A stretch of DNA of 64,000 bases, from assembly GCA_009911065.1 (NCBI GenBank), contig QXWR01000007.1, positions 1 through 64,000 on the forward strand, written 5' to 3'. This document shows, in pieces, positions 1 to 64,000 of the stretch (position 1 is the stretch's first letter; each line of letters starts with the position of its first letter). This DNA comes from Clostridiaceae bacterium (GTDB taxonomy: Bacteria; Bacillota; Clostridia; Lachnospirales; Lachnospiraceae). The position numbers were made by a program, and so were the translations under genes. The notes below the pieces were generated by a model that ran no database searches, had not been told where the DNA came from, and saw only the letters and a list, made by a program, of their open reading frames with translations.

Positions 1-7
1 AACAAAG

Positions 8-48
8 AAGAACGCTTCCAGGTATGATGCCTAAAAGCGTTCTTTTTT
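8..48. terminator. Rho-independent terminator at the left edge
   Basis: A perfect 10-bp inverted repeat, AAGAACGCTT / AAGCGTTCTT, is followed by a T run on the + strand. It can end a + strand gene lying off the window. Because the stem is flanked by A-rich sequence on its left, it may also serve the minus-strand membrane-protein gene that ends at 122. Confidence 0.7.
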
Positions 49-121
49 CATAGGACTTTTTTCACAGCCCCATAAAAATAATAAGAACTTCAGAAATAAA
101 ATGTTTTATTCTTCGGTCTCT

Positions 122-3100
122 CTACATCTTTTTAAAAACCGATCTGAGCAACCGGAAAAATTCCCGTCCACCTTCTTTTTGTCTATCGGTTCCCATCCTC
201 CCTTCCCTTACGGCTCCATAAACAATCAGCCCGATTCCGGTTGCCAAAAGATACACCCACCAGGGCAGGCTAAACCAAAATCCCTTTGTCATATACAAAG
301 CCACTGACACCAAAACTATCGCCCCCATACGAACCCAAAATGAATTTTCCTTTGCCGCTCCCCACAAAAAGATTCCCAGGGAAATTCCCTCTAAAATCAA
401 CGCATTCGCCACATCTTTCTGAATCCATGCATCCACCCATAGAATCAGCAGACACAACACAAATCCCGCATTTTGCACACGCTTCAACGTTTTCTCACTC
501 CAGGGAAAACGTTCCTTTTGATTCTTTCCTAAGCCAAGTCCGATCAGGAACAAAACTACCGGAAGCAGCCAAAATTCCGTCTTTACAAGGGGTAAAAATT
601 CCACAAATGGCTGGCTCCAATAAGCAAACACCAACATCAGTCCAGCCCCTGCTTTTGCCATGGCCCTCCACTTTTCCACCGCTTTATATTGAAGAAAATA
701 AAGAAATAACAACATCCAGTACCCAAACCGGCAGTAAGAATCATCACTCAATACTGCCATGGGCGCAAGCCAGATCACAGAAAGAACGTGATACCAGTCC
801 ACACGCCAGATACCTTCTGTTTCCAGAGTCTTTTCCACAATTTTACAACGACTTCTTGCCAGAACTCCTGTAATTAGCAGAGAACCTCCCACAATTCCAT
901 ACATCATTTCCGAAGACCACTGGTACCGATGCGCCAGCACAAACGGCAGAGGAAGAAGGATAACGCTGACTGCCAGATGGGTCCACATCCGTTTTCCCTG
1001 ATAAAACATTCCATAAAATCCAGCAGCCACCACAAGGCACAACAACACTCCCAACACGTTCAGCCTGTAATTGCCATATACTTTCCCCATAGCAATCCCA
1101 GTCAAAACACATCCCATAATATCCCAGTATATGTGCCGCCCTTTTTCTTCTGGCTCCTTTTTACAAAACCGTTCTCTTCCCGCCAGACCAGCCATATAGG
1201 TCCATACCAACGCCATAACCCGCCAGATGCCGCTATCCGCCTCCAAGGGAATCATCCAAACATACACTCCCGCCATTGCGTAAAAAACAGCCCCTCGGTA
1301 TGCAGCGCTCCCTTTTCTCTCTGTCATGGTTTCTGTCAGCAAATACACAGCCAGCACCAGAAAGAATGGGAATGCCGCCTGATCTGGAGAAAAGTAAATC
1401 AGAGAACTAATGGTTCCCAAAACTAAAATTGGAACGCCATACCCTTTGTTTCTTTTTTTCTCCCACAAAACCAGCCCGATTAATAGGAAAAACTCCAAAA
1501 TTCCTCTGGATATCCAGTCCAGAGCCAGCTGGCTCAAAGACCCAGAAAGAAAAGGACAAAGATTTCCTAAAAATACACACTTAAGCCATCCTTTCAATGG
1601 ATAAAAGGTAATATACCATAAAAGAAATGGAATGATCTTTTTTGCCCGTTTTGATCTTTTCTCCCAGACAAACACAACCACAGCAAGCATTATGGCCCCT
1701 GCTAAAACACCAAGGAAATTTTGTCCCTGGGTCCACAAGGTCTGTCTGCTGGCAAACATTCCAAGAAACAGCGTTCTTCCTCCCAAAATCCCATTGTCCA
1801 AAATCAGAAACAACGTGTTGATCGGATCTCCCAGCCTGGTTCGAACCCCTATAATTTCCCGGAATTTCTCGTTCTGTCCTGCCAAAAACCACAAGAAAAG
1901 TCCTGTCTGCGCCCCAAGAAGCCAAAACAAAACATGATCCGGAAAAATCCATGCAGCCAAATTGTGTATTAAAATTGCCACAATCAGGCTGAACAACATC
2001 TCTCTTTCCTTTTGTCTCTCACCATGTTTGAAGAACATCCACGGAGCCAGTGCCAGACCTGCCGCCGCCGCTGTGAGAGCCAAAATTTCCTGCCAGCAAA
2101 TCCACCTGGAAATCCGGAAAAGTCCTCCCATCACTCCATAAAAAATCACAGGAATCACAAAAACAAAAAAGTGAATGGGAGCAAATTGCAAAAAACCATG
2201 AAGCAAAAGCTCTCTTGCTCCTGTGGTTTCCACATTTTTAAAAGTCCCTTCTTTGGATGTCTTTCGGTCAAAAACCAGTACTCCATCTGGCCAAAAACCA
2301 AACTCCCGATCGGTTTGGCATAAATTAGACTGTTTAGAAGTTTTTTTCCCGAAGGTCAAACGAAACGCCGCCCCTCCCAGCACCAGGAAAAAGGCATATA
2401 CCATCATACTGCTGCTCCACAAAATTCCCTGATATATTCCACATGCCAGCAGCAAAAATGTCATGCTCACACTCATTCCCCAAAAACATGTCTGTGTGTA
2501 AATCCAGTCATGAAACCTTTTAATTCCCAAAAATAACAATCCCACTGTCACCATACTTCCGACCCATAACACCCGCCACCGATTCTGCCCTACAAACACA
2601 TACCCTGGTCCCAAAAGCCGGAAATATCCTGCTGCTAACACAGACAAAAACATAAAAATGCTTCCCAGCACATATAGTCCATTTCCGGTTCTGTGCAAAT
2701 GCAGCTGTTTCTCGGAAAGAAAACTAACAGCAAAAAACAAAATTCCAAAAGCAAACACCAAAAACACCTTCGCAACATCTGAAAGAACTGACCAAGCTGT
2801 TGTGGCAAACACCAAACCAGCAAGCACTACAAACACCATACCAATCATAAGGGCCACGGTTCCCCCTTTTTCAAGGGTCCCTCCCTTCGATTGTTTTGGA
2901 TGGGATATTCTTGGTTTTATTTCCCATTTTACTGGTTCTGTTTCCCATTCTTCTGATTTTATTTCCTGCCCTTCTGGTTTTATTTCCTGTCCCTCTGGTT
3001 TTGTCTCTTCCCCCTTCACACCTGCCTTTTCCTGACCAAATATGACCGTTTCCTCATCTGGCCATAAATCTGCTTTTTCCTTTACTTCCAGACACCCTTC

Positions 3101-3280
3101 CGATCCCTTTCCTGCCTCTGTCTGCAAAAGAGATAGAAGTCTGGTCTTAACTGCCAGCTCTTTTGTCAATTCTTCTATTTTTCTTTTGTTGGTATGATTT
3201 GCAAAACAAAGACCTGCAATCACTGCCAGTTCTGCCAGTGGAGCCAATAACCACAATCCCAAAAACAAAATCAGTCCCAT
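122..3280 (-). CDS. Large multi-pass membrane protein of unknown function (1052 aa)
   Basis: The protein has one N-terminal hydrophobic segment, a short coiled-coil-like stretch (KRKIEELTKELAV), and a polar region at about residues 60-130 carrying tandem copies of a K-P/S-E-G/E-x-E heptad (such as KPEGQEI). Some twenty or more hydrophobic segments then run to the C-terminus. The start follows a GGGGGATGAAAT ribosome-binding site. No catalytic motif is visible. The layout (short N-terminal helix, low-complexity linker, very many transmembrane helices, about 1000 residues) resembles large Firmicutes membrane proteins annotated as DUF2157/DUF2339-like or SCO7613-like, but I cannot prove membership. 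It is a monocistronic gene reading toward the window edge. Confidence 0.8.
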   Translation of the reverse strand: MGLILFLGLWLLAPLAELAVIAGLCFANHTNKRKIEELTKELAVKTRLLSLLQTEAGKGSEGCLEVKEKADLWPDEETVIFGQEKAGVKGEETKPEGQEIKPEGQEIKSEEWETEPVKWEIKPRISHPKQSKGGTLEKGGTVALMIGMVFVVLAGLVFATTAWSVLSDVAKVFLVFAFGILFFAVSFLSEKQLHLHRTGNGLYVLGSIFMFLSVLAAGYFRLLGPGYVFVGQNRWRVLWVGSMVTVGLLFLGIKRFHDWIYTQTCFWGMSVSMTFLLLACGIYQGILWSSSMMVYAFFLVLGGAAFRLTFGKKTSKQSNLCQTDREFGFWPDGVLVFDRKTSKEGTFKNVETTGARELLLHGFLQFAPIHFFVFVIPVIFYGVMGGLFRISRWICWQEILALTAAAAGLALAPWMFFKHGERQKEREMLFSLIVAILIHNLAAWIFPDHVLFWLLGAQTGLFLWFLAGQNEKFREIIGVRTRLGDPINTLFLILDNGILGGRTLFLGMFASRQTLWTQGQNFLGVLAGAIMLAVVVFVWEKRSKRAKKIIPFLLWYITFYPLKGWLKCVFLGNLCPFLSGSLSQLALDWISRGILEFFLLIGLVLWEKKRNKGYGVPILVLGTISSLIYFSPDQAAFPFFLVLAVYLLTETMTERKGSAAYRGAVFYAMAGVYVWMIPLEADSGIWRVMALVWTYMAGLAGRERFCKKEPEEKGRHIYWDIMGCVLTGIAMGKVYGNYRLNVLGVLLCLVVAAGFYGMFYQGKRMWTHLAVSVILLPLPFVLAHRYQWSSEMMYGIVGGSLLITGVLARSRCKIVEKTLETEGIWRVDWYHVLSVIWLAPMAVLSDDSYCRFGYWMLLFLYFLQYKAVEKWRAMAKAGAGLMLVFAYWSQPFVEFLPLVKTEFWLLPVVLFLIGLGLGKNQKERFPWSEKTLKRVQNAGFVLCLLILWVDAWIQKDVANALILEGISLGIFLWGAAKENSFWVRMGAIVLVSVALYMTKGFWFSLPWWVYLLATGIGLIVYGAVREGRMGTDRQKEGGREFFRLLRSVFKKM

Positions 3281-3400
3281 ATTTCATCCCCCTTTTCCAA
3301 ATCTCTCCATCCCTGATACAGGATAGTCCGATTGAAATAACCTTATATTTTCCTATAATTGGATTATAGCAGTTTCAAAGGGAAAAGGACAGATTGCAGG

Positions 3401-3428
3401 TGTCACATTTCCTTGTGACATTTGTCAC
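3401..3428. promoter_or_regulatory. Nested palindromes, possible operator upstream of the membrane-protein gene
   Basis: TGTCACA and TGTGACA form a perfect 7-bp inverted repeat separated by 6 bases (3401-3420). The second arm is reused in GTGACA-TT-TGTCAC (3415-3428), giving three evenly spaced TGTCAC/GTGACA units. The site lies roughly 40-65 bases upstream of the likely transcription start of the leftward membrane-protein gene. The inner order (TCACA then TGTGA) is the reverse of a Crp site, so the regulator is unknown. Confidence 0.45.
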
Positions 3429-3500
3429 TTTGTTTTCCATTGGATTGTTGAAATCGGTCTATAGGAATGATAGAACCCGAATTTACCACTTAAAAAGACA

Positions 3501-3541
3501 GGGGGCTGTCGCATTAAGTATTCGTTAAAGCGACAGCCTCC
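3501..3541. repeat. Imperfect inverted repeat resembling paired element ends
   Basis: GGGGGCTGTCGC (3501-3512) pairs with GCGACAGCCTCC (3530-3541) with one G-T wobble around a 17-base loop. There is no T tail, so it is not a standard terminator. The GGGGCTGTCGC arm looks like the terminal repeat of some clostridial insertion sequences, so this could be a solo remnant or a miniature element. No transposase is nearby. Confidence 0.35.
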
Positions 3542-3573
3542 TATGAATAGGCGTGTGAAAATACCTCTGCTGT

Positions 3574-3601
3574 ACGACGGCTTTTTTTCTTTTGCCGTCG
3601 T
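3574..3601. repeat. Hairpin downstream of the metallophosphoesterase gene
   Basis: A perfect 8-bp stem, ACGACGGC / GCCGTCGT, surrounds a 12-base T-rich loop. It lies about 40 bases downstream of the minus-strand metallophosphoesterase stop. It has no T tail in that direction, so a role in termination is only possible. Confidence 0.4.
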
Positions 3602-3642
3602 GCGGCAGATTACTTTATCATTCCGTTTTTTATAAGCTGTTC

Positions 3643-4515
3643 TTACAAGTCCGTGTTAAGAAGTTCAATTACAATGACTTCCGGGCGGTTATTAAAGCGG
3701 ATAGGAATAATGCTGTTACCTAATCCCCGGCTAACAATCATATTCGTACTGCCATTTGTAAACAGCCCTGCGTCATACTTTGGAAATATCCCTTGATCGG
3801 GGGCAATCAGCCCGCCGATAAATGGCAGACGGAATTGACCGCCGTGTGCGTGTCCGCTTAGAACCAAATCAATATTGCAATGTGCATAGCTCTCAAATAG
3901 TTCCGGACGGTGTGAAAGTAAAATAGTATAGCTGCTTTCATCATCAGCAAAGCGATTCAGCTTTGTGCTAACCATAGCCGGGGCTTCCCCGAATATATCA
4001 CCTTTCAACGTGAAATTAGGGTCAGAAAGTCCGATAAGTGTTATCACTTCTTTGTCACGTTTTAATTGTATTGCTTCATCTTCAAGCACGATTACGCCAA
4101 TCGATTCAAGCCCTGTTTTAAGTTTGTCATACTGTAATAGGCTTGCTTCGTGGTTCCCTGTCACATAATAGACAGGTGCAATATTAACCGCCCCTTTTGC
4201 GAAATCAAGAGCCACGCCAATATCTGTATGTCCTGCGTCCACGAAATCCCCGGTTATTACAATAATGTCCGGCTTGCTTTCTGATAGCAATTCCAGCAGC
4301 TTTTTATTGCCTTTCCCAAATTCTGCATTGTGCAAATCTGATACCTGTGCTATGCGAAACCCGGAAAATGCGGTGGGAATACGGCTGCTTGAAATTTTTA
4401 TGTTGCTTACTGTCAACGCCGTATTTCCCCATATCGTCCAAATGAACAGGGCAAAAATTACAGCACTTAGCATACAGAGTATTATCTTTGTTTTTTTTGT
4501 CAGCCTTTTTCTCAT
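3643..4515 (-). CDS. Membrane-anchored calcineurin-like metallophosphoesterase (YkuE/YaeI type)
   Basis: The metallophosphoesterase core is complete: QVSDLHN (metal ligands D and H), ITGDFVD (GD), TGNHE (GNHE), LLSHRPE and SGHAHGGQ (GHxHGGQ). One N-terminal transmembrane helix precedes it, as in YkuE/YaeI proteins, which sit at the membrane and act on phosphate esters such as lipid A precursors or unknown phospholipids. I chose the internal start MRKRLTKK because it forms an ATGA overlap with the stop of the upstream PIN-domain remnant and has AGGTGG nine bases upstream. A longer start at 4548 is possible. Length of about 290 residues fits the family. Confidence 0.85.
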   Translation of the reverse strand: MRKRLTKKTKIILCMLSAVIFALFIWTIWGNTALTVSNIKISSSRIPTAFSGFRIAQVSDLHNAEFGKGNKKLLELLSESKPDIIVITGDFVDAGHTDIGVALDFAKGAVNIAPVYYVTGNHEASLLQYDKLKTGLESIGVIVLEDEAIQLKRDKEVITLIGLSDPNFTLKGDIFGEAPAMVSTKLNRFADDESSYTILLSHRPELFESYAHCNIDLVLSGHAHGGQFRLPFIGGLIAPDQGIFPKYDAGLFTNGSTNMIVSRGLGNSIIPIRFNNRPEVIVIELLNTDL

Positions 4516-4792
4516 TTCCCCGTACCACCTATTACGGAAGGATTCCATATCTCTATTGGCTTGTATCCCTCCAGATTTGTAATTGCCCTTACCCCACGAA
4601 TCGTCTTGATATTTACAATATACTTAAAATTCCACGATATAATGCAGTCGCAGTTATTTACTACAGCAACCCCAATATGTTGACAGTCATCAAAACTCTT
4701 GTTTGTAAGTACTCCCATAGCAACAATCTGATGTGCTGCATCAAATGGCTGATAACAGATGTATCTAAATACACTTTTAGTTTTCTACCCAT
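4512..4792 (-). pseudogene. PIN-domain protein remnant with internal deletion
   Basis: On the minus strand an ATG at 4792 opens MGRKLKVYLDTSVISHL, a typical PIN-domain beginning with the first acidic metal ligand (LDTS). About 20 codons later the reading frame no longer makes PIN sequence. A second frame entering near 4735 reads the PIN C-terminal half: LTNKSFDDCQHIGVAV, then NCDCIISWNFK and TIRGVRAITNLEGYK. The roughly 80 residues that should lie between are missing, so this is an internally deleted, frameshifted gene. The C-terminal frame ends in ATGA with the metallophosphoesterase, so the two were probably an operon. PIN proteins are RNases, often toxins, and no antitoxin gene is recognisable beside it. 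Confidence 0.75.
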
Positions 4793-5003
4793 AGTTTCAC
4801 CTGTCCTTTATATCCTAATCATAACATCAGAAATTATATTCTGCAATAAAAATTCATCAAAAAGCAGGCTTTCTAATGCCTGTAAAGTTTTTTTGAAATA
4901 GAAAACAGTCAAACTTCCGTGTTCTCAATTCAATTATTGAAATCTGTTTGAGGGAATGATATAATTTTCTCTGAAAAAAATCACCGAATGGGGGATCTGC
5001 ATT

Positions 5004-6524
5004 ATGGAGCAAAACACTTCCCGTAACAGCCAGATCATCAATGGAACTGCCTTGGGGTTTTCCATTGTCTTTCTGGTCTCCGCTTTCATTGCCGCCCTTT
5101 ACACCAAAGAATGGGGCAGCGTTTTTCTCAACTGGTACCACATTATGATCACGCCCTGCCCGCTTGTCACCGATTATCTGGAAATCGGCGGACTTGCCAG
5201 CGCCATGCTCAACGCCGGAGCCTGCGGCATGGCTTGTTTTTGTTTTATGCATTTTCTGAAAGGAGAATCCCGCGCCAACACACTGGCCGGATATTTTCTG
5301 GTGGTTGCCCACTGCTTTTACGGCCTGAATTTTCTCAACATGTGGCCCTGTTTTCTGGCGCCTTTTTTATATATGCGCTATAAAAATCTGGACTTTAAAA
5401 GCAATCTTCCTGTGTGTATGTTTGCCACCTCCTTCAGCCCCTTTATCAGCGAACTTTTATTCCGGTACACCCAGAGGGAAAACTATGCCTTTGGGATTCT
5501 TCAACTGAATATTTCCGGTATCCTTATGACGCTTCTATTCAGCCTTATGATCGGCTTTGTCATTCCTGCAATTCTGCCGGGAGCACATGCATGGCACAAA
5601 GGCTACAATCTTTATAACGGCGGACTTGCCTTTGGACTGTTTGGATTTTTTCTGTTTAATTTTCTCTTTGGCACCATGGGAATCTCCCCCCATGAGCCAG
5701 TAACCCGGTTCAATCCGGTGTATGAAGCATTTCACCGATCTTACAGGCTTTATGGCAATTTGTTCTTTCTCTTTATTTTTGCTGTCTGTATTGCCATTGG
5801 ATATAAATTAAACGGCGGTGGGTTTAAAGGATATGACCGGCTCATGAAGGATACCGGCCATTGCAGTGATTTTGCAGAAAAATATGGAATGCCTTTATGT
5901 CTTATGAATATAGGCTGTCATGGAGCCTTGTTTCTTCTTTACATAAACCTGATTATCTTTTTTACAGAAGGAGTCGGTTTTACTGGACCCACGATTGGGG
6001 TAGTGCTGGCTTCCCTGACTTTTACTGCCATGGGACAGCATCCAAAAAATGTCTGGCCGATTCTTTTTGGCTATCAGACTTTGTACTTTTTAACCATGTT
6101 TTTGTGCTTTACCGACGGCAGGGATTTGTCCTGGACATTGTCCTCCCAGGGCTATATTAATGGTGTTGCTTTTGCCACCGGACTTTGCCCCATTGTGGGG
6201 CGTTATGGCATTCGGGCGGGAGTCGCAGCCGGGTTTTTGTGCGCCTCTTTGTGTACTGCCACCAGTGCGCTTCACGGAGGTTTTGTGCTGTACAACGGAG
6301 GACTTTCCGCAGGCATCACGGCCCTGATTCTCCTTCCCATTCTGGAACATTACCAGCCAAAAGTCCGTGAGGAGATCAAGTCCCAGGCCAACAATCTTCA
6401 GGCAATGATTGCCCTGGTGGACGATCTGTCTGCGGAAGTCCGCCATGCTTATGAGGAAATTAACGCAGATGAGCCGGAAGCTCTTTTTCCCTCCCCGGAA
6501 AGCTTTGACATGGAAAAGGATTAA
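5004..6524 (+). CDS. DUF1576-type multi-pass membrane protein
   Basis: This 506-residue protein has about a dozen hydrophobic helices with glycine- and cysteine-rich segments (GGLASAMLNAGACGMA, LHGGFVLYNGGLSAG), and ends in an acidic cytoplasmic tail. The repeated NGGL/NGGF elements in the two halves suggest an internal duplication. I recognise it as the DUF1576 family of clostridial integral membrane proteins, whose function is unknown. The start follows GGGGGA with eight bases of spacing. It ends in a 4-base tail-to-tail overlap with the rRNA methyltransferase gene on the other strand. Confidence 0.75.
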   Translation: MEQNTSRNSQIINGTALGFSIVFLVSAFIAALYTKEWGSVFLNWYHIMITPCPLVTDYLEIGGLASAMLNAGACGMACFCFMHFLKGESRANTLAGYFLVVAHCFYGLNFLNMWPCFLAPFLYMRYKNLDFKSNLPVCMFATSFSPFISELLFRYTQRENYAFGILQLNISGILMTLLFSLMIGFVIPAILPGAHAWHKGYNLYNGGLAFGLFGFFLFNFLFGTMGISPHEPVTRFNPVYEAFHRSYRLYGNLFFLFIFAVCIAIGYKLNGGGFKGYDRLMKDTGHCSDFAEKYGMPLCLMNIGCHGALFLLYINLIIFFTEGVGFTGPTIGVVLASLTFTAMGQHPKNVWPILFGYQTLYFLTMFLCFTDGRDLSWTLSSQGYINGVAFATGLCPIVGRYGIRAGVAAGFLCASLCTATSALHGGFVLYNGGLSAGITALILLPILEHYQPKVREEIKSQANNLQAMIALVDDLSAEVRHAYEEINADEPEALFPSPESFDMEKD

Positions 6525-8062
6525 TTCACAATTCGCAGTCCTTTGGGATAATGATTCTTTACCATGCCTCCCGCTGCCTTTCCCCATCCCAGGGAGTATT
6601 CTTGTATGCAGACCAGAACCCACCCCTTTTCTTTTGAATCTGTCTGCAGGGTCTGGCCTGCCAAGTACTCCCAAACTTGGTTTTCTTCCGGGGAAAGGAG
6701 AATCTTTCGTTTCACCTGATCTGGGTGTAAGGCTAGAGCCAGAGCATGGGACGGCTCAAATCGTTTTTTCTTAAACGTCCCTAAATGAAGTCCTGCTCTT
6801 AATGTCTTTATCCCATGAAGAGAGGGAGTCCCTTCTGGAAGACGATATACCTGATCTCCCATTCTTATTAGATTTTCCTCCAGCTCCTTTAAGGTAAGCT
6901 TCTGAATCCCCGGCCCTTTTTCTGCTGCCTCTTCTATTTTCATTTCGGCTTTTGTCTGCAAAATATCTGTGAAAACATCCGTGAAAATATCCAGAAAAAA
7001 CTCATGCAAAAGAGCTGGCTCTTCTTTTTCCTTCCACCATCCTTCTGCCTTTTTCCCCTTGGTCTTTTCTCCCTTTCTTCCATTCCTGCTTTGACTGTAT
7101 CTTGCTGACTCCTCTTCTGCCTTCTTCTCCAAAAGGGCGATAAAATGACCCTCTCCTTTTTCCCGGTGAGGCCATATCCGAAAAGTATGTTCTATGTCTT
7201 TTTGTCCCCTTCGGCTCCATTTTGCTCTTCCTGGGGACAATCCAGACAGACGGCTTCCTTCTTTTACCTGCACCAGGAAAAACTCCGGATGCCGCTCCAA
7301 AAATTCCTCCATCTGTCTCTCATTTTCCTCCGGAGAAAAGGTGCAGGTGGAATATACCATCTGTCCGCCCTGACGCAAAGTCTCTGCTGCACAGTCCAGA
7401 ATTTCCCGCTGTCTGGCAGCACAAAGCTCCACATTTTCCTGGCTCCACTGGATACGGGCCTGCTCCTCTTTCCGGAACATCCCTTCGCCGGAACAGGGCG
7501 CATCCACCAGAACCTTGTCAAAAAATTCCGGAAAAGCTGCTGCTAACTTCTTTGGCTCCTCGTTTGTCACCACAGTATTTACCAAACCCATCCGCTCCAC
7601 ATTTCGAGACAAAATCTTCGCCCGGTCAGGATGGATTTCATTAGAAATTAAAAGTCCGGTTTTTCCCAGTTTCTCCCCTATCTGAGTAGTTTTTCCTCCT
7701 GGGGCAGCACATAAATCCAGCACCCGTTCTCCTGGTTTGGGATTTAAAAGCTCTGCCGCAGTCATAGCGCTCGGCTCCTGAATATAATAGACTCCCGCCT
7801 CGTGGAGGGGATTTTTCCCCGGCCGTTTCTGCCCTTCATAATAAAAACCTTCCAGACACCAGGGAATCCTTTCCAAACCAAACCGCTCCCGGTTTTCCTG
7901 ATAGAATGCGTTTGGTTCTCCCTTTAATCCATTGACTCGAAGCCCTTGTGTCCGCTCTCTTTCATAACTTTCGGCAAAAGCCTCGTACTCCTCTCCCAAC
8001 AGCTTTTTCATCCGGTTTAAAAATGCTTCTGGTAATTGGGACAGCAACTGATTCTCTATCAT
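6521..8062 (-). CDS. rsmF: RsmF-like 16S rRNA (cytosine-C5) methyltransferase
   Basis: The protein has the NOL1/NOP2/Sun methyltransferase fold. SAM-binding motif I reads VLDLCAAPGGKTTQ, motif IV DAPCSGEGMFRK, and motif VI holds the catalytic cysteine in YSTCTFSPEENE. EPSAMTAAELL precedes motif I, as in RsmB/RsmF/YebU proteins. The roughly 200-residue C-terminal extension contains LKTLRAGLHLG-like sequence (IKTLRAGLHLGTFKKKRFEPSHALA), as in the RsmF first C-terminal domain. A charged low-complexity linker sits at about residues 320-350. It should methylate cytosine-C5 in 16S rRNA; the exact position cannot be read from sequence. It is convergent with the DUF1576-type gene. Confidence 0.88.
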   Translation of the reverse strand: MIENQLLSQLPEAFLNRMKKLLGEEYEAFAESYERERTQGLRVNGLKGEPNAFYQENRERFGLERIPWCLEGFYYEGQKRPGKNPLHEAGVYYIQEPSAMTAAELLNPKPGERVLDLCAAPGGKTTQIGEKLGKTGLLISNEIHPDRAKILSRNVERMGLVNTVVTNEEPKKLAAAFPEFFDKVLVDAPCSGEGMFRKEEQARIQWSQENVELCAARQREILDCAAETLRQGGQMVYSTCTFSPEENERQMEEFLERHPEFFLVQVKEGSRLSGLSPGRAKWSRRGQKDIEHTFRIWPHREKGEGHFIALLEKKAEEESARYSQSRNGRKGEKTKGKKAEGWWKEKEEPALLHEFFLDIFTDVFTDILQTKAEMKIEEAAEKGPGIQKLTLKELEENLIRMGDQVYRLPEGTPSLHGIKTLRAGLHLGTFKKKRFEPSHALALALHPDQVKRKILLSPEENQVWEYLAGQTLQTDSKEKGWVLVCIQEYSLGWGKAAGGMVKNHYPKGLRIVN

Positions 8063-8160
8063 AATTATCCAATCTCACTCATCTCGTACAAAGATATATT
8101 CGTACAGCGTTACATCCATGCTCAAGTAATTCCCACTCCCTATCCACGCCACCTGCCCGC

Positions 8161-9903
8161 TTATTTTCCAAACAAGGTTCCAAGAATCCCCCGGCCAAGC
8201 GCTGCTCCCAAATTGCCTCCCAGCTTCTTTCCAAAGCTGCCTCCCACATTTTTTCCAATCTCATTCCCAACTTCTCTTCCAATGGTTCCGGCAGCTGTCT
8301 TTGCCACACTGGCCACAGCCTGTTTTTTGGCCCGTTTTGCCGCTTCCTGCTCTTTTTGAATGGCTTTTTCCTGGCGTTCCGCCTCCTTTTTAGCCTCTCT
8401 CTCCCGGCGTTCGGCTTCTTTTTTGGCCTCTCTTTCCTGACGCTCGGCCTCTTTTTTCGCTTCTCTTTCCTGGCGTTCGGCCTCTTTTTTCGCTTCTTTT
8501 TCCCGCTGTTCGGCTTCCTTTTGGGCCGCTTTCTCTGCCTCTAATCTGGCTTTTTCCTCTTCCTTTTTCTTTTGCTCCTCTGCCAACAGCCGCTCCTGTC
8601 TGGCCGCCTCCTCATTTCCTTTTCTCAGAAGAAACTCATAGGCGGAATCCCGGTCAATCATCACTCCATACTTGGCATACAGCATATTATCCTGAACCTG
8701 TCGCTTCCTTTCCTCTTCCCCAATAGGTCCTAACTGGCTTTGAGGCGGCAGGATTTTCGCCCGCCAAACCACAGACGGCGACCCGTCTTCCTGTAAAAAA
8801 GACACCAGCGCCTCTCCGATTCCCAGCTGGGTCAGCACCTCTTTTGTGTCAAACTCCGGGTTGATCCGGAAGGAACTGGCTGCGGCACGAACCGCCTTCT
8901 GATCGGCCGGCGTATAAGCATGAAGAGCATGTTGGATTTTATTTCCCAGCTGCCCTAACACCTCGTCTGGAATATCACCCGGACTTTGGGTAATAAAATA
9001 GATTCCCACTCCCTTGGAGCGAATCAGCTTTACTACTTGTTCAATCTTCTGTAACAACGCTTTTGGCGCTCCCTTAAACAGCAAATGAGCTTCATCAAAA
9101 AAGAACACCATTTTAGGCCGTTCACAATCCCCGGCTTCCGGAAGCACCTCAAACAGCTCTGACATCATCCACAACATAAAGGTAGAATACATCATAGGAT
9201 TGTTGATGAGACTTTCGCTATGTAACACATTTACCATGCCTTTTCCGTTGTAGTCTGTGCGAAACCAGTCATGAATATCAAGAGCCGGTTCTCCGAAAAA
9301 CTGATCTGCTCCCTGTTCCTCCAAAGCCGCCAGTCCCCGAAGAATGCTGTTAATGCTCTGTCTAGGCAGACTCCCGTATCGTGCTCCGTACTCCTTATTG
9401 TTCTCCCCCACATAATTTAACATGGCACGCAGATCTTTGGTGTCCAAAAGAAGCAGGCCCTCATCATCTGCAATCCGAAACACCACCATCAAAATATCTT
9501 CCTGAACTGCAGTCAAATCCATCAGCCGCGCCAGCAACGTCGGTCCCATCTCGCTGATGGTCGTCCGAAGAGGAAGCCCCTTCTCTCCAAAAATATCCCA
9601 AAAACAAACTGGGTAGGACTTGTATGCAAACTCCCCAGATTCCATACCTGCCTGTGCAATCCGGTTCTGCATATCTTGGGAATCGGTCCCTGGGCAGCAG
9701 AGTCCTGCCAGATCTCCCTTTACATCTGCCAGAAACACTGGCACTCCCCCATCGCTGAAGGATTCTGCCATCACCTTCAAGGTCACGGTCTTTCCCGTTC
9801 CTGTGGCCCCTGCAATCAATCCATGCCGATTTGCCATTTTGGGAAGAATCCCAAGTCTCTGGCCGCCGCTGGAAGCTACCCAAATTTGATTTTCATAAAA
9901 CAT
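8161..9903 (-). CDS. HerA/DUF853-family P-loop ATPase with charged coiled-coil tail
   Basis: The Walker A motif GATGTGKT is at residues 32-39 and the Walker B FFFDEAHLLF near residue 260. Between and after these lie the typical DUF853 sequences LADVKGDLAGL and ITQSPGDIPDEVLGQLGNK. The family is related to HerA/FtsK-type DNA translocases but its role is not known. From about residue 430 an A/E/K/R-rich coiled coil is built from 11-residue repeats (EAKKEAERQER). A glycine-rich C-terminus with GxxxG spacing (GREVGNEIGKNVGG) follows. I chose MFYENQIW because GGAG lies eight bases upstream; an in-frame extension to 9999 lacks a site. Confidence 0.85.
   Translation of the reverse strand: MFYENQIWVASSGGQRLGILPKMANRHGLIAGATGTGKTVTLKVMAESFSDGGVPVFLADVKGDLAGLCCPGTDSQDMQNRIAQAGMESGEFAYKSYPVCFWDIFGEKGLPLRTTISEMGPTLLARLMDLTAVQEDILMVVFRIADDEGLLLLDTKDLRAMLNYVGENNKEYGARYGSLPRQSINSILRGLAALEEQGADQFFGEPALDIHDWFRTDYNGKGMVNVLHSESLINNPMMYSTFMLWMMSELFEVLPEAGDCERPKMVFFFDEAHLLFKGAPKALLQKIEQVVKLIRSKGVGIYFITQSPGDIPDEVLGQLGNKIQHALHAYTPADQKAVRAAASSFRINPEFDTKEVLTQLGIGEALVSFLQEDGSPSVVWRAKILPPQSQLGPIGEEERKRQVQDNMLYAKYGVMIDRDSAYEFLLRKGNEEAARQERLLAEEQKKKEEEKARLEAEKAAQKEAEQREKEAKKEAERQEREAKKEAERQEREAKKEAERREREAKKEAERQEKAIQKEQEAAKRAKKQAVASVAKTAAGTIGREVGNEIGKNVGGSFGKKLGGNLGAALGRGILGTLFGK
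8368..8520. repeat. 33-bp tandem repeats inside the DUF853 ATPase gene
   Basis: About four to five imperfect 33-bp units encode the 11-residue motif EAKKEAERQER in the coiled-coil tail. On the + strand the units read as repeats around GGCGTTCGGCCTCTTTT. Such arrays readily gain or lose copies by slippage. Confidence 0.7.
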
Positions 9904-10049
9904 GCTTTTTCTCCTCTGCTTTCTATTTATTTTCGGACCGTTTCCACCCCTCCAAAAAGGTTGATACAGGAAAAGCCATGTATCCTGTCCCGGACCCATG
10001 GCCTTATTGTATTCAATCTCCTTTTTATTCTGTCCGCTTTTTCCTTTAC

Positions 10050-10505
10050 TTAAAACAGATCAAGCTTGTTGCTGCCCTCAGAATCATCCCCATTTACCAC
10101 ATAGTAAACCGCGTTCTCTTCCGGCTTTACATAGGCAGTAACCGTGTGAATCTCTGCGCCCTCATGAGCCGCCTTGTAGGCATTTACAGCTGCAGCTGCC
10201 ACATCCTTGGCCGTGATCTCACGGGAACCATACTGAATCACCACAGAAACCTCTGGCTCTGCTGCCTTTGTCTCCAAAACTGCTTCTTCTTTCACTGGTT
10301 CTGCCGTCTTTACTGTTTCCTCTTTTTTCACAGTTCTGGTTCTGGTCTTCTTCTCAGCAGGCTCCACAGCCTTTGTTGTTCTGGTTCTGGTCTTCTTTTC
10401 TGCAGGCTCTGCTGTCTTTGTTGTCCTGGTTCTGGTCTTCTTCTGTGCCGGCTCCACAGCCTCTATAGTTTCGACTGCCTTCTCTGTATCATTTTTTCCA
10501 GCCAT
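10050..10505 (-). CDS. DUF6465-type protein with basic histone-like repeats
   Basis: This 151-residue protein has two parts. Residues 15-65 hold three near-identical copies of an EPAEKKTRTRTTK motif (Lys/Arg/Thr-rich with Pro-Ala spacers), like the tails of bacterial histone-H1-like proteins. Residues 85-151 form a small folded domain (VVIQYGSREITAKDVAAAAV, HTVTAYVKPEENAVYYVVNG) that matches clostridial DUF6465 proteins as I know them. The repeats suggest nucleic-acid binding, which is inference. The start follows GGAGGAAATT. It is separated from the DUF853 gene by 146 bases. Confidence 0.75.
   Translation of the reverse strand: MAGKNDTEKAVETIEAVEPAQKKTRTRTTKTAEPAEKKTRTRTTKAVEPAEKKTRTRTVKKEETVKTAEPVKEEAVLETKAAEPEVSVVIQYGSREITAKDVAAAAVNAYKAAHEGAEIHTVTAYVKPEENAVYYVVNGDDSEGSNKLDLF
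10320..10470. repeat. Tandem repeats coding for the basic tail
   Basis: Three imperfect copies of a unit of roughly 42-54 bp, each containing TTCTGGTTCTGGTCTTCTT on the + strand, encode the KKTRTRT motifs of the DUF6465-type protein. They also create a cysteine/serine/leucine-rich antisense reading frame that should not be annotated. Confidence 0.7.
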
Positions 10506-11071
10506 AATTTCCTCCTCAAATTAAAAACCGCTTCTTTTCACTATATTCCTAACTTCCTACTTTGCTGCCATTCCCTAAGTTGTTGATGGCATTATAAATC
10601 CATTTCCCACTTTTGTCAATCAAATCCCTTCAATTTCCTCCCTGAAACCGTCTTTTTACAGGAATTTTGTAAAAAATTACCGCTTATTTGTAAGTCTCTC
10701 CCACTTTCTTTTAAAAAATGCAAAAATATCTCCCAAAAAACTCCCTCCAAAACCTCCCTTTCCTTATAAATCTTCCAAAAATTCCTGTTAAATGTTTATT
10801 CCTATGTAAATTGTTTCTTCTTTATGCCTGTAATATTCCTGTAAATGCCGCATTCTATCAGGCAAACTTCTTGCCTAAATATAATGTGGTCAAGACACGC
10901 TCTAAAGCATCCTTGCATTTTTACTCATCCTTATTTATACTATTCTCAAGAACCTAATGAATTTTCAACCCCTCTCGTGTTTCATCCAGACAGAAAACAA
11001 AGTTATGTGCTGTCTGGGCGGAGCATTACAGATATTTAACAAATACTCTGACACACAAAAGGAGATATGCC
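10506..11071. other. AT-rich intergenic region upstream of the OLD-family gene
   Basis: No convincing gene is present in these 566 bases. They hold a -10-like TATAAT at 10880-10885 without a clear -35, a short GGCAA/TTGCC hairpin at about 10861-10874, and a perfect 8-bp hairpin CCAGACAG / CTGTCTGG at 10986-11017, in what would be the 5' leader of the OLD-family gene. The region between 10600 and 10850 is dominated by T- and C-rich sequence with no visible signal. Confidence 0.5.
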
Positions 11072-12922
11072 ATGCAGATCGCTTCCCTTTCCATCCGCAA
11101 TTTTAAATCCATCCAGAACCTGCAGATTTCAAATACAGGAAACGCTCTCATTTTAGTAGGAAAAAATAACACCGGAAAAACCGGTATCTTAAAGGCCATC
11201 CGGGCCGCCCTTGGGAATTACGCTGTAACAGAAGGAGACTTTAACGAGAAAAATCAGAACATAGAGATTTCCATGACTTTAAAAATCTCCCATTCTGATT
11301 TGTGCCAGTTTCACGTTTTGGGAATCGTCAGTCAGTACAAACGTTTTGACACCTGGAAAAAAGATTTTTCTTCCAAGCTCCCCTCCTTTGACGGGGAATC
11401 CCTGTCCTTTACCTGCACGATTCATCCCACCCGGGGCATCCGTTACAGCGATTGTTCTCATAAACACAACCGTTTCCTTCCCCAGGTGCTCCCCCGGCTG
11501 TATTTCATTGATACACAACGGCAGCTGACATCGTTTCAGGAAGATCTTCTTATGTTTCAGGAAGATCAGCAGTTGATTCGTCTTCGGTCCAACACCTGCA
11601 TGTTTCGTTCCTCTAAAATCTGTAACCAGTGCTTTAACTGCATCGGACTAATTAACCAAAAAAGACCAGAAGATCTCCACCTGTGCGAGACAGCAAAACT
11701 TCTGGAATACAAAATGTACCAGTTAAACCTCAGCGATTTCTCCAGAAGAGTCAATGAAAACTACCTAAAAAACGGCGGTATTGAAGAAATTTTTTACACT
11801 CTTACCTGCAATCCAGACACCCTTTTTTCCGTGACTGCCAACGCCATACGTCACGGGCAGCAACAGCCGGTTCCTGTGGAAAATTTAAGCAATGGCATGA
11901 AAAGCATTTACATGCTGTCTCTTCTGGAAACCTATATTGAAGGGGAAAAACAGATTCCCAGCATCATTATGGTAGAATACCCGGAACTGTTTCTTCACCC
12001 CTCGCTCCAGAAAACTGCCGGAGCAATTCTTTACCGGCTCTCCAAGAAAAATCAGGTGATTTTTTCCACTCACTCTCCTAACCTGATTGCCAATTTTACC
12101 AGCCGTCAGCTCTGTCAGGTGATCACCGATGACCATTGCCGCTGCGCAGTCCGGGACCATGCAGACATTGACCAGATCTTAGATGATTTGGGCTATGGAG
12201 CCAATGATCTTCTCAATGTAGGTTTTGTATTCATTGTAGAAGGAAAGCAGGACAAAAACCGCCTGCCTTTGCTTTTAAAAAAATATTATCCGGAACTTCA
12301 CCGCCCAGACGGACAGTTATCCCGGATTTCCATTCTCACCACCAACAGCTGCACCAACATCAAAACCTATGCCAATTTAAAATATATGAATCAGGTATAT
12401 CTCCAAGATCAGTTTCTCATGATTCGGGACGGCGACGGCAAAGACCCAAACAAACTAGCTGCCCAGCTTTGCCAGTACTATGATGAGAGAAATGCACAGG
12501 ATATTGACAAACTGCCTAAAGTTCGCCGCCGAAATGTACTGATTTTAAAATACTACTCTTTTGAAAACTACTTTTTAAACCCTAAAATTATGGCTCGTCT
12601 TGGAATCGTAGAAAGCGAAGAAGCTTTCTGGCAGACTCTCCTTTCCAAATGGAAGGAGTATCTCCACCGGCTGTCAAGCGGCCGCCGCCTGACAGCGCTT
12701 TTGGGAAAAGATTTTGAAACCATAAACGATCTTCAAAAACATTTTGAAGCGTTTAAAATCCACATCCGCGGCCATAACCTGTACGATATTTTTTACGGTC
12801 CCTACAAGCAAGAAGAAGCCGCTTTGCTGGACCAGTACATTGACTTGGCTCCCCGCCAGGATTTCCAGGACATTCTGGATGCTGTTGAAGCTTTTCCCTT
12901 TTTTGAAAGCCGAAAGCAGTAA
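11072..12922 (+). CDS. OLD-family ATPase/TOPRIM nuclease (616 aa)
   Basis: The N-terminal SMC/RecF-like ATPase has Walker A GKNNTGKT at residues 30-37, an NLSNGMKSIYML signature-like segment, and a Walker B-like SIIMVEYPELFLHPS followed by FSTHSPNLIANF. A C-terminal TOPRIM domain follows (FIVEGKQDKNRLP, then FLMIRDGDGKDPN). OLD proteins are DNA nucleases powered by ATP, many with anti-phage roles (class 2 forms Gabija with a UvrD helicase). No helicase lies beside this gene, so it fits the stand-alone class. A cysteine group C184-x2-C187-x2-C190 plus C205 may bind a metal. The start follows AAAGGAGATATGCC. Confidence 0.82.
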   Translation: MQIASLSIRNFKSIQNLQISNTGNALILVGKNNTGKTGILKAIRAALGNYAVTEGDFNEKNQNIEISMTLKISHSDLCQFHVLGIVSQYKRFDTWKKDFSSKLPSFDGESLSFTCTIHPTRGIRYSDCSHKHNRFLPQVLPRLYFIDTQRQLTSFQEDLLMFQEDQQLIRLRSNTCMFRSSKICNQCFNCIGLINQKRPEDLHLCETAKLLEYKMYQLNLSDFSRRVNENYLKNGGIEEIFYTLTCNPDTLFSVTANAIRHGQQQPVPVENLSNGMKSIYMLSLLETYIEGEKQIPSIIMVEYPELFLHPSLQKTAGAILYRLSKKNQVIFSTHSPNLIANFTSRQLCQVITDDHCRCAVRDHADIDQILDDLGYGANDLLNVGFVFIVEGKQDKNRLPLLLKKYYPELHRPDGQLSRISILTTNSCTNIKTYANLKYMNQVYLQDQFLMIRDGDGKDPNKLAAQLCQYYDERNAQDIDKLPKVRRRNVLILKYYSFENYFLNPKIMARLGIVESEEAFWQTLLSKWKEYLHRLSSGRRLTALLGKDFETINDLQKHFEAFKIHIRGHNLYDIFYGPYKQEEAALLDQYIDLAPRQDFQDILDAVEAFPFFESRKQ

Positions 12923-12979
12923 ATAGACGAAACGTTCCCACAGCCAAATAGGCCGGGAAACGCCTCCTTTTCAATACTC

Positions 12980-13285
12980 TTACAAAATCAGCTCTGCCAA
13001 ATAAACCGCCACACAGGCGCTGATGGAAACCCGAAACAAATTTCCATCCACCCAGGCTGCAGTTACAGCCACCAAAAACCCAGCAAGCCCTGACCAGAAA
13101 GAAGACGTGGCGGTTAAAATGGCTGGGAAGGTCATTACAGACAGACTGACATAGGGGACATAATACAAAAAAGAACGGATAAAAGGGCTGCGGATCTCCT
13201 TTTTCAATAAGGTTAAAGGCAAAGCACGTACCAAATAAATGGTTGCTGCCATCACAATCAACCCCATAGCTTTACTTGTCTCCAT
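12980..13285 (-). CDS. azlD: AzlD-type branched-chain amino acid transport subunit
   Basis: This is a small (about 101-residue) membrane protein with four hydrophobic segments. It begins METSKAMGLIVMAATIYLVRALPLTLL, and the R-A-L-P motif in the first helix is typical of AzlD. It partners AzlC to form an exporter of branched-chain amino acids. An ATG at 13294 overlaps the azlC stop as TGATG but has GGAG only two bases before it; the ATG at 13285 has the same GGAG eleven bases upstream, so I chose it. The gene is last in the cbiK-cobI-azlC-azlD operon. Confidence 0.85.
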   Translation of the reverse strand: METSKAMGLIVMAATIYLVRALPLTLLKKEIRSPFIRSFLYYVPYVSLSVMTFPAILTATSSFWSGLAGFLVAVTAAWVDGNLFRVSISACVAVYLAELIL

Positions 13286-13293
13286 AATAGGCA

Positions 13294-14043
13294 TCACTCC
13301 TCTTCTTTCACCGGAAACAGCACGGCAGCCGCCCCGGAAACAATGATTGTAAGCAATATAATTTGAACCCCGGACGATAAATTTCCCAAAAAAGGAATCC
13401 AGGAAAATGCCGCGCTTGCCGCCATAGAAACCAGAACCACCCCTGCAATAATCCGGCTCTTTTTCGACGGAGGCACCACCACAGCAAGGAACATTCCATA
13501 CAAAGCCACGCCCATGGCGCTCATCATCCGAGGAGGCAGCGCCATTCCAAGCAGCGCCCCCATCACAGTGCCAGCCACCCATCCCGGCGCCGCCACCACA
13601 GTAGCCCCATACATATAACAGGGGTCCAGCTTTCCCTCCACCCCCATGGACACGGCAAAAATCTCATCCGTAACCCCGTAAGCCATAATCAGACGGTGAA
13701 AAAAAGGCCGGTCCCTGCGGACCTTCTGGGAAAGCGCCCCTGACATCAAAAGATACCGAAGATTCACCACAATCTCAGTTACAATCATCTCCACATAACC
13801 CGCCCCAGATACCAGGGCCTGTATCCCCGCAAATTGTCCCGCGCTGGCCAGCATAGCTGCTGACATAAACCCCGACTGGAACGCGTTCATCCCTGCTTTC
13901 TGAGCTGCGATTCCCAAGGTAAAAGACACCGCAAAGTATCCAAGACCAATGGGAACCCCTGCCTTCATTCCACGGAAAAACCATGTCCGTCCGTCCTTTT
14001 TTTCTCCGGCAAGACTCTGTTTTAAAGCTTCTGAATCCTTCAC
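13294..14043 (-). CDS. azlC: AzlC-family branched-chain amino acid permease
   Basis: The 249-residue protein contains the AzlC signature region GVPIGLGYFAVSFTLGIAAQKAGM followed by several helices, including QSGFMSAAMLASAGQFAG and NLRYLLMSGALS, where the family has its conserved N-x-R-x2-L-M-S segment. It should export branched-chain amino acids together with AzlD. The start codon is GTG, with AAGGA seven bases upstream, and it overlaps the cobI stop as GTGA. The tight coupling to two cobalamin-synthesis genes is unusual. Confidence 0.88.
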   Translation of the reverse strand: MKDSEALKQSLAGEKKDGRTWFFRGMKAGVPIGLGYFAVSFTLGIAAQKAGMNAFQSGFMSAAMLASAGQFAGIQALVSGAGYVEMIVTEIVVNLRYLLMSGALSQKVRRDRPFFHRLIMAYGVTDEIFAVSMGVEGKLDPCYMYGATVVAAPGWVAGTVMGALLGMALPPRMMSAMGVALYGMFLAVVVPPSKKSRIIAGVVLVSMAASAAFSWIPFLGNLSSGVQIILLTIIVSGAAAVLFPVKEEE

Positions 14044-14741
14044 GCCTCATCCTTTCCGGCTGCCTCTTTCACCACCAAAAGAGAGTAATATCCTGCCTTT
14101 TCATTAATATCTTTTGGGGATAAATACACCCGCTCCCCTTCCATACCGCAGTTCTCCACCATCCACACCTGCTGCCCGGAATCATAAAGCCACTCCTTGA
14201 CCTTTCCCAAGTTCTTCCCCATCTTCATAATCACTTTTGTACCAGGCAGAGAAAGCCCTTTTTCAATTTGTTCCGGCTGGGACAGCACATGAAACTCCTG
14301 GGAATTTTCCACCAGTCCTATGCCAAGTCGGGCTGCCGCCGCACAAAAAGAAGGCACTCCGTTTACCAGCCTGGACTCATAGCCATGAGCCAGAACCAGA
14401 CGATGAATATAAAGATAAGAAGCATACACCGTCACATCCCCCAGGTTCAAAAATCCCACTTGCTTCCCCTGGTTCAGATATTTCTCCAACAGAGCCGCCG
14501 CCTGCTCATGGTATTCCTGCTGCACCTTTTGGTCTCTGGTCATTGGAAGTTCCACTCCCACACACTCTTTGTCTTTTAACTCCGGCGCCGCCCCACAGGC
14601 AATCTGATATGCCACGCTTTTTTTCAAGTCCCGCCCCGGAGCTGCAATTACATTGCATTCTTTCATAATACGCACGGCTTTTAATGTGAGAAGCTCCGGG
14701 TCTCCCGGACCTACGCCGATGCCATATAGGATTCCTCCCAT
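14040..14741 (-). CDS. cobI: Precorrin-2/cobalt-factor II C20-methyltransferase
   Basis: The protein is a tetrapyrrole methylase: the N-terminal GVGPGDPELLTLKAV is the family's GxGPGD SAM/substrate loop, and LNLGDVTVYASYLYI and VNGVPSFCAAAARLG are the following motifs as in CobI/CbiL. It transfers a methyl group from S-adenosylmethionine to C20 of (cobalt-)precorrin-2 in corrin ring synthesis. Its 233-residue length fits. The gene lies 33 bases downstream of cbiK, whose product makes its cobalt-containing substrate, so the anaerobic (CbiL) activity is likely. No other corrin genes are in the window. Confidence 0.9.
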   Translation of the reverse strand: MGGILYGIGVGPGDPELLTLKAVRIMKECNVIAAPGRDLKKSVAYQIACGAAPELKDKECVGVELPMTRDQKVQQEYHEQAAALLEKYLNQGKQVGFLNLGDVTVYASYLYIHRLVLAHGYESRLVNGVPSFCAAAARLGIGLVENSQEFHVLSQPEQIEKGLSLPGTKVIMKMGKNLGKVKEWLYDSGQQVWMVENCGMEGERVYLSPKDINEKAGYYSLLVVKEAAGKDEA

Positions 14742-14774
14742 TGTTTTTCCCTCTCAATCTATTAATCTTGTCCT

Positions 14775-15566
14775 TTACAGCCTTTTCTCGGCCTCTTTTC
14801 CATGACGCACATACATCCTTCGAATCCCCGGATACTCTCCCAGTCCCCGCATCACACAGTCCACTTCATAGCCGCTTTTTTCAAACCGGCTCTTCCATGA
14901 CCTTTCCTCCTCTCCGGCCATATCCTTTTGCACATGCTCTCCGGCCACCACAAGAAACGGAATCAAAACCACCTTTTTTGACTGTCTCTTTTGAACCAGA
15001 ATCTCCATATTTTCCAGTGTGGGAGAAGCCTCCACCGTTCCCACCAGACAATCCGAAAATCCCTCTTCCAAAAAAGCCTGCTGCAGCTTTTCATAAGAAA
15101 CATTTGCCCTGTGCTCCGTCCCATGTCCCATAAACACCAGATCCGTCTCTGGAGACCGATACCCTTGAAACTCTCTTCCAAGAACCTGGACCGCCTCCTG
15201 ATAATCCCGGTCTTCTGCCAACAGAGGTTCTCCCCATGCAAAATGGTCAAACTGTCCCTGATACTGTCTTAAAACCGTTTCCATCCTGTCATACTCAAAT
15301 CCACAGATTACATGGGTCGTCTGCACCAGTACTGTCTTGTATCCCTCTTTGATAAGCTTCTCAAGAGCCTCCTCCACATTGTCCTCTTTTATTCCATCCC
15401 GGTTCTTTAAAATTCCAAGAATCGTGGGGCTGGTATAGGCCCGCCTAAGGTCATATCCCTCAAAAGCTGCCCCTATCTCTTTCTCAATTACATCCAGAGT
15501 TTTCTCCCTGGTCTTCTGGTGGCTGGTTCCAAAGCTTACCACCAAAACCGCCCGTTTATCTTCCAT
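14775..15566 (-). CDS. cbiK: Sirohydrochlorin cobaltochelatase CbiK
   Basis: VLVVSFGTSHQKTREKTLD opens the class II chelatase fold, and VQTTHVICGFEYD and FMGHGTEHRANVSY carry the metal-site histidines (H in TTHV and in GHGTEH) expected for CbiK. VPFLVVAGEHVQKDMAGEE-like sequence (IPFLVVAGEHVQKDMA) completes the family pattern. It inserts cobalt into sirohydrochlorin, the first step of the anaerobic B12 pathway. The start follows GGAGGAACGA. It is first in an operon with cobI, azlC and azlD. Confidence 0.92.
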   Translation of the reverse strand: MEDKRAVLVVSFGTSHQKTREKTLDVIEKEIGAAFEGYDLRRAYTSPTILGILKNRDGIKEDNVEEALEKLIKEGYKTVLVQTTHVICGFEYDRMETVLRQYQGQFDHFAWGEPLLAEDRDYQEAVQVLGREFQGYRSPETDLVFMGHGTEHRANVSYEKLQQAFLEEGFSDCLVGTVEASPTLENMEILVQKRQSKKVVLIPFLVVAGEHVQKDMAGEEERSWKSRFEKSGYEVDCVMRGLGEYPGIRRMYVRHGKEAEKRL

Positions 15567-15627
15567 TCGTTCCTCCTGCCTCTTCTACCAAAAGTACTTT
15601 TCCTTACAGCTGATACTTCGTTGCAGC

Positions 15628-15655
15628 TAAAAGGGCAGCTATAACGCTGCCGCTT
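15628..15655. promoter_or_regulatory. GC-rich hairpin in the cbiK leader
   Basis: GGGCAGC and GCTGCCG, flanked by A and T runs, form a stable stem-loop about 65 bases before the cbiK start, between that start and a -10-like TATAAT near 15670. With its T run on the + strand it looks like a terminator for rightward transcription; for leftward cbiK transcription it could act as a leader structure. It does not resemble a cobalamin riboswitch. Confidence 0.4.
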
Positions 15656-15717
15656 TTTAGACAAGATCATTATAATGGATTCAGCAGAAGAATGGAATAC
15701 CCTTTTCCTATTTTCCG

Positions 15718-15745
15718 TTGACTTTTTAATGTATTGGTTTATGAT
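15718..15745 (+). promoter_or_regulatory. Promoter of the EcoRV-like endonuclease gene
   Basis: TTGACT and TATGAT are separated by 16 bases and lie 35 bases before the start codon, which has an AAGGGGAA ribosome-binding site. No controller (C-protein) gene or C-box-like repeat was recognised. Confidence 0.55.
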
Positions 15746-15779
15746 TCTATATATAAAATAGTTTAAGGGGAATATACCA

Positions 15780-16595
15780 ATGAATGATTTTATTATGGAT
15801 GAATTTTACAAAGAAATGCAATATATTAACTTTGAAACCTATGGAATTTTAGATTCGTCTGGTATGATTCATACCTTAGGTACCGACTCTAAAATTATAG
15901 GTCGGATTTTTGAAATGTTTACTCAGCCTATTCTTGAAAAGATCGCTAAAAGACATAATATGATTTTAACAACTCCTGCATCTCAAACCGTTTATCCTGA
16001 TTTCATAATGATGAACCAAATAAATCCCAAAGGAAAAATCGCCATAGATATCAAAACAACTTATATTGAATCTGACCATTCTACCATAAAATTCACTCTT
16101 GGTTCTTTTGGTTCTTACATGCGAAATAACACCAAAAATATAGAATATAAATATACGGACTATTCCAAACATTATGTGATAGGATTTGTTTATAAACGAA
16201 ATGGAAGGGCGCAAGAAAGCAAAGTTTATGAATACAAAGATCGAGACAAAATAATCTTTCCCTTTTATGATGTAAAATATTTTATTCAGGAAAAATATAA
16301 AATTGCCGGAGACAAACCAAGCTCCGGAAACACAGAAAATATAGGTTCTTTTACTACTAAAAATTTGGATGATTTGAAAGATGGAAAAGGTCCCTTTCGT
16401 GAATTAGGCCCTGATGCATTTGATTTATACTGGAAATACTATCCCAAATACAGAACTACAAATAAACCATATACATCCTTAATGGAATTTGTTAAATGGT
16501 TTCCAAAACAAAATCCTTCTTCCGTCACTTTGCTGCACACTTACAATTACAATCAAACTTTATGCAGAATACAAACTTATGCAAAAAAACTTTAA
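15780..16595 (+). CDS. EcoRV-like type II restriction endonuclease
   Basis: The 271-residue protein is recognisably homologous to EcoRV over most of its length. Y72-P73-D74, D90 and K92 (AIDIKTTY) are the PD...D-x-K catalytic residues at exactly the EcoRV numbers, and E45 is also conserved. Other shared stretches are LGTDSK, FTLGSF with RNNTKNI, IAGD, and the recognition-loop sequence SSGNTENIGS (EcoRV has GSGNTTNIGS). This suggests cleavage of GATATC or a close variant. The protein is about 25 residues longer than EcoRV at the C-terminus. The gene is AT-rich compared with its neighbours, pointing to acquisition. The cognate methylase is convergent. Confidence 0.93.
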   Translation: MNDFIMDEFYKEMQYINFETYGILDSSGMIHTLGTDSKIIGRIFEMFTQPILEKIAKRHNMILTTPASQTVYPDFIMMNQINPKGKIAIDIKTTYIESDHSTIKFTLGSFGSYMRNNTKNIEYKYTDYSKHYVIGFVYKRNGRAQESKVYEYKDRDKIIFPFYDVKYFIQEKYKIAGDKPSSGNTENIGSFTTKNLDDLKDGKGPFRELGPDAFDLYWKYYPKYRTTNKPYTSLMEFVKWFPKQNPSSVTLLHTYNYNQTLCRIQTYAKKL

Positions 16596-16610
16596 CTACT
16601 AGATCCACAT

Positions 16611-16636
16611 AACTGCGATGAATTTTCATCGCAGTT
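16611..16636. terminator. Bidirectional hairpin between restriction and methylase genes
   Basis: A 12-bp perfect stem, AACTGCGATGAA / TTCATCGCAGTT, with a 2-base loop lies between the two convergent genes, 16 bases after the endonuclease stop and 18 before the methylase stop. T runs are short, so the strength is uncertain. Confidence 0.6.
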
Positions 16637-16653
16637 TCAGACAAAATGGCATA

Positions 16654-17565
16654 TTAATATTCCATAAGTGATTCAAATAAATGAAATTGATGTCCATTAC
16701 GAATGTTTCTCAAAGGAACCTTTGACGCATCATAATTTGTTAATAAAGCTTCCATCATAAAATTCCTATTTTCTTCTTTTCCACCAATATGATAGTAGTG
16801 TTCTTTATTTAGTTTATAACATCCTTTCCATATGGTATCAATATATGGATTCTTTCTATATTTGTTCTCATCCCATGTAGACACCATAAATTTTGCACCG
16901 GATTGAAACAGAGCATCCCGTAAAGCAATTTCATGGTCCTCATCCCAGCTGTCATAATAATCCACATGACGCCCGATATAAGGAGGATCGCAATAGATAA
17001 AATCTTCTGTTCCGGCTTTTGCAATGGTTTCTTCAAAAGAACAGCATACAAATACCCAATCATTTTCTGAAAAAACTGTCTCCAACCGCTTCACTTGATT
17101 TACAATCTTTGTTACATAAGCTTTTGCAAATCGCTGCGGTTTATGGCCATATGGGACATTAAATTTATAATATCGGTTAAATCTTATCATTCCATTAAAA
17201 CAGCTTCGGTTAAGAAACAAAAAGTCTAAAGGATCATGATGTTGATTAAAACGCTCTCTTATTGCATAATAATGTTCATCATCTTTCTCTGCCAAGATTG
17301 CACCTTCACATTTAAGAAACTCTTTTACAATGCCTGATGTAATTTGCCCCGATTTAATCCCATTATAAAACTCAATCACATAAGGATTCGTGTCCGAAAA
17401 TACTGCCCTGTGAGGCGCCAGATTCAATCCCACTACCCCAGATCCCATAAATGGTTCATACCATACAGAATTATTGGTCAAATATACATGATCGGAAATC
17501 ATATTCACTATTTTCGTTTTAATTCCTTGAATTTTTATTGGAGGAACATAGACTTTACTTACCAT
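16654..17565 (-). CDS. Adenine-N6 DNA methyltransferase, M.EcoRV-like (D12 class)
   Basis: Motif X/I sequences PPIKIQGIKTKIV and YEPFMGSGVVGLNLAP are followed by FLFLNRSCFNGMIRFN and catalytic motif IV DPPY in YCDPPYIGRHVDYYDSW. All are closely similar to M.EcoRV and the wider Dam/DpnM alpha group. It should methylate adenine (by homology, the first A of GATATC) to protect host DNA from the convergent EcoRV-like nuclease. I chose the start at MVSKVYVPP, with AAAGGA six bases upstream; an ATG two codons earlier is too close to that site. GC content is low, as in the endonuclease gene. Confidence 0.92.
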   Translation of the reverse strand: MVSKVYVPPIKIQGIKTKIVNMISDHVYLTNNSVWYEPFMGSGVVGLNLAPHRAVFSDTNPYVIEFYNGIKSGQITSGIVKEFLKCEGAILAEKDDEHYYAIRERFNQHHDPLDFLFLNRSCFNGMIRFNRYYKFNVPYGHKPQRFAKAYVTKIVNQVKRLETVFSENDWVFVCCSFEETIAKAGTEDFIYCDPPYIGRHVDYYDSWDEDHEIALRDALFQSGAKFMVSTWDENKYRKNPYIDTIWKGCYKLNKEHYYHIGGKEENRNFMMEALLTNYDASKVPLRNIRNGHQFHLFESLMEY

Positions 17566-17697
17566 ATTCATTCCTTTCTGAAATCAAATTTAAAACTAAT
17601 TTGATTATTTGTTCCCTCTTTTTCCTCCAAATAATTTTACCGCGTTTTTCCCATAAAGTCAACGAAACCTTCACCAGCTGATTACGTGGATTTTAAA

Positions 17698-17707
17698 TGT
17701 GCAAATA
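17698..17707. promoter_or_regulatory. Putative AraC operator half-site TGTGCAAATA
   Basis: This 10-mer is identical to two direct repeats upstream of the solute-binding-protein gene at 23249 and 23270. It lies about 40 bases before the -35 of the nucleotidyltransferase promoter. Sharing between two units of the same glycan locus suggests binding by the AraC regulator encoded between them. Confidence 0.5.
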
Positions 17708-17745
17708 AAAGGAATAATCGTCCAAAGAAAAAACCATCCCCCCTA

Positions 17746-17775
17746 TTGCATTTCCAAGGTCTGGTCAGTTATACT
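17746..17775 (+). promoter_or_regulatory. Promoter of the nucleotidyltransferase-kinase operon
   Basis: TTGCAT and TATACT are separated by 18 bases and lie 32 bases before the start codon, which follows an AGGAGG ribosome-binding site. The weak -35 fits a promoter that needs an activator. Confidence 0.6.
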
Positions 17776-17807
17776 AAAGATACCACGTTTCAGAAGGAGG
17801 AAATCTT

Positions 17808-18740
17808 ATGGGAGAAGGAACAAAACCAGCTTTGGTGGTCTTAGCCGCCGGAATGGGAAGCCGTTATGGCGGATTAAAACAGATTGACCCGGTGGATGAA
17901 CATGGCAATATTATTATGGACTTTTCCATATATGACGCCAAAGAAGCCGGATTTGAAAAGGTCGTCTTCATTATTAAGAAGACCATTGAAAAAGAATTTA
18001 AAGAAAATGTAGACCGACGCATTGGACGGCACATACAAACCGAGTATGTGTATCAGGAACTGGATAAGCTGCCAGAAGGCTTTGCCATACCCGAAGGACG
18101 GGTAAAACCCTGGGGAACCGGACATGCCATTTTGTGCTGTAAGGAAGCCGTCAAAGGACCCTTTGCTGTAATCAACTCAGACGACTATTATGGCAAACAA
18201 GCTTTTCAGGAAATCTACCGTCATCTGACTTCCTGTAAAGATCAGGAGCAATACCAGTATGCCATGGTTGGTTACGAGCTGAGAAATACCATGACAGACC
18301 ATGGTTCTGTGGCCAGAGGGATCTGCTCCATTGATGAGAGAGGAAAACTTGTGGACATCCATGAGAGGACCCGCATCGAAAAACGGGGCAATGAGGGGGC
18401 TTACACAGAAGACGACGGGGCAACCTGGGTCACACTCCCCCCGGATACTACGGTTTCCATGAACCTTTGGGGATTTACAGCCAGCATTTTTAAAGAACTG
18501 GAAAATCGTTTCCCTGCATTTTTAGAGAAATCTCTTCCGGACAATCCAGTGAAATGCGAATATTTCCTGCCCTTTGTGGTAGATGAGATTTTAAAAGAGA
18601 AAAAAGCAGAGGTAACGGTATTAAAAAGCAAGGACCGGTGGTTTGGAATCACTTATAAAGAAGATAAAGAAATGGTAATTCAGGCCATCCGCCATCTAAA
18701 GGACCAGGGCCTTTATCCGGAAAAATTATGGGAGGACTAA
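17808..18740 (+). CDS. Sugar-1-phosphate nucleotidyltransferase of the GNB/LNB locus
   Basis: VVLAAGMGSRYGGLKQI is the nucleotide-binding signature of the NTP_transferase fold, and VINSDDYYG holds the metal-binding Asp of the catalytic site. At 310 residues it matches a clostridial branch annotated simply as nucleotidyltransferase. One base separates its stop from the start of the kinase gene, so the two are co-translated. In bifidobacteria the corresponding locus carries a galactose-1-phosphate uridylyltransferase; here this protein probably activates Gal-1-P or GlcNAc/GalNAc-1-P with UTP. The exact substrate is inference. Confidence 0.8.
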   Translation: MGEGTKPALVVLAAGMGSRYGGLKQIDPVDEHGNIIMDFSIYDAKEAGFEKVVFIIKKTIEKEFKENVDRRIGRHIQTEYVYQELDKLPEGFAIPEGRVKPWGTGHAILCCKEAVKGPFAVINSDDYYGKQAFQEIYRHLTSCKDQEQYQYAMVGYELRNTMTDHGSVARGICSIDERGKLVDIHERTRIEKRGNEGAYTEDDGATWVTLPPDTTVSMNLWGFTASIFKELENRFPAFLEKSLPDNPVKCEYFLPFVVDEILKEKKAEVTVLKSKDRWFGITYKEDKEMVIQAIRHLKDQGLYPEKLWED

Positions 18741-18741
18741 C

Positions 18742-19860
18742 ATGAAAAACATGGGGGATCAAAAACTGGAAGCTGCCAACGCTTTTGCCGTAAAAGGACA
18801 AATCAAAACCTGTACGCCTTACGGAAGCGGACATATAAACCATACCTTTCTCCTGGTTTGTGAAGAAAACGGAGAGGAACACTCTTACATATTGCAGCAG
18901 ATGAACCACGAAGTTTTTAAGGACATTCCAGGACTTATGAACAATGTAAGAGAAGTCACAGCATTCCTGCGCCGCCAGATTTTAGAAAACCACGGAAATC
19001 CGGACCGGGAAACCCTGAATCTAATTCCCACAAAAGACGGGAACGATTATTACAAAGACAGCCAGGGAAATTACTGGCGGACTTACCTGTTTATCTCAGA
19101 CGCCACGTGCTATGATCTGGTAGAAAAACCAGAAGACTTTTATCAGAGCGGAAAAGCCTTTGGCCGGTTTCAATGTCTTTTAGCAGACTTTCCAGCCGAG
19201 AAGCTTGTGGAAACCATTCCTGATTTTCACAATACTCCAGCCCGTTTTCTGGCCTTTCAAAAAGCAGTGGAAACGGATGTGATGCAGCGGGCCTGTCAGG
19301 TGCAGGAGGAAATCCGCTTTATTTCCAGCCGGGAAAAAGAAATGGGTCTTGCCCTTCGTATGCAGCAGGAAGGAGCGCTTCCTCTGCGGGTAAGCCATAA
19401 CGATACCAAGCTGAACAATATTATGATTGACGACGCCACAAGACAGGCGCTGTGCATTATTGACTTAGACACCATTATGCCGGGATTTTCCATTTTCGAC
19501 TATGGAGATTCCATTCGTTTTGGAGCCAACACAGCCCAGGAAGATGAAACCGATCTGTCCAAGGTATCCCTCTCACTGCCCCTTTTTGAGATCTACACAA
19601 AAGGTTATCTGGAAGGATGCGAAGGGAGATTGACAGAAACCGAAATCAAGCTGCTCCCTTATGGGGCTAAGATGATGACCTTAGAGTGCGGTATGCGTTT
19701 TCTCACAGATTATCTTCAGGGAGATGTGTACTTCCACACCAGCAGAGAAGGCCATAATCTGGACCGGTGCCGTACTCAGCTGGCCCTGGTTGCCGATATG
19801 GAAAAAAAATGGACCCAGCTGGAAAAGATTGTGGAAAAATATACAACTTACAATCCTTAG
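18742..19860 (+). CDS. nahK: N-acetylhexosamine 1-kinase-like phosphotransferase
   Basis: This is an APH/choline-kinase fold protein of 372 residues. The Brenner box SHNDTKLNNIMID (catalytic D and metal-binding N) is followed by ALCIIDLDTIMPGF (metal D), and the N-terminus GSGHINHTFLL is the nucleotide loop seen in NahK/LnpB. In the GNB/LNB pathway NahK phosphorylates the GlcNAc or GalNAc released by the GH112 phosphorylase at C1. Location in a locus with GH112 and a matching importer supports this role. The gene ends in a 4-base tail-to-tail overlap with the AraC gene. Confidence 0.85.
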   Translation: MKNMGDQKLEAANAFAVKGQIKTCTPYGSGHINHTFLLVCEENGEEHSYILQQMNHEVFKDIPGLMNNVREVTAFLRRQILENHGNPDRETLNLIPTKDGNDYYKDSQGNYWRTYLFISDATCYDLVEKPEDFYQSGKAFGRFQCLLADFPAEKLVETIPDFHNTPARFLAFQKAVETDVMQRACQVQEEIRFISSREKEMGLALRMQQEGALPLRVSHNDTKLNNIMIDDATRQALCIIDLDTIMPGFSIFDYGDSIRFGANTAQEDETDLSKVSLSLPLFEIYTKGYLEGCEGRLTETEIKLLPYGAKMMTLECGMRFLTDYLQGDVYFHTSREGHNLDRCRTQLALVADMEKKWTQLEKIVEKYTTYNP

Positions 19861-20801
19861 GACACACTCTGCCCCTCTTTTTGCGGACCGCTTTTGGGAA
19901 AGCGGTTCTCCGCAAGAAGACGGATGGAGGTAGCATATTCCGACGGAGTCATATGAGTGACCTTTTTAAACTGTCTGGAAAAATAATGGATGGAGGTATA
20001 TCCCAGCCGGTCAGCAATCTGAGTGAAATTCAGCTGATTGCTGCGGATTAGCTCCTTGGCCGTATCAATTTTCATCAGCGTAAAAAATTCTATAACCCCA
20101 CAGCCGTGAAGTTCCTGAAACAGCTTCTGTAACCGGGACCGGCTTACCAGTGTGTTTTTACAGATCGTTTCAATGGTCAGCTGTTCGTTGATGTGATCTT
20201 CCATATATCGAAGAATCCGGTTGTATGTCTCATTGGGACGACCCAGGCAGGGATAGCCCGGATTCTTTGCAGGAACCGGAAGGGGATTGGCAAAATAGCG
20301 GCGATAAAGAAGAATCAACAGCTCTTCCAGGTAATTTCGAATCAGCTGCTCTGCCCCAAAGGCAGGAGACTCACTGTTTCGAACCAGCTCTTCCTGATAA
20401 GGGTTGTCCAGACGGCCCTGAAATCCCTGGCGGGCTTCAATGATAATCTGAGCCAAAAGAGCGCTTTCCGTCTCCTGAACCGTCAAAATCTGTCCCCGAA
20501 ATGCGTCCATAGAAGGGGAATGACACTCAAAAGCAATCACCACCAGGCTGGGAGCGGTCCGACCGTTGGTGATAACATTGTGAAATTCATTGGGCTGATG
20601 AAAAATAATACTGCCTCTTTTTAAAGTGTGGCGCTGCTCTCCTGCCACTGCGTCAATCTCTCCTTTGTCTACACACAGCAGTTCCCAAAAATCGTGGCTT
20701 TCACCAGGAAAGGAAAAATCGCTCATGTAGTCAAAGTAATGAATGGAAATAATGCTCTGAACCAGTAAGGGAGTCCGCAGACGGATGCTTTTATAAGCCA
20801 T
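19857..20801 (-). CDS. AraC-family transcriptional regulator of the GNB/LNB locus
   Basis: The protein has an N-terminal cupin ligand domain (SHDFWELLCVDKGEIDAV, IFHQPNEFHNVI) and two C-terminal helix-turn-helix motifs (LTIETICKNTLVSRSRLQKLF and FTQIADRLGYTSIHYFSRQFK) ending in the family signature with TPSEY. Its position between the nucleotidyltransferase-kinase unit and the divergent GH112 gene suggests it controls both, probably as an activator that senses the disaccharide or a breakdown product. It is a candidate reader of the shared TGTGCAAATA sites. Confidence 0.87.
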   Translation of the reverse strand: MAYKSIRLRTPLLVQSIISIHYFDYMSDFSFPGESHDFWELLCVDKGEIDAVAGEQRHTLKRGSIIFHQPNEFHNVITNGRTAPSLVVIAFECHSPSMDAFRGQILTVQETESALLAQIIIEARQGFQGRLDNPYQEELVRNSESPAFGAEQLIRNYLEELLILLYRRYFANPLPVPAKNPGYPCLGRPNETYNRILRYMEDHINEQLTIETICKNTLVSRSRLQKLFQELHGCGVIEFFTLMKIDTAKELIRSNQLNFTQIADRLGYTSIHYFSRQFKKVTHMTPSEYATSIRLLAENRFPKSGPQKEGQSVS

Positions 20802-20934
20802 GAAAAATGGTGTCTCCTCGTATCATTATGGAGGGAGTATAGCATAAATTTTATTTCGGAGCAAGAGGAATGCAGCGAAGTACAAAGTACCAAGTACCAA
20901 GACAGCAGACAGCAAAAAAAAGAAGGAGAATTTT

Positions 20935-23097
20935 ATGAGTAAAAGCAAAGGCAGAGTTACGCTTCCCAGCGAGGGAGGATTTTTGGAGGAAACAAAAGAG
21001 ATGATGAACCGATGGGGCGCGGATGCCCTGCGGGACAGCGATGGAACCAAGCTTCCAGAAGACATCAAAGCCCTGGATGCTTGCATTTATACCACTTATT
21101 TTGTAGCCAGAGGACATAATGATTTTGCCAGAGATCATATGGAGGAATGCCAGCAGCTGTATCTTATGAGCCGTCCTGTGACTGCTGTGGAAGAGATGCT
21201 GAAAATTCCTTTCATGGAAGGCTATTTTGATCAGCAGGTAACACCCGATTATATCCATGACTGTAAGACATGGTGGGAGGTAATGGACCGGACCGCCGGG
21301 GAAGCTGTGAGTACAAAGGACTGGGAAGTGAATCCAGAAAAAAACCTGGTAATCATCACCAATGCCCTGCCCTTTCATGAATACACCGTATCTTTTCTGG
21401 TTTTTGCCATCTGGGACCCTACACAGATGTACAATCATATTACCAACGACTGGGGAGATAAACCTCACGAGATTCCTTTTGATGTGCGATGTCCTGCCTC
21501 CGGCCAATTTGCCAAAGAATATTTGATTCAGTGGTTAAAGGACAACCCCAGAACCGATGTAGTCCGTTTTACCACCTTTTTCTATCATTTCACTTTGGTC
21601 TTTAATGACAAAGCCAAAGAGAAATTTGTAGACTGGTTTGGCTACGGGGCCACCGTGTCAGTCCCCGCATTGGAGGAATTTGAAAAAGAATATGGCTATA
21701 GATTAAGGCCAGAAGACATTGTGGACAACGGATATTATAACTCCACCTTCCGGGTTCCCTCCAAACGGTATCTGGATTACATGGATTTTATCCAGCGGTT
21801 TGTGGCCAAAAAGGCCAAAGAGCTGGTTGACCTGGTTCACGAGGCAGGCCGGGAAGCCATGATGTTCTTAGGAGACAACTGGATTGGAACTGAGCCTTAC
21901 GGGAACTATTTTCCTCAAATCGGTCTGGACGCAGTGGTGGGAAGCGTAGGCGGAGGAGCCACTCTCCGGCTCATCTCAGATATTCCGGGAGTCCGGTACA
22001 CAGAAGGCCGTTTTCTCCCCTACTTTTTCCCGGATACCTTTTATGAAGGCAACGACCCTTGTGTGGAAGCCAGAGAAAACTGGCTTGGGGCAAGAAGAGC
22101 CTTAATGCGCAAGCCTGTGGACCGGATTGGCTATGGGGGATATTTAAGCCTTGCATATAAATTCCCTGCTTTTGTCGATTATATTGAGCAGGTGACGGAT
22201 GAATTTCGCGAGATTTACGACAACATTGCTGGAAGCAAGCCCTACTGCGGACTCAAAGTGGCTGTGTTAAACAGCTGGGGACGACTTCGCTCCTGGCAGG
22301 CTTTTATGGTGGCCCATGCTCTCTGGTATAAACAAACCTACTCTTATTTTGGGATTCTGGAAGCATTAAGCGGAGCCAGTGTGGATGTGGTGTTTTTAAG
22401 CTTTGATGATATCAAAAAAACCGGGATTCCGGAAGATGTGGATGTGATCATCAACGCAGGGGCCGCGAATACCGCATTTTCCGGCGGGGAAGAATGGCTT
22501 AACCTGGAACTTGTCACTGCCCTGCGCCGCTTTGTCTGGCAGGGCGGCGGTTTTGTAGGTGTGGGAGAACCTACGGCCACTCTCAATGGAGGACGATTCT
22601 TCCAGCTGGCAGACGTGTTGGGCGTTGATTTAGAGTTGGGCTTTTCTCTGTCCACGGACAAATATTTTACCCAGGCAAAGCCACAGCATTTCCTCACAGA
22701 AGACCGGAAAGAACCCTTTGACTTTGGGGAGAGCGTAAAAAATGTCTACGCCCTTTCTCCCAATACAGAGATTGTGGAATTTTCAGACGGAGAAGTACAC
22801 ATCAGCGCCCATGATTATGGAAACGGAAGAGGCGTCTATATAGCCGGACTGCCTTACAGTTATGAAAACACCCGGCTTTTCCTCCGCAGCCTGTATTACA
22901 GCGCCAGAAAGGAAAAGGAACTGAAACGTTGGTATGCAGACAATCCTCTTTGTGAAGTCCATGCGTATCCGGAAACTGGGAAATATGCAATTCTCAACAA
23001 TTCGGAAAAACCACAGTGTACCGAAGTGTATGACGGTTTTGGTAATGTGAGTCAGATCCGTCTGGAAGGAGGCCAGATTCTCTGGAAGAAAATGTAA
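20935..23097 (+). CDS. lnpA: GH112 1,3-beta-galactosyl-N-acetylhexosamine phosphorylase
   Basis: The 720-residue length and the whole sequence match GLNBP enzymes: the N-terminal GRVTLPSEGGF, RWGADALRDSDGTKLP (with the acid/base Asp region), TTFFYHFTLVF, MFLGDNWIGTEPYG and VGSVGGGATLRLISDIPGV. The enzyme phosphorolyses galacto-N-biose from mucin or lacto-N-biose from milk glycans to Gal-1-phosphate and GalNAc or GlcNAc. It acts in the cytoplasm, and no signal peptide is present, consistent with import of the disaccharide by the downstream ABC transporter. The start follows AAGAAGGAGAATTTT. Which disaccharide is preferred cannot be read. Confidence 0.93.
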   Translation: MSKSKGRVTLPSEGGFLEETKEMMNRWGADALRDSDGTKLPEDIKALDACIYTTYFVARGHNDFARDHMEECQQLYLMSRPVTAVEEMLKIPFMEGYFDQQVTPDYIHDCKTWWEVMDRTAGEAVSTKDWEVNPEKNLVIITNALPFHEYTVSFLVFAIWDPTQMYNHITNDWGDKPHEIPFDVRCPASGQFAKEYLIQWLKDNPRTDVVRFTTFFYHFTLVFNDKAKEKFVDWFGYGATVSVPALEEFEKEYGYRLRPEDIVDNGYYNSTFRVPSKRYLDYMDFIQRFVAKKAKELVDLVHEAGREAMMFLGDNWIGTEPYGNYFPQIGLDAVVGSVGGGATLRLISDIPGVRYTEGRFLPYFFPDTFYEGNDPCVEARENWLGARRALMRKPVDRIGYGGYLSLAYKFPAFVDYIEQVTDEFREIYDNIAGSKPYCGLKVAVLNSWGRLRSWQAFMVAHALWYKQTYSYFGILEALSGASVDVVFLSFDDIKKTGIPEDVDVIINAGAANTAFSGGEEWLNLELVTALRRFVWQGGGFVGVGEPTATLNGGRFFQLADVLGVDLELGFSLSTDKYFTQAKPQHFLTEDRKEPFDFGESVKNVYALSPNTEIVEFSDGEVHISAHDYGNGRGVYIAGLPYSYENTRLFLRSLYYSARKEKELKRWYADNPLCEVHAYPETGKYAILNNSEKPQCTEVYDGFGNVSQIRLEGGQILWKKM

Positions 23098-23248
23098 AAA
23101 TCCTACGGTGTTCTTCTTGAAAAGAGATTCGGTCAAAAATCAACGCTGCAATCAATCCACATAGAACACGGGAAACTCTTGGCAAAAACAGCCACAACAT
23201 TGTGAAAAACCCGGGAACAACTATACATTTTTACCACAAATATCCCAA

Positions 23249-23304
23249 TGTGCAAATATACAGGTTGATTGTGCAAATATTTTTCTGTGCAATTTTACTA
23301 TACT
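23249..23304 (+). promoter_or_regulatory. AraC-type operator array and promoter of the GNB/LNB transporter
   Basis: TGTGCAAATA occurs at 23249-23258 and 23270-23279, exactly 21 bases (two helical turns) apart, and a degenerate copy TGTGCAATTT at 23286-23295. A -10 TATACT lies at 23299-23304, about 50 bases before the start codon. There is no good -35, as expected for a promoter activated by an AraC-type protein bound to the direct repeats. Confidence 0.6.
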
Positions 23305-23354
23305 AAATCTATAAGAAACGAAGAAATGCAACAAAAAAGAGGAGGATATTTTTT

Positions 23355-24689
23355 ATGAAGAAAAAAGTAATGGCATTGGTTTTATCATCCGCAATGGCTG
23401 TTTCTCTCGCTGCATGCGGCGGAGGCGGCGGACAGACTACGAACACAACCGCAGCGGACGCGGGAGGCGGAACCACAGAAGCCCCTGCACAAAGCGGCCA
23501 AGACAGCGCAGCAGCGCCGGCGGAGGGCGGAGCTGGTCTGGTGTACTGGTCCATGTGGGAGGCCACGGAGCCTCAGGGACAGGCGATTCAGGCAGCGGTT
23601 GATAAGTTTACGGAAGACACCGGTGTCAGCGTGGACTTACAGTTTAAAGGCCGCACCGGTATCCGGGAAGGCCTGCAGCCAGCTCTGGACGCAGGAACTA
23701 ATATTGATCTGTTTGATGAAGATATTGACCGTGTAAACTCTACCTGGGGCCAATATCTGATGGATTTGGAAGAACTGGCAAAAGCTGCAGACTATGAAGC
23801 TACTGCCAATGCAGGTCTGATGGCCGCATGTCGGGAAGTAGGAGGAGGAACCTTAAAGTCCATCCCCTATCAGCCCAATGTATTTGCATTTTTCTACAAT
23901 CAGGCGATTTTTGACGAGGCAGGCATCACTGCTGTTCCCACTACCTGGGAAGAACTGGATGCCGTCTGCGCCAAAATTAAAGAAGCCGGATACACACCGA
24001 TTACATGTGATGACGCTTATATTACCTGTATGTTTGGTTATCATATGAGCCGGCTGGTAGGAGAGCCAAAGACAGAAGAGATCGTAAAAGGCGGCCTTTG
24101 GGATGACCCATCTGTAACTGCCACTGCACAGGCTTACGCAGATTTTGCCAGCAAAGGCTATTTCTCCGAGACCATCGCTTCCAACGTATGGCCGGCAGGA
24201 CAGAATCAGGAACTGGCTATGGGAACAGCCGCCATGTACTTAAATGGTTCCTGGCTTCCCAATGAAGTAAAAGATATGGCTGGCGACGACTTTGTGTGGG
24301 GATGTTTCAGCTACCCGGCAGTAGAAGGCGGAACCGATGGAGTTGACGCTGCTAACTACGGCGCTCAGGTGCTGGCAATCAACAAAGATTCCAAGAACGC
24401 AGAAGACGCATTCAAGCTGATCTGCTACATCACTCAGGGAGAATTTGACAAAATGCTCTCCGAAATGTCTGTAGGTATTCCTGCTGACTCCAACAACAGC
24501 GAATGGCCGGAGCTGATCGCTTGTGTGAAGCCAGTTATGGACAGCATGAACACCCGCTATCCGTGGGCTGCAGGCGCTGAGGCCAACGCAGATCTGACTC
24601 CGATTATCAAGGAAAACTTCTTGAAGCTTTGCGGAGGCAGCATTGATGCACAAGGCTTTGTGGACGCTTTGAAGAAAGCTGGCAATTAA
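23355..24689 (+). CDS. Solute-binding lipoprotein of the GNB/LNB ABC importer
   Basis: The signal peptide ends in lipobox SLAAC at about residue 21 and is followed by a Gly/Thr/Ala-rich linker. The rest is a family 1 extracellular sugar-binding protein (GRTGIREGLQPALDAGTNIDL, WEELDAVCAKIKEAGYTPI, AAMYLNGSW). It captures the disaccharide for the two permeases downstream. The 444-residue length is typical. The start follows AGAGGAGGATATTTTTT. A strong terminator follows, so the binding protein is probably made in excess of the permeases. Confidence 0.9.
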   Translation: MKKKVMALVLSSAMAVSLAACGGGGGQTTNTTAADAGGGTTEAPAQSGQDSAAAPAEGGAGLVYWSMWEATEPQGQAIQAAVDKFTEDTGVSVDLQFKGRTGIREGLQPALDAGTNIDLFDEDIDRVNSTWGQYLMDLEELAKAADYEATANAGLMAACREVGGGTLKSIPYQPNVFAFFYNQAIFDEAGITAVPTTWEELDAVCAKIKEAGYTPITCDDAYITCMFGYHMSRLVGEPKTEEIVKGGLWDDPSVTATAQAYADFASKGYFSETIASNVWPAGQNQELAMGTAAMYLNGSWLPNEVKDMAGDDFVWGCFSYPAVEGGTDGVDAANYGAQVLAINKDSKNAEDAFKLICYITQGEFDKMLSEMSVGIPADSNNSEWPELIACVKPVMDSMNTRYPWAAGAEANADLTPIIKENFLKLCGGSIDAQGFVDALKKAGN

Positions 24690-24692
24690 TTG

Positions 24693-24727
24693 AAAAAAGG
24701 CGGCAGGGGTAGGCTGCCGCCTTTTTT
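24693..24727 (+). terminator. Intra-operon terminator after the binding-protein gene
   Basis: A 14-bp A/T-flanked stem, AAAAAAGGCGGCAG / CTGCCGCCTTTTTT, with a 7-base loop is a textbook Rho-independent terminator. It sits between the binding-protein gene and the permeases and probably lets only part of the transcription through. Confidence 0.85.
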
Positions 24728-24757
24728 ATTCTGATTACTGAAAGGGGGAATCTTTAG

Positions 24758-25663
24758 ATGAAACGTAATAAAGGTATGATCCTACTTTTTCTGACTCCCG
24801 CCGTATTGATGTTTTCCATCATCTTTTTGTATCCCATTGTCCGCACCATCCTCATGAGTTTTTTCAAGATTGACGGGATCACTGACCCGGTAGGCAAATG
24901 GCAGTTTACAGGCCTGAGCAATTTTATCAAGCTTGCCAACACCAGCCTGTTTCGCATATCCATGTGGAACCTGTTTCGGATCTGGCTGATCGGCGGCATT
25001 ATCGTCATGTCTCTGGCTCTTTTGTTTGCTGTGATCATTACCAGCGGAATCCGCTTTAAAAGCTTTTTCCGGGCAGTCATCTATCTTCCCAACATTGTCA
25101 GTGCAGTTGCCTTGGCTACCATGTGGCTCCAGTACGTTTACAGCCCAAAATTCGGACTTTTAAAAACCGTATTTACCAATTTGGGTCTCACCTCTCTGGC
25201 CAAGGTTCAGTGGCTGGACAATGATCACAAGTTTATGGCCCTTTTGCTGGCCTACTGTTTTGGAATGGTCGGTTATCACATGCTGATCTTTGCCAGCGGC
25301 ATTGAGCGCATCAGCTCTGACTATTTTGAGGCCGCCACTTTGGACGGGGCCAACAAAATCAATCAGTTCCGCTACATTACCCTGCCTTTGCTAAAAGGGG
25401 TTTTTAAGACGAATATTACCATGTGGAGCGTTACCAGCGTAGGATTTTTCGTGTGGTCTCAGCTGTTTTCCACTGTGACCGCAGACACTCAGACCATCAC
25501 TCCCATGGTTTACATGTACATGCAGATCTTTGGCGCAGGCAACAGTATCACCGAACGAAACTCTGGCCTGGGAGCTGCTATTGGCGTCCTGTTAAGCATC
25601 TGTGTGGTAGCTGTATTCTGGCTGTGCAACCATCTTTTAAGGGATGACGATCTGGAATTTTAA
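24758..25663 (+). CDS. ABC sugar permease, MalF type
   Basis: About six transmembrane helices in 301 residues and the permease EAA loop YFEAATLDGANKINQFRYITLP, which contacts the ATPase, identify the first integral membrane subunit of a carbohydrate importer. With the neighbouring permease and binding protein it should import GNB/LNB. No ATPase gene is present; such clostridial importers share a MsmX-type ATPase encoded elsewhere. The start follows GGGGGAATCTTTAG. Confidence 0.9.
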   Translation: MKRNKGMILLFLTPAVLMFSIIFLYPIVRTILMSFFKIDGITDPVGKWQFTGLSNFIKLANTSLFRISMWNLFRIWLIGGIIVMSLALLFAVIITSGIRFKSFFRAVIYLPNIVSAVALATMWLQYVYSPKFGLLKTVFTNLGLTSLAKVQWLDNDHKFMALLLAYCFGMVGYHMLIFASGIERISSDYFEAATLDGANKINQFRYITLPLLKGVFKTNITMWSVTSVGFFVWSQLFSTVTADTQTITPMVYMYMQIFGAGNSITERNSGLGAAIGVLLSICVVAVFWLCNHLLRDDDLEF

Positions 25664-25677
25664 AGGAGGGGAAACTT

Positions 25678-26553
25678 ATGGCGAAAAACCGAAAATATCA
25701 CGAACCTGTCAACTGGAAAAAAGAACTGCGCCTTGCCCCAGGGTACCTCATCCTCCTTTTATGGATTTCTTTTACCTTTGTCCTTCTTGGCTGGGTGTTG
25801 CTGGCCAGTTTCTCCACTACCAAGGAGATTTTTTCCAACAAGCTGCTGGCATCTGGACTTCACTTTGAAAACTATGTAAAAGCATGGATTAATTCAGATG
25901 TGGCGGGAATTTTCAGGAACTCTCTCATCTATTCCATGATTTCCTGTTTCCTTCTGATTATCATCTGCGCTCCTGCTGCTTATGTTCTGGCCCGCTTTGT
26001 TTTTCCGGGCAATAAGCTGATTCAGACTGGCTTTGTATCTGCCATGGGCGTACCAGTGGTTATGATTGTTCTTCCTTTGTTTGGAATCGTAGCCAATTTG
26101 GGAATTTTAAACCATGTGTTAAGCAATAGTATTTTGCTGATCTTTTTGTATATTGGCATTAATGTTCCCTACACCACCATCTTTCTCATGACCTTTTTTG
26201 GCAATTTGTCCAGAGCCTTTGAGGAGGCGGCAGCCATTGACGGATGCCCTCCCACCAAAACCTTCTGGCTGATTATGCTTCCCATGGCTCAGCCAGGAAT
26301 CATCACTGTGACAATCTTTAATTTTATTAATATTTGGAATGAGTATTTCATCTCTCTGATTTTTGCAAATTCCGACAAGCTTCGCCCCATTGCCGTAGGA
26401 CTGTATTCTATGATTAACTCCATGAAGTATACCGGCGACTGGGCTGGCATGTTTGCTGCAGTGGTAATTGTATTCCTGCCTACGTTTATTTTGTATATTT
26501 TCTTGTCAGAAAAGATTATTGCAGGTGTAACCGGCGGCGGGGTAAAAGGGTAA
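25678..26553 (+). CDS. ABC sugar permease, MalG type
   Basis: The 291-residue protein has about six transmembrane helices and the EAA loop FEEAAAIDGCPPTKTFWLIMLP. It is the second membrane subunit of the GNB/LNB importer, 14 bases downstream of the first with AAAGGAGGGG before its start. The C-terminus ends in KIIAGVTGGGVKG, the usual ending of this subunit type. Confidence 0.9.
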   Translation: MAKNRKYHEPVNWKKELRLAPGYLILLLWISFTFVLLGWVLLASFSTTKEIFSNKLLASGLHFENYVKAWINSDVAGIFRNSLIYSMISCFLLIIICAPAAYVLARFVFPGNKLIQTGFVSAMGVPVVMIVLPLFGIVANLGILNHVLSNSILLIFLYIGINVPYTTIFLMTFFGNLSRAFEEAAAIDGCPPTKTFWLIMLPMAQPGIITVTIFNFINIWNEYFISLIFANSDKLRPIAVGLYSMINSMKYTGDWAGMFAAVVIVFLPTFILYIFLSEKIIAGVTGGGVKG

Positions 26554-26555
26554 TC

Positions 26556-26582
26556 CATAGGGGAGATTTTCTCTCCCCTATG
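26556..26582. terminator. Bidirectional hairpin between the permease and the Septu-like pair
   Basis: A perfect 11-bp stem, CATAGGGGAGA / TCTCCCCTATG, with a 5-base T-rich loop lies at the meeting point of the rightward permease operon and the leftward PtuB-like pseudogene. T tracts are lacking, so it is a likely but imperfect terminator. Confidence 0.6.
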
Positions 26583-27186
26583 TAATCTTATACGATTTTA
26601 ATTTTTTTGCAATGTACCAACGTAATATTCCAACATAAGGGTCCATATAATCTTGTTTCTCCTCATATTTCCACTGCATTTTTCTCAAAAAATTTTTCAG
26701 ACTTTTTTCATCTTTGTATCGATGAAGCATTTGTTGAAATTTTTTCAATGCAATTTTACGTCCCAACAATGGCATATTCAAACTCATATCGTATAGTATC
26801 CCTTGAATGAATCTCCCCATTCATTTTATAATAAATTCGATCCATATCCGTTTTATTTAATGGATTTATAAAAATCGGTTTATTCCCCTTTTTGGTATCA
26901 CAAAACTGCATTCTCAAAGGCTGGCCCTCACCACCCTTACACACTGCAAGTAAATTATGATATTGCAATTCATTTGCTTTCGTTCTTGCCTCAAAATGTT
27001 CAATTTTTGTATCACCTGCTCCGAAATCCGGCGCATACAATATGCGCAAAGATGCCCCTGTTCTTTCAACAAGGACTCTCGCAACTGTTCTTTTACATCT
27101 GCATCCATATCATCAAACCGCCCATTAGGTTGATGGCGGTATTGAAGAAGTTTTGCCGGCTCTGCATTCTTTTTAATATAGATCAT
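26578..27186 (-). pseudogene. PtuB-like HNH endonuclease (TIGR02646 type), broken by two frameshifts
   Basis: Three overlapping minus-strand frames together give one HNH protein. The first frame reads MIYIKKNAEPAKLL ... GHLCAYCMRRISE; the second reads GDTKIEHFEARTKANELQYH, then NLLAVCKGG; the third reads YDMSLNMPLLGRKIALKKF to the end. CxYC, IEH and the N-L-L-x-x-C element are the expected HNH and zinc-site residues. The frame changes fall near 27015-27025 (one base missing or two extra) and near 26790-26800. No slippery heptamer is present at the first, so programmed frameshifting is unlikely. The start overlaps the upstream ATPase stop as ATGA, as in Septu ptuA-ptuB pairs. Sequencing error is possible. 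Confidence 0.8.
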
Positions 27187-28493
27187 ATCATCCTTTCTAC
27201 ATCTAAGGTAATTTGATTTTCTATAACTTCTCTTGCATGATCTCCAAGAATACTCCTAATATGCTTTAAAATATTTCCTGCTGTCTCATAGTCTTCCCGA
27301 TCCACTGCTGAATCGAAATCTTCCTGAAGCTGAAGAATTTCCACAGGCCGCACATTTACATCCATTACTTCCTGCATAACCTCTTCTACGGTCCGGCCAT
27401 AGGTTGTGCTTTGGGGTTGGTAAATTAAATCCCGTTCTAAAACCCAAATCGTTTCTCTTGGCATATTTACCAGGATGCTTGGAGAGTGTGTTGTCATAAT
27501 AAACTGAATATTCGGAAAAATGCGCATTAAATCTCCAACAACCTTTTTTTGCCATGCTGGATGAAGGTGCAAATCAATCTCATCAATCAATACGACTCCC
27601 GGTGTTTCCAAAACTCTGTCCAGTAAATTCGGATTCAAAAGAGCCATTCGATAAGCAATATCTGCCACAAGACTTATAATTCCCTTTTCGCCATCACTTA
27701 GCATTCTGACAGGATACTTTTCAGCTTGACCGTTTCGAACCATAGTTATTTCCAAATCATGACTTTTTACATCATAATTAAACCAGGCATCTGTAATGAA
27801 AGCATCCACACTCAAATAACACTCTCTCAAAGCTTTTTTTACAGTTTCCAACTCTGCAATCCGACACCCTTCCTGAAGCTGAATATAAGTCATATCTTCA
27901 AACCATTGCATCATTTGTCTTTCGTTGGACTCTGCTGCAATACAGTCCACATACCCCATCTGTCGATTTAATGGCTCCCCTTTATAATGAGAAACTCGAT
28001 TTCTCTTTTGCAACCAAAGCCGCCCCGTCCCATAATATGCAGTCAAAGGAAGAATACATCTACTATTGCCAGAGCGCACCTGTTTTTCCAGCTCTTTCGC
28101 ATAATCCACAATATACTTTATATTTCCATTGGTGCGGCGCCTTTTTCCATTCAACACTCTTTCCCATTGAATGATCGTTTCACCTTTTTCTTCTATTAGA
28201 TTATTTTTTCTCACGCTTCCTTCCACACAAATTTCCACCGGAAACTGCTCTTGAGATTCAATCCGACTTCCCGCTGTAAACATCTTATAGTGAGCATCCT
28301 TAGATGAAACAGAATTACTTCTTATACCATCAAAACCGGATAGATAAGCACCTAAACCAATCGCTAGCCCATCTAAAATTGTAGATTTACCTGCTCCATT
28401 ATTTCCAATAAGCAAATTGCATTTTGGATGAAACTGCATTTCCAGATTTTCAAAACATCTAAAATTCTTAACCCTAAGCTTATGGACTCTCAT
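27183..28493 (-). CDS. PtuA-like AAA/ABC-type ATPase of a Septu-type defence pair
   Basis: The protein has Walker A GNNGAGKS at residues 30-37, an ABC-like signature MLSDGEKGIISLV, Walker B GVVLIDEIDLHLHPAWQ and the switch TTHSP: the RecF/SMC-like architecture of PtuA. At 436 residues it is near the usual PtuA size. It is translationally coupled to a TIGR02646-type HNH gene, the partner of PtuA in Septu and in some retron effectors. No reverse transcriptase is nearby. Septu pairs block phage by nuclease action gated by the ATPase. Here the nuclease appears broken, so activity is doubtful. Local GC is lower than in flanking metabolic genes. Confidence 0.85.
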   Translation of the reverse strand: MRVHKLRVKNFRCFENLEMQFHPKCNLLIGNNGAGKSTILDGLAIGLGAYLSGFDGIRSNSVSSKDAHYKMFTAGSRIESQEQFPVEICVEGSVRKNNLIEEKGETIIQWERVLNGKRRRTNGNIKYIVDYAKELEKQVRSGNSRCILPLTAYYGTGRLWLQKRNRVSHYKGEPLNRQMGYVDCIAAESNERQMMQWFEDMTYIQLQEGCRIAELETVKKALRECYLSVDAFITDAWFNYDVKSHDLEITMVRNGQAEKYPVRMLSDGEKGIISLVADIAYRMALLNPNLLDRVLETPGVVLIDEIDLHLHPAWQKKVVGDLMRIFPNIQFIMTTHSPSILVNMPRETIWVLERDLIYQPQSTTYGRTVEEVMQEVMDVNVRPVEILQLQEDFDSAVDREDYETAGNILKHIRSILGDHAREVIENQITLDVERMI

Positions 28494-28583
28494 AGATTAT
28501 TCCTCCAGCAAAAATAACTGTTTCAAATATATTGTATCATTTCCTGTTTCAAGATTCAATTCTGATTTTCAAAGATAAGAAAC

Positions 28584-28612
28584 TTGAAAATATTACCTGT
28601 TTATGATATGCT
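28584..28612 (+). promoter_or_regulatory. Promoter of the GntR-family regulator gene
   Basis: TTGAAA and TATGCT are separated by 17 bases, about 115 bases before the start codon. The long leader between them has no obvious hairpin. Confidence 0.5.
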
Positions 28613-28730
28613 AACCCACAGAAACATTGTAAAATGAAGGATTTTACGAGATGGTAGGACAAAGTATGGAAAACTGCTTCCAGGCTTTGCCGGGATAACA
28701 TAGCAAATACATATCAAGAAAGAGGAAAAG

Positions 28731-29378
28731 ATGAAAGCCAAAAAAACCTTAAAAGAAACGGCAGTGGAAGGCATCTACCATGATATTGAAGAAGGAATCT
28801 ACAAGGCAAACATGATTCTCACAGAAGGAGAGATCGTAGAACGCTATTCCATGAGTAAATCTCCGGTTCGGGAAGCGCTGATTGAACTGTGTAAGGACGG
28901 CGTGTTAAAAAGCATTCCGCGAGTCGGCTATCAGGTGGTGCAGATTTCCATCAAAGAGATTCTCGATCTTCTGGAAGTGCGAATTGATTTGGAGACTGCC
29001 AACCTGCGAAGACTTGCCCCAAGAATCACCGAGGAAGATCTCCTAATGCTAAAAAGTTTAGAGTCCATCGCCCACCCTGGTGAAAGCCGCAAAGTAGTCA
29101 TTAACTGGGACCGAAACACCGATTTTCATATTAAACTGTGTGAACTTGGAGGCAATGCTTATTTATGCGAAACCATTGAGCGGGCGCTTATGAAATCCCG
29201 CCAATATATTGCCCAGTACTTTCACAATGCATGGAATAAAAATGCTGAATCCAACGGTTATTTCCACAGAGCTGCCATTGAAGCTTTGGAGAAAAAGGAT
29301 GTGGAAGAAGCGGTTTTAATGCTTCAAAAAGACATCCTCAATGTAAAAAATCAGATTCAGGAGACCTTTTTTCTTTGA
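28731..29378 (+). CDS. GntR-family (FadR/FCD) transcriptional regulator
   Basis: The 215-residue protein has an N-terminal winged helix (LTEGEIVERYSMSKSPVREALIELCKDGVL, with the SKSPVREAL recognition helix) and a C-terminal FCD ligand domain with metal-type residues in DFHIKLCELGGN and YFHRAAIEAL. It lies upstream of, and in the same direction as, the methyltransferase-ABC-desulfidase operon. It is the likely regulator of that operon through the palindrome at 29885-29900. The start follows AAGAGGAAAAG. Confidence 0.88.
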   Translation: MKAKKTLKETAVEGIYHDIEEGIYKANMILTEGEIVERYSMSKSPVREALIELCKDGVLKSIPRVGYQVVQISIKEILDLLEVRIDLETANLRRLAPRITEEDLLMLKSLESIAHPGESRKVVINWDRNTDFHIKLCELGGNAYLCETIERALMKSRQYIAQYFHNAWNKNAESNGYFHRAAIEALEKKDVEEAVLMLQKDILNVKNQIQETFFL

Positions 29379-29410
29379 CTTCTTTTCTTTGAATGGTCCC
29401 TTACATAACA

Positions 29411-29526
29411 AGTCAAATCCCCCGCAACAAGTACAGCACTTGGCCCATTGCTCGCAAAAGTCAAATACCCTTCTGCGAGCAACAAAGCATCCAATTTGGT
29501 ACACAGCAAGCTGCGGGGTATTTGAC
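29411..29526. repeat. Dispersed intergenic repeat, copy A, with inverted arms
   Basis: The left part (AGTCAAATCC, then CACTTGGCCCATTGCTCGCA) resembles the copy at 40590-40656. It continues into TTGCTCGCA (29448-29456) / TGCGAGCAA (29474-29482) and GTCAAATACCC (29460-29470) / GGGTATTTGAC (29516-29526). The structure suggests a small non-coding mobile or extragenic element. Confidence 0.55.
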
Positions 29527-29832
29527 CCTCTCAGCATTCGCTCCTTCCCATATTTTCAATCCATTCAGTAACGCTCCTAACACATCTCTTCTCCTACACT
29601 CTCTATCCATCGCAGTTCAGCACCTCGCTGCAAGCAACCGGTCATCCTATTTGCAGCACCAAAAACTGCGGGGGTATTTGACTCTTGCGATATTCGTCAA
29701 ATGCCTGTGCAAGCATATCACTTATCTTATTGCTGGCGTAGATAAATCTCGCTCCTCTCCCACATTTCCCATCATTTTCAACAAAACATCCTCCGCTCCT
29801 ATAAAAATTTCATAATTATTACCAAAAAACAG

Positions 29833-29861
29833 TTGACAAGTTGACAAAATATGATTATAAT
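29833..29861 (+). promoter_or_regulatory. Consensus promoter of the methyltransferase-ABC operon
   Basis: TTGACA and TATAAT are both perfect and separated by 17 bases. A second TTGACA overlaps the spacer. A promoter this strong would need repression, consistent with the palindrome just downstream. Confidence 0.85.
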
Positions 29862-29884
29862 CAACATTAATAAGACTACTAATA

Positions 29885-29900
29885 ATATTACAAGTAATAT
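29885..29900. promoter_or_regulatory. Palindromic operator, probably for the GntR regulator
   Basis: ATATTAC-AA-GTAATAT is a perfect 7-2-7 palindrome about 24 bases downstream of the -10 box and just before the AAAGGAGG ribosome-binding site. Its position over the early transcript region suits repression. The neighbouring GntR protein is the obvious candidate, by inference. Confidence 0.55.
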
Positions 29901-29924
29901 GATTCAACCAAAAGGAGGTTCATT

Positions 29925-30890
29925 ATGACAAAGAAAGAACGTGTAATTGCTGCCATTGAAGGAAAAGAGCCAGACAAGATTCCCAGTGGCTTTTCCCTTC
30001 ATTTTCCCACAGAAGTTGCCTTTGGAGATGCAGCTGTAGACGCGCATATCCGCTTTTTTGAAGAAAGCGACACCGACATCTTAAAGATTATGAATGAGAA
30101 CCTGGTTCCTTATATGGGTGAGATCCATCATGGCTCTGACTACCACATGGTTCGTGAGATGACTATGGAAGATTCCTTCATGCAGGATCAGATCACCCTT
30201 GTGAAGAACGTTTTAAAACGTTGTGACAAAAGCGCTTTCACCCTGGGAACCCTTCACGGAATTACAGCCTCTTCCATTCATCCTTTGGAAAAGATGAATC
30301 CAAATTACACCTATGACGGAGTGCGGGAGAAACTTTGCAGACTGCTTCGGGAAGACAAAGATACCGTTCTGGCAGGTATGAAGCGGATTGCCAATGTCAT
30401 GTGCGATCTGGCCAGAGAATATATCCGTTTGGGAGTGGACGGCATCTATTACGCTGCTTTAGGGGGAGAGACCAGATTTTTCACCGATGAAGAATTTGAA
30501 CAGTATATCAAGCCTTTTGACCTGCAGATTATGAAAGCAATTAAGGATGCAGGCGGATACTGTTTCCTGCACATTTGCAAAGATCAGCTGAATATGAACC
30601 GCTACCAGGATTACGGTGTTTACACCGATGTGGTCAACTGGGGAGTCTATGAAGCACCCTTCTCTCTGGAAGAAGGAAGAAAGCTGTTTCCGGGAAAGAC
30701 TATTATGGGCGGCCTTCCCAACCGCCACGGCGTGCTGGTAGACGGACCTAAGGAGGCAGTTCGGGAGGAAGTTCACAAAGTCATCTCCTCTTTTGGCAGA
30801 ACCGGATTTATCCTGGGCGCTGACTGCACTCTTGCTACCGAACAGAACATGGATCTTTTGAAAGCAGCGGTTCATGCGGCCCGTGAATAG
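29925..30890 (+). CDS. UroD/MtaA-superfamily zinc-dependent methyltransferase
   Basis: The 321-residue protein has the uroporphyrinogen decarboxylase-like barrel. It lacks the N-terminal arginine motif of true porphyrinogen decarboxylases. It has H216-x-C218 (FLHICKD) and C301 (GADCTL), the H-x-C-xn-C zinc site of MtaA-type methylcobalamin:thiol methyltransferases. It therefore more likely moves methyl groups between a corrinoid and a thiol than acts on porphyrins. Its place at the head of an ABC sugar-type importer operon ending in a cysteine desulfidase is uncommon. No corrinoid protein or substrate-specific methyltransferase gene is next to it. The substrate is unknown. Confidence 0.8.
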   Translation: MTKKERVIAAIEGKEPDKIPSGFSLHFPTEVAFGDAAVDAHIRFFEESDTDILKIMNENLVPYMGEIHHGSDYHMVREMTMEDSFMQDQITLVKNVLKRCDKSAFTLGTLHGITASSIHPLEKMNPNYTYDGVREKLCRLLREDKDTVLAGMKRIANVMCDLAREYIRLGVDGIYYAALGGETRFFTDEEFEQYIKPFDLQIMKAIKDAGGYCFLHICKDQLNMNRYQDYGVYTDVVNWGVYEAPFSLEEGRKLFPGKTIMGGLPNRHGVLVDGPKEAVREEVHKVISSFGRTGFILGADCTLATEQNMDLLKAAVHAARE

Positions 30891-30950
30891 ATCAAACGTA
30901 TAAAATTGAACCTGATAACCCACATTTTATAAAGAAGGAGGAACAAGATT

Positions 30951-32387
30951 ATGAAGAAAAACATTGCATTATTCCTGGCAGCAGCATTAGCGGCAGGAAG
31001 CCTGACTGCATGTGGAGGCGGCAAAGATTCCCAAACATCCACCACTACTGCAAAGGCAGCGGACCAGGGTGGCGGGTCAGAACAGAAGACCCCGGAAGGC
31101 GGAGATTCCCAAGGCTCTTCTGGCACCGTTTTTCCGGCAGGCACCCTCACCGTGTATGCCATGGGGAATCCACAGTACCGGCAGCAGTATTTTGAGACCT
31201 GGCTGGAGAACCATCGGGATATTGCTCCAGATGTAAAGATTGAATTTGTTCAGACAGAAGGCACTGCTGACATCCGGGAAAAGATCACCATGACCGCCCT
31301 TTCCGGCGCCACAGAAGACCTTCCCGATGCTGCCATGTTAGACCCAGTCACCATTATGGATTTAGCCAAAGCCGGACTTTTAAAAGATGAGACCGAATAT
31401 CTCACTCCCCTTTTAAGCAAAATGGTAGACGGCGCTACCAAAGATGCCACCATTGACGGACGGATTTATGCACTTCCCGATTCCGTACGTCCCCAGGTTC
31501 TCTTCTACAACAAAGACATTTTTGACAAATACGGCATTGATCCTGAGACCATGAAGACCATGGACGGCTACATCGAAGCCGGACGTCAGCTGAAGGAAAA
31601 GAGCGGCGGCGAGGTTTATCTTTCCTACATTGATCCCACCAGCAAGACTTGGAGATACTGGGGACGCCGGGGTCTGATGCCCTCTGCCGGTGCAAGAATC
31701 TGGGATGAGAACGGAGAAGTGGTTATCGGCACAGACGAAGGCGCCAAAAAAGCCCTGGGCGCTCTGGACACCATGAACAGCGAAGGACTTTTAATGAAGA
31801 CCACTATCATGGAACCAGCTCTGTATGATGCCATCAACAATCAGAAAGTGGCCACCTTCTGCATCGGCGCTTTCTGGGATGAATTTATGAGACAGAACTG
31901 TGACGCCGTGAAAGGTCAGTGGAGAGTGATGTCCGCTCCGGAATTTGAAGGGGTCGGCAAGGCTGGCGCTCCTGTGTCTCAGTACATGGGTATTATTGAA
32001 AAAGGCGACAATCCTTACTCCGAACTGTTCCGCATGATGTGGTATGATTTTACCTTTGACATTGAAGCAAAAGAAGAATGGGTCAATTCCATGGAAGCAC
32101 AGAATGCGCCCTATTCCAATCCAGTTTCCATTGAAATGCTGGAAGATCCCTTCTGGAAAGAGCCTTCTGATTACTACGGCGGAATGTCCTTCCGTGAAAT
32201 GGAAGGAAAATGTCTGTCCAATGGAGCAGACAATCTGGTTGTGACTCCTCAGGATGCGGAGGCAGATGAGATTATTTCTGCTGAACTGGAGAAATACGTT
32301 GCTGGTAATCAGTCCATGGACGATGCTATTGCCAATATGGATAAAAATCTGAAAGCAAAGATCGGAAAGGCACAAGTCAATCCATAA
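30951..32387 (+). CDS. Solute-binding lipoprotein of the second ABC importer
   Basis: Its signal peptide ends in lipobox SLTAC (about residue 21), followed by a Gly/Ser/Thr/Lys-rich linker. The mature part is a family 1 sugar-binding protein (FYNKDIFDKYGIDPETMKTMD, KVATFCIGAFWDEFM). It is 478 residues long. Its ligand is unknown; aromatic residues around SKTWRYWGRRGLMPS could line a sugar pocket. It is 60 bases downstream of the methyltransferase gene with GAAGGAGGAACAAGATT before the start. Confidence 0.88.
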   Translation: MKKNIALFLAAALAAGSLTACGGGKDSQTSTTTAKAADQGGGSEQKTPEGGDSQGSSGTVFPAGTLTVYAMGNPQYRQQYFETWLENHRDIAPDVKIEFVQTEGTADIREKITMTALSGATEDLPDAAMLDPVTIMDLAKAGLLKDETEYLTPLLSKMVDGATKDATIDGRIYALPDSVRPQVLFYNKDIFDKYGIDPETMKTMDGYIEAGRQLKEKSGGEVYLSYIDPTSKTWRYWGRRGLMPSAGARIWDENGEVVIGTDEGAKKALGALDTMNSEGLLMKTTIMEPALYDAINNQKVATFCIGAFWDEFMRQNCDAVKGQWRVMSAPEFEGVGKAGAPVSQYMGIIEKGDNPYSELFRMMWYDFTFDIEAKEEWVNSMEAQNAPYSNPVSIEMLEDPFWKEPSDYYGGMSFREMEGKCLSNGADNLVVTPQDAEADEIISAELEKYVAGNQSMDDAIANMDKNLKAKIGKAQVNP

Positions 32388-32411
32388 GCCTTTTCCTTAA
32401 AAGACAATATG

Positions 32412-32439
32412 CCGTTTGAATCGTACCTCTCTCAAACGG
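32412..32439. repeat. Hairpin downstream of the second binding-protein gene
   Basis: A perfect 8-bp inverted repeat, CCGTTTGA / TCAAACGG, with a 12-base loop lies 25 bases after the stop, just before a stronger terminator. It may stabilise the 3' end of the binding-protein mRNA. Confidence 0.45.
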
Positions 32440-32450
32440 ATAAATGGGAC

Positions 32451-32489
32451 GGCCGCAGACAGGAATACCTCTGGCGGCCTCCCCTTTTT
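32451..32489 (+). terminator. Intra-operon terminator after the second binding-protein gene
   Basis: GGCCGC and GCGGCC form the base of a long imperfect stem (32451-32479) followed by CCCCTTTTT. It separates the binding protein from the permeases, just as in the first ABC operon of this window. Confidence 0.65.
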
Positions 32490-32535
32490 CCCTGTTTCAC
32501 GTACACTAGGAATCTCTTTGTAAAGGAGGGATGTT

Positions 32536-33414
32536 ATGTTACGGACAATAAAAAAATATAAAGCTCCTTATTTGTTTATTTTACCGTTTTTTATTTTGTT
32601 TTTTGTATTTCAGCTAATTCCAACCATCTGGACCGTATACATCAGCCTTACCAACTGGAAAGGAATCGGCTCGCCAGAATTTTGCGGTTTTGGCAATTAT
32701 CAGAAAATGATGGTAGATGATATGTTTTGGGAATCTTTGGGCAATACCGTTGTCTACTGGCTGTCCGGATTGGTTCTGATTATCTGCTGCGCTCTTCTGA
32801 TTGCCTGCTTGTTAAATAGCCGTTACCTGCAAAAAGACTCAGTCCGGTCTTTCTTTAAGACCGCAACCTTTTTGCCCAATATCTGCGCTGCCATTGCCAT
32901 GGGACTGATCTTTCGAATGCTGTTTGATGAAAATGTGGGACTGATCAATGAAGTAATTTCCATGGTTGGAGGTTCGAAGATTCCCTGGCTTACCAGCACC
33001 ACCTACTCCAAGATTCCGGTCATTATCCTGAATGTATGGCGGTATACCCCCTGGTTTACCATGATTTTACTGTCCGGTCTTTTGAATATTTCCAAAGACT
33101 ATTATGAGGCAGCCACTGTGGACGGCGCTAACGCTGCCCAGCAGTTTTGGTTTATCACACTGCCCTCTTTGAAAAACATTCTGTTTTTCTGTTCCGTTAC
33201 CTTAACGGTAGATATGTGGAAGCTTTTCAACGAATCTTACATCCTTCCTGGACCGGGAACCTCCAACTCCTCCCTGTTCCAGTATATGTATGAGTCTGGC
33301 TTTAACGTGTTCAACATGGGATATGCCTCCGCTATCGGTGTTGTGCTGATTCTGATTTTGATGGTAATTTCCATCATCCAGTTTGCAGTGCGCCGCAAGC
33401 AGGGTGAGCTGTAG
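32536..33414 (+). CDS. ABC sugar permease, MalF type (second importer)
   Basis: This 292-residue protein has about six transmembrane helices. The EAA loop reads YYEAATVDGANAAQQFWFITLP. It is the first membrane subunit of the importer served by the preceding lipoprotein. The start follows AAAGGAGGGATGTT. No ATPase is encoded in the operon. Confidence 0.9.
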   Translation: MLRTIKKYKAPYLFILPFFILFFVFQLIPTIWTVYISLTNWKGIGSPEFCGFGNYQKMMVDDMFWESLGNTVVYWLSGLVLIICCALLIACLLNSRYLQKDSVRSFFKTATFLPNICAAIAMGLIFRMLFDENVGLINEVISMVGGSKIPWLTSTTYSKIPVIILNVWRYTPWFTMILLSGLLNISKDYYEAATVDGANAAQQFWFITLPSLKNILFFCSVTLTVDMWKLFNESYILPGPGTSNSSLFQYMYESGFNVFNMGYASAIGVVLILILMVISIIQFAVRRKQGEL

Positions 33415-33428
33415 AAAGGAGAAAACTT

Positions 33429-34262
33429 ATGAACCGAAATAAAATGATTTCCTCCGCAGCGGTTTTAGGGCTGTTGTCTTTCATCACCCTGATCTGCCTG
33501 TTTCCCATTGTATGGATGTGCCTGATCTCCATCAAAAGCACCTCTGAGAGCATTACGGGTTTTCACTCCATTATGGTGGAACATCCCACTCTGGCCAATT
33601 TTAAACGGCTGTTTGAGATGATTCCCGTAGGACAGAACACTTTTAACAGCGTGTTCACCACCATTATGGGAACCATTACCTCCCTGTTCTTTTGCGCTCT
33701 GGCAGGCTTTGCCTTTGCCAAATATCGGTTTCCTGGCAGGACCTTTCTCTTTTACTTTGTCATTGCCACCATGCTGGTACCGCCGGAAGTGGGTTCCGTT
33801 CCTTTGTTTATCATTATGAAAAAAGTGGGGCTGATCAACAGTCTTTGGTCTCTGGTGGTTCCCCGAATCGCCACGGCAGTAGGTATTTTTTATATGAACC
33901 AATATATTACAGACGTTCCCGACGAACTGGTGGAAGCAGCCAGAATCGACGGATGCAGCGACTTTGGAATTTTTATGAAGATTATCCTTCCAGTCATCAA
34001 GCCTGCCATGGCTTCCTGGGGTGCCATCACCTTAATCGCCCGCTGGAACGACTTCTTCTGGCCCCTTCTTTACCTTAGAAAACAAGCCAAATATACCCTT
34101 ATGGTAACGATCTCCCTGCTTCCGGTCAGCGAGGGCCTTTCCACCCCCTGGCCTGTAATTTTGGCAGGCACTACCTTGGTCATTATTCCCATTATTGTAC
34201 TTTATCTGGTTCTGGAAAAGTTCCAGAAAGCAGGTATTATGGAAGGCGCTGTGAAAGGCTGA
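33429..34262 (+). CDS. ABC sugar permease, MalG type (second importer)
   Basis: The protein is 277 residues long with about six transmembrane helices, the EAA loop LVEAARIDGCSDFGIFMKIILP, and a MEGAVKG C-terminus typical of this subunit. It is 14 bases downstream of its partner permease, with GAAAGGAGAAAAC before the start. Confidence 0.9.
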   Translation: MNRNKMISSAAVLGLLSFITLICLFPIVWMCLISIKSTSESITGFHSIMVEHPTLANFKRLFEMIPVGQNTFNSVFTTIMGTITSLFFCALAGFAFAKYRFPGRTFLFYFVIATMLVPPEVGSVPLFIIMKKVGLINSLWSLVVPRIATAVGIFYMNQYITDVPDELVEAARIDGCSDFGIFMKIILPVIKPAMASWGAITLIARWNDFFWPLLYLRKQAKYTLMVTISLLPVSEGLSTPWPVILAGTTLVIIPIIVLYLVLEKFQKAGIMEGAVKG

Positions 34263-34290
34263 TTTATACAGGAAAGGATTATGAAAAACC

Positions 34291-35568
34291 ATGAACAAAA
34301 GTGATATTCGTTATCAGGCATATATTGATATTTTAAAAGAAGAATTAATCCCCGCTATGGGATGCACCGAACCAATCGCACTTGCCTATGCTGCTGCCAC
34401 TGCAAGAGAGCTTCTTGGCTGTATGCCAGAGCGTGTAGAAATAGGCGCCAGCGGAAGCATTATCAAAAATGTCAAATCCGTCATCGTCCCCAACACCGGA
34501 CACTTAAAAGGAATCCCCGCTGCTGCTGCCGCTGGCATTGTAGCCGGAGATGCAGACAAACAGCTGGAAGTAATCTCCCATGTCACACCAGACCAGGAAG
34601 CACAGATCCGCGCCTTTTTGAAAGCGGTTCCCATTGAAGTGGAGCATGTAGACAATCAAATTATATTTGATATTATCGTTACCTTATATCATGGAAATGA
34701 CAGCAGCATGGTGCGGATTGCCAATTATCACACCAATATTGTACATAAAGAAAAAAATGGAGAAGTTCTTTTAGACCTGCCCATTGAGGAGGAAAAGGAG
34801 GAGAATCTTACTGACCGGACCTTACTTAGCATGGAAGGGATATGGGATTTTATCAACACAGTAGATGTGTCCGAAATCCAGGAAGTTTTAAACCGTCAGG
34901 CAGACTTTAATATGAAGATTGCCCAGGAGGGAATAAACGGCAATTATGGAGCCAACATTGGAAAAGTTCTTCTGGATTCCTGCGGTCCAGATGTGCAGAC
35001 CCGCGCAAAAGCCATGGCTGCCGCCGGGTCAGATGCCCGCATGAATGGCTGCGAACTTCCGGTGATTATCAATTCCGGCAGCGGAAATCAGGGAATTACC
35101 GTGTCAGTTCCCGTGTTGATTTACGCCAAAGAATTAGGGGCTGACCAGGAAAAGACCCTTCGTGCTCTGGCTCTCTCCAACCTTTGCTCCATTCATCAGA
35201 AAACCAAAATCGGACGGTTATCCGCCTACTGCGGTGCAGTCAATGCCGGTTCCGGTGCAGGGGCAGGCATCGCTTATCTTTGTGGTGGAGGTTACAAGGA
35301 GATTGTCCATACAGTCGTCAATGCCCTTGCCATTGTGTCAGGTATTGTCTGTGACGGAGCCAAAGCCTCTTGTGCCGCCAAGATTGCCTCTGCTGTGGAT
35401 GCAGGACTTTTAGGTTACAATATGTATAAACGCGGCCAGCAATTCTACGGAGGAGACGGCATTGTAACCAAAGGCGTGGAAGAGACCATCCAAAATGTAG
35501 GACGGCTGGGAAAAGACGGAATGCAACAGACCAACGAAGAGATCATCCGGATTATGGTTGGCGAATAA
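34291..35568 (+). CDS. cyuA: CyuA-type L-cysteine desulfidase / serine dehydratase-like protein
   Basis: The 425-residue protein matches UPF0597/CyuA: AMGCTEPIALAYAAA near the N-terminus, SGSGNQG, and NLCSIHQKTKIGRLSAYCGAVNAGSGAG, carrying cysteines expected to bind an oxygen-sensitive iron-sulfur cluster. CyuA and the related L-cysteine desulfidases break cysteine to pyruvate, ammonia and sulfide; serine may also be used. It lies 28 bases after the permease and looks like the last gene of the GntR-linked operon. Why it sits with a sugar-type importer and a methyltransferase is unclear. Confidence 0.85.
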   Translation: MNKSDIRYQAYIDILKEELIPAMGCTEPIALAYAAATARELLGCMPERVEIGASGSIIKNVKSVIVPNTGHLKGIPAAAAAGIVAGDADKQLEVISHVTPDQEAQIRAFLKAVPIEVEHVDNQIIFDIIVTLYHGNDSSMVRIANYHTNIVHKEKNGEVLLDLPIEEEKEENLTDRTLLSMEGIWDFINTVDVSEIQEVLNRQADFNMKIAQEGINGNYGANIGKVLLDSCGPDVQTRAKAMAAAGSDARMNGCELPVIINSGSGNQGITVSVPVLIYAKELGADQEKTLRALALSNLCSIHQKTKIGRLSAYCGAVNAGSGAGAGIAYLCGGGYKEIVHTVVNALAIVSGIVCDGAKASCAAKIASAVDAGLLGYNMYKRGQQFYGGDGIVTKGVEETIQNVGRLGKDGMQQTNEEIIRIMVGE

Positions 35569-35583
35569 GAGGATCAATATACC

Positions 35584-35614
35584 AGAGCCGCTTGTTTTGC
35601 AAGCGGCTCTTTTT
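35584..35614 (+). terminator. Terminator of the methyltransferase-ABC-desulfidase operon
   Basis: A perfect 11-bp stem, AGAGCCGCTTG / CAAGCGGCTCT, with a 5-base loop and a T run follows the desulfidase stop by 16 bases. Confidence 0.9.
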
Positions 35615-35790
35615 ATACGCTTTTCCCGATTCTTTGGCATTCTCCTGTGATAAACAAGAAAATCCCAATCTATCATTTGGCTCTGGCACGGGAGAAAAAT
35701 AGTGAAAAAATAATGTAAAAATAGTGGAATTATTTTTGCTGTTGGCTATGATTCAGAAGAATATTACCATGTTCATTGCTTCGCGGGAAT

Positions 35791-35827
35791 AAAAAGAGGC
35801 AGACACTTTCTCGCTCTGCCCCTTTTT
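35791..35827. terminator. Bidirectional terminator downstream of the HipA-like gene
   Basis: AAAAAGAGGCAGA pairs with TCTGCCCCTTTTT (one mismatch) around an 11-base loop. A and T runs flank both sides, so it can stop transcription from either direction. It lies about 40 bases downstream of the leftward HipA-like gene. Confidence 0.75.
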
Positions 35828-35869
35828 GTATCTCTTTCATCGTATACCTTATCTGATGAAACTCTGTTT

Positions 35870-36991
35870 TCACTTGAAAGCGTGTCTGGAAATTGCTTTC
35901 CCTCGGTCCAGCACCTGCTCCCACTTCTCCTCTTCCAGATATTCCGGTTTCTCCATAGCAAAAAGTCCAGAGAAAGAAAGCTGTAATTCTCTTTGAGCAA
36001 TTCGTGCCGCTTCTTCCAAAGTCATCCGCTCCCAGGTCGTTTGAGACAAGATCTGTTTCGCAGAAGAAAAGCTGTGGTCATGGTCAAACAAAGGGCAAAA
36101 TCCCGTTATTTTGCCGGAATCATTTTCCACAAAAAATCCCCAGTTCTGTCCATGTCGGTCGTCATTATTTAGAATATAATCTGCAATCTGCATTTGCAGG
36201 TAAGCTCTTCTATCCACTCTCAAAGCTTCCTCATAAGGATTTCGGCCGTAAGCCCCACAAAAAGCAGAAAACTCTTCGAATGTAACCATAGAAAGGTCCG
36301 GATTGGTAAACAGACAAGATTTTACCATCTTCTCTCCCACTCCATCCAACCATCCCCTTCTTTCATCCGATAGATAATCCCAAAGCTCCTCCTCTGACGA
36401 CTCCTCATAAGATATGTGAGGAATCGAAAGGACCTCCAGAATCTGGGAAGATGGAAGCTCATATTTACCTGCCTTATGCAGCCAAAGACTCCCATCCGCT
36501 CCCCGAATCCATGCCTTTGCACTGACTCCTAAAGTAGTCAGCTCCGGCGTATGAATTTGCAGCTTCTTTCCAGTAAACCGATTCGTATAAAACTCCTTCT
36601 CCTCCATCTCATAATGAGAATTGTTGCCCGATAATGCTACTTTGGTGAGAAAAAGGCTCAGTTCATTATGAAACAAATTCACATCTTCCCAACTCTTCTC
36701 ATCCTCTTCCTGACGAATCCAGTAAGAATCCTCAAGACTTAATCCTCGGCATACCAGACAAACCTCATATCGGTTTGTCTGGGAAATCCGCAGAGTGTTT
36801 AAAATCTCCTTTGCATAGCTCCTTCCCATTGACAAAGTTCGATTGGAAGCCCATTCCACAAAATCCGGAAATGTCACTCGCTCTCTCCGAAGTCCAAACG
36901 GCAGCTTGTAAAAATCAAGGATTTTACACTCTCCATTCTCCGTAATAGCCAGAGCCGGAAAATCTTTTTGCATCAAATAAATTTTACTCAT
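35870..36991 (-). CDS. HipA-like kinase-domain protein
   Basis: The 373-residue protein carries, in its C-terminal third, YILNNDDRHGQNWGFFVEND (catalytic D and metal-site N of the HipA-type kinase fold) and CPLFDHDHSFS (the DFG-equivalent Asp). The N-terminal half (KGLS-like segments, WIRGADGSLWLHKAGKYE) looks like the HipA nucleotide-binding lobe. HipA proteins phosphorylate translation factors and normally pair with HipB. No HipB-like gene is adjacent. The gene starts nine bases after the arylsulfotransferase stop without a strong ribosome-binding site, suggesting translational coupling. Its role beside sulfate-ester genes is unknown. Confidence 0.78.
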   Translation of the reverse strand: MSKIYLMQKDFPALAITENGECKILDFYKLPFGLRRERVTFPDFVEWASNRTLSMGRSYAKEILNTLRISQTNRYEVCLVCRGLSLEDSYWIRQEEDEKSWEDVNLFHNELSLFLTKVALSGNNSHYEMEEKEFYTNRFTGKKLQIHTPELTTLGVSAKAWIRGADGSLWLHKAGKYELPSSQILEVLSIPHISYEESSEEELWDYLSDERRGWLDGVGEKMVKSCLFTNPDLSMVTFEEFSAFCGAYGRNPYEEALRVDRRAYLQMQIADYILNNDDRHGQNWGFFVENDSGKITGFCPLFDHDHSFSSAKQILSQTTWERMTLEEAARIAQRELQLSFSGLFAMEKPEYLEEEKWEQVLDRGKAISRHAFK

Positions 36992-37000
36992 TCAAATCCA

Positions 37001-38869
37001 TTAGCAGTGAATCTTAATTCCAGTCTCAAACTTCTCGTCATCCACAATCAGGCGCAGATCATAGTCACCGGAAAGTCCTGCCTTGTTGACGCTTAACATA
37101 ATGGCGCGTCCATCCTTGTTGATAAATGTACCACAGCAGAGAGCCTCAAACTTGTTAGCTGCAGTGGAGATATAGTAGCGGTGCTTCTCCTCTCCCTGCT
37201 CCAGCATCAGCATAACCAGCTGACCCTTCTCAAAAACAGCTTTATAGGTAAAGCGGTCATCTTCTTCAATCAGCTCCGAACCATACTTTTCCGGAATGAG
37301 AACGCCAGAAGATTCCAGAGGAATATCCGTATCAAATTCCTTCGTCACACCCATAGCTCCCAGGAAGCATCCTTTCCCCATAGACAGGTTTACCTGGTCA
37401 TGGTACAGATGAAGCTTCTCTGCACGATAGAAGTTTCCTTCTACTTCCAGTTCCATCACTACCTGATCGTCCAGTACTTCCACAGTAATACTTCTGGTGG
37501 ACACATCCGGGTTATCCTGCATCAATGCAGCAAACTGCTCGGAAGCTTCTCCCTTTAAGTATTGAACGCCGCCAGAATGAACCATATAATGACCATCCTT
37601 ATAATATTCTACGTTACAAATATAGGAAGAGAAAAATTCCTGTCCTCTCTCCTTCCCATACTGCCATACCTGCTGAATGGTCATATCATCTGTATTAATC
37701 TTATAACGAACTCCGCGGGAGAAATTATCCTTATTTAAGATATAGTTCTCCTTAATCTTGGAGCGGAAATGTCCATTGTCAAAACACATCACATCTCCAT
37801 TTGGAGTAATCAGGTTTGCGTGCTGCTCATACTGCCAGTCAAAATCTCCATCCCCAACTGGTTTAAAGAAATATTTCTGATACTTCTCCGGCCATCCAGT
37901 AGGATCACCGATAATCCAGTTCAGCTCTCCGCTGTCATAATCAATATTCACCATAGAGTCAATATGACGTCCGGAGAAAGTCAGAGAATTGGTATTCTTG
38001 TCATACCACACGGCATTGTTGTGGAACCAGTCATGGGCAGACCAGCTTCCCGACTTGCTGCAGCCTGGGTCCAGGAACTTCTTGTAATCCCAGGTCTTTA
38101 AAATCTCACCTGTATTCCGGTCTACCAAAACACACATATCCTCCACGGTATCGCTTCTCAAATCTTCCGTCAATACCAGCAGGTTGCCGTCCTCCATCTC
38201 AAACTGATCATGGTGATATCCGCCTGGAATACCAAATTCCTTATAAATCTTACCAGTCATGCTCATCTCATAAATTCCGGACATATAGTAAGGAATCTGC
38301 AGCAGACGGTCGGTTCCCACACAGATATTGCCATTCTTCAACCGCTTTAAGTCAAATACCACCGGAATATTCAGATACCAGCGAATATCCCCCTTATAGT
38401 CAAAACCTGTGGCCAGCTGGGTTAAAGCCGGAGTAATAATGATAATCTGATCCCGCAGATAACCAGCTGTAGTATTCATATGTACAAGCTTCGGCACATC
38501 CTTGCCAAGAGGCTCTGTCTGAATATGAATGGTCTTCTTATACCCCCGGTACAGTTCAATCTCAACCGTGTTGTCATAATCTGCATACAGTCCTAAAACC
38601 GGCAGAATATGAGTCTTTGCAGGTGGAAATGTATGGCTGATGTCGCCCCACGGATGCTCCTTACCCACCACAGTCACCGTAACCGCAGTGTCCTCCTCTG
38701 TCTTAAACAGAACAACTGCAGATAACGGATTGATCAGATAAGGATTGTACTTTACAAGCGGCTCCTCAATGGTATAATTCCCAGCTTCAAACTCTGCCAG
38801 CATAGCCTTTTCAGACTCGTCCTGACGGGTAAGAATCGATGGTAAGAATGAATACTTAATGGTTTCCAT
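37001..38869 (-). CDS. Arylsulfate sulfotransferase (ASST family), without signal peptide
   Basis: Repeated beta-propeller-like segments and the histidine-bearing stretches GGYHHDQFEMEDGN, SWSAHDWFHNNAVWYD, FSGRHIDSM and WQYEQHANLITPNGDV identify an ASST, which transfers sulfate from one phenolic ester to another phenol without PAPS. The 622-residue protein begins METIKYSFLPS and has no signal peptide, so it should act in the cytoplasm, unlike proteobacterial periplasmic ASST. Enzymes of this kind are known from human gut clostridia (the classical Eubacterium A-44 enzyme). I chose this start for its AAGGAGGAATTTGCT site. It is downstream of a SLC13 anion transporter. Confidence 0.88.
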   Translation of the reverse strand: METIKYSFLPSILTRQDESEKAMLAEFEAGNYTIEEPLVKYNPYLINPLSAVVLFKTEEDTAVTVTVVGKEHPWGDISHTFPPAKTHILPVLGLYADYDNTVEIELYRGYKKTIHIQTEPLGKDVPKLVHMNTTAGYLRDQIIIITPALTQLATGFDYKGDIRWYLNIPVVFDLKRLKNGNICVGTDRLLQIPYYMSGIYEMSMTGKIYKEFGIPGGYHHDQFEMEDGNLLVLTEDLRSDTVEDMCVLVDRNTGEILKTWDYKKFLDPGCSKSGSWSAHDWFHNNAVWYDKNTNSLTFSGRHIDSMVNIDYDSGELNWIIGDPTGWPEKYQKYFFKPVGDGDFDWQYEQHANLITPNGDVMCFDNGHFRSKIKENYILNKDNFSRGVRYKINTDDMTIQQVWQYGKERGQEFFSSYICNVEYYKDGHYMVHSGGVQYLKGEASEQFAALMQDNPDVSTRSITVEVLDDQVVMELEVEGNFYRAEKLHLYHDQVNLSMGKGCFLGAMGVTKEFDTDIPLESSGVLIPEKYGSELIEEDDRFTYKAVFEKGQLVMLMLEQGEEKHRYYISTAANKFEALCCGTFINKDGRAIMLSVNKAGLSGDYDLRLIVDDEKFETGIKIHC

Positions 38870-38963
38870 AGCAAATTCCTCCTTCAAAATAAAATTAAAT
38901 ATGATTCCATCATAATCATGAACCAAGCTCAATCCCTGGCTTTTTTCACGATCATGTTGTCTC

Positions 38964-40439
38964 CTAATGAATCAAAATCGATGCTGCCGGTATCCCAACC
39001 AAAATAACCAAAACCAATTCAATCACTGCAAACATCAACGTATGCTTATAAATCTCTCCGGATTTCAGCCACTCCTTATTGCCATGAATCATAGCCGCAA
39101 AAGGAGAAGCCGAAGGCGTCACCGAAGCGCTGGCCAATACAAAAATAATAATCAAAGACGTTATAGGAGCCGAGTTAATTCCAGAATGCAGGCAGAAGGA
39201 AGCAATCACTGGCTGCATCAGCATACCAACCACCAGGCTGTTGCAGATATTGGTTAAAATCAAAGTAATCACCAGCAGCGTCACATAGAACACCACCAAC
39301 GACATACTGCTGAAAATCGGAGTCAAGATCGTGTTTAAAAATGCAGAAATTCCTGTAGCTTCATTGGTAAGGACACTTCCCAAAAGAATTGCTGCCGTAC
39401 AGAGGAAAAAAGTCCCCCATGCAAACCCATTCAGCACTTTTCCAAATGGAAGCACGGTCTCATGGTTCTCTTTATCCAAACTTACACAGGCAAGGAGCGC
39501 CGTATATCCCAAAGCAATTCCGTAGTTGTTGGCGCTTAAAAATTTCATAATTCCAAGATTTGGGACGATACTGGGCAGAAGCATGGTCATAATATATAAG
39601 ACGAATGAGATGGCCATAAACTTCTGATTGTTGTTTAACGGAGGAAGCGGATTCTTCTTTAACATTTCCACATCCAGATTTTTCAGCTTAGACACATCCG
39701 GCCGCAGCACATATTTACAGAATAATACAATCACACCAATGGAAACAAAACCATAAATCAAGGCCACAGCCAGATAAGCAGCGCTGTTAATCACCACTTT
39801 GCTTCCCATATTTTCCGTAATTCCCGCATAATTACCAATCAGTGCCAAAGAATTACCGCTGTACGGCGGCACCGGAAAACCAAGTAAGGTAGCAATCGCC
39901 ACCAAAATCAGCATGATAGTCGGATACTTTTCTCCTTTTTTAATGCCAATCGACTCAAAAATGTCATAAAGAACCGGCCAAAACAGAAAGATCGGAGAAA
40001 ACGGCCCGACAAACGCTGACATCAGCATCGCTCCAATCATCAACATTCCAGTGAATACCCAAGGACGCCCGCTGTTAATCTTCATGGTCAAGAAAAAACG
40101 CCCAATATAAGCCGTCAGCTTATTGTAGACCATGGCATTCATAACAATCATCAAAAAGAACATCTGAATCACCACTGGATTTCCAAAAGCGCTGGCAAGT
40201 ACCTGATTCATGGGAGCATAACTGGATATTCCGATCATAAAAACGCTGAGAAGACTGGACCATACCGGATCTACAGTGGTCCATAGATACAGGGTTCCGA
40301 TAAAAATTCCAATAATCTCCATTCCAACAGGAGTCACCTCTGGAAGCGGAATGGGAAGATAGCGGAACAAAAACATGATTGCCACTCCAACTATAGAGTG
40401 AATGGCTTTGGAACTAAATGTTCCAGAAGAACTTTTCAT
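38964..40439 (-). CDS. SLC13/DASS-family anion:sodium symporter
   Basis: The protein has about 12-14 hydrophobic segments. The two halves carry related loops, GFPVPPYSGNSLALIGNYAG and SASVTPSASPFAAMIHGN (a duplicated S-N/P-T-like motif seen in DASS transporters), and ILTNICNSLVVGMLMQPV. Members import sulfate, di- and tricarboxylates. As the first gene of a unit with an arylsulfotransferase, it may bring in an aryl sulfate or another anionic donor, which is inference. The start MKSSSG has GGAGG eight bases upstream; a longer ATG start at 40454 is possible. Confidence 0.85.
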   Translation of the reverse strand: MKSSSGTFSSKAIHSIVGVAIMFLFRYLPIPLPEVTPVGMEIIGIFIGTLYLWTTVDPVWSSLLSVFMIGISSYAPMNQVLASAFGNPVVIQMFFLMIVMNAMVYNKLTAYIGRFFLTMKINSGRPWVFTGMLMIGAMLMSAFVGPFSPIFLFWPVLYDIFESIGIKKGEKYPTIMLILVAIATLLGFPVPPYSGNSLALIGNYAGITENMGSKVVINSAAYLAVALIYGFVSIGVIVLFCKYVLRPDVSKLKNLDVEMLKKNPLPPLNNNQKFMAISFVLYIMTMLLPSIVPNLGIMKFLSANNYGIALGYTALLACVSLDKENHETVLPFGKVLNGFAWGTFFLCTAAILLGSVLTNEATGISAFLNTILTPIFSSMSLVVFYVTLLVITLILTNICNSLVVGMLMQPVIASFCLHSGINSAPITSLIIIFVLASASVTPSASPFAAMIHGNKEWLKSGEIYKHTLMFAVIELVLVILVGIPAASILIH

Positions 40440-40589
40440 TGGCAATACCTCCATTCATTTCCTATCTTTACGTTATAATTTTAACACATTTTTACCAATT
40501 ATGGTATAACATACGTTAAGTTTTTAAAAAAACATAGCAAAAGTCAATAAAAAGTGATATAATGTATACACATAAATATACAAAACGCC

Positions 40590-40656
40590 AGTCAAATCCT
40601 CGCTGCATTCGGCAAAAGCCCCCGGAAACACGGCGCTTGGCTCATTGCTTGCAAAA
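40590..40656. repeat. Dispersed intergenic repeat, copy B
   Basis: AGTCAAATCC (40590-40599), a 30-base diverged centre, and GGCGCTTGGCTCATTGCTTGCAAAA match copy A at 29411-29459 in order and orientation. It lies in the divergent promoter region between the anion transporter and the Crp/Fnr-type gene. Confidence 0.55.
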
Positions 40657-40709
40657 ATAAAAGAATTTCTCTTCTGGCGAGAAAAAAGAGAATCAAGGAT
40701 GGAAAAATT

Positions 40710-41396
40710 ATGGAAAAAAAGAACGGATTATTTGAAAGTTTTTTTACTCATGGAGAACCGATTACAGTTGAGAAAAACCAGATTATATACGCTCCGGACA
40801 ATGATATGCAAATGAACTCTTTGTACTTTCTGGAATCTGGGCTGGTAGCCTTGATGAGCTATTCCCGAAGCGGAGAAGAACGGGTCTATCTTTATATGAA
40901 AGGGCCACGGATTATCTCCTTTATGTCACTGCTCCTGAATGTCACCAACATCCAGGAAATCATTGGCAATACCGTTTCCAACCAGCTGTTCCAGATGACA
41001 AAGACACGTTGCGTACTTTACCGGATGCAGGGCAGCATCTTCCGGACTCTTTTAGACAAAGACTTAAATTTCAACCGTCTGATTCTTCAGGCCACAGCCG
41101 CCAATTTCATAGAAGTTCTCAACCACTTTCAGCAGGCTTTGGAGGAAAATGCCAGCGTTCGTCTCTGCCGCCTTCTGCTAGACTCCTATGTCGTCAAAGA
41201 CGGGAAAAAAATCCTCCCCAAAACCATGAGTTTTCTGGAAATGTCCAGATATTTAGGCACCCATCCGGTCACAGTATCCCGGATTGTAGCGGTTTTAAAA
41301 AAAGACGGATGTATTTCCAAAGAACAGGGACTTGTGGTAATTCAAGATGAATCCAAACTGATGCAGCTGATTGAAAATGACATTGACATCAAATAA
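40710..41396 (+). CDS. Crp/Fnr-family transcriptional regulator
   Basis: The 228-residue protein has an N-terminal cyclic-nucleotide-binding-like domain (FFTHGEPITVEKNQIIYAPD, YFLESGLVALMSYSRSGEE) and a C-terminal helix-turn-helix (SFLEMSRYLGTHPVTVSRIVAVLKKDG). It lacks the N-terminal cysteine cluster of Fnr, and no clear cAMP phosphate-binding motif is visible. It is transcribed away from the SLC13-arylsulfotransferase-HipA unit, which it probably controls. The start has only a weak upstream site (AAGGATGGAAAAATT). Confidence 0.85.
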   Translation: MEKKNGLFESFFTHGEPITVEKNQIIYAPDNDMQMNSLYFLESGLVALMSYSRSGEERVYLYMKGPRIISFMSLLLNVTNIQEIIGNTVSNQLFQMTKTRCVLYRMQGSIFRTLLDKDLNFNRLILQATAANFIEVLNHFQQALEENASVRLCRLLLDSYVVKDGKKILPKTMSFLEMSRYLGTHPVTVSRIVAVLKKDGCISKEQGLVVIQDESKLMQLIENDIDIK

Positions 41397-41409
41397 ATTT
41401 GCATAAAAT

Positions 41410-41446
41410 AACATCCAACAGTCTTTTTATAAAGCTGTTGGATGTT
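41410..41446. terminator. Bidirectional terminator between convergent genes
   Basis: A perfect 12-bp stem, AACATCCAACAG / CTGTTGGATGTT, with a 13-base loop lies between the regulator stop and the convergent phosphoribosyltransferase stop. Short A/T runs flank both sides. Confidence 0.75.
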
Positions 41447-41473
41447 AAAATTTTCTCGCTTTTATCTTAAAAA

Positions 41474-42196
41474 TCAATCCAAAACCGTATATCCGTAACT
41501 GTTGACAATGGCATCCAGCTTTACGCCGTTTTTACAGTCCTCACATTCTTTCGGATCGGAAAGCCGGAAATCTGGCAGATCAGACACGCCAAATACCGAA
41601 TTAACCGGATATCCGTCAATCTCATCCACAGCAGAGAAGATAACCGAAATCCCTTCAATAATGCCGCCGTAGGAATTGATGCACCGGATGCTCTTTGCGA
41701 TAGTTCTTCCAGACATGGCTGTGGCCAGTACCACCAGCACATGCTTATCCTTTAACATAGGCCGAATATTGTCCCGAACCACCATCTGACCTGTAGAATC
41801 AAACTCCGGGGTAATAATATAGCTGGTGTGATGGCTGTTCAAGGTGGTAACGCCAATGCTGGAAAGCTCTGACGCAACATAAGCCCCAATCACCTCACAC
41901 CCATCCATACAAATAATGGTATCAATCGGAGTCTTGGTAGCTAAAGACGCCATCAGCTGCTGCATATCACCAGTGGCCAGAGAAATATTCCCGACAGGCA
42001 GATTTACTCTGCTTACATACCTGGACACCATGGCCTTGGCTACTTCCTGGGCATCCTTGCGGCGCATTTTTAAAGAAGTCATGTCAATATAGTAATTAAT
42101 ATGGAAACGGTCAGAAGAGAAATGACCCTTGGTAACTTTCAGCGCTACCTCTGGATTGTCCTTTGCAAATATCTTGGTGGGCTTTCCCATACTCAT
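41474..42196 (-). CDS. Orphan phosphoribosyltransferase with atypical PRPP loop
   Basis: The 240-residue protein has a type I phosphoribosyltransferase-like order: an N-terminal MTSLKMRRKDAQEVAKAMV region, a central VNLPVGNISLATGDMQQL, IDTIICMDGCEVIGAYVA, and a PRPP-loop position reading HVLVVLATAMSGRTIA. The usual pair of acidic residues before the loop (as VVDDVIATGGT in Apt) is absent; the segment has leucine and alanine there. Its C-terminus has CEDCKNG, a possible metal site. Clostridial relatives are often called orotate phosphoribosyltransferase-like, but true OPRT activity is doubtful. The gene is about 110 bases downstream of apt in the same direction. Confidence 0.7.
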   Translation of the reverse strand: MSMGKPTKIFAKDNPEVALKVTKGHFSSDRFHINYYIDMTSLKMRRKDAQEVAKAMVSRYVSRVNLPVGNISLATGDMQQLMASLATKTPIDTIICMDGCEVIGAYVASELSSIGVTTLNSHHTSYIITPEFDSTGQMVVRDNIRPMLKDKHVLVVLATAMSGRTIAKSIRCINSYGGIIEGISVIFSAVDEIDGYPVNSVFGVSDLPDFRLSDPKECEDCKNGVKLDAIVNSYGYTVLD

Positions 42197-42304
42197 AATC
42201 GATACCTCCTGTTTTATTTAGATAGAGACAACATACCGCAAAATCCCAAAAAAATCCATAACCAAAGTTAATAATTTTAAATTTTTTAAAGTTCTGCCTG
42301 TAAA

Positions 42305-42829
42305 CTACTTTCCTTCATAGACAATGGCAGATTCCACTGGATATCCTTCCAGCTTTTCCCGGCCTTTTAATCCCGCCAGTTCCATGACAAAACAAATCTT
42401 CACCACCTGGCCTCCCAACTGTTCCACCAGTCCAATGATCGCCTCAATCGTGCCCCCTGTGGCAATGAGATCATCCACAATCACCACCTTCTGTCCCGGT
42501 AAAATAGCGTCCTTGTGAATCTCAATCTCCCCTGTCCCATACTCCAGCGCATACTCTGCAGAAATGGTTTCCCTTGGAAGCTTCCCCTTTTTCCTCACAG
42601 GCACAAAGCTCTTATGACAGGCGTAAGCCACTGGCATTCCAAAAATAAATCCTCTGGACTCAGGTCCTAAAATCACATCAAAATCCACCCCATCCACCAT
42701 CTTCAAAAGCTTGTCAATGGCCAGATGCAGTCCGTCTGCATCCTGCAGAATAGAGGTCACATCCCGGAAAATAATCCCCGGTTCCGGAAAATCCGGTATA
42801 CTAATTACATATTCCTCCAGCTTCTTCAT
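42305..42829 (-). CDS. apt: Adenine phosphoribosyltransferase
   Basis: The 174-residue length and sequence are typical: YVISIPDFPEPGIIFRDVTSIL at the N-terminus, VILGPESRGFIFGMPVAYA, and the PRPP loop VVIVDDLIATGGTIEA. It salvages adenine to AMP using PRPP. The start follows GGAGGATGAGGAT. Confidence 0.95.
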   Translation of the reverse strand: MKKLEEYVISIPDFPEPGIIFRDVTSILQDADGLHLAIDKLLKMVDGVDFDVILGPESRGFIFGMPVAYACHKSFVPVRKKGKLPRETISAEYALEYGTGEIEIHKDAILPGQKVVIVDDLIATGGTIEAIIGLVEQLGGQVVKICFVMELAGLKGREKLEGYPVESAIVYEGK

Positions 42830-42896
42830 ATCCTCATCCTCCTTACTTTGATCGCCTTTTCAATTTCAAAATGAACGCCCTCTAATTTTCACGGCT

Positions 42897-44213
42897 TCAT
42901 GGAAAAATCTTCATTAGATTAGCCACCTCTTCCTGAGTCGCCGCTTCCTGAAAAGAACTGTATGCATAAAAGCAATAGCCGGACACCTGACCGCTTTCCC
43001 GTCCTGCTTCCACCTGACGCTTCATAATATCATTATATCGAAGCCATTCCGGAATCTCATTATTATCTGCAGTTTGAGAACCAGCCTTATACATGGCAAG
43101 GCCCAAATACAGCCGCACATTTCCCTTATTCTTCATCCCAATCCAGGTTTGAAGATTATTGGAAAATGCAAAAGGCGCCGGATTTCCATTGGAAAGCTTC
43201 TGTTCAAATCCCCAGTAAATCTGAGGCATTATGTAATCCACATACCCTTCCTGGGACAGCCAGGTATCCACGTCCGCAAACAGCCGGACCTCACTTCGAA
43301 GATTGTCCACAAACCCTTCCGGACTGATTCCAAACTGCACCTGGGGTTTCGTCTCCTTGATGGTTTTGTATACTTGGCGAATCAGCCGATTCACATTCTC
43401 CCGACGCCAGTCGCTGATGCCAAGCAGACTTCCGGACGCGTCATATTCCGGCTTATCAAACCATTTCTCTGGATCTTCATTATTCACGTTGGGATAAAAA
43501 TAATCATCAAAATGGATTCCGTCCACATCATAATTCTGAACCACTTCCCTGACTCCTGCCACAATCCGCTCCTGCACTTGAGGGGAAGAAGGATTCAGAT
43601 AATATTCCCCGTTCTGTTTCAGAACAAAACGATCATTGGAAGAATCTCCATCTGCAAGCCACTGTTTTACAAAACTGGAATCTGACACCTGATCCCAGGA
43701 ATTTAAAAATCCCGTCACCCGAAAAGGATTAATCCAAGCATGGAACGCCAGTCCTCTCTGATGTGCAGCCGTCACAAAATAAGACAGCGGATCATATCCC
43801 GGATTCTGTCCCTGAACCCCAGTAATGAAGCGTGACCAAGGAAAATAAGCAGACGGATACATAGCGTCCGAATCCGCCCTCACATGGACAAAAACCGCGT
43901 TCATCCCCAGGTCCACACAGCGGTCCAGAATCTGGTTCACACCCTTCTCAAAGCCTGCCCGGTCTGCCGGCAGCTTCTCCCAATCCAAGTAAGAAATCCA
44001 CACGCCCCGAAGCTCCCCGGATGGTCCCGATCCCGGACCTGTCTGTCCCGGACCGACCCCACTTCTCCCCCCATCTCCCGGACCTGCAGCCCAGGCAGAC
44101 AAAACATGACTCATCACAAACATACACGCCAGCACAACTCCCAAAAATCTCCTGCTTGTCTGCCAGCTTCTCTTTCCATCTCTTTTGTCTCTGATTTTTG
44201 TTCTTTCAGACAT
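42897..44213 (-). CDS. Secreted GHL10/YngK-type glycoside hydrolase-like protein
   Basis: A signal peptide (hydrophobic LGVVLACMFVMSHVLSAWA, cleavage near AWA-A) and a Gly/Pro-rich linker precede a TIM-barrel family domain: ELRGVWISYLDWEKLPADR, MNAVFVHVRADSDAMYPS, LAFHAWINPFRV, DGIHFDDYFYPN and QFGISPEGFV. This is the PF02638 (GHL10, YngK) pattern, with the likely acidic residues in HFDDY. These proteins act outside the cell, probably on peptidoglycan or other glycans; the substrate is not known. The start has an AGGAGGGCAT site. The gene is 438 codons long. Confidence 0.85.
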   Translation of the reverse strand: MSERTKIRDKRDGKRSWQTSRRFLGVVLACMFVMSHVLSAWAAGPGDGGRSGVGPGQTGPGSGPSGELRGVWISYLDWEKLPADRAGFEKGVNQILDRCVDLGMNAVFVHVRADSDAMYPSAYFPWSRFITGVQGQNPGYDPLSYFVTAAHQRGLAFHAWINPFRVTGFLNSWDQVSDSSFVKQWLADGDSSNDRFVLKQNGEYYLNPSSPQVQERIVAGVREVVQNYDVDGIHFDDYFYPNVNNEDPEKWFDKPEYDASGSLLGISDWRRENVNRLIRQVYKTIKETKPQVQFGISPEGFVDNLRSEVRLFADVDTWLSQEGYVDYIMPQIYWGFEQKLSNGNPAPFAFSNNLQTWIGMKNKGNVRLYLGLAMYKAGSQTADNNEIPEWLRYNDIMKRQVEAGRESGQVSGYCFYAYSSFQEAATQEEVANLMKIFP

Positions 44214-44363
44214 ATGCCCTCCTGTCTATCCTGGTAATCAAAATCCATTCAAAGCTTAAAGCTCCAACAATCCCAGTTCTGTCCATATAAACCATACAAA
44301 AACCAGTATACCAAAACCATACAAAAAGGGCAACTCCTCACAATTTAATTTTTTCTGAACTTT

Positions 44364-45164
44364 TTATCTCTTCTTTTCATCAATCATCTCATACAGCTTA
44401 TTCAAAGCCTCCCGAATCCCTCCCACTTCATCAATCAGGCCCTCTTCCACTGCCTGCGTTCCCACCAGAACCGTTCCTAAATCTCTGGTAAGCATTTTTG
44501 TATTGTGCATGAGAGAGCGGACATGCTCATACTCCATTTTAGAATGATCGCTGATAAAACTTAAAATTCGATCCTGAATCATATTAAAATATTCATAAGT
44601 CTGGGCTGCGCCAATGACCATTCCTGTCATTCGAACCGGATGAATCATAATCGTGCCTGTAGGAACAATAAAGGAATAGTCTGTGGAAACCGATAAAGGA
44701 ACCCCAATGGAATGGCTTCCTCCCAAAACCAAAGATACCGTGGGCATAGTCAGAGAAGCAATCATCTCCGCAATCGCCAGCCCTGCATCCACATCCCCTC
44801 CTGAAGTGTTGAGAAGCACCAAAAGCCCGTCTACACTGTCATCATCCTCTAAAAATGCAAGCTTTGGCAAAACATGATCATATTTGGTGGCTTTTGCATT
44901 TCCTGACAGATTTTCATGTCCCTCAATCTCTCCAATAATGGAAAGAAGATGGATTTTACGCTTACCCTGATTTTTCTCCAGCGTCATCTGCCCATATTCC
45001 TGAAGTTTCTCATCTTCCCGCTGCTCCATGTCCTTTTCGTTTTTCTGCCCTTCTCCATTTCCCAAACGCCTTTTCTCTTTGCTGTTTTTTCCCTGTTCCT
45101 CCTCCTGATTCATTTCCCCATTCTCCTCTGCCATTTCCCCGTAATTTCGGTTATCATTTCTCAT
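44364..45164 (-). CDS. ClpP-fold protease, TepA/YmfB-like
   Basis: The C-terminal 190 residues have the ClpP/crotonase serine-protease fold: LLVLLNTSGGDVDAGLAIAEMI, the nucleophile region LVLGGSHSIGVPL, the histidine in TIMIHPVRMTG and the aspartate in TRDLGTVLVG. The N-terminal 80 residues are charged low-complexity sequence rich in E, N, K and Q. TepA-like proteins lack a Clp ATPase partner and have been linked to secretion and spore biology in Bacillus; the role here is inferred. I chose MRNDNRNYG, with AAAGGA nine bases upstream, over the longer frame at 45263, which has no site. Confidence 0.78.
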   Translation of the reverse strand: MRNDNRNYGEMAEENGEMNQEEEQGKNSKEKRRLGNGEGQKNEKDMEQREDEKLQEYGQMTLEKNQGKRKIHLLSIIGEIEGHENLSGNAKATKYDHVLPKLAFLEDDDSVDGLLVLLNTSGGDVDAGLAIAEMIASLTMPTVSLVLGGSHSIGVPLSVSTDYSFIVPTGTIMIHPVRMTGMVIGAAQTYEYFNMIQDRILSFISDHSKMEYEHVRSLMHNTKMLTRDLGTVLVGTQAVEEGLIDEVGGIREALNKLYEMIDEKKR

Positions 45165-45289
45165 TGATGTCATCCTTTCCCGATCTTTTCCTTCAGAGCA
45201 TGTTTCCGGCACTCTTTTTGCATCCTCTAGTATGTGCAGAAAATCGGGATTTATCATAACCATAAACTTTTCAGAAAAAAATTCAGAAA

Positions 45290-45316
45290 AAAAGCCCTGA
45301 CTTCATCAGGACTTTT
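45290..45316 (-). terminator. Terminator of the chemoreceptor gene
   Basis: On the minus strand AAAAGTCCTGA / TCAGGGCTTTTTTT forms an 11-bp stem (one mismatch) with a T run, 11 bases downstream of the chemoreceptor stop. Confidence 0.8.
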
Positions 45317-45326
45317 CCTCTGCTTC

Positions 45327-47492
45327 TTAAAATTCCACTGACCCGGATTTTTTAACTTTTGCATCTTTTCTAAGGGTAAACTGTCCAACCAGATTTCGAA
45401 GCACCTGAGCCTGACTGGAAAGTTCCTCGCTGGTTGCAGCGCTCTCTTCCGAAGTAGCCGAATTGGTATGTACCACGCTGGAAATCTGGTTCATCCCCAC
45501 AGTTACCTGTCCCAAAGAATGGGACTGATCTGCTGCTGCCACTGCAATCTGCTCCACAATTCCAGAAACGGTTCGCGTGCCCTCTACTACCTTCTGCAAA
45601 GAATCGGATGTCTCTTTTGCAATCTCCGTCCCTTTCTTCACTGCATTGACAGCGCCCTGAATCAGTTCGGATGTACTGTTGGAAGCCACGGCTGATTTGC
45701 TGGCAAGATTTCTCACCTCATCCGCCACCACAGCAAATCCCTTTCCTGCCTCTCCGGCTCTGGCTGCCTCCACCGCTGCATTCAAAGCCAAAATATTGGT
45801 CTGGAACGCAATATCCTCAATGGTTTTGATGATTTTGCCAATCTCAGCCGACTTCTTTCCAATCTCGTCCATAGCCTCCATCATATCATTCATCTGCTGG
45901 CTGCATATGGTAATTTCCTCCCCGGAAATTATGGTCTGATCTTTGGCCTTATCTGCATTGCCGGATGTCTCCTGAACCTGTTTTAAAATAGACTCAATGG
46001 TAGAAGCCAGCTCTTCCACAGAAGCCGCCTGCTCCACTGCTCCCTGAGACAACGCCTGGGCTCCGGAAGACATCTGGTCGCTTCCTGCAGACACCAGATC
46101 CGCAGAATTTTCAATCTGCGACAAAGTGCTGCTCAATCTGGTATTCATCCGTCTTATGGAGCTTAAAACTCCCTCATAAGCTCCCACATAGCTTTCCTCT
46201 GTCTTGGTTTTTACATCAAAATTTCCGTCCGCCATCTCTCCCAGCACATAGGTTATATCAGTAACAATCCGGTTTAAATTTGCAGTCATTCCCTCAAATG
46301 TCCGGGAAAGCACCCCGATCTCATCATCACCGGCTTCCTCAAAATGCACGTTCAAATTCCCTTCTGCAATACTCCTGGCCGCTTTCACGACCCCCTGTAC
46401 TGGTCCAAGCACTTTCCTTAATACCACAATAATCGTAAGAATAATCGCAGCAAGAGCAATCACAGAAATAAAAATCATCCAAAATTCTGTGGTTTTCACT
46501 GCCTTGTCAATATCACTGGTAGAAACTGCAGTCAGGGACCACCAGGTCTGGTTCGCTGCCCGGATTGGGGAAAAGAACCGGGTTACTTTCCTCCCATCCT
46601 CCCGGGTCGTCTCAACCTGAAACGCAATTCCCCTGGCCATTCCGCTTTTAATGGCAGCCAAATCCGACTGGTTCGGCGTAAATTCCTCAAGACTTTTGCC
46701 TATATCATTTTTATCTTCACTGTCATATATAATCTTTCCAGTATCATTATAAATAGTTGCATACATACTGGGATAGCTGGGTTTGGTCGTCTCCACCTTA
46801 TCAAAATTATCCACTTTAATGTCCGCCATAACCACCCCAAGCATCTCATTGTTGTGGATCACAGGACTGGCATAAGTAACCAGGGTATTCCCCTCATATT
46901 CATAAGGCTCTGTAACCACTGCCTGCCTGGTGCTTGCTGCAATCTGATAATAATCCTCCTTGGAATAAGTCTCATAGGCGCCGAAAGGAACAATATCCTG
47001 ATCCGCATTCCGCTCACTTACATAAAAAGCATAATCCTTCATGTGAGTCTGAAATTTATACGGCTCAAACATAACGCCCACACCTTCCAAATCTTCATTG
47101 TAGGAAGCGCTGCTTCGGGCGGTCTCCCGCAGATACACTTCATTGTCATAGCCAGCGGAAGTAAGCACCTCATCATAAATACTGCTTTGGCAGAGAGCCA
47201 TAGCCGCCGGATGGGTCGGTATTACATTCCAGGATGGGTTTTCGCTGGCCTTTTGAAAAGAATGTTCCAAAAAATACTGCATGTCCAAAGCAACCGACTC
47301 TGCTTCATCAAAGATTTGCTGAACTTGTAAGGCATTGGATTCTGAAATTTCATTCAGTTCACTGAATGTAGATGTTGAAATAGCCTTTTTTGACATGGCT
47401 ACTGTAATTCCGATCAAAAATATCAGAATGACTGTAAGAACACTTCCGATTGTCAACGCCAGCTTAGGCGCCAGTTTCATCTTCTTAAACAT
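45327..47492 (-). CDS. Methyl-accepting chemotaxis protein with dCache-type sensor
   Basis: The 721-residue receptor has an N-terminal transmembrane helix, a periplasm-facing (extracellular) sensor of about 300 residues containing Cache-like elements ([45 protein letters not shown]), a second transmembrane helix, a HAMP domain and the signalling hairpin tip [37 protein letters not shown] (quoted in parts in the protein near residue 590). The start MFKKMKLAP has a GGGAG site; the longer frame to 47531 does not. It signals to the flagellar switch through CheA/CheY. Confidence 0.9.
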
Positions 47493-47608
47493 AATTTCTC
47501 CCTCTTCCCTCACCCGCACATCTGACGTCATCCAAACCTGTTTTCTCTTTTGACAGTCAGGAATGTGCTAAAAAAATTAAACAAAAGTTGCCAAAAATCT
47601 CAAAAAAT

Positions 47609-47637
47609 AGTATAGCAAATTTTTACAAAAAAGACAA
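47609..47637 (-). promoter_or_regulatory. Promoter of the chemoreceptor gene
   Basis: On the minus strand TTGTCT and TATACT are separated by 17 bases, about 115 bases before the start codon. This is a vegetative-type promoter; I saw no clear SigD-type (TAAA-N15-GCCGATAA) box. Confidence 0.55.
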
Positions 47638-47748
47638 GGCAAATATTACCTTCTTTCAATAAAATAATGATAAAAGAATAACAAACTTTTAAAATCAATC
47701 AAAAAAATGCCAAAATATCTGATATAATCAGAAATCTTAGCATTTTTT

Positions 47749-47777
47749 AAAAAGGTTTGGAATCAATTCACCTTTTT
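47749..47777 (-). terminator. Hairpin downstream of the cell-wall-repeat gene
   Basis: AAAAAGGT pairs with ACCTTTTT around a 13-base loop, and the minus-strand reading ends in CCTTTTTAAAAAATG. It lies just downstream of the minus-strand stop at 47785. Confidence 0.6.
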
Positions 47778-47784
47778 CTATCCT

Positions 47785-48702
47785 TTACCACAAATCCAGT
47801 TCATCCTCGGTCAACACCCGGTCCACCTGAGCTTTTATATTCTCCTCAGTCGCTGGAAGATACCCGGTTAAAACCGTGTTCCCCCGCTCTTTTAATGCTT
47901 CTGCCATATATTCCTCCCAGCCCTCCCGGTCTTCCACATGTCCGTTGACCCGGTATTCGGCGCTGCCCCAATCATCCTTCTCAATGACAAACGTCCATAT
48001 ATTCTTAAACTGCACCTCCTGATCTGCCATCTGGAACAGACGCATGTCCCCGTTAGCCTCCACCAGCTCCAGCCACACCGTCTCTCCTTCCGGCCCTGCA
48101 TACACATTACTCCGGGCTGCTCCTGTCTCTGGCTCGTCAAACTCTGCCGAAAGCAAGAACTTTCCCTCCTCCTGATTCCAAATGGAAATCTGCACCAGGC
48201 TTTTTCTCTCCTCAGTCCCTTCCATGACCACCAAATCCGAATAGCCATCCAAATTCAAATCCGAAAGAACAAAATAAAACTGCTGCGGCTCCAATCCATC
48301 GGACTGCTTATTGGTTTTCTTCTTCTTTGTCCCTTTCTTAATCTCCGACTTTACCGCTTTCCGGTATTTATCATAAGCCTCAATCTGCGTCCCTTCTGGA
48401 CCCACATAACGATCATCCTTGGAAAAGGTGTTGAAACACATGGCTCCATCCTCGCCCATATAGTACTTCTTCCCGTCATCCTCATTTGTCACCCATCCAG
48501 TCTTCATTCTCCCGTTTTTATCCAGATAATAAATCTTTCCGTTATCCTCAATCCACTCATCTTCCACTGGATTTCCCGGAGAAGTGCAGTAAGTCCAGTA
48601 CTTTCCATTCTCTGACAGCTCCCATTCCCCGGCTGACGCCGGAAAAGCTCCTGCCATCATCCATGCCAGACTTCCCAATACTAACGCTGCCCGCTTGTTC
48701 AC
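47785..48702 (-). CDS. Secreted protein with cell-wall-binding repeats and a VCBS-like segment
   Basis: A signal peptide (ALVLGSLAWMMAGAFPASAG) is followed by about three choline-binding-type repeats with conserved W, Y and G: GKYWTYCTSPGNPVEDEW, NGKIYYLDKNGRMKTGWV and GKKYYMGEDGAMCFNTF. A Lys/Thr-rich linker comes next, then a calcium-binding-like DLNLDGYSDLVVMEG segment (VCBS/dockerin-like D-x-N-x-D-G). It is probably cell-wall attached. The start codon is GTG with GGAGG eight bases upstream. Function unknown. The gene is 305 codons and stands alone. Confidence 0.78.
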   Translation of the reverse strand: MNKRAALVLGSLAWMMAGAFPASAGEWELSENGKYWTYCTSPGNPVEDEWIEDNGKIYYLDKNGRMKTGWVTNEDDGKKYYMGEDGAMCFNTFSKDDRYVGPEGTQIEAYDKYRKAVKSEIKKGTKKKKTNKQSDGLEPQQFYFVLSDLNLDGYSDLVVMEGTEERKSLVQISIWNQEEGKFLLSAEFDEPETGAARSNVYAGPEGETVWLELVEANGDMRLFQMADQEVQFKNIWTFVIEKDDWGSAEYRVNGHVEDREGWEEYMAEALKERGNTVLTGYLPATEENIKAQVDRVLTEDELDLW

Positions 48703-48903
48703 TGTCCTGTCCTCCTGTTTTCTTATTTTCCTGTTTTCTTGTTTTCCTATCTTTCATTTACATTTCTTTTTCATCTATAATTCAGCCTTATTTCTAATTA
48801 TAAACCACATTCCCCTGGTTGTTGTATAATTTATCATAAACCATTTTCTGCTGCATTTCAACGCCTTTTCCCAAGTCGTAAGTTTTAGTAAGAAAAACGC
48901 AAG

Positions 48904-48948
48904 AATCCGGCAAAACACGTCCTCCAACAGGACGCATCTCACCGGATT
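48904..48948 (-). terminator. Terminator of the flagellar-chemotaxis operon
   Basis: AATCCGG / CCGGATT forms an outer stem and CGTCCT / AGGACG an inner stem; on the minus strand they are followed by TTTTTC. It begins 12 bases after the cheV stop and closes the long minus-strand operon. Confidence 0.8.
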
Positions 48949-48959
48949 TATTCTTCTTT

Positions 48960-49907
48960 TTATTCTTCGGTCTTTGCCAGATTCTCATGAAAACGCTCCA
49001 GCAGTTTATCAATCACATGAACCAGATTGCCGATCTCTGGCTTGGTCAGCTGCTCGTCTGCTCCCAAAGTGGACCCTTTAATCCGCATCTGATCGTCAAT
49101 CAGAGAGGAGAAGATCACCACTGGCAATAACTTCAGACGCGGGTCATCCTTCACCAATTTCGTAAGCCGGTGTCCATCCATCTTCGGCATCTCAATATCC
49201 GTGATAATCAAATTCACCTTGTCATACAAATCGGAATCATGGCGAATGGACTCCAAATAATCCCAGGCTTCCTGACCATTGTTAAAGTTTGTTACATTGG
49301 TAAATCCTGCCCGCTGCAAAGCCTCATCAATCATCTTCTGCAGCAAAATGGAATCCTCTGCAATCACCAAAGGTTTGTCACAGATCGAACGGTCGCCCAT
49401 CTGATCCACCTCAGATAACTGGATGGTTGTCTCAGGGGCAATCTCTGCCACAATCTTCTCAAAGTCAAGAATCGTCACCAATTCTCCCGCACACTGCGCA
49501 ATACCTGTGGCCACGCCTTCTTCCCCATGGCTTAACGTCTTATCCGGTTTCTGAATATCATTCCAGGAAATCCGGCTGATTCCCTCAATGCTCTGCACCC
49601 GGAAAGCCACTGTCATCTTGTTAAAATTCGTCACAATAAACAAATCTCTGGGCTTGTGCTCCAGACACTCATCTGTGAGATAAAAACCAAGGTCAATCAC
49701 CGTAATCAAAGTATCTCTGGGTTTGAAAATACCTTCTACGGCAGGATGAGCATGAGGCATGGCTTTTACCTTCTCCGCCATCATGATTTCCTTTACCTTC
49801 GCCACATTGATCCCATAAAATTCACCTTGAATAGTAAATTTCATAATCTCAATCTCATTGGTCCCCGATTCCAGTAAGATACCTTCTTTTTCTTTTTCCA
49901 CCTTCAT
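48960..49907 (-). CDS. cheV: CheV, CheW-receiver coupling protein
   Basis: Residues 15-160 form a CheW domain (IMKFTIQGEFYGINVAKVKEI, DTLITVIDLGFYL). Residues 180-310 form a receiver domain with acidic pocket (LVIAEDSILLQKM), phosphorylated Asp in LIITDIEMPKMDGH and the K in LTKPE. CheV links receptors to CheA and tunes adaptation by its phosphorylation. At 315 residues it is the usual size. It is the last gene of the flagellar operon, directly after cheD. Confidence 0.92.
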   Translation of the reverse strand: MKVEKEKEGILLESGTNEIEIMKFTIQGEFYGINVAKVKEIMMAEKVKAMPHAHPAVEGIFKPRDTLITVIDLGFYLTDECLEHKPRDLFIVTNFNKMTVAFRVQSIEGISRISWNDIQKPDKTLSHGEEGVATGIAQCAGELVTILDFEKIVAEIAPETTIQLSEVDQMGDRSICDKPLVIAEDSILLQKMIDEALQRAGFTNVTNFNNGQEAWDYLESIRHDSDLYDKVNLIITDIEMPKMDGHRLTKLVKDDPRLKLLPVVIFSSLIDDQMRIKGSTLGADEQLTKPEIGNLVHVIDKLLERFHENLAKTEE

Positions 49908-49928
49908 ACTCTCCTCTCTGTTAAAACA

Positions 49929-50414
49929 TTACAGATGTTTCTCTGGTCTTCCCACCGTCCGGATAATCACATCTCCGGTAGCAACATCCAGAAGCATTGT
50001 CCGGGCATAAGCCCCGCCGGTATCTTCCGACGTAATGCGCATCCTCTCCTCCATCAAAACCTTCTTTACCATTGCCGCATTTCTCTGGCCGATGTTCCCA
50101 AAATCCATATTTCCCTTAATGTCGAACATCTTGGCCCCTCCTGCAATCTTTACGATGGTTCTGCTCTTCACCATGCCAAAAGCCGAAAGCTTACGGATCA
50201 TCTCCCGAATGCCGCTGTCCGCATATTTAAACACCCTCGGATCATTTGGGTCGGTTTTGTTTGGCAGCATAACATGCAGCAGGCTGCCCAGCTTCAAGAC
50301 TGGATCGTAAAAGGTAATCCCGATGCAGGAACCAAGGGCGTATGTAATCACAGTACCGCTTCCCCTGGTAAACTTCATATCACCGATCCCTACTTTTAAG
50401 TCTTTTTCCGCCAT
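49929..50414 (-). CDS. cheD: CheD, chemoreceptor glutamine deamidase
   Basis: The protein has the catalytic cysteine in YALGSCIGITFYD and the histidine in LLHVMLPN, with IKIAGGAKMFD-like sequence (VKIAGGAKMFD) in the middle. CheD deamidates receptor glutamines and binds CheC. I chose the ATG at 50414 because it overlaps the cheC stop as TGATG with GGAG seven bases upstream; a GTG one codon earlier is closer to that site. It is 161 residues long, typical of the family. Confidence 0.93.
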   Translation of the reverse strand: MAEKDLKVGIGDMKFTRGSGTVITYALGSCIGITFYDPVLKLGSLLHVMLPNKTDPNDPRVFKYADSGIREMIRKLSAFGMVKSRTIVKIAGGAKMFDIKGNMDFGNIGQRNAAMVKKVLMEERMRITSEDTGGAYARTMLLDVATGDVIIRTVGRPEKHL

Positions 50415-51034
50415 CACAAAACTCCTAATTTCTCTAAGATGCTGTTAAGGGACGCAATATCCGGAAGCATCAGCAGCCCGTCGGAGAATTTGGTTCCCTC
50501 AATAATAAATTCCGCATTGATATACATCAGTTTATCGGTCTCATAACCATACTCTGCAATGGGTACTGTCAAAATTCCTCCCAGCATATTTATCGTAGAA
50601 CTGGGTACCGACAAATCAATCTCCACTCCCACCAGCTGGGTAAATGCGTTCACATAGGAACAGATGATAATATTTCCCACTTCCTCCAAAGCGGAATAGG
50701 CCAGTTCATCCATCTCCTCAAAAGACTGGTAACTTCTGCCAATCAGCCTCTCAAGAACTTCGTTGGCCAAATCCATCTTAAAGATAAACAACATCAGTCC
50801 ATTGATCTCATTGGACATCTGAACCAATGTGGCCACCACCAGCTCCTCAATATTTCCAATCTGATTTACCGTCTCCTCATATCCCAGAACGCTTACCTCC
50901 GGAATGGAAATTCTTACTTCTTTCTGCAGAAGCTTTGACAAAGCGGTTGCAGCATGGCTGGTGCCAATGCTGCTGATCTCTTTCATCACATCCAGTTCCT
51001 GAAGATTCATATCCTCATAGCTTTTCAGTTTCAT
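50414..51034 (-). CDS. cheC: CheC-type CheY-P phosphatase with one degenerate site
   Basis: The 206-residue protein has two CheC/FliY/CheX repeats. The second matches (D/S)-x3-E-x2-N: S114, E118 and N121 in SALEEVGNI. The first has D15 and E19 but S22 instead of the asparagine (DVMKEISSIGTSHA). Both are usually intact in well-studied CheC, so only one site is probably active. CheC dephosphorylates CheY-P and partners CheD, whose gene overlaps it. It is preceded by AGGAGG, thirteen bases from the start. Confidence 0.9.
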   Translation of the reverse strand: MKLKSYEDMNLQELDVMKEISSIGTSHAATALSKLLQKEVRISIPEVSVLGYEETVNQIGNIEELVVATLVQMSNEINGLMLFIFKMDLANEVLERLIGRSYQSFEEMDELAYSALEEVGNIIICSYVNAFTQLVGVEIDLSVPSSTINMLGGILTVPIAEYGYETDKLMYINAEFIIEGTKFSDGLLMLPDIASLNSILEKLGVL

Positions 51035-51065
51035 TGATTTCTTCTGGCCTCCTATCTGTTATGGG

Positions 51066-51854
51066 TTATCCTCTCAGGGTATTGATCGTGGACTCAACTT
51101 CATCCGATGTAGTTACCATCTTGAGCGCAAAGGAATATGCACGCTGACACTCAATAAGCTTCACCATCTCCTTTGAGAGATCTGTTCCAGAACGTTCCAA
51201 TGCATGAGATACAATCTTCGGATTCTCCACAAGAATCGGCTCCATTCCCTCCGGAGGCGCATATTCATTATCCCCAACGCTCATCAGACGGCTGGGATTT
51301 GCAAATGTATAGAGAGCCAGACGGGGAGCATCCTCGTCTTCTTCCTCATCCTCCTCGTCTTCTTCCTCCGGTTCATAGTCTTCTTCCATAGAAGCCCGAA
51401 GTTTCTCAATATCTGGCACCTCCGCCTGGAGAGGTTCTCCATTCTGGTCCAGCACCAGCTTCCCCGTGGCGGTCGTCAAATAATACCCTTCTTCCCGCTC
51501 TCCCCGGTGAAAACTTCCGCTTCTTGTATAGGTAATCTGCCCTGTGGCCGGGTCCTGCACCATAAAAAATGCGTTCTCCTGGGCAATGGCAAAATCACAA
51601 TCACTGTTGGTCGCTGCCATAGCTGCCACATCAAATCCTGTGTACGTTCTCTGCATCCGCACGCCATTCCCGGACATCAGCTCGGTCACAGCTTCCTCCG
51701 AATCGTTCAGATTGTAGTTGAGAAGATCCGAAAATGCAGCGTTTTTGGGCTTATAGCCATCGTTGTTAATGTTGGCCAGATTGTTGGCAATTACGGACAT
51801 TTTTGCCATACATCCTCCGGCTCCCAAAGCGCCTGTATAAAATGACTGATACAT
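51066..51854 (-). CDS. Flagellar rod/hook-basal-body protein, FlgG/FlhP-like, with acidic insertion
   Basis: The N-terminal rod-family motif MYQSFYTGALGAGGCMAKMSVIANNLANINNDGYKP (seen here in the first 36 residues) and the C-terminal ERSGTDLSKEMVKLIECQRAYSFALKMV helix are typical of FlgF/FlgG/FlgE-type axial proteins. A stretch of about 20 mostly acidic residues (EDYEPEEEDEEDEEEDED) sits at about residues 155-175, in the variable region. The gene is second in a pair with another rod protein, corresponding to flhO-flhP in Bacillus. The start has AGGAGG. Confidence 0.85.
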   Translation of the reverse strand: MYQSFYTGALGAGGCMAKMSVIANNLANINNDGYKPKNAAFSDLLNYNLNDSEEAVTELMSGNGVRMQRTYTGFDVAAMAATNSDCDFAIAQENAFFMVQDPATGQITYTRSGSFHRGEREEGYYLTTATGKLVLDQNGEPLQAEVPDIEKLRASMEEDYEPEEEDEEDEEEDEDAPRLALYTFANPSRLMSVGDNEYAPPEGMEPILVENPKIVSHALERSGTDLSKEMVKLIECQRAYSFALKMVTTSDEVESTINTLRG

Positions 51855-51868
51855 TATATCCTTCCTCC

Positions 51869-52660
51869 TTACAATCTTCCTACATCCGTAGCAGCCTTAC
51901 TCATAATCTGGTCATACATTTTCAGTACCTGGGCAGCGCTCTGTAATGCCCTCTGAGAAGACATCATGGAAACCATCTCTTCCATCATATCCACATTGGA
52001 CTTTTCCAGCATCTTCCACATCACAGCAGGCTGTTCTACATTCTGTGGTTCCTGTCCCGTAGAAAACACGCCGTAATCTTCCTTGTGCAGCTGCTCATAA
52101 TCCTCAAAATCCACAACCCGCAGTCTTCCAAGCTGACGAACCTCTGTGGTAGTCTCTCCCTCTTCTCCGCCGCCGCTTACCTCCGCGACACTGATATTGC
52201 CAACACTGTCCACTGTGAAATTCTCATTGTCAATCCGAATCGGCTGGCCGTCGGTTCCCTGAACTCTTCCCACTCCGTTCAATGCAAGGTATCCTTCATT
52301 GTCCACATGAAAAGAACCATTTCGGGTGTACCGCACTCCTGCGGGAGTATCAATACAGAAAAATCCCCGGTCTGCCATGGCAAAATCAAGAATCCCATCG
52401 GTCATGTCAAAACCGCCCTGTTCATAATTTACATAAGTCCGGTCCGCCGCACGAATTTTAGAAGTGGTGGCCAAAGGCTGCGCATCTTCTTTATACCGCT
52501 TTCCGGTCCGGTAAAGCATCTCCTCCTGAAATGTGGTGCTGACCATCTTATCTCTCTTATAACCAGCTGTCTGCACATTTGCCATATTGTTACTAATGAC
52601 ATTCAAATTTCTGCTTTGCGTCAACATACCAGATGTAAGATTGTAAAATCCCTGATACAT
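51869..52660 (-). CDS. Flagellar distal rod/hook-basal-body protein, FlgF/FlgG (FlhO-like)
   Basis: The protein begins MYQGFYNLTSGMLTQSRNLNVISNNMANVQTAGYKR (in its first 36 residues, with NNMANVQTAGYK the family signature) and ends with the EKSNVDMMEEMVSMMSSQRALQSAAQVLKMYD helix, both needed for axial polymerisation. At 264 residues it fits FlgG. The ATG at 52660 lies eight bases after GGAGG; the in-frame TTG just upstream is less likely. It follows sigD and precedes the second rod gene. Confidence 0.88.
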   Translation of the reverse strand: MYQGFYNLTSGMLTQSRNLNVISNNMANVQTAGYKRDKMVSTTFQEEMLYRTGKRYKEDAQPLATTSKIRAADRTYVNYEQGGFDMTDGILDFAMADRGFFCIDTPAGVRYTRNGSFHVDNEGYLALNGVGRVQGTDGQPIRIDNENFTVDSVGNISVAEVSGGGEEGETTTEVRQLGRLRVVDFEDYEQLHKEDYGVFSTGQEPQNVEQPAVMWKMLEKSNVDMMEEMVSMMSSQRALQSAAQVLKMYDQIMSKAATDVGRL

Positions 52661-52692
52661 GCCCAATTCCTCCTTTCGGCGTATCCGCCCTG

Positions 52693-53463
52693 CTATCTTT
52701 CGCTTCCCATATATGCCTTGAGTTTTCGTATGGCAGAGCTGTGAATCTGAGAAATCCGAGGCTCACTGACTTTCATAATCTGCGCAATCTGCCCCATATT
52801 CAGCTCTTCCACATAGTATAAGGAAATCACCATTCGTTCCTTTTCTTTCAGGCTGTTAATGGCCTCCGCCAAAATCTGACGGGACTCTCCCTTCAAATAC
52901 GCCTTCTCTGGCTGGGAATCCGCATCCCCGCTGGAAAGCTGCAAAGACTGGTGTTCCCCCTCGTCATCTGTAATCATATCCAGAGACAACACATTCATCA
53001 TAACGCTCATTCGCTGGAGTTTCCGATACTTTCGAATATCCATGCCCATATAATCTGCAATCTCTTCATCCGAAGGGGAATGATCCTGGCTCCGCTCCAA
53101 AGCAGAGCGGGCATCCTCAATGGCTTTTACCTGTTTGCGGAAATCCCGCGGCATCCAGTCGTTTTTCCGAACCAGGTCAATAATCATCCCGCGGATTCTG
53201 CGGGATATAAAAGTCTCAAACTTATTATCGCGCTCCGGGTCGTATCTGTCAATACCCTTCATGATCGCAATAACACCCTCATTGATAATATCTTCCATCT
53301 GAAGGGTTCCGGCATAGACGTTGCGCATCTGCAATGCAATGGTCTTGACAATATAAAGATGACGAAGCGCAAGCGCCTGCTTTACCTCCAGCTTTCCTTC
53401 CTGCCGGTACAACTCCAGCAGCTCCTCGTTTGTCTTATCCTCTAAATAACTGGGAGGCAGCAT
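52693..53463 (-). CDS. sigD: Flagellar sigma factor SigD/FliA (sigma-28)
   Basis: The 256-residue protein has sigma regions 2 (LYIVKTIALQMRNVYAGTLQMEDIINEGVIAIMKGIDRYD, core-binding and -10 region), 3 (IRKYRKLQRMSVMMNVLSL) and 4 (LKEKERMVISLYYVEELNMGQIAQIMKVSEPRISQIHSSAIRKL, the -35 helix-turn-helix). It directs late flagellar and chemotaxis gene transcription. It lies directly downstream of flhA rather than after the cheABW block as in Bacillus. The start has GGGGGTGAGAGAGGA. Confidence 0.93.
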   Translation of the reverse strand: MLPPSYLEDKTNEELLELYRQEGKLEVKQALALRHLYIVKTIALQMRNVYAGTLQMEDIINEGVIAIMKGIDRYDPERDNKFETFISRRIRGMIIDLVRKNDWMPRDFRKQVKAIEDARSALERSQDHSPSDEEIADYMGMDIRKYRKLQRMSVMMNVLSLDMITDDEGEHQSLQLSSGDADSQPEKAYLKGESRQILAEAINSLKEKERMVISLYYVEELNMGQIAQIMKVSEPRISQIHSSAIRKLKAYMGSER

Positions 53464-53488
53464 TCCTCTCTCACCCCCTTTTCACTGG

Positions 53489-55639
53489 TCAGGCGCCTTT
53501 CTGCCCTGAATTGTCAAGGGTCAGGCTACCAATGGACTGAATCTGCACGTTATTGGATATCTCATTAAAAGACAATACCCTAACATTGGGGTAAAACTGA
53601 TCAATCAACCGGTAAAAATGAACCCGCATCACCTGGGAAGTCAAAATAACCGGACTTTGAGAAAAACCGCTGAACTTCCGAAGCTGCACCGTAATTTGAT
53701 TGATCAAACTCTGAAGTACATCCGGACTTAAAGCAAGATAATATCCTCTCTCTCCCTTGGACAGACAGCCTACCATGGTTCTTTCCAACTCTGCATCCAG
53801 GGTAATCACCTTCATACTGCCGTCTTCACAGTACATCCGGGTAATGGTTCTCTTTAAAGCAGCCCGGATATTCTCAATCATTCCGTCCACATCCTTCACC
53901 GGAAGTCCCGTATCAGAGATGGTCTCAATCATGGTCTCCAAAATGGTCTCCAGATCCTTAATCGGCACACTCTCCTTTAAGAGACTGGTCAAAATTTTCT
54001 GGAACAGACTGTAACTGATCAAATTGGGGAATGCCTCCTCAATCAACTCTGGAGAAGACTTCTTTGTATTCTCAACCAGATGCATAACCTCCTGTCTTGT
54101 AATCAACTCATGGGCATGTTGCTTCACAACCTCTGACAGGTGAGTAACCAAAACGGAAAGAGGGTCAATCACCGTATACCCATAAATCTCAGCCAGTTCC
54201 CGGTCCTCCGGACGAATCCAGCGGCTGGGAATCCCATAAGCCGGTTCAATGGTCTCAATACCATCAATCTCCTTCTCCGGGTTCTCCGGTTCCAAAGCCA
54301 GATAATAATCTACCAAAATCTCGCCCTTGGCCACTTCCTCCCCTTTGATTTTAATACAATACTGATTGGTATTCAATCCTGAGCTGTCCCGCAGCCGGAT
54401 GGAAGGAATGACAAATCCCATGTCCTGGGCATACTGCCGCCGGAATATAATAATCCGGTTAATCAGCCGTCCGCCCACCGACTCATCCACCAAAGGAATC
54501 AGGCTGTAGCCAAACTCCATCTCAATAGCTTCCACTGTAAGAAGGGTGTAAACATTGTTTACATCCTTAAAATACTCTTCTTCGCTGACAGGTTTTGGAG
54601 CCTCCTCCCCATGAGGCGCCTCCGCAGGAGCTGTCTCTCCTCTTGGCTCGGCAGTTCCAGTAAAAGCTCCGCTGCCTGCCATGGCAAGCCCTGGCTCTGC
54701 CTTAATCTGACGGGACAGATAATAGCCTCCTACCACCAGCCCGATAGAAATCATGGCCAGCTGAAGCACTGGCATACCTGGTATCACGGTCAAAATCGCA
54801 ATTACCACGCCGCTCATCATAATGGCTGTGGGCTGTGCCATAAATTGTTTGGACACATCCTCGTTCAGACTTCCCTCAGACACAGCACGGGTAACAATCA
54901 TGCCAGTGGCTGTAGAAATCAAAAGAGAAGGAATCTGTCCTACCAGACCGTCACCCACAGTAGCGATGGAATAGGTGTTTAACACCTCCCCAATGCTGTC
55001 TCCTGACTGAACAATACCAATGATGCTGCCGCCGATTAAGTTAATGGCCGTGGTGATTAAAGACATGACCGAATCACCCTTTACGATCTTGGTGGCACCA
55101 TCCATGGACCCGTAAAAATCCGCTTCCAGCTGGATTTTCTCACGTCTCATTTTGGCTTCCTGCTCATCGATCAGGCCGGAGTTTAAGTCCGCATCAATGG
55201 CCATCTGTTTACCTGGCATAGCATCCAGGGTAAATCTTGCCGCCACCTCAGACACACGCTCCGCGCCCTTGGTGATAACAATAAACTGCATAAGTACGAT
55301 AATCATGTAAATTACCATACCTACAACCACATTTCCCTGAAGCACAAAGTCACCAAAAGCCTGGATGATCTGTCCGGAAGAACCGGAATTACTCAGAATA
55401 TTCCGGGTGGTAGATACATTAATTCCCAGCCGGAACAATGTGGTAATCAACAGTAAAGACGGAAATATAGAAAACTCCAACGGTTCCCGGATCGTCATGG
55501 TAATCACCAGAATCATCAGGGAAAGTGACATATTCAGAATAATTGCCACATCCACCAGTCCCGCTGGAAGCGGAATAATCAACAACAGAATTATGGTAAG
55601 TACAAATAATACGATTGAATAGCTCAATAACTTTTTCAT
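53489..55639 (-). CDS. flhA: FlhA, flagellar type III export gate protein
   Basis: The N-terminal half has about eight transmembrane helices, with the conserved FHIPEP-type segments ERVSEVAARFTLDAMPGKQMAIDADLN and SLITTAINLIGGSIIGIVQ. A Gly/Ala/Pro-rich linker (about residues 325-355) leads to the cytoplasmic domain with VTHLSEVVKQHAHELITRQEV, the substrate-binding region. At 716 residues it is typical. I chose MKKLLSYS, six bases after GGAG; four codons more are possible. It follows flhB. Confidence 0.95.
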   Translation of the reverse strand: MKKLLSYSIVLFVLTIILLLIIPLPAGLVDVAIILNMSLSLMILVITMTIREPLEFSIFPSLLLITTLFRLGINVSTTRNILSNSGSSGQIIQAFGDFVLQGNVVVGMVIYMIIVLMQFIVITKGAERVSEVAARFTLDAMPGKQMAIDADLNSGLIDEQEAKMRREKIQLEADFYGSMDGATKIVKGDSVMSLITTAINLIGGSIIGIVQSGDSIGEVLNTYSIATVGDGLVGQIPSLLISTATGMIVTRAVSEGSLNEDVSKQFMAQPTAIMMSGVVIAILTVIPGMPVLQLAMISIGLVVGGYYLSRQIKAEPGLAMAGSGAFTGTAEPRGETAPAEAPHGEEAPKPVSEEEYFKDVNNVYTLLTVEAIEMEFGYSLIPLVDESVGGRLINRIIIFRRQYAQDMGFVIPSIRLRDSSGLNTNQYCIKIKGEEVAKGEILVDYYLALEPENPEKEIDGIETIEPAYGIPSRWIRPEDRELAEIYGYTVIDPLSVLVTHLSEVVKQHAHELITRQEVMHLVENTKKSSPELIEEAFPNLISYSLFQKILTSLLKESVPIKDLETILETMIETISDTGLPVKDVDGMIENIRAALKRTITRMYCEDGSMKVITLDAELERTMVGCLSKGERGYYLALSPDVLQSLINQITVQLRKFSGFSQSPVILTSQVMRVHFYRLIDQFYPNVRVLSFNEISNNVQIQSIGSLTLDNSGQKGA

Positions 55640-55681
55640 GTAAAACTCCATCCATCCATCTGAAATATGATGCCATATCCA

Positions 55682-56764
55682 CTATTGGAGCAGATCCTCC
55701 CTGTGGCTTTCCCGATAAATATACACCAGGATTTCTGCCACTGCCCCGTAAAACTCCGCCGGAATCTCCCGGTCAATCTCACAGGAAGCATAAAGCGCTC
55801 TTGCCAGAGGACGATCCTCCATCACAAACACACCATTTTCCTCACCAATACGCACAATACGCAGAGCCACATGATCCTGCCCTTTTGCAAGAACCACCGG
55901 CGCCCCATGTTTATCCGGGTCATATTTTAACGCCACAGCAAAATGAGTCGGGTTCCTTATAATTACATCCGCCTCCGGAACTTTCTGCATCATCCGGCTT
56001 AAATGCATCTGCCGCTGAACCTTCCGGATTCTTCCCTTAATCTCAGGACTTCCCTCTGTGTTTTTGTATTCGTCCTTTACCTCCTGCTTTGTCATCTTTA
56101 AGTTATTCTCGTAGTCCCACCGCTGATAGAGGTAATCAAAAAACGCCACCACCGTAAATACCAGACAGACTTTCATCACCAGTTCAAACACCAGCTCCAA
56201 GGTCCGGATGGCTGAAGTGTAAACCGGCATATCCAGCATCTGCGCCACAACAATCAAATCTGTTTTTAAAAGATTAAATAAAAGTGCAATCAAAAGGCTG
56301 ATCTTAATCAGATTCTTTGCCAAATCCACCAGCTTTTTAATTCCAAACATTCGCTTAATACCACTAATGGGATTAAACTTGCTAAGTTTGGGCTTTAAAG
56401 GCTGCATGGTAAAATTAAAACGGGTCTGAACCCCATGGGAAATAATCCCAAGCACTACGGAAGCCATCAAAACTGGAAGAGAACATTTGATGATTGCAAC
56501 CACCATATAAATATAAATATGAGGCGGTTTGGAAAAAGGCTCCGGATCTCTTACCAGTGTAAAAAAATAAACCATACAGTCCCGTATGGTTACATACAGG
56601 AGCGGAATCATCAGCTTAATCATCCAGAACACGCCGAACAGCATTACAACTGTCACCGCATCCTTACTTTGGAATAAATTCCCTTCTTTTCGGGCGTCAT
56701 TCCGCCGTTTACTGGTTGGCTGCTCAGTCTTTTCCTGTCCATTCGACTCTGCCAAGCCTACCAC
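55682..56764 (-). CDS. flhB: FlhB, flagellar export gate protein and substrate-specificity switch
   Basis: The N-terminal GQEKTEQPTSKRRNDARKEGN is the signature of FlhB, followed by four transmembrane helices and the cytoplasmic domain containing the autocleavage motif NPTH in VIIRNPTHFAVALKYD. It is about 360 residues. The start could be GTG at 56764 (AAGGA five bases upstream) or the TTG at 56755 (GGGAG eight bases upstream), which gives the usual M-A-E-S opening. It follows fliR. Confidence 0.94.
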   Translation of the reverse strand: MVGLAESNGQEKTEQPTSKRRNDARKEGNLFQSKDAVTVVMLFGVFWMIKLMIPLLYVTIRDCMVYFFTLVRDPEPFSKPPHIYIYMVVAIIKCSLPVLMASVVLGIISHGVQTRFNFTMQPLKPKLSKFNPISGIKRMFGIKKLVDLAKNLIKISLLIALLFNLLKTDLIVVAQMLDMPVYTSAIRTLELVFELVMKVCLVFTVVAFFDYLYQRWDYENNLKMTKQEVKDEYKNTEGSPEIKGRIRKVQRQMHLSRMMQKVPEADVIIRNPTHFAVALKYDPDKHGAPVVLAKGQDHVALRIVRIGEENGVFVMEDRPLARALYASCEIDREIPAEFYGAVAEILVYIYRESHREDLLQ

Positions 56765-56787
56765 TCCCTTCCTTTACCTGTATGGCT

Positions 56788-57540
56788 TCAGCCCATCAAA
56801 CCGATCAAACGCTGTATATACACAAAAAAATTATCAATCATCTTGTAGACCTGCACCGAAAACGGGCTGAACATATAGAGCAGCATCAACAGTCCCACAA
56901 TAATCTTAAGCTGAAAATTCACCGCAAACACATTGATCTGAGGAATCATTCGCATGAGAATCCCCATGGCTGCCTCTGTCACCAGCTCCATAGCAATCAA
57001 AGGAAATGCAAACTGAAATCCGGCTGCCACATTAGCAGTAAAAATCTCCAGCATCAAATCCGAAAGCTCAGGACGAATCACCACTTCTCCAAAAGGAATC
57101 AGTCTGGCTGATGCAAAGAACAAAGCAATCAGCCGCACATGGCCATCCATGGCAAGAAACATCAAGGATACAAAAGCATAATAAATTCCGGAAGTAATGG
57201 TCATCTGAGTATGATACTGAGGGTCATATACCTGCGCCATGGAAAGACCCATATTGTGGTCCATGATTGCCGAGGCAAACCGAATCACCACAAACATCAG
57301 TTCCATGGAAAATCCCAGCACAAACCCCACAAAAAGCTCTTTTACCAACATTACCCCATATTCCAGCATTCCGGACGGCGGATGGGCAAGGGTGCCGTCC
57401 ACCCCCATATAAAGCATCAGAGAAAGCACAAAGATAAGCGCTCCCTTAGCCGGATTCGGAAAATTGGTTCTTCCAAGAAGAGGATTAAATATAATCGCTC
57501 CGCTCATCCGCATGAATATCAGGGAAAACAGGATAAACAT
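56788..57540 (-). CDS. fliR: FliR, flagellar export gate protein
   Basis: The protein has six hydrophobic segments in 250 residues, with the conserved FMRMSGAIIFNPLLG near the N-terminus and ELFVGFVLGFSMELMFVVIRFASAIMDHNMGL in the middle. It forms the export gate with FliP and FliQ. Its ribosome-binding site (GGAGG) lies within the end of fliQ. Confidence 0.94.
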   Translation of the reverse strand: MFILFSLIFMRMSGAIIFNPLLGRTNFPNPAKGALIFVLSLMLYMGVDGTLAHPPSGMLEYGVMLVKELFVGFVLGFSMELMFVVIRFASAIMDHNMGLSMAQVYDPQYHTQMTITSGIYYAFVSLMFLAMDGHVRLIALFFASARLIPFGEVVIRPELSDLMLEIFTANVAAGFQFAFPLIAMELVTEAAMGILMRMIPQINVFAVNFQLKIIVGLLMLLYMFSPFSVQVYKMIDNFFVYIQRLIGLMG

Positions 57541-57546
57541 GAGCCA

Positions 57547-57810
57547 TCAGCCTCCTGTCATCAATCCGACCATCTGCCTTAAAAAGTCCTGCAGCATAAC
57601 CAGAATACTGCTTCCTAAAAATCCCATTACAGCCAGGATGGAAAGAAACTTGGGTACAAAGGTCAATGTCTGTTCATTAATCTGTGTAGCTGCCTGGAAA
57701 ATGGCAATAATCACGCCCACCACCATGCTAACAAGCAAAAACGGCATGGTCAGACGCACTGCCATCTGGAATGTAATATACATAATATCCAGAATCTCCA
57801 AATCCGACAT
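57547..57810 (-). CDS. fliQ: FliQ, flagellar export gate protein
   Basis: This 87-residue protein has two transmembrane helices and the conserved segment LLVSMVVGVIIAIFQAATQINEQTLTFVPK. I chose MSDLEILD, with AAAGGAG eight bases upstream; an ATG at 57843 overlaps the fliP stop as TGATG but would add 11 residues not seen in the family. Confidence 0.93.
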   Translation of the reverse strand: MSDLEILDIMYITFQMAVRLTMPFLLVSMVVGVIIAIFQAATQINEQTLTFVPKFLSILAVMGFLGSSILVMLQDFLRQMVGLMTGG

Positions 57811-57842
57811 ATCTCTCTCCTTTCTCCCATCAACCTCACGCA

Positions 57843-58499
57843 TCAGCGGAAGCTGGAAACAATACTGGAAAACATCAGCTCCCAGCCGTCTACAGTCACA
57901 AAAAGCAAAAGCTTAAACGGCATGGAAATCATAGCAGGAGGCAGCATTACCATACCCATAGACATCAGCGTAGTAGACACAATAATATCCACCAGCAAAA
58001 AAGGAAGGTAAATCAGAAACCCTGCTGTAAAACCAGTTTTTAGTTCACTGGTCATAAAAGCAGGAACCACCACCGTTAAAGGATAGTCCTCCGGATTCTC
58101 CCGAAGCTCGGTTCCTGACAGACGGATAAACGTTTCCATTGTATTGATCTCCGTATTCCGGAGCATAAATTCCTTCAAGGGAACTGCCATCTGTTCCAGA
58201 GCCTCCTCCTGGGAAATCTCTCCCCGGAGATAAGGTTGATATGCCTCCTCGTTAATCCGGTCAATCACCGGACTCATAATATATAAAGTTAAAAATAACG
58301 CAACACCGACCAATACCATATTTGGCGGCGCCTGTTGGACACCCATGGCATTTCGTGTAAAAGACAAAATAATGATGGTTCTGGTAAAAGAAGTCATCAT
58401 TATGATAATGGAAGGAAGCAGTGCCGCAAGAGTCAGCATAAATATCACTTCCAGGGTAGGCACATTCCCGCCATTCAGCTGTGTCAGCAGGTCATTCAT
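57843..58499 (-). CDS. fliP: FliP, flagellar export gate protein
   Basis: The family signature segments are present: LLPSIIIMMTSFTRTIIILSFTRNAMG, QQAPPNMVLVGVALFLTLYIM and FLIYLPFLLVDIIVSTTLMSMGMVML. The protein is 218 residues, shorter than usual (about 245-260) because it begins MNDLLTQLNGGN and lacks the N-terminal signal peptide of many FliP proteins. The start is supported by GGGAGGAAAACC. The longer open frame to 58577 overlaps fliO and has no site. Confidence 0.92.
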   Translation of the reverse strand: MNDLLTQLNGGNVPTLEVIFMLTLAALLPSIIIMMTSFTRTIIILSFTRNAMGVQQAPPNMVLVGVALFLTLYIMSPVIDRINEEAYQPYLRGEISQEEALEQMAVPLKEFMLRNTEINTMETFIRLSGTELRENPEDYPLTVVVPAFMTSELKTGFTAGFLIYLPFLLVDIIVSTTLMSMGMVMLPPAMISMPFKLLLFVTVDGWELMFSSIVSSFR

Positions 58500-58536
58500 G
58501 GTTTTCCTCCCGCCATCTTTCTTATCAGCAGTTTTC

Positions 58537-58956
58537 TCATGATTTTCCTCCCCTTTTCTCCTGCCAGGACTCCACACGTTCTTTCAACAATTCTGCAAAA
58601 GAAGTTGCGGTCCCAACAGACGGCTGCGACGGTCCCGTCGCCTGAAAATCCCCCTCCACTTTGGACAAGAACTGGATTCCTGCCGGACTGACGCCCACCA
58701 GAATGTATTCCTCTCCCACTTTCAAAAGAAGAATTTTCTGATTTTGCCCCACCTGGATTTGTTCAATCAGACAGATATTGCCTCCAAAGCCAGAGGTCTT
58801 CACCCACTGTTTTCCTAACAGCCGGCTGCACCACCAGGCCAGGACCAGCACTGCCCCTACGGTCAGCACCGCACGAAACAGGGATAAACTCTCCATTGCC
58901 GCAGGCTTTCCCATAGTCAGCGCTGTCTGAAATAACCATAATCCATTCATCATCAC
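58537..58956 (-). CDS. fliO: FliO/FliZ-type flagellar biosynthesis protein
   Basis: The 139-residue protein has one hydrophobic helix (SLFRAVLTVGAVLVLAWWCSRLLG) and a small cytoplasmic domain (IEQIQVGQNQKILLLKVGEEYILVGVS) typical of FliO, which helps FliP assemble. The start overlaps the fliY stop as ATGA. Position before fliP confirms the call. Confidence 0.85.
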   Translation of the reverse strand: MMMNGLWLFQTALTMGKPAAMESLSLFRAVLTVGAVLVLAWWCSRLLGKQWVKTSGFGGNICLIEQIQVGQNQKILLLKVGEEYILVGVSPAGIQFLSKVEGDFQATGPSQPSVGTATSFAELLKERVESWQEKRGGKS

Positions 58957-60266
58957 AGACTTTCCGGATGAAGCTCTCTGGATACGATTTCTGTAATACG
59001 GATACCAAAGTTATCCTCAACCACCACGATATCGCCTCTTGCGATACACTGGCCATTGACAAACAGATCTACCTGTTCTCCAGCCATCTTGTCCAGAACC
59101 ACCAAAGTTCCCTGAGTAAATTCCAGAATATCCCGTACCAGACGTTTTGTCCGGCCGATTTCCACGGAAATTTCCAAAGGCACTTTCATCAGCATCTCCT
59201 GATTTGCCTTATCCTCATCTCCATCACTCTCAATATCATGCATTTCCGGAGACGTAAGAGGACGGATAATGGAACTGCTTCCACCAGAAGACGAGCGGTC
59301 CGATGACTTTGTATTTTTCATCATCTCCATCATCTGCATTTGGGTCTGCTGCATCTGATTGAGAAGCTGAATCATCATAGGGTCTGCCCCCGCAGGAGGA
59401 TAAGCATAATATGGCGCCTGCGGCATTCCCTGCATAGCTGCCGGGTCCGGCGCTGGCATCATTGCTGGCGCTGGCATTGGCTGGGGCGTCGGCGCAGGAG
59501 CAGGCATCGGCTGGGGAGCTGGCGCTGGCTGCGGAGCCGGACTTGGTTCTGGCGCAGGCGCTGGAGCCGGTTGTGGAGCCGGACTTGGTTCCGGTGCTGG
59601 CGCGGGTTGCGGCGCAGGAGCAGGTTCCGGTTCTGGCGCAGCCGCTGGCGCTGGTTCATCACTCACTGCAATAGAATCTGCAAACGGCTCCAAAAGTCTC
59701 TTTGCCAGTTTTTCCGGCATGATGTTCATAAATTCGCTGTTCAGCTTTCCCTCAATTTCCAGACGGAACCGAACAATCACCATGCCTGCATCTTCTGTAA
59801 AATATTTATTTTTAAATTCCTCCGGCTCACCGATCTCAAAAGACCTCGGTGTGGAGATATTGACAATGGTTCCCAAAAACTCCGACAAAGCCGTAGCAGA
59901 AGAACCCATCATCTGATTCATAACCTCGCAGATGGCGCTGACATATAACTCGTCGTCCATCTCAAAGGAATCTTCGGACAAATCCTGCCCCATCATGGTT
60001 CCCACAATAATCCGGATATCCTCCTTGCGGAACATCATAATGTTCGTACCGTCCAATCCCTCGACGTAAGAGATTTCCACGCCGATTGCCGGTTCCAACC
60101 GTTTAAATTCGAACTCTTCACGGGTCTGTACCAGCACCACAGGCGTTGTAATATTTACCTTTGTGCCCAGCATCGTGGAAACTGCCGTCGCCGAGGCGCC
60201 AAGGCTGATATTCATAATCTCGCCTATGGCGTCCAGTTCCATGTCATTAAAGCTGCTAGCGCCCAT
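58953..60266 (-). CDS. fliY: FliY, flagellar switch protein with CheC and FliN domains and a long Pro-Ala linker
   Basis: Residues 1-200 carry two CheC-type phosphatase sites, both with the E-x2-N core: GEIMNISLGASATAV and ICEVMNQMMGSSATAL. A roughly 75-residue linker of almost only P, A, E, Q and M follows. After an M/Q-rich stretch and a Ser-rich segment, the C-terminal 85 residues are a FliN/SpoA domain (VPLEISVEIGRTKRLVRDIL, GEQVDLFVNGQCIARGDIVVV). FliY is part of the C ring and hydrolyses CheY-P. It is 437 residues and lies between flgC and fliO. Confidence 0.94.
   Translation of the reverse strand: MGASSFNDMELDAIGEIMNISLGASATAVSTMLGTKVNITTPVVLVQTREEFEFKRLEPAIGVEISYVEGLDGTNIMMFRKEDIRIIVGTMMGQDLSEDSFEMDDELYVSAICEVMNQMMGSSATALSEFLGTIVNISTPRSFEIGEPEEFKNKYFTEDAGMVIVRFRLEIEGKLNSEFMNIMPEKLAKRLLEPFADSIAVSDEPAPAAAPEPEPAPAPQPAPAPEPSPAPQPAPAPAPEPSPAPQPAPAPQPMPAPAPTPQPMPAPAMMPAPDPAAMQGMPQAPYYAYPPAGADPMMIQLLNQMQQTQMQMMEMMKNTKSSDRSSSGGSSSIIRPLTSPEMHDIESDGDEDKANQEMLMKVPLEISVEIGRTKRLVRDILEFTQGTLVVLDKMAGEQVDLFVNGQCIARGDIVVVEDNFGIRITEIVSRELHPESL
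59462..59665. repeat. Pro-Ala repeats inside fliY
   Basis: Short GC-rich repeats around GGCGCTGG/GGAGCCGG encode an alternating Pro-Ala/Glu/Gln linker. The antisense strand reads as Arg/Trp-rich frames that are not genes. Confidence 0.75.
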
Positions 60267-60310
60267 TCCTTTTCAATCTCCTTTTATCAATTTTTTTTAC
60301 TGCGCGGAAT

Positions 60311-60760
60311 TTACTTTCCAATTTCCAGCGCTTTCTGCGCCATCAGCTTCATTGCGTTCAACGCTGTCACATTGGCCTCATAAGACCTGGTGGCAGACAT
60401 GCTGTCCACCGTCTCCTTCAGCAAATCTACATTAGGCATGGTCACAAAACCATTTTCATCCGCATCCGGATGTCCTGGATTGTACACCTGCTTCATCTCC
60501 CTGTCGTCCTCAATGATCCCTGCCACCCGGACTCCTGCATTCCGGCCTGAAAAACCCTTTCCTGCCGAAGCATTTTTAAGGGCTTCCCGGAAAGAATTTG
60601 CCCCAAAACTTTCAAAGAGCACATCTTTCCTGCGGTATGCGCCGCCTCTCTCGGTTCTGGTCGTATCTATATTGGCAATATTCTCTGCCGCAATATCCAT
60701 CCGGATACGTTGGGCGCTCAGAGCAGACGCACTGATGTCAAACGAACTTAGAAAAGCCAT
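60311..60760 (-). CDS. flgC: FlgC, flagellar proximal rod protein, out of its usual place
   Basis: The N-terminal SALSAQRIRMDIAAENIANIDTTRTERGGAYRRKDVLF and the C-terminal YNPGHPDADENGFVTMPNVDLLKETVDSMSATRSYEANVTALN (both parted across the protein) are typical FlgC sequence. It is 149 residues. It normally lies in flgB-flgC-fliE; here it sits alone between cheY and fliY. flgB and fliE are not in the window. The start has GGAGGAGAGAAAG. Confidence 0.92.
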   Translation of the reverse strand: MAFLSSFDISASALSAQRIRMDIAAENIANIDTTRTERGGAYRRKDVLFESFGANSFREALKNASAGKGFSGRNAGVRVAGIIEDDREMKQVYNPGHPDADENGFVTMPNVDLLKETVDSMSATRSYEANVTALNAMKLMAQKALEIGK

Positions 60761-60782
60761 CTTTCTCTCCTCCTGCCCGGTA

Positions 60783-61145
60783 TTATTGTCCTAAAATCGT
60801 ATTTACAGTCTGAACGATACGGTCTGCATTAAAAGGTTTTACGATGAAGTCTTTTGCACCGGATTTGATCGCATCCACTACCATTCCTTCCTGACCCATG
60901 GCAGTACACATAACAATCTTTGCATCTGGATGGCTCTCCCGGATTTTCTTTAAAGCCTGCAGTCCATCCATATTCGGCATGGTAATATCCATAATTACCA
61001 TATCCGGATTCTCTTCATCATATTTCTTCACTGCTTCTGCCCCGTCCTGAGCTTCTACGAAATTATCATACCCGCTTTTGGTCAGAGCATTCTTAACCAT
61101 CATCCTCATAAACGCGGCGTCATCAACCAACATAATCTTAGCCAT
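60783..61145 (-). CDS. cheY: CheY, chemotaxis response regulator
   Basis: This single receiver domain of 120 residues has acidic pocket D8-D9 (LVDDAAFMR), phosphorylated D53 (IMDITMPNMDG) and the K in FIVKPFN. It binds FliM when phosphorylated. The gene lies between fliM and flgC, and a short GTTGC/GCAAC hairpin is visible just upstream, between the fliM stop and the cheY start. Confidence 0.95.
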   Translation of the reverse strand: MAKIMLVDDAAFMRMMVKNALTKSGYDNFVEAQDGAEAVKKYDEENPDMVIMDITMPNMDGLQALKKIRESHPDAKIVMCTAMGQEGMVVDAIKSGAKDFIVKPFNADRIVQTVNTILGQ

Positions 61146-61204
61146 TGTGTTCCCCTCTCTTTTTTAAATAATATATATGATGTTGCCAATACAGCAACCT
61201 CCTA

Positions 61205-62332
61205 TCATAAAGCCATCTCTTCCCCGGACGTCACTTTACCATCCTGTCCGGAACCTTCCGGATTCTCCGGATCTTCCAGTTCATCTTCCGCATACAGCCT
61301 CTGATTAATCCGGATTGCAACATTCTTTTTATAGATACCCATCTTGCCGGTAAACCATGCCTGTCTGCCTACATACAGTTTCACTTCTCTGTTTCTCGGC
61401 TTATTCATATCAATTACATCTCCCACCTTCAGATGGTAAATGTCATCCAGGTCAAGGGATACCGTTCCAAGCTGACCTGTAATGGGAAGCTTGGACTGGC
61501 GGATATTTTCCAGGATTGTATCCCGGTTATCCTCATACGCATAACCTTTGGCAAGATGTCTGTGACTGTCCATAACCTGGAACATGGCTTCTAACAGAGT
61601 GCCTGGCATACAAATCCGAATCCGCTCCACGGCAAGTCCGGTAACATCCACATTAAAATGAATGATTGCCACAGTCTCATCCAACCCTACATCCTGCATC
61701 ATGGTAGGATTTTCCTCAATTCGGTATGCTTCAAAGTTCACATTGATGTAGCTGGCAAATCCGTCTTTGAGAGCATGAATCAGCTGGGACAGAATCCGGC
61801 GATACAGTGCGGTTTCCACATCTGAATACCGGTATCCTTCCTTTACTTTCACTACATCTTCCCCTCCGCCTAACATACGGTCTACCAGGGTGATTACCAG
61901 CCCCGGAGTTACATACATCATAAGAGGAGCCAGCTTTCGGGTGTAATTCTCAATCGTAGAATCCACCAACGTGATTACATCATTTTCATTCAGAGAGTTT
62001 ACAAATTCATAGTAGCGCCGCTCCTGGACCTCCATTACCGTAATATCCGTCATAACCCGGAACACACCATTGACCTGTGAGGTGATAATCCGCGCATAAT
62101 TTTCGAATACGGTGGTCAGAATCTTCATCTTGTCCTTGGTAAATTTCCTGGGACTGTAAAAATCGTACTTGCTGTATTTGATCTCTGGTGTTTCTGGCTG
62201 CTTTTTCTCTTCCTGCACTGCCACCTTCTGTTCCACCGGCGCCGGCGCACTGCTGGCGGCTCCGCCTCCGCCGCCACCCTGCATGGATTTCAGAAGTTCG
62301 TCAATCTGACTTTGGGATAATACGTCTGCCAT
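61205..62332 (-). CDS. fliM: FliM, flagellar motor switch protein
   Basis: The N-terminal LSQSQIDELL is the CheY-P-binding peptide. A Gly/Ala/Pro linker is followed by the CheC-like middle domain (KMKILTTVFENYARIITSQVNGVFR) and a C-terminal SpoA domain (LPITGQLGTVSLDLDDIYHLKVGDVI). The protein is 375 residues. It directly follows motB; fliL, found between these genes in many Firmicutes, is missing. The start overlaps an A-rich segment with AAAAGGTGGCG. Confidence 0.95.
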   Translation of the reverse strand: MADVLSQSQIDELLKSMQGGGGGGAASSAPAPVEQKVAVQEEKKQPETPEIKYSKYDFYSPRKFTKDKMKILTTVFENYARIITSQVNGVFRVMTDITVMEVQERRYYEFVNSLNENDVITLVDSTIENYTRKLAPLMMYVTPGLVITLVDRMLGGGEDVVKVKEGYRYSDVETALYRRILSQLIHALKDGFASYINVNFEAYRIEENPTMMQDVGLDETVAIIHFNVDVTGLAVERIRICMPGTLLEAMFQVMDSHRHLAKGYAYEDNRDTILENIRQSKLPITGQLGTVSLDLDDIYHLKVGDVIDMNKPRNREVKLYVGRQAWFTGKMGIYKKNVAIRINQRLYAEDELEDPENPEGSGQDGKVTSGEEMAL

Positions 62333-62360
62333 TTTTTAAAACGCCACCTTTTCTCAATAG

Positions 62361-63350
62361 TTATTCCGCCGGCGGCTGTGCCGCTCCGTCCGGAACTGCC
62401 GCCGGAACCGGGTTCGCTGCTTCTGCAGGTTCTGCCGGCGCTGCTGCCCCTGCAGGATTTGCCGCTTCTGCAGGAGGCTCTGCCCCGTCGGGAGCTTCCC
62501 CGGAAGGAACCATGCTGGCGCTTCCCTCCATACTGCCGCCTGCTGACGAAAATCCGTCCGAATCGGAGGCATTTCCTTCACCACCATTGACTTCATTATA
62601 GAAGTCGTTCATGGTCTTAATATCTGCCCCGTTATCAATAATCAAAAACTCCACCCGCCGGTTCTTGGCGATTCCCTCGCTGGTTGACGAAGTATCCACC
62701 GGACGGTACTGGCCATAGCTGATTCCAATCAGTTTACTGGCATCAATAATATCCTTGCTCTGGATATAAGCTGCTACTTCTGCTGCACGCATGGAAGAAA
62801 GAAGACGGTCTGTCCGGGCATTGTACTCTTCCGCAGAACTTACTTTTGCCGTATGGCCCATAATCTCAATCTGGGAAAAAGAATCTGCCTGGGGGGCAAT
62901 GGCCTCGCAGAATATATCCAGCACTTTACATGCCTCTGTTGTCAGCTGAGAACTGTTTCCGGCAAAAAAGGCATGATTCTCAAAAGAGATAAACGCATAT
63001 CCTTCCCCTTTATTCATGCTTACCCCGTCTGCCATCTGGTTCTGCTGAAGCTTTTCCTGAAGAGTAATCCAAAGCTTATCCAGCTCATCCATCTCAATCT
63101 CATCTTCCATCTGAAGATTTCCAGATACGTCAAACTCTCCTTCCAACAGATTTTCATTAATGGCAATCTGCTGATCTTCATTGGAGTTAGGGAAAATACT
63201 TTTTACAAAGATCTCCCACTTCTGCTGGTCCAAACTGGACATGGAATACAACATAACAAAAAAGCACAAAAGAAGTGTGACCATGTCCCCATATGTATCC
63301 ATCCAGCTGCCGCAATCTTCTCCGCCGCCGCCTTTTTTTCTCCTGCTCAT
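62361..63350 (-). CDS. motB: MotB, flagellar stator protein with Pro-Ala C-terminal tail
   Basis: The N-terminal helix DTYGDMVTLLLCFFVMLYSM carries the proton/sodium-binding D22. An OmpA-like peptidoglycan-binding domain follows (IEIMGHTAKVSSAEEYNARTD, RRVEFLI). After it, about 60 residues are rich in Ala, Pro, Gly and Glu. The gene overlaps the motA stop as TGATG. At 329 residues it is longer than most MotB proteins because of this tail. Confidence 0.93.
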   Translation of the reverse strand: MSRRKKGGGGEDCGSWMDTYGDMVTLLLCFFVMLYSMSSLDQQKWEIFVKSIFPNSNEDQQIAINENLLEGEFDVSGNLQMEDEIEMDELDKLWITLQEKLQQNQMADGVSMNKGEGYAFISFENHAFFAGNSSQLTTEACKVLDIFCEAIAPQADSFSQIEIMGHTAKVSSAEEYNARTDRLLSSMRAAEVAAYIQSKDIIDASKLIGISYGQYRPVDTSSTSEGIAKNRRVEFLIIDNGADIKTMNDFYNEVNGGEGNASDSDGFSSAGGSMEGSASMVPSGEAPDGAEPPAEAANPAGAAAPAEPAEAANPVPAAVPDGAAQPPAE

Positions 63351-64000
63351 CAGCCTTCTCCACCTCCGCCAGCTTTTTCAGCCTTCAAAAGAAGCTTCTT
63401 CTGCTGGGATTGTTTCATACAAGCCAGAAGATGTTCCCGAAGCATTTTGGGGTTCTCCCCTGCCTGGATTCCCATAAGCCCCTCAATTACAGTTGCACAA
63501 TAAAGCTCTTCCTCTGCTTCTCTCACTCTTAGTTTCTTTGCAATAGGCTGACAGAAAATGTTGGCAAAACCACTGCCGTAAAAGGTTGTAATCAACGCCA
63601 CTGACATATCCTGGCCCAGGCTGCTGGCTCCGCCGCCTCCTCCAAGGTCCAGACCTTTCAGCATGTTAATCAATCCAATCAGCGTACCGATCATACCAAA
63701 GGCCGGGGCATAGGATGAAGCCTTTTCATAAAGACCCGCTGCCTCGTCATGCCTTGCAATCATATCGTCCATTTGTTTTTCCAGCATATCCCGCACCTTA
63801 TCCGGGTCGCTGGCATCTACAATCATCAGCACGCTTTGTTTTAAGAATGGATCTTTGATTTCCTCTGCTTTTTCCTCCAAAGCAAGAAGACCGCTCTGTC
63901 TGGCAAGCATGGCCAGATCAACTAACTGATCGACCAGCTTGGGAATATTAAACTTTTTCCCCTTAAACAGCACCATAATGTGCTTGGGAACATCCAGCAG
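63350..64000 (-). CDS. motA: MotA, flagellar stator protein (5' end beyond the window)
   Basis: The visible part matches MotA from the cytoplasmic loop onward: LVDLAMLARQSGLLALEEKAEEIKDPFLKQSVLMIVD, then the third and fourth transmembrane segments with APAFGMIGTLIGLINMLKGL and ALITTFYGSGFANIFCQP. The frame is open to the window edge with LLDVPKHIM in front, so the ATG at 63976 is internal and the N-terminus with two helices lies outside. A Gly-rich insert (GGGGGA) occurs after the third helix. The gene overlaps motB by 1 base. Confidence 0.93.
   Translation of the reverse strand: MLDVPKHIMVLFKGKKFNIPKLVDQLVDLAMLARQSGLLALEEKAEEIKDPFLKQSVLMIVDASDPDKVRDMLEKQMDDMIARHDEAAGLYEKASSYAPAFGMIGTLIGLINMLKGLDLGGGGGASSLGQDMSVALITTFYGSGFANIFCQPIAKKLRVREAEEELYCATVIEGLMGIQAGENPKMLREHLLACMKQSQQKKLLLKAEKAGGGGEG

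Follow-up and report, generated by a model that had tools for sequence, protein, structure and literature searches.

The EcoRV restriction-modification system of Escherichia coli plasmid pLG13 (NC_005019) pairs a PD-(D/E)xK endonuclease carrying E45, D74, D90, and K92 with a methyltransferase of the D12 class; its two genes are divergent, and a helix-turn-helix (HTH) gene lies upstream of the endonuclease gene. We take E45 to be a member of the catalytic set. D74, D90, and K92 are given as the EcoRV catalytic residues in PMC4081073, which also describes EcoRV mutants in base-contact residues as almost inactive. With respect to gene arrangement, PMC5333194 treats EcoRV as the model for divergent systems, with overlapping promoters, and AhdI as the model for convergent ones; both have a C protein. 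Two groups of EcoRV-type systems bear on the locus described here, which lies in a 64,000-nt window (the whole stretch of DNA analyzed). The first is a mostly convergent branch (L049, L030, L031, L033, L036, and others) whose endonucleases are 57 to 79% identical to that of the window and whose genes converge in 18 of 19 tree members; 14 of these 19 carry another methylase lineage, unlike the window. The second consists of tandem systems (L050, L060, L055, and others, mostly in Lachnospiraceae-like genomes) that, unlike the window, have the methylase and endonuclease genes in that order on one strand. Their methylases belong to the same clade as that of the window (66 to 75% identical), but their endonucleases are only 44 to 52% identical.

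The pair in the window is an EcoRV-type type II restriction-modification system, as an earlier note made from the letters of this stretch had proposed; the profile matches, the sequence, the predicted fold, and the catalytic residues all agree. We consider it likely that the system is an acquired and probably working type IIP system of the EcoRV kind, with GATATC as its likely target, and that it is a natural chimera of endonuclease and methylase. The endonuclease gene R, taken from the open reading frame listing (positions 15780 to 16595, forward strand, 271 aa), matches the Pfam family PF09233 (E = 2.7e-52; 178.1 bits against a cutoff of 25; residues 19 to 237) and EcoRV in the PDB (E = 1.2e-52), while NCBIfam gave no match to it up to E = 0.1. 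An AlphaFold2 model of R built with 39 relatives in the alignment has a mean pLDDT of 93.5. The best Foldseek match of this model has E = 7.7e-24 (TM 0.79/0.87), and all 39 chains matched at E ≤ 0.001 are EcoRV, 35 of them by title and four chains of 1bua and 1bsu via a PDB sequence search. The methylase gene M, from the same listing (16654 to 17571, reverse strand, 305 aa), encodes an M.EcoRV-type N6-adenine methyltransferase of the D12 class, matching PF02086 (D12; 4.4e-42), TIGR00571 (dam; 3.3e-52), and PADLOC MTase_II (1.8e-116). The comparison with EcoRV and M.EcoRV that the note had suggested gave 41% identity for R over 239 aligned positions, with about 25 extra C-terminal residues relative to EcoRV, and 54% for M over 277 aa. 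M is closely M.EcoRV-like, with the motifs that the note had named located at residues 39 (EPFMGSG) and 195 (DPPY). The E values of the R match to PF09233 and the M match to MTase_II exclude chance resemblance.

R and M are convergent and complete, with intact frames and a gap of 58 bp between the genes. Translation of M likely begins at the third codon, an ATG at 17565 that lies six bases past AGAAAGGA; the resulting 303-aa protein starts like its relatives (MVEKVYVPP or MIDKVYVPP). The limits 15718 to 17565 given for the island in the earlier note fit this start and a promoter-like TTGACT at 15718. The note had described both genes as AT rich, and their G+C contents are indeed 0.305 (R) and 0.340 (M) against 0.451 for the whole window; at 0.322, the stretch from 15718 to 17571 lies below every one of 622 windows of equal length (1,854 bp, step 100 bp). 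The pair sits, as noted, between cbiK (CbiK, E = 7.3e-78) and the GNB/LNB locus (lacto-N-biose phosphorylase, E = 1.1e-214). About 2.9 kb to the left of R, positions 11072 to 12922 encode a 616-aa AAA ATPase resembling OLD proteins (PADLOC Old, 1.6e-30; TOPRIM model PF20469, E = 0.057, below its cutoff), another likely defense gene.

These two genes appear to have been acquired horizontally, as the note had suspected; this is supported by their composition and by the fact that 22 of the 24 genus genomes lack the pair. The carriers are the source genome, a 5.37-Mb draft with contamination of 6.23, and G172, whose R is only about 30 to 35% identical. PF09233 proteins are encoded by six of 397 genomes of the taxonomic family. 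In a scan of one genome per species across 84,980 species, at least 594 pattern matches were found, at least 585 of which encode a relative, and the best 80 of these (79 loci) were used here. Among the matches listed, the closest R proteins come from uncultured Lachnospiraceae (79, 76, and 75% identical), and others at 58 to 72% come from Chloroflexi, Victivallales, Treponema, Fibrobacter, and Arcanobacterium; such a spread argues for extensive transfer, a reading to be taken with care given how many of these records are metagenome bins. When the flanks were compared with the 24 genus genomes, mostly drafts in many contigs, and with stretches of eight, the junction of cbiK with the nucleotidyltransferase gene was found in none. 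Homologues of cbiK reach about 15563, and homology to relatives resumes to the right of the pair at 17687 to 17702; no insertion site can be defined, since cbiK and the nucleotidyltransferase gene are never neighbors in those stretches. EcoRV-type endonucleases also occur on viral contigs. The R of IMG/VR contig L020 equals that of Arcanobacterium ihumii (L045) in HMM score and length, and 13 IMG/VR contigs (L113 to L122 and L124 to L126) and HGTV-1 (L028) encode 197-aa endonucleases; no match to an M profile lies closer than 1.5 kb, although some of these stretches end nearby. In L105 (4938 to 5773) and L034 (4953 to 5822), the R frame is split in two beside a methylase, which is shortened in L034; these are apparently decayed endonucleases.

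No same-strand open reading frame of at least 50 aa that could encode an HTH controller ends within 500 bp upstream of R, whereas such a gene lies upstream of R in EcoRV, in Geobacillus, Leuconostoc, and Acinetobacter relatives, and, directly upstream, in two systems of the R branch to which the window belongs (L036 and L020). Two promoter-like sites, each with 10 of 12 consensus matches and identified by consensus only in a region where 16 such sites were found against 11.2 expected, lie upstream of R (TTGACT-16-TATGAT, 15718 to 15745, forward strand) and of M (TTGACT-17-TAAAAT, 17634 to 17662, reverse strand). A 13-nt inverted repeat (92%) joins the two ends of the locus (15713 to 15725 and 17655 to 17667), each copy around a TTGACT. 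Between the stop codons of R and M, a perfect inverted repeat, AACTGCGATGAA-TT-TTCATCGCAGTT (16611 to 16636; 12-nt arms, 100% identical, with a 2-nt spacer), is a candidate two-way terminator that is absent from the terminator-scan list. R and M would be transcribed toward each other, each from its own promoter and with no C gene beside them. Two members of the mostly convergent branch have a different gene where the HTH gene stands in other systems: an HhH-GPD DNA glycosylase-like gene found in the Pfam run (L049, 4275 to 4985; L031, 4346 to 4984), which ends 12 to 13 bp before R. BLAST places the same gene near EcoRV-type genes in L052 and L053 (both 5868 to 6506) and, in part, in L029 (2185 to 2511). 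A different gene, with copies related to one another, recurs beside such systems in L049 (7815 to 8522), L037 (4173 to 4811), L038 (328 to 984), and L051 (1582 to 2217); its Pfam match is Pua-like (PF24405), just above the cutoff in L049 and L038 and just below it in L037.

Residues E45, D74, D90, and K92 of R carry the same numbers as in EcoRV (Met = 1), as the earlier note had read them, and are invariant in a 15-row alignment. The SSGNTEN core that it had pointed out is also present: the recognition loop reads PSSGNTEN where EcoRV has AGSGNTTN, so that S183, G184, N185, and T186 (EcoRV numbering) are kept and two residues differ, G182S and T187E. In R's own numbering, S181, S182, G183, N184, T185, and E186 correspond to EcoRV 182 to 187. 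In the Q-loop, Q69 is unchanged and the Q68S replacement given in the note is joined by N70T and H71V. The fetched loci held 145 R hits; for a loop census we used 107 rows, including the EcoRV plasmid copy, after dropping identical proteins and those shorter than 190 aa. Conservation of SGNT and D-x-K in this set is inflated by the retrieval patterns, which contained them, but position 182 lies outside the patterns. Residue 68 is serine in 30 and residue 187 is glutamate in 45 of the 107 nonidentical rows. Both are fixed in the window's own branch (22 of 22 rows), which likewise shares its residues at EcoRV positions 68, 70, 186, and 187 throughout (22 of 22). Position 182 is glycine in 105 rows, alanine in one, and serine in the window alone, and G182S is therefore found in 1 of 22 rows of the branch, where glycine is otherwise the rule. 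Two of the three differences that the note had listed, S68 and E187, are therefore branch features by this census, and G182S is private.

Glycine 182 presumably belongs among the base-contact residues of EcoRV, and a private change there could mean that R is weakened or dead and that the locus now serves mainly as a GATATC methylase beside a relic endonuclease. The serine codon of the window, AGC, is one base away from a glycine codon, and the near inactivity of laboratory base-contact mutants cited above points the same way. We nevertheless regard this reading as unlikely, because the catalytic residues, Q69, N185, and T186 are intact and because dN relative to L049, which among the matches listed is nearest to the window in both genes, is comparable in R (0.156) and M (0.145); dS is saturated and gives no value. 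The preferred reading is still of a functional nuclease, in which a homodimer of R would most likely bend GATATC and cut it, presumably to blunt ends, with E45, D74, D90, and K92, and M would methylate an adenine of that site, so that the chromosome is protected. G182S would then be a natural variant, open to testing, in the loop where base-contact mutants made in the laboratory were almost inactive according to PMC4081073.

Depletion of GATATC in the source genome bears on both activity and specificity. At least six GATATC sites had been counted in the window; there are nine, including all six listed, where shuffles lead one to expect 14.2 ± 3.6. One of them lies inside R (16047 to 16052, forward strand, from sequence and site scan), spelled by the codons for D90 and I91. 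It was considered as a self-regulating site and dropped: these codons read GATATA in 26, GATATT in 13, and GATATC in only 3 distinct R proteins, and the spelling looks like ordinary codon choice. The whole genome has 713 GATATC sites in 5.37 Mb (133/Mb), G172, the other genus carrier, has 61/Mb, and G381 has 53/Mb; 21 members of the genus, excluding the two carriers and G418, range from 269 to 804/Mb. The control palindrome GTATAC is not depleted (160/Mb in the source genome, 142 to 220/Mb in others of the genus). In 164 kb of the source genome (the window plus L184 to L188), GATATC occurs 23 times against 48.9 expected from its subwords (observed/expected, 0.47) and GTATAC 29 times against 26.7 (1.09), whereas in 160 kb pooled from four relatives without R, GATATC is at expectation (78 against 79.8; 0.98). 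A single 20-kb stretch, L184 (C261, 64001 to 84000), has eight GATATC sites, against one or two in each of the other four; this segment was perhaps recently acquired.

GATATC is favored as the target of R by this roughly twofold depletion, as support and not as proof. In the 164-kb sample, GATATC ranks no higher than 22nd among the 64 palindromes ordered by depletion. Palindrome avoidance is general in this genome, since GAATTC (1 against 51.3 expected), GTTAAC (0 against 12.8), and GAGCTC (0 against 17.1) are avoided much more strongly than GATATC; their extreme avoidance suggests other restriction systems, past or present. At genus level, the two carriers hold ranks 2 and 3 of 24 in GATATC poverty (P = 0.011). 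A third GATATC-poor member of the genus, G418 (83% complete), has 40 sites in 2.4 Mb (17/Mb), and none in a 100-kb sample (L191 to L195) against 20.1 expected; no EcoRV-type R or M was detected in it. Across the 397 family genomes, the eight with the least GATATC include three of the six carriers; another carrier ranks 20th from the poor end, and the remaining two, G182 and G016, have unexceptional densities (453 and 561/Mb). Five of those eight poorest genomes are without a detected R. The corresponding enrichments (three of six in the lowest 8, P = 1e-4; four of six in the lowest 20, P = 7e-5) involve thresholds chosen post hoc, ranks read by eye, rounded genome sizes, and no GC correction, and assigning the last ranks to the two carriers without depletion gives p = 0.099. 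Depletion also weighs against a dead R, though it could predate G182S.

The earlier note had left the specificity as GATATC or a relaxed variant. The first part is favored by the depletion; the second receives no support from T187E and Q68S, because both are the rule in the branch, and G182S alone is left as its basis. Because G182S lies within the recognition loop, R might recognize a changed or relaxed site in place of GATATC, but we find this highly improbable. N185, T186, and Q69 are kept, S68 and E187 are common to the whole branch, the same methylase lineage partners R in the GATATC-poor genomes G172 and G381, and an R that cut outside the sites of M would be expected to damage its host.

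Apart from the seeming origin of R and M in two branches, little sets the pair apart within what is a common family. We compared the two genes in quick trees with SH-aLRT support (79 R and 77 M rows), from which 31 hand-listed loci (duplicates, near-duplicates, and the split R of L034), any locus lacking an M close by, R proteins shorter than 200 aa, and M proteins shorter than 240 aa were left out. In the R tree, the window falls in a clade of 19 systems (support, 100), all convergent except L041, which is tandem with M before R. In the M tree, the window, L030, L031, L037, and L049 stand apart from the methylases of the other 14 R-clade members and join the methylases of the tandem systems, G172 (L003), and G381 (L002) in a different clade (support, 99). 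The R proteins of G172 and G381 are different again. That the methylases of the 19 R-clade systems form one group is rejected by the M data (lnL -93, AU p 0.0007), and the R data reject one group for the 19 R partners of the M clade (lnL -326, AU p 0.0004). By alignment and trees, the lineages of R and M disagree, a point that, like the lack of an HTH gene beside R, goes beyond the earlier note.

That the discordance is a tree artifact, with both genes inherited together, is the alternative to which we give least credence. Support in these quick trees is limited to SH-aLRT values, the R set has long branches, and the free R tree sets L037 apart from the other four systems of its methylase group. 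Against this, the R data accept the five as a clade (p 0.65), in a tree that scores 8.3 better than the free one, the likelihood differences given above are large, and plain identities to the window agree with the discordance: L033, L035, L036, and L043 have R at 66 to 70% and M at 47 to 50%, while L060 and L050 have R at 48 to 51% and M at 74 to 75%. The M of the window shares about 48% identity with the other methylase type of the R clade.

The reading that we favor is that R comes from the widespread, mostly convergent branch and that its methylase was replaced by one from a different EcoRV-type branch that is frequent in Lachnospiraceae-like genomes. Replacement of M in the lineage of the window would be the simpler direction, since the first branches of the R clade as drawn (L021 with L047, L020, and L042; the root was not inferred) carry the other methylase type. 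In these trees, one methylase lineage is found with three or more lineages of endonuclease, a pattern that looks like exchange of methylases within one specificity. Such exchange would imply a common site for these endonucleases, since each methylase has to shield DNA from the R that it accompanies, and the GATATC poverty of G172 and G381 suggests that this site is GATATC.

A possible intermediate is seen in L049 (4998 to 7791) and L037 (5001 to 7774), where two EcoRV-type endonucleases in a row face a single M, with R1 of 273 and 268 aa and a longer R2 of 336 and 334 aa, respectively. R2 can be grouped with R of the tandem systems without penalty (p 0.45, lnL -1.3), so an R2 that brought M with it is allowed, though not demonstrated. 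A search of the window for remnants of R2 or of the L049 glycosylase gene gave nothing better than E = 0.6 except R itself, and among 392 genomes of the order, eight match R2 at E ≤ 1e-30, none past residue 271 of 336. We therefore put forward only tentatively that the system arose through free swapping of methylases between EcoRV-type systems sharing GATATC, in which one methylase lineage serves three or more endonuclease lineages, and that the route may have been a two-endonuclease stage in which M arrived with R2 and R2 was then lost.

As a restriction enzyme, R adds little beyond EcoRV. A literature search recognized no paper on a Lachnospiraceae EcoRV-type system or on exchange of EcoRV-type methylases, by which we do not claim absence from print. 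The interest of the locus lies in the natural experiment that it represents, an endonuclease whose protecting partner seems to have been swapped for that of another branch. If confirmed, it would mean that an endonuclease and a methylase sharing one specificity can be interchanged as units in nature, and it would offer a route by which new restriction-modification pairs may form without killing the host.
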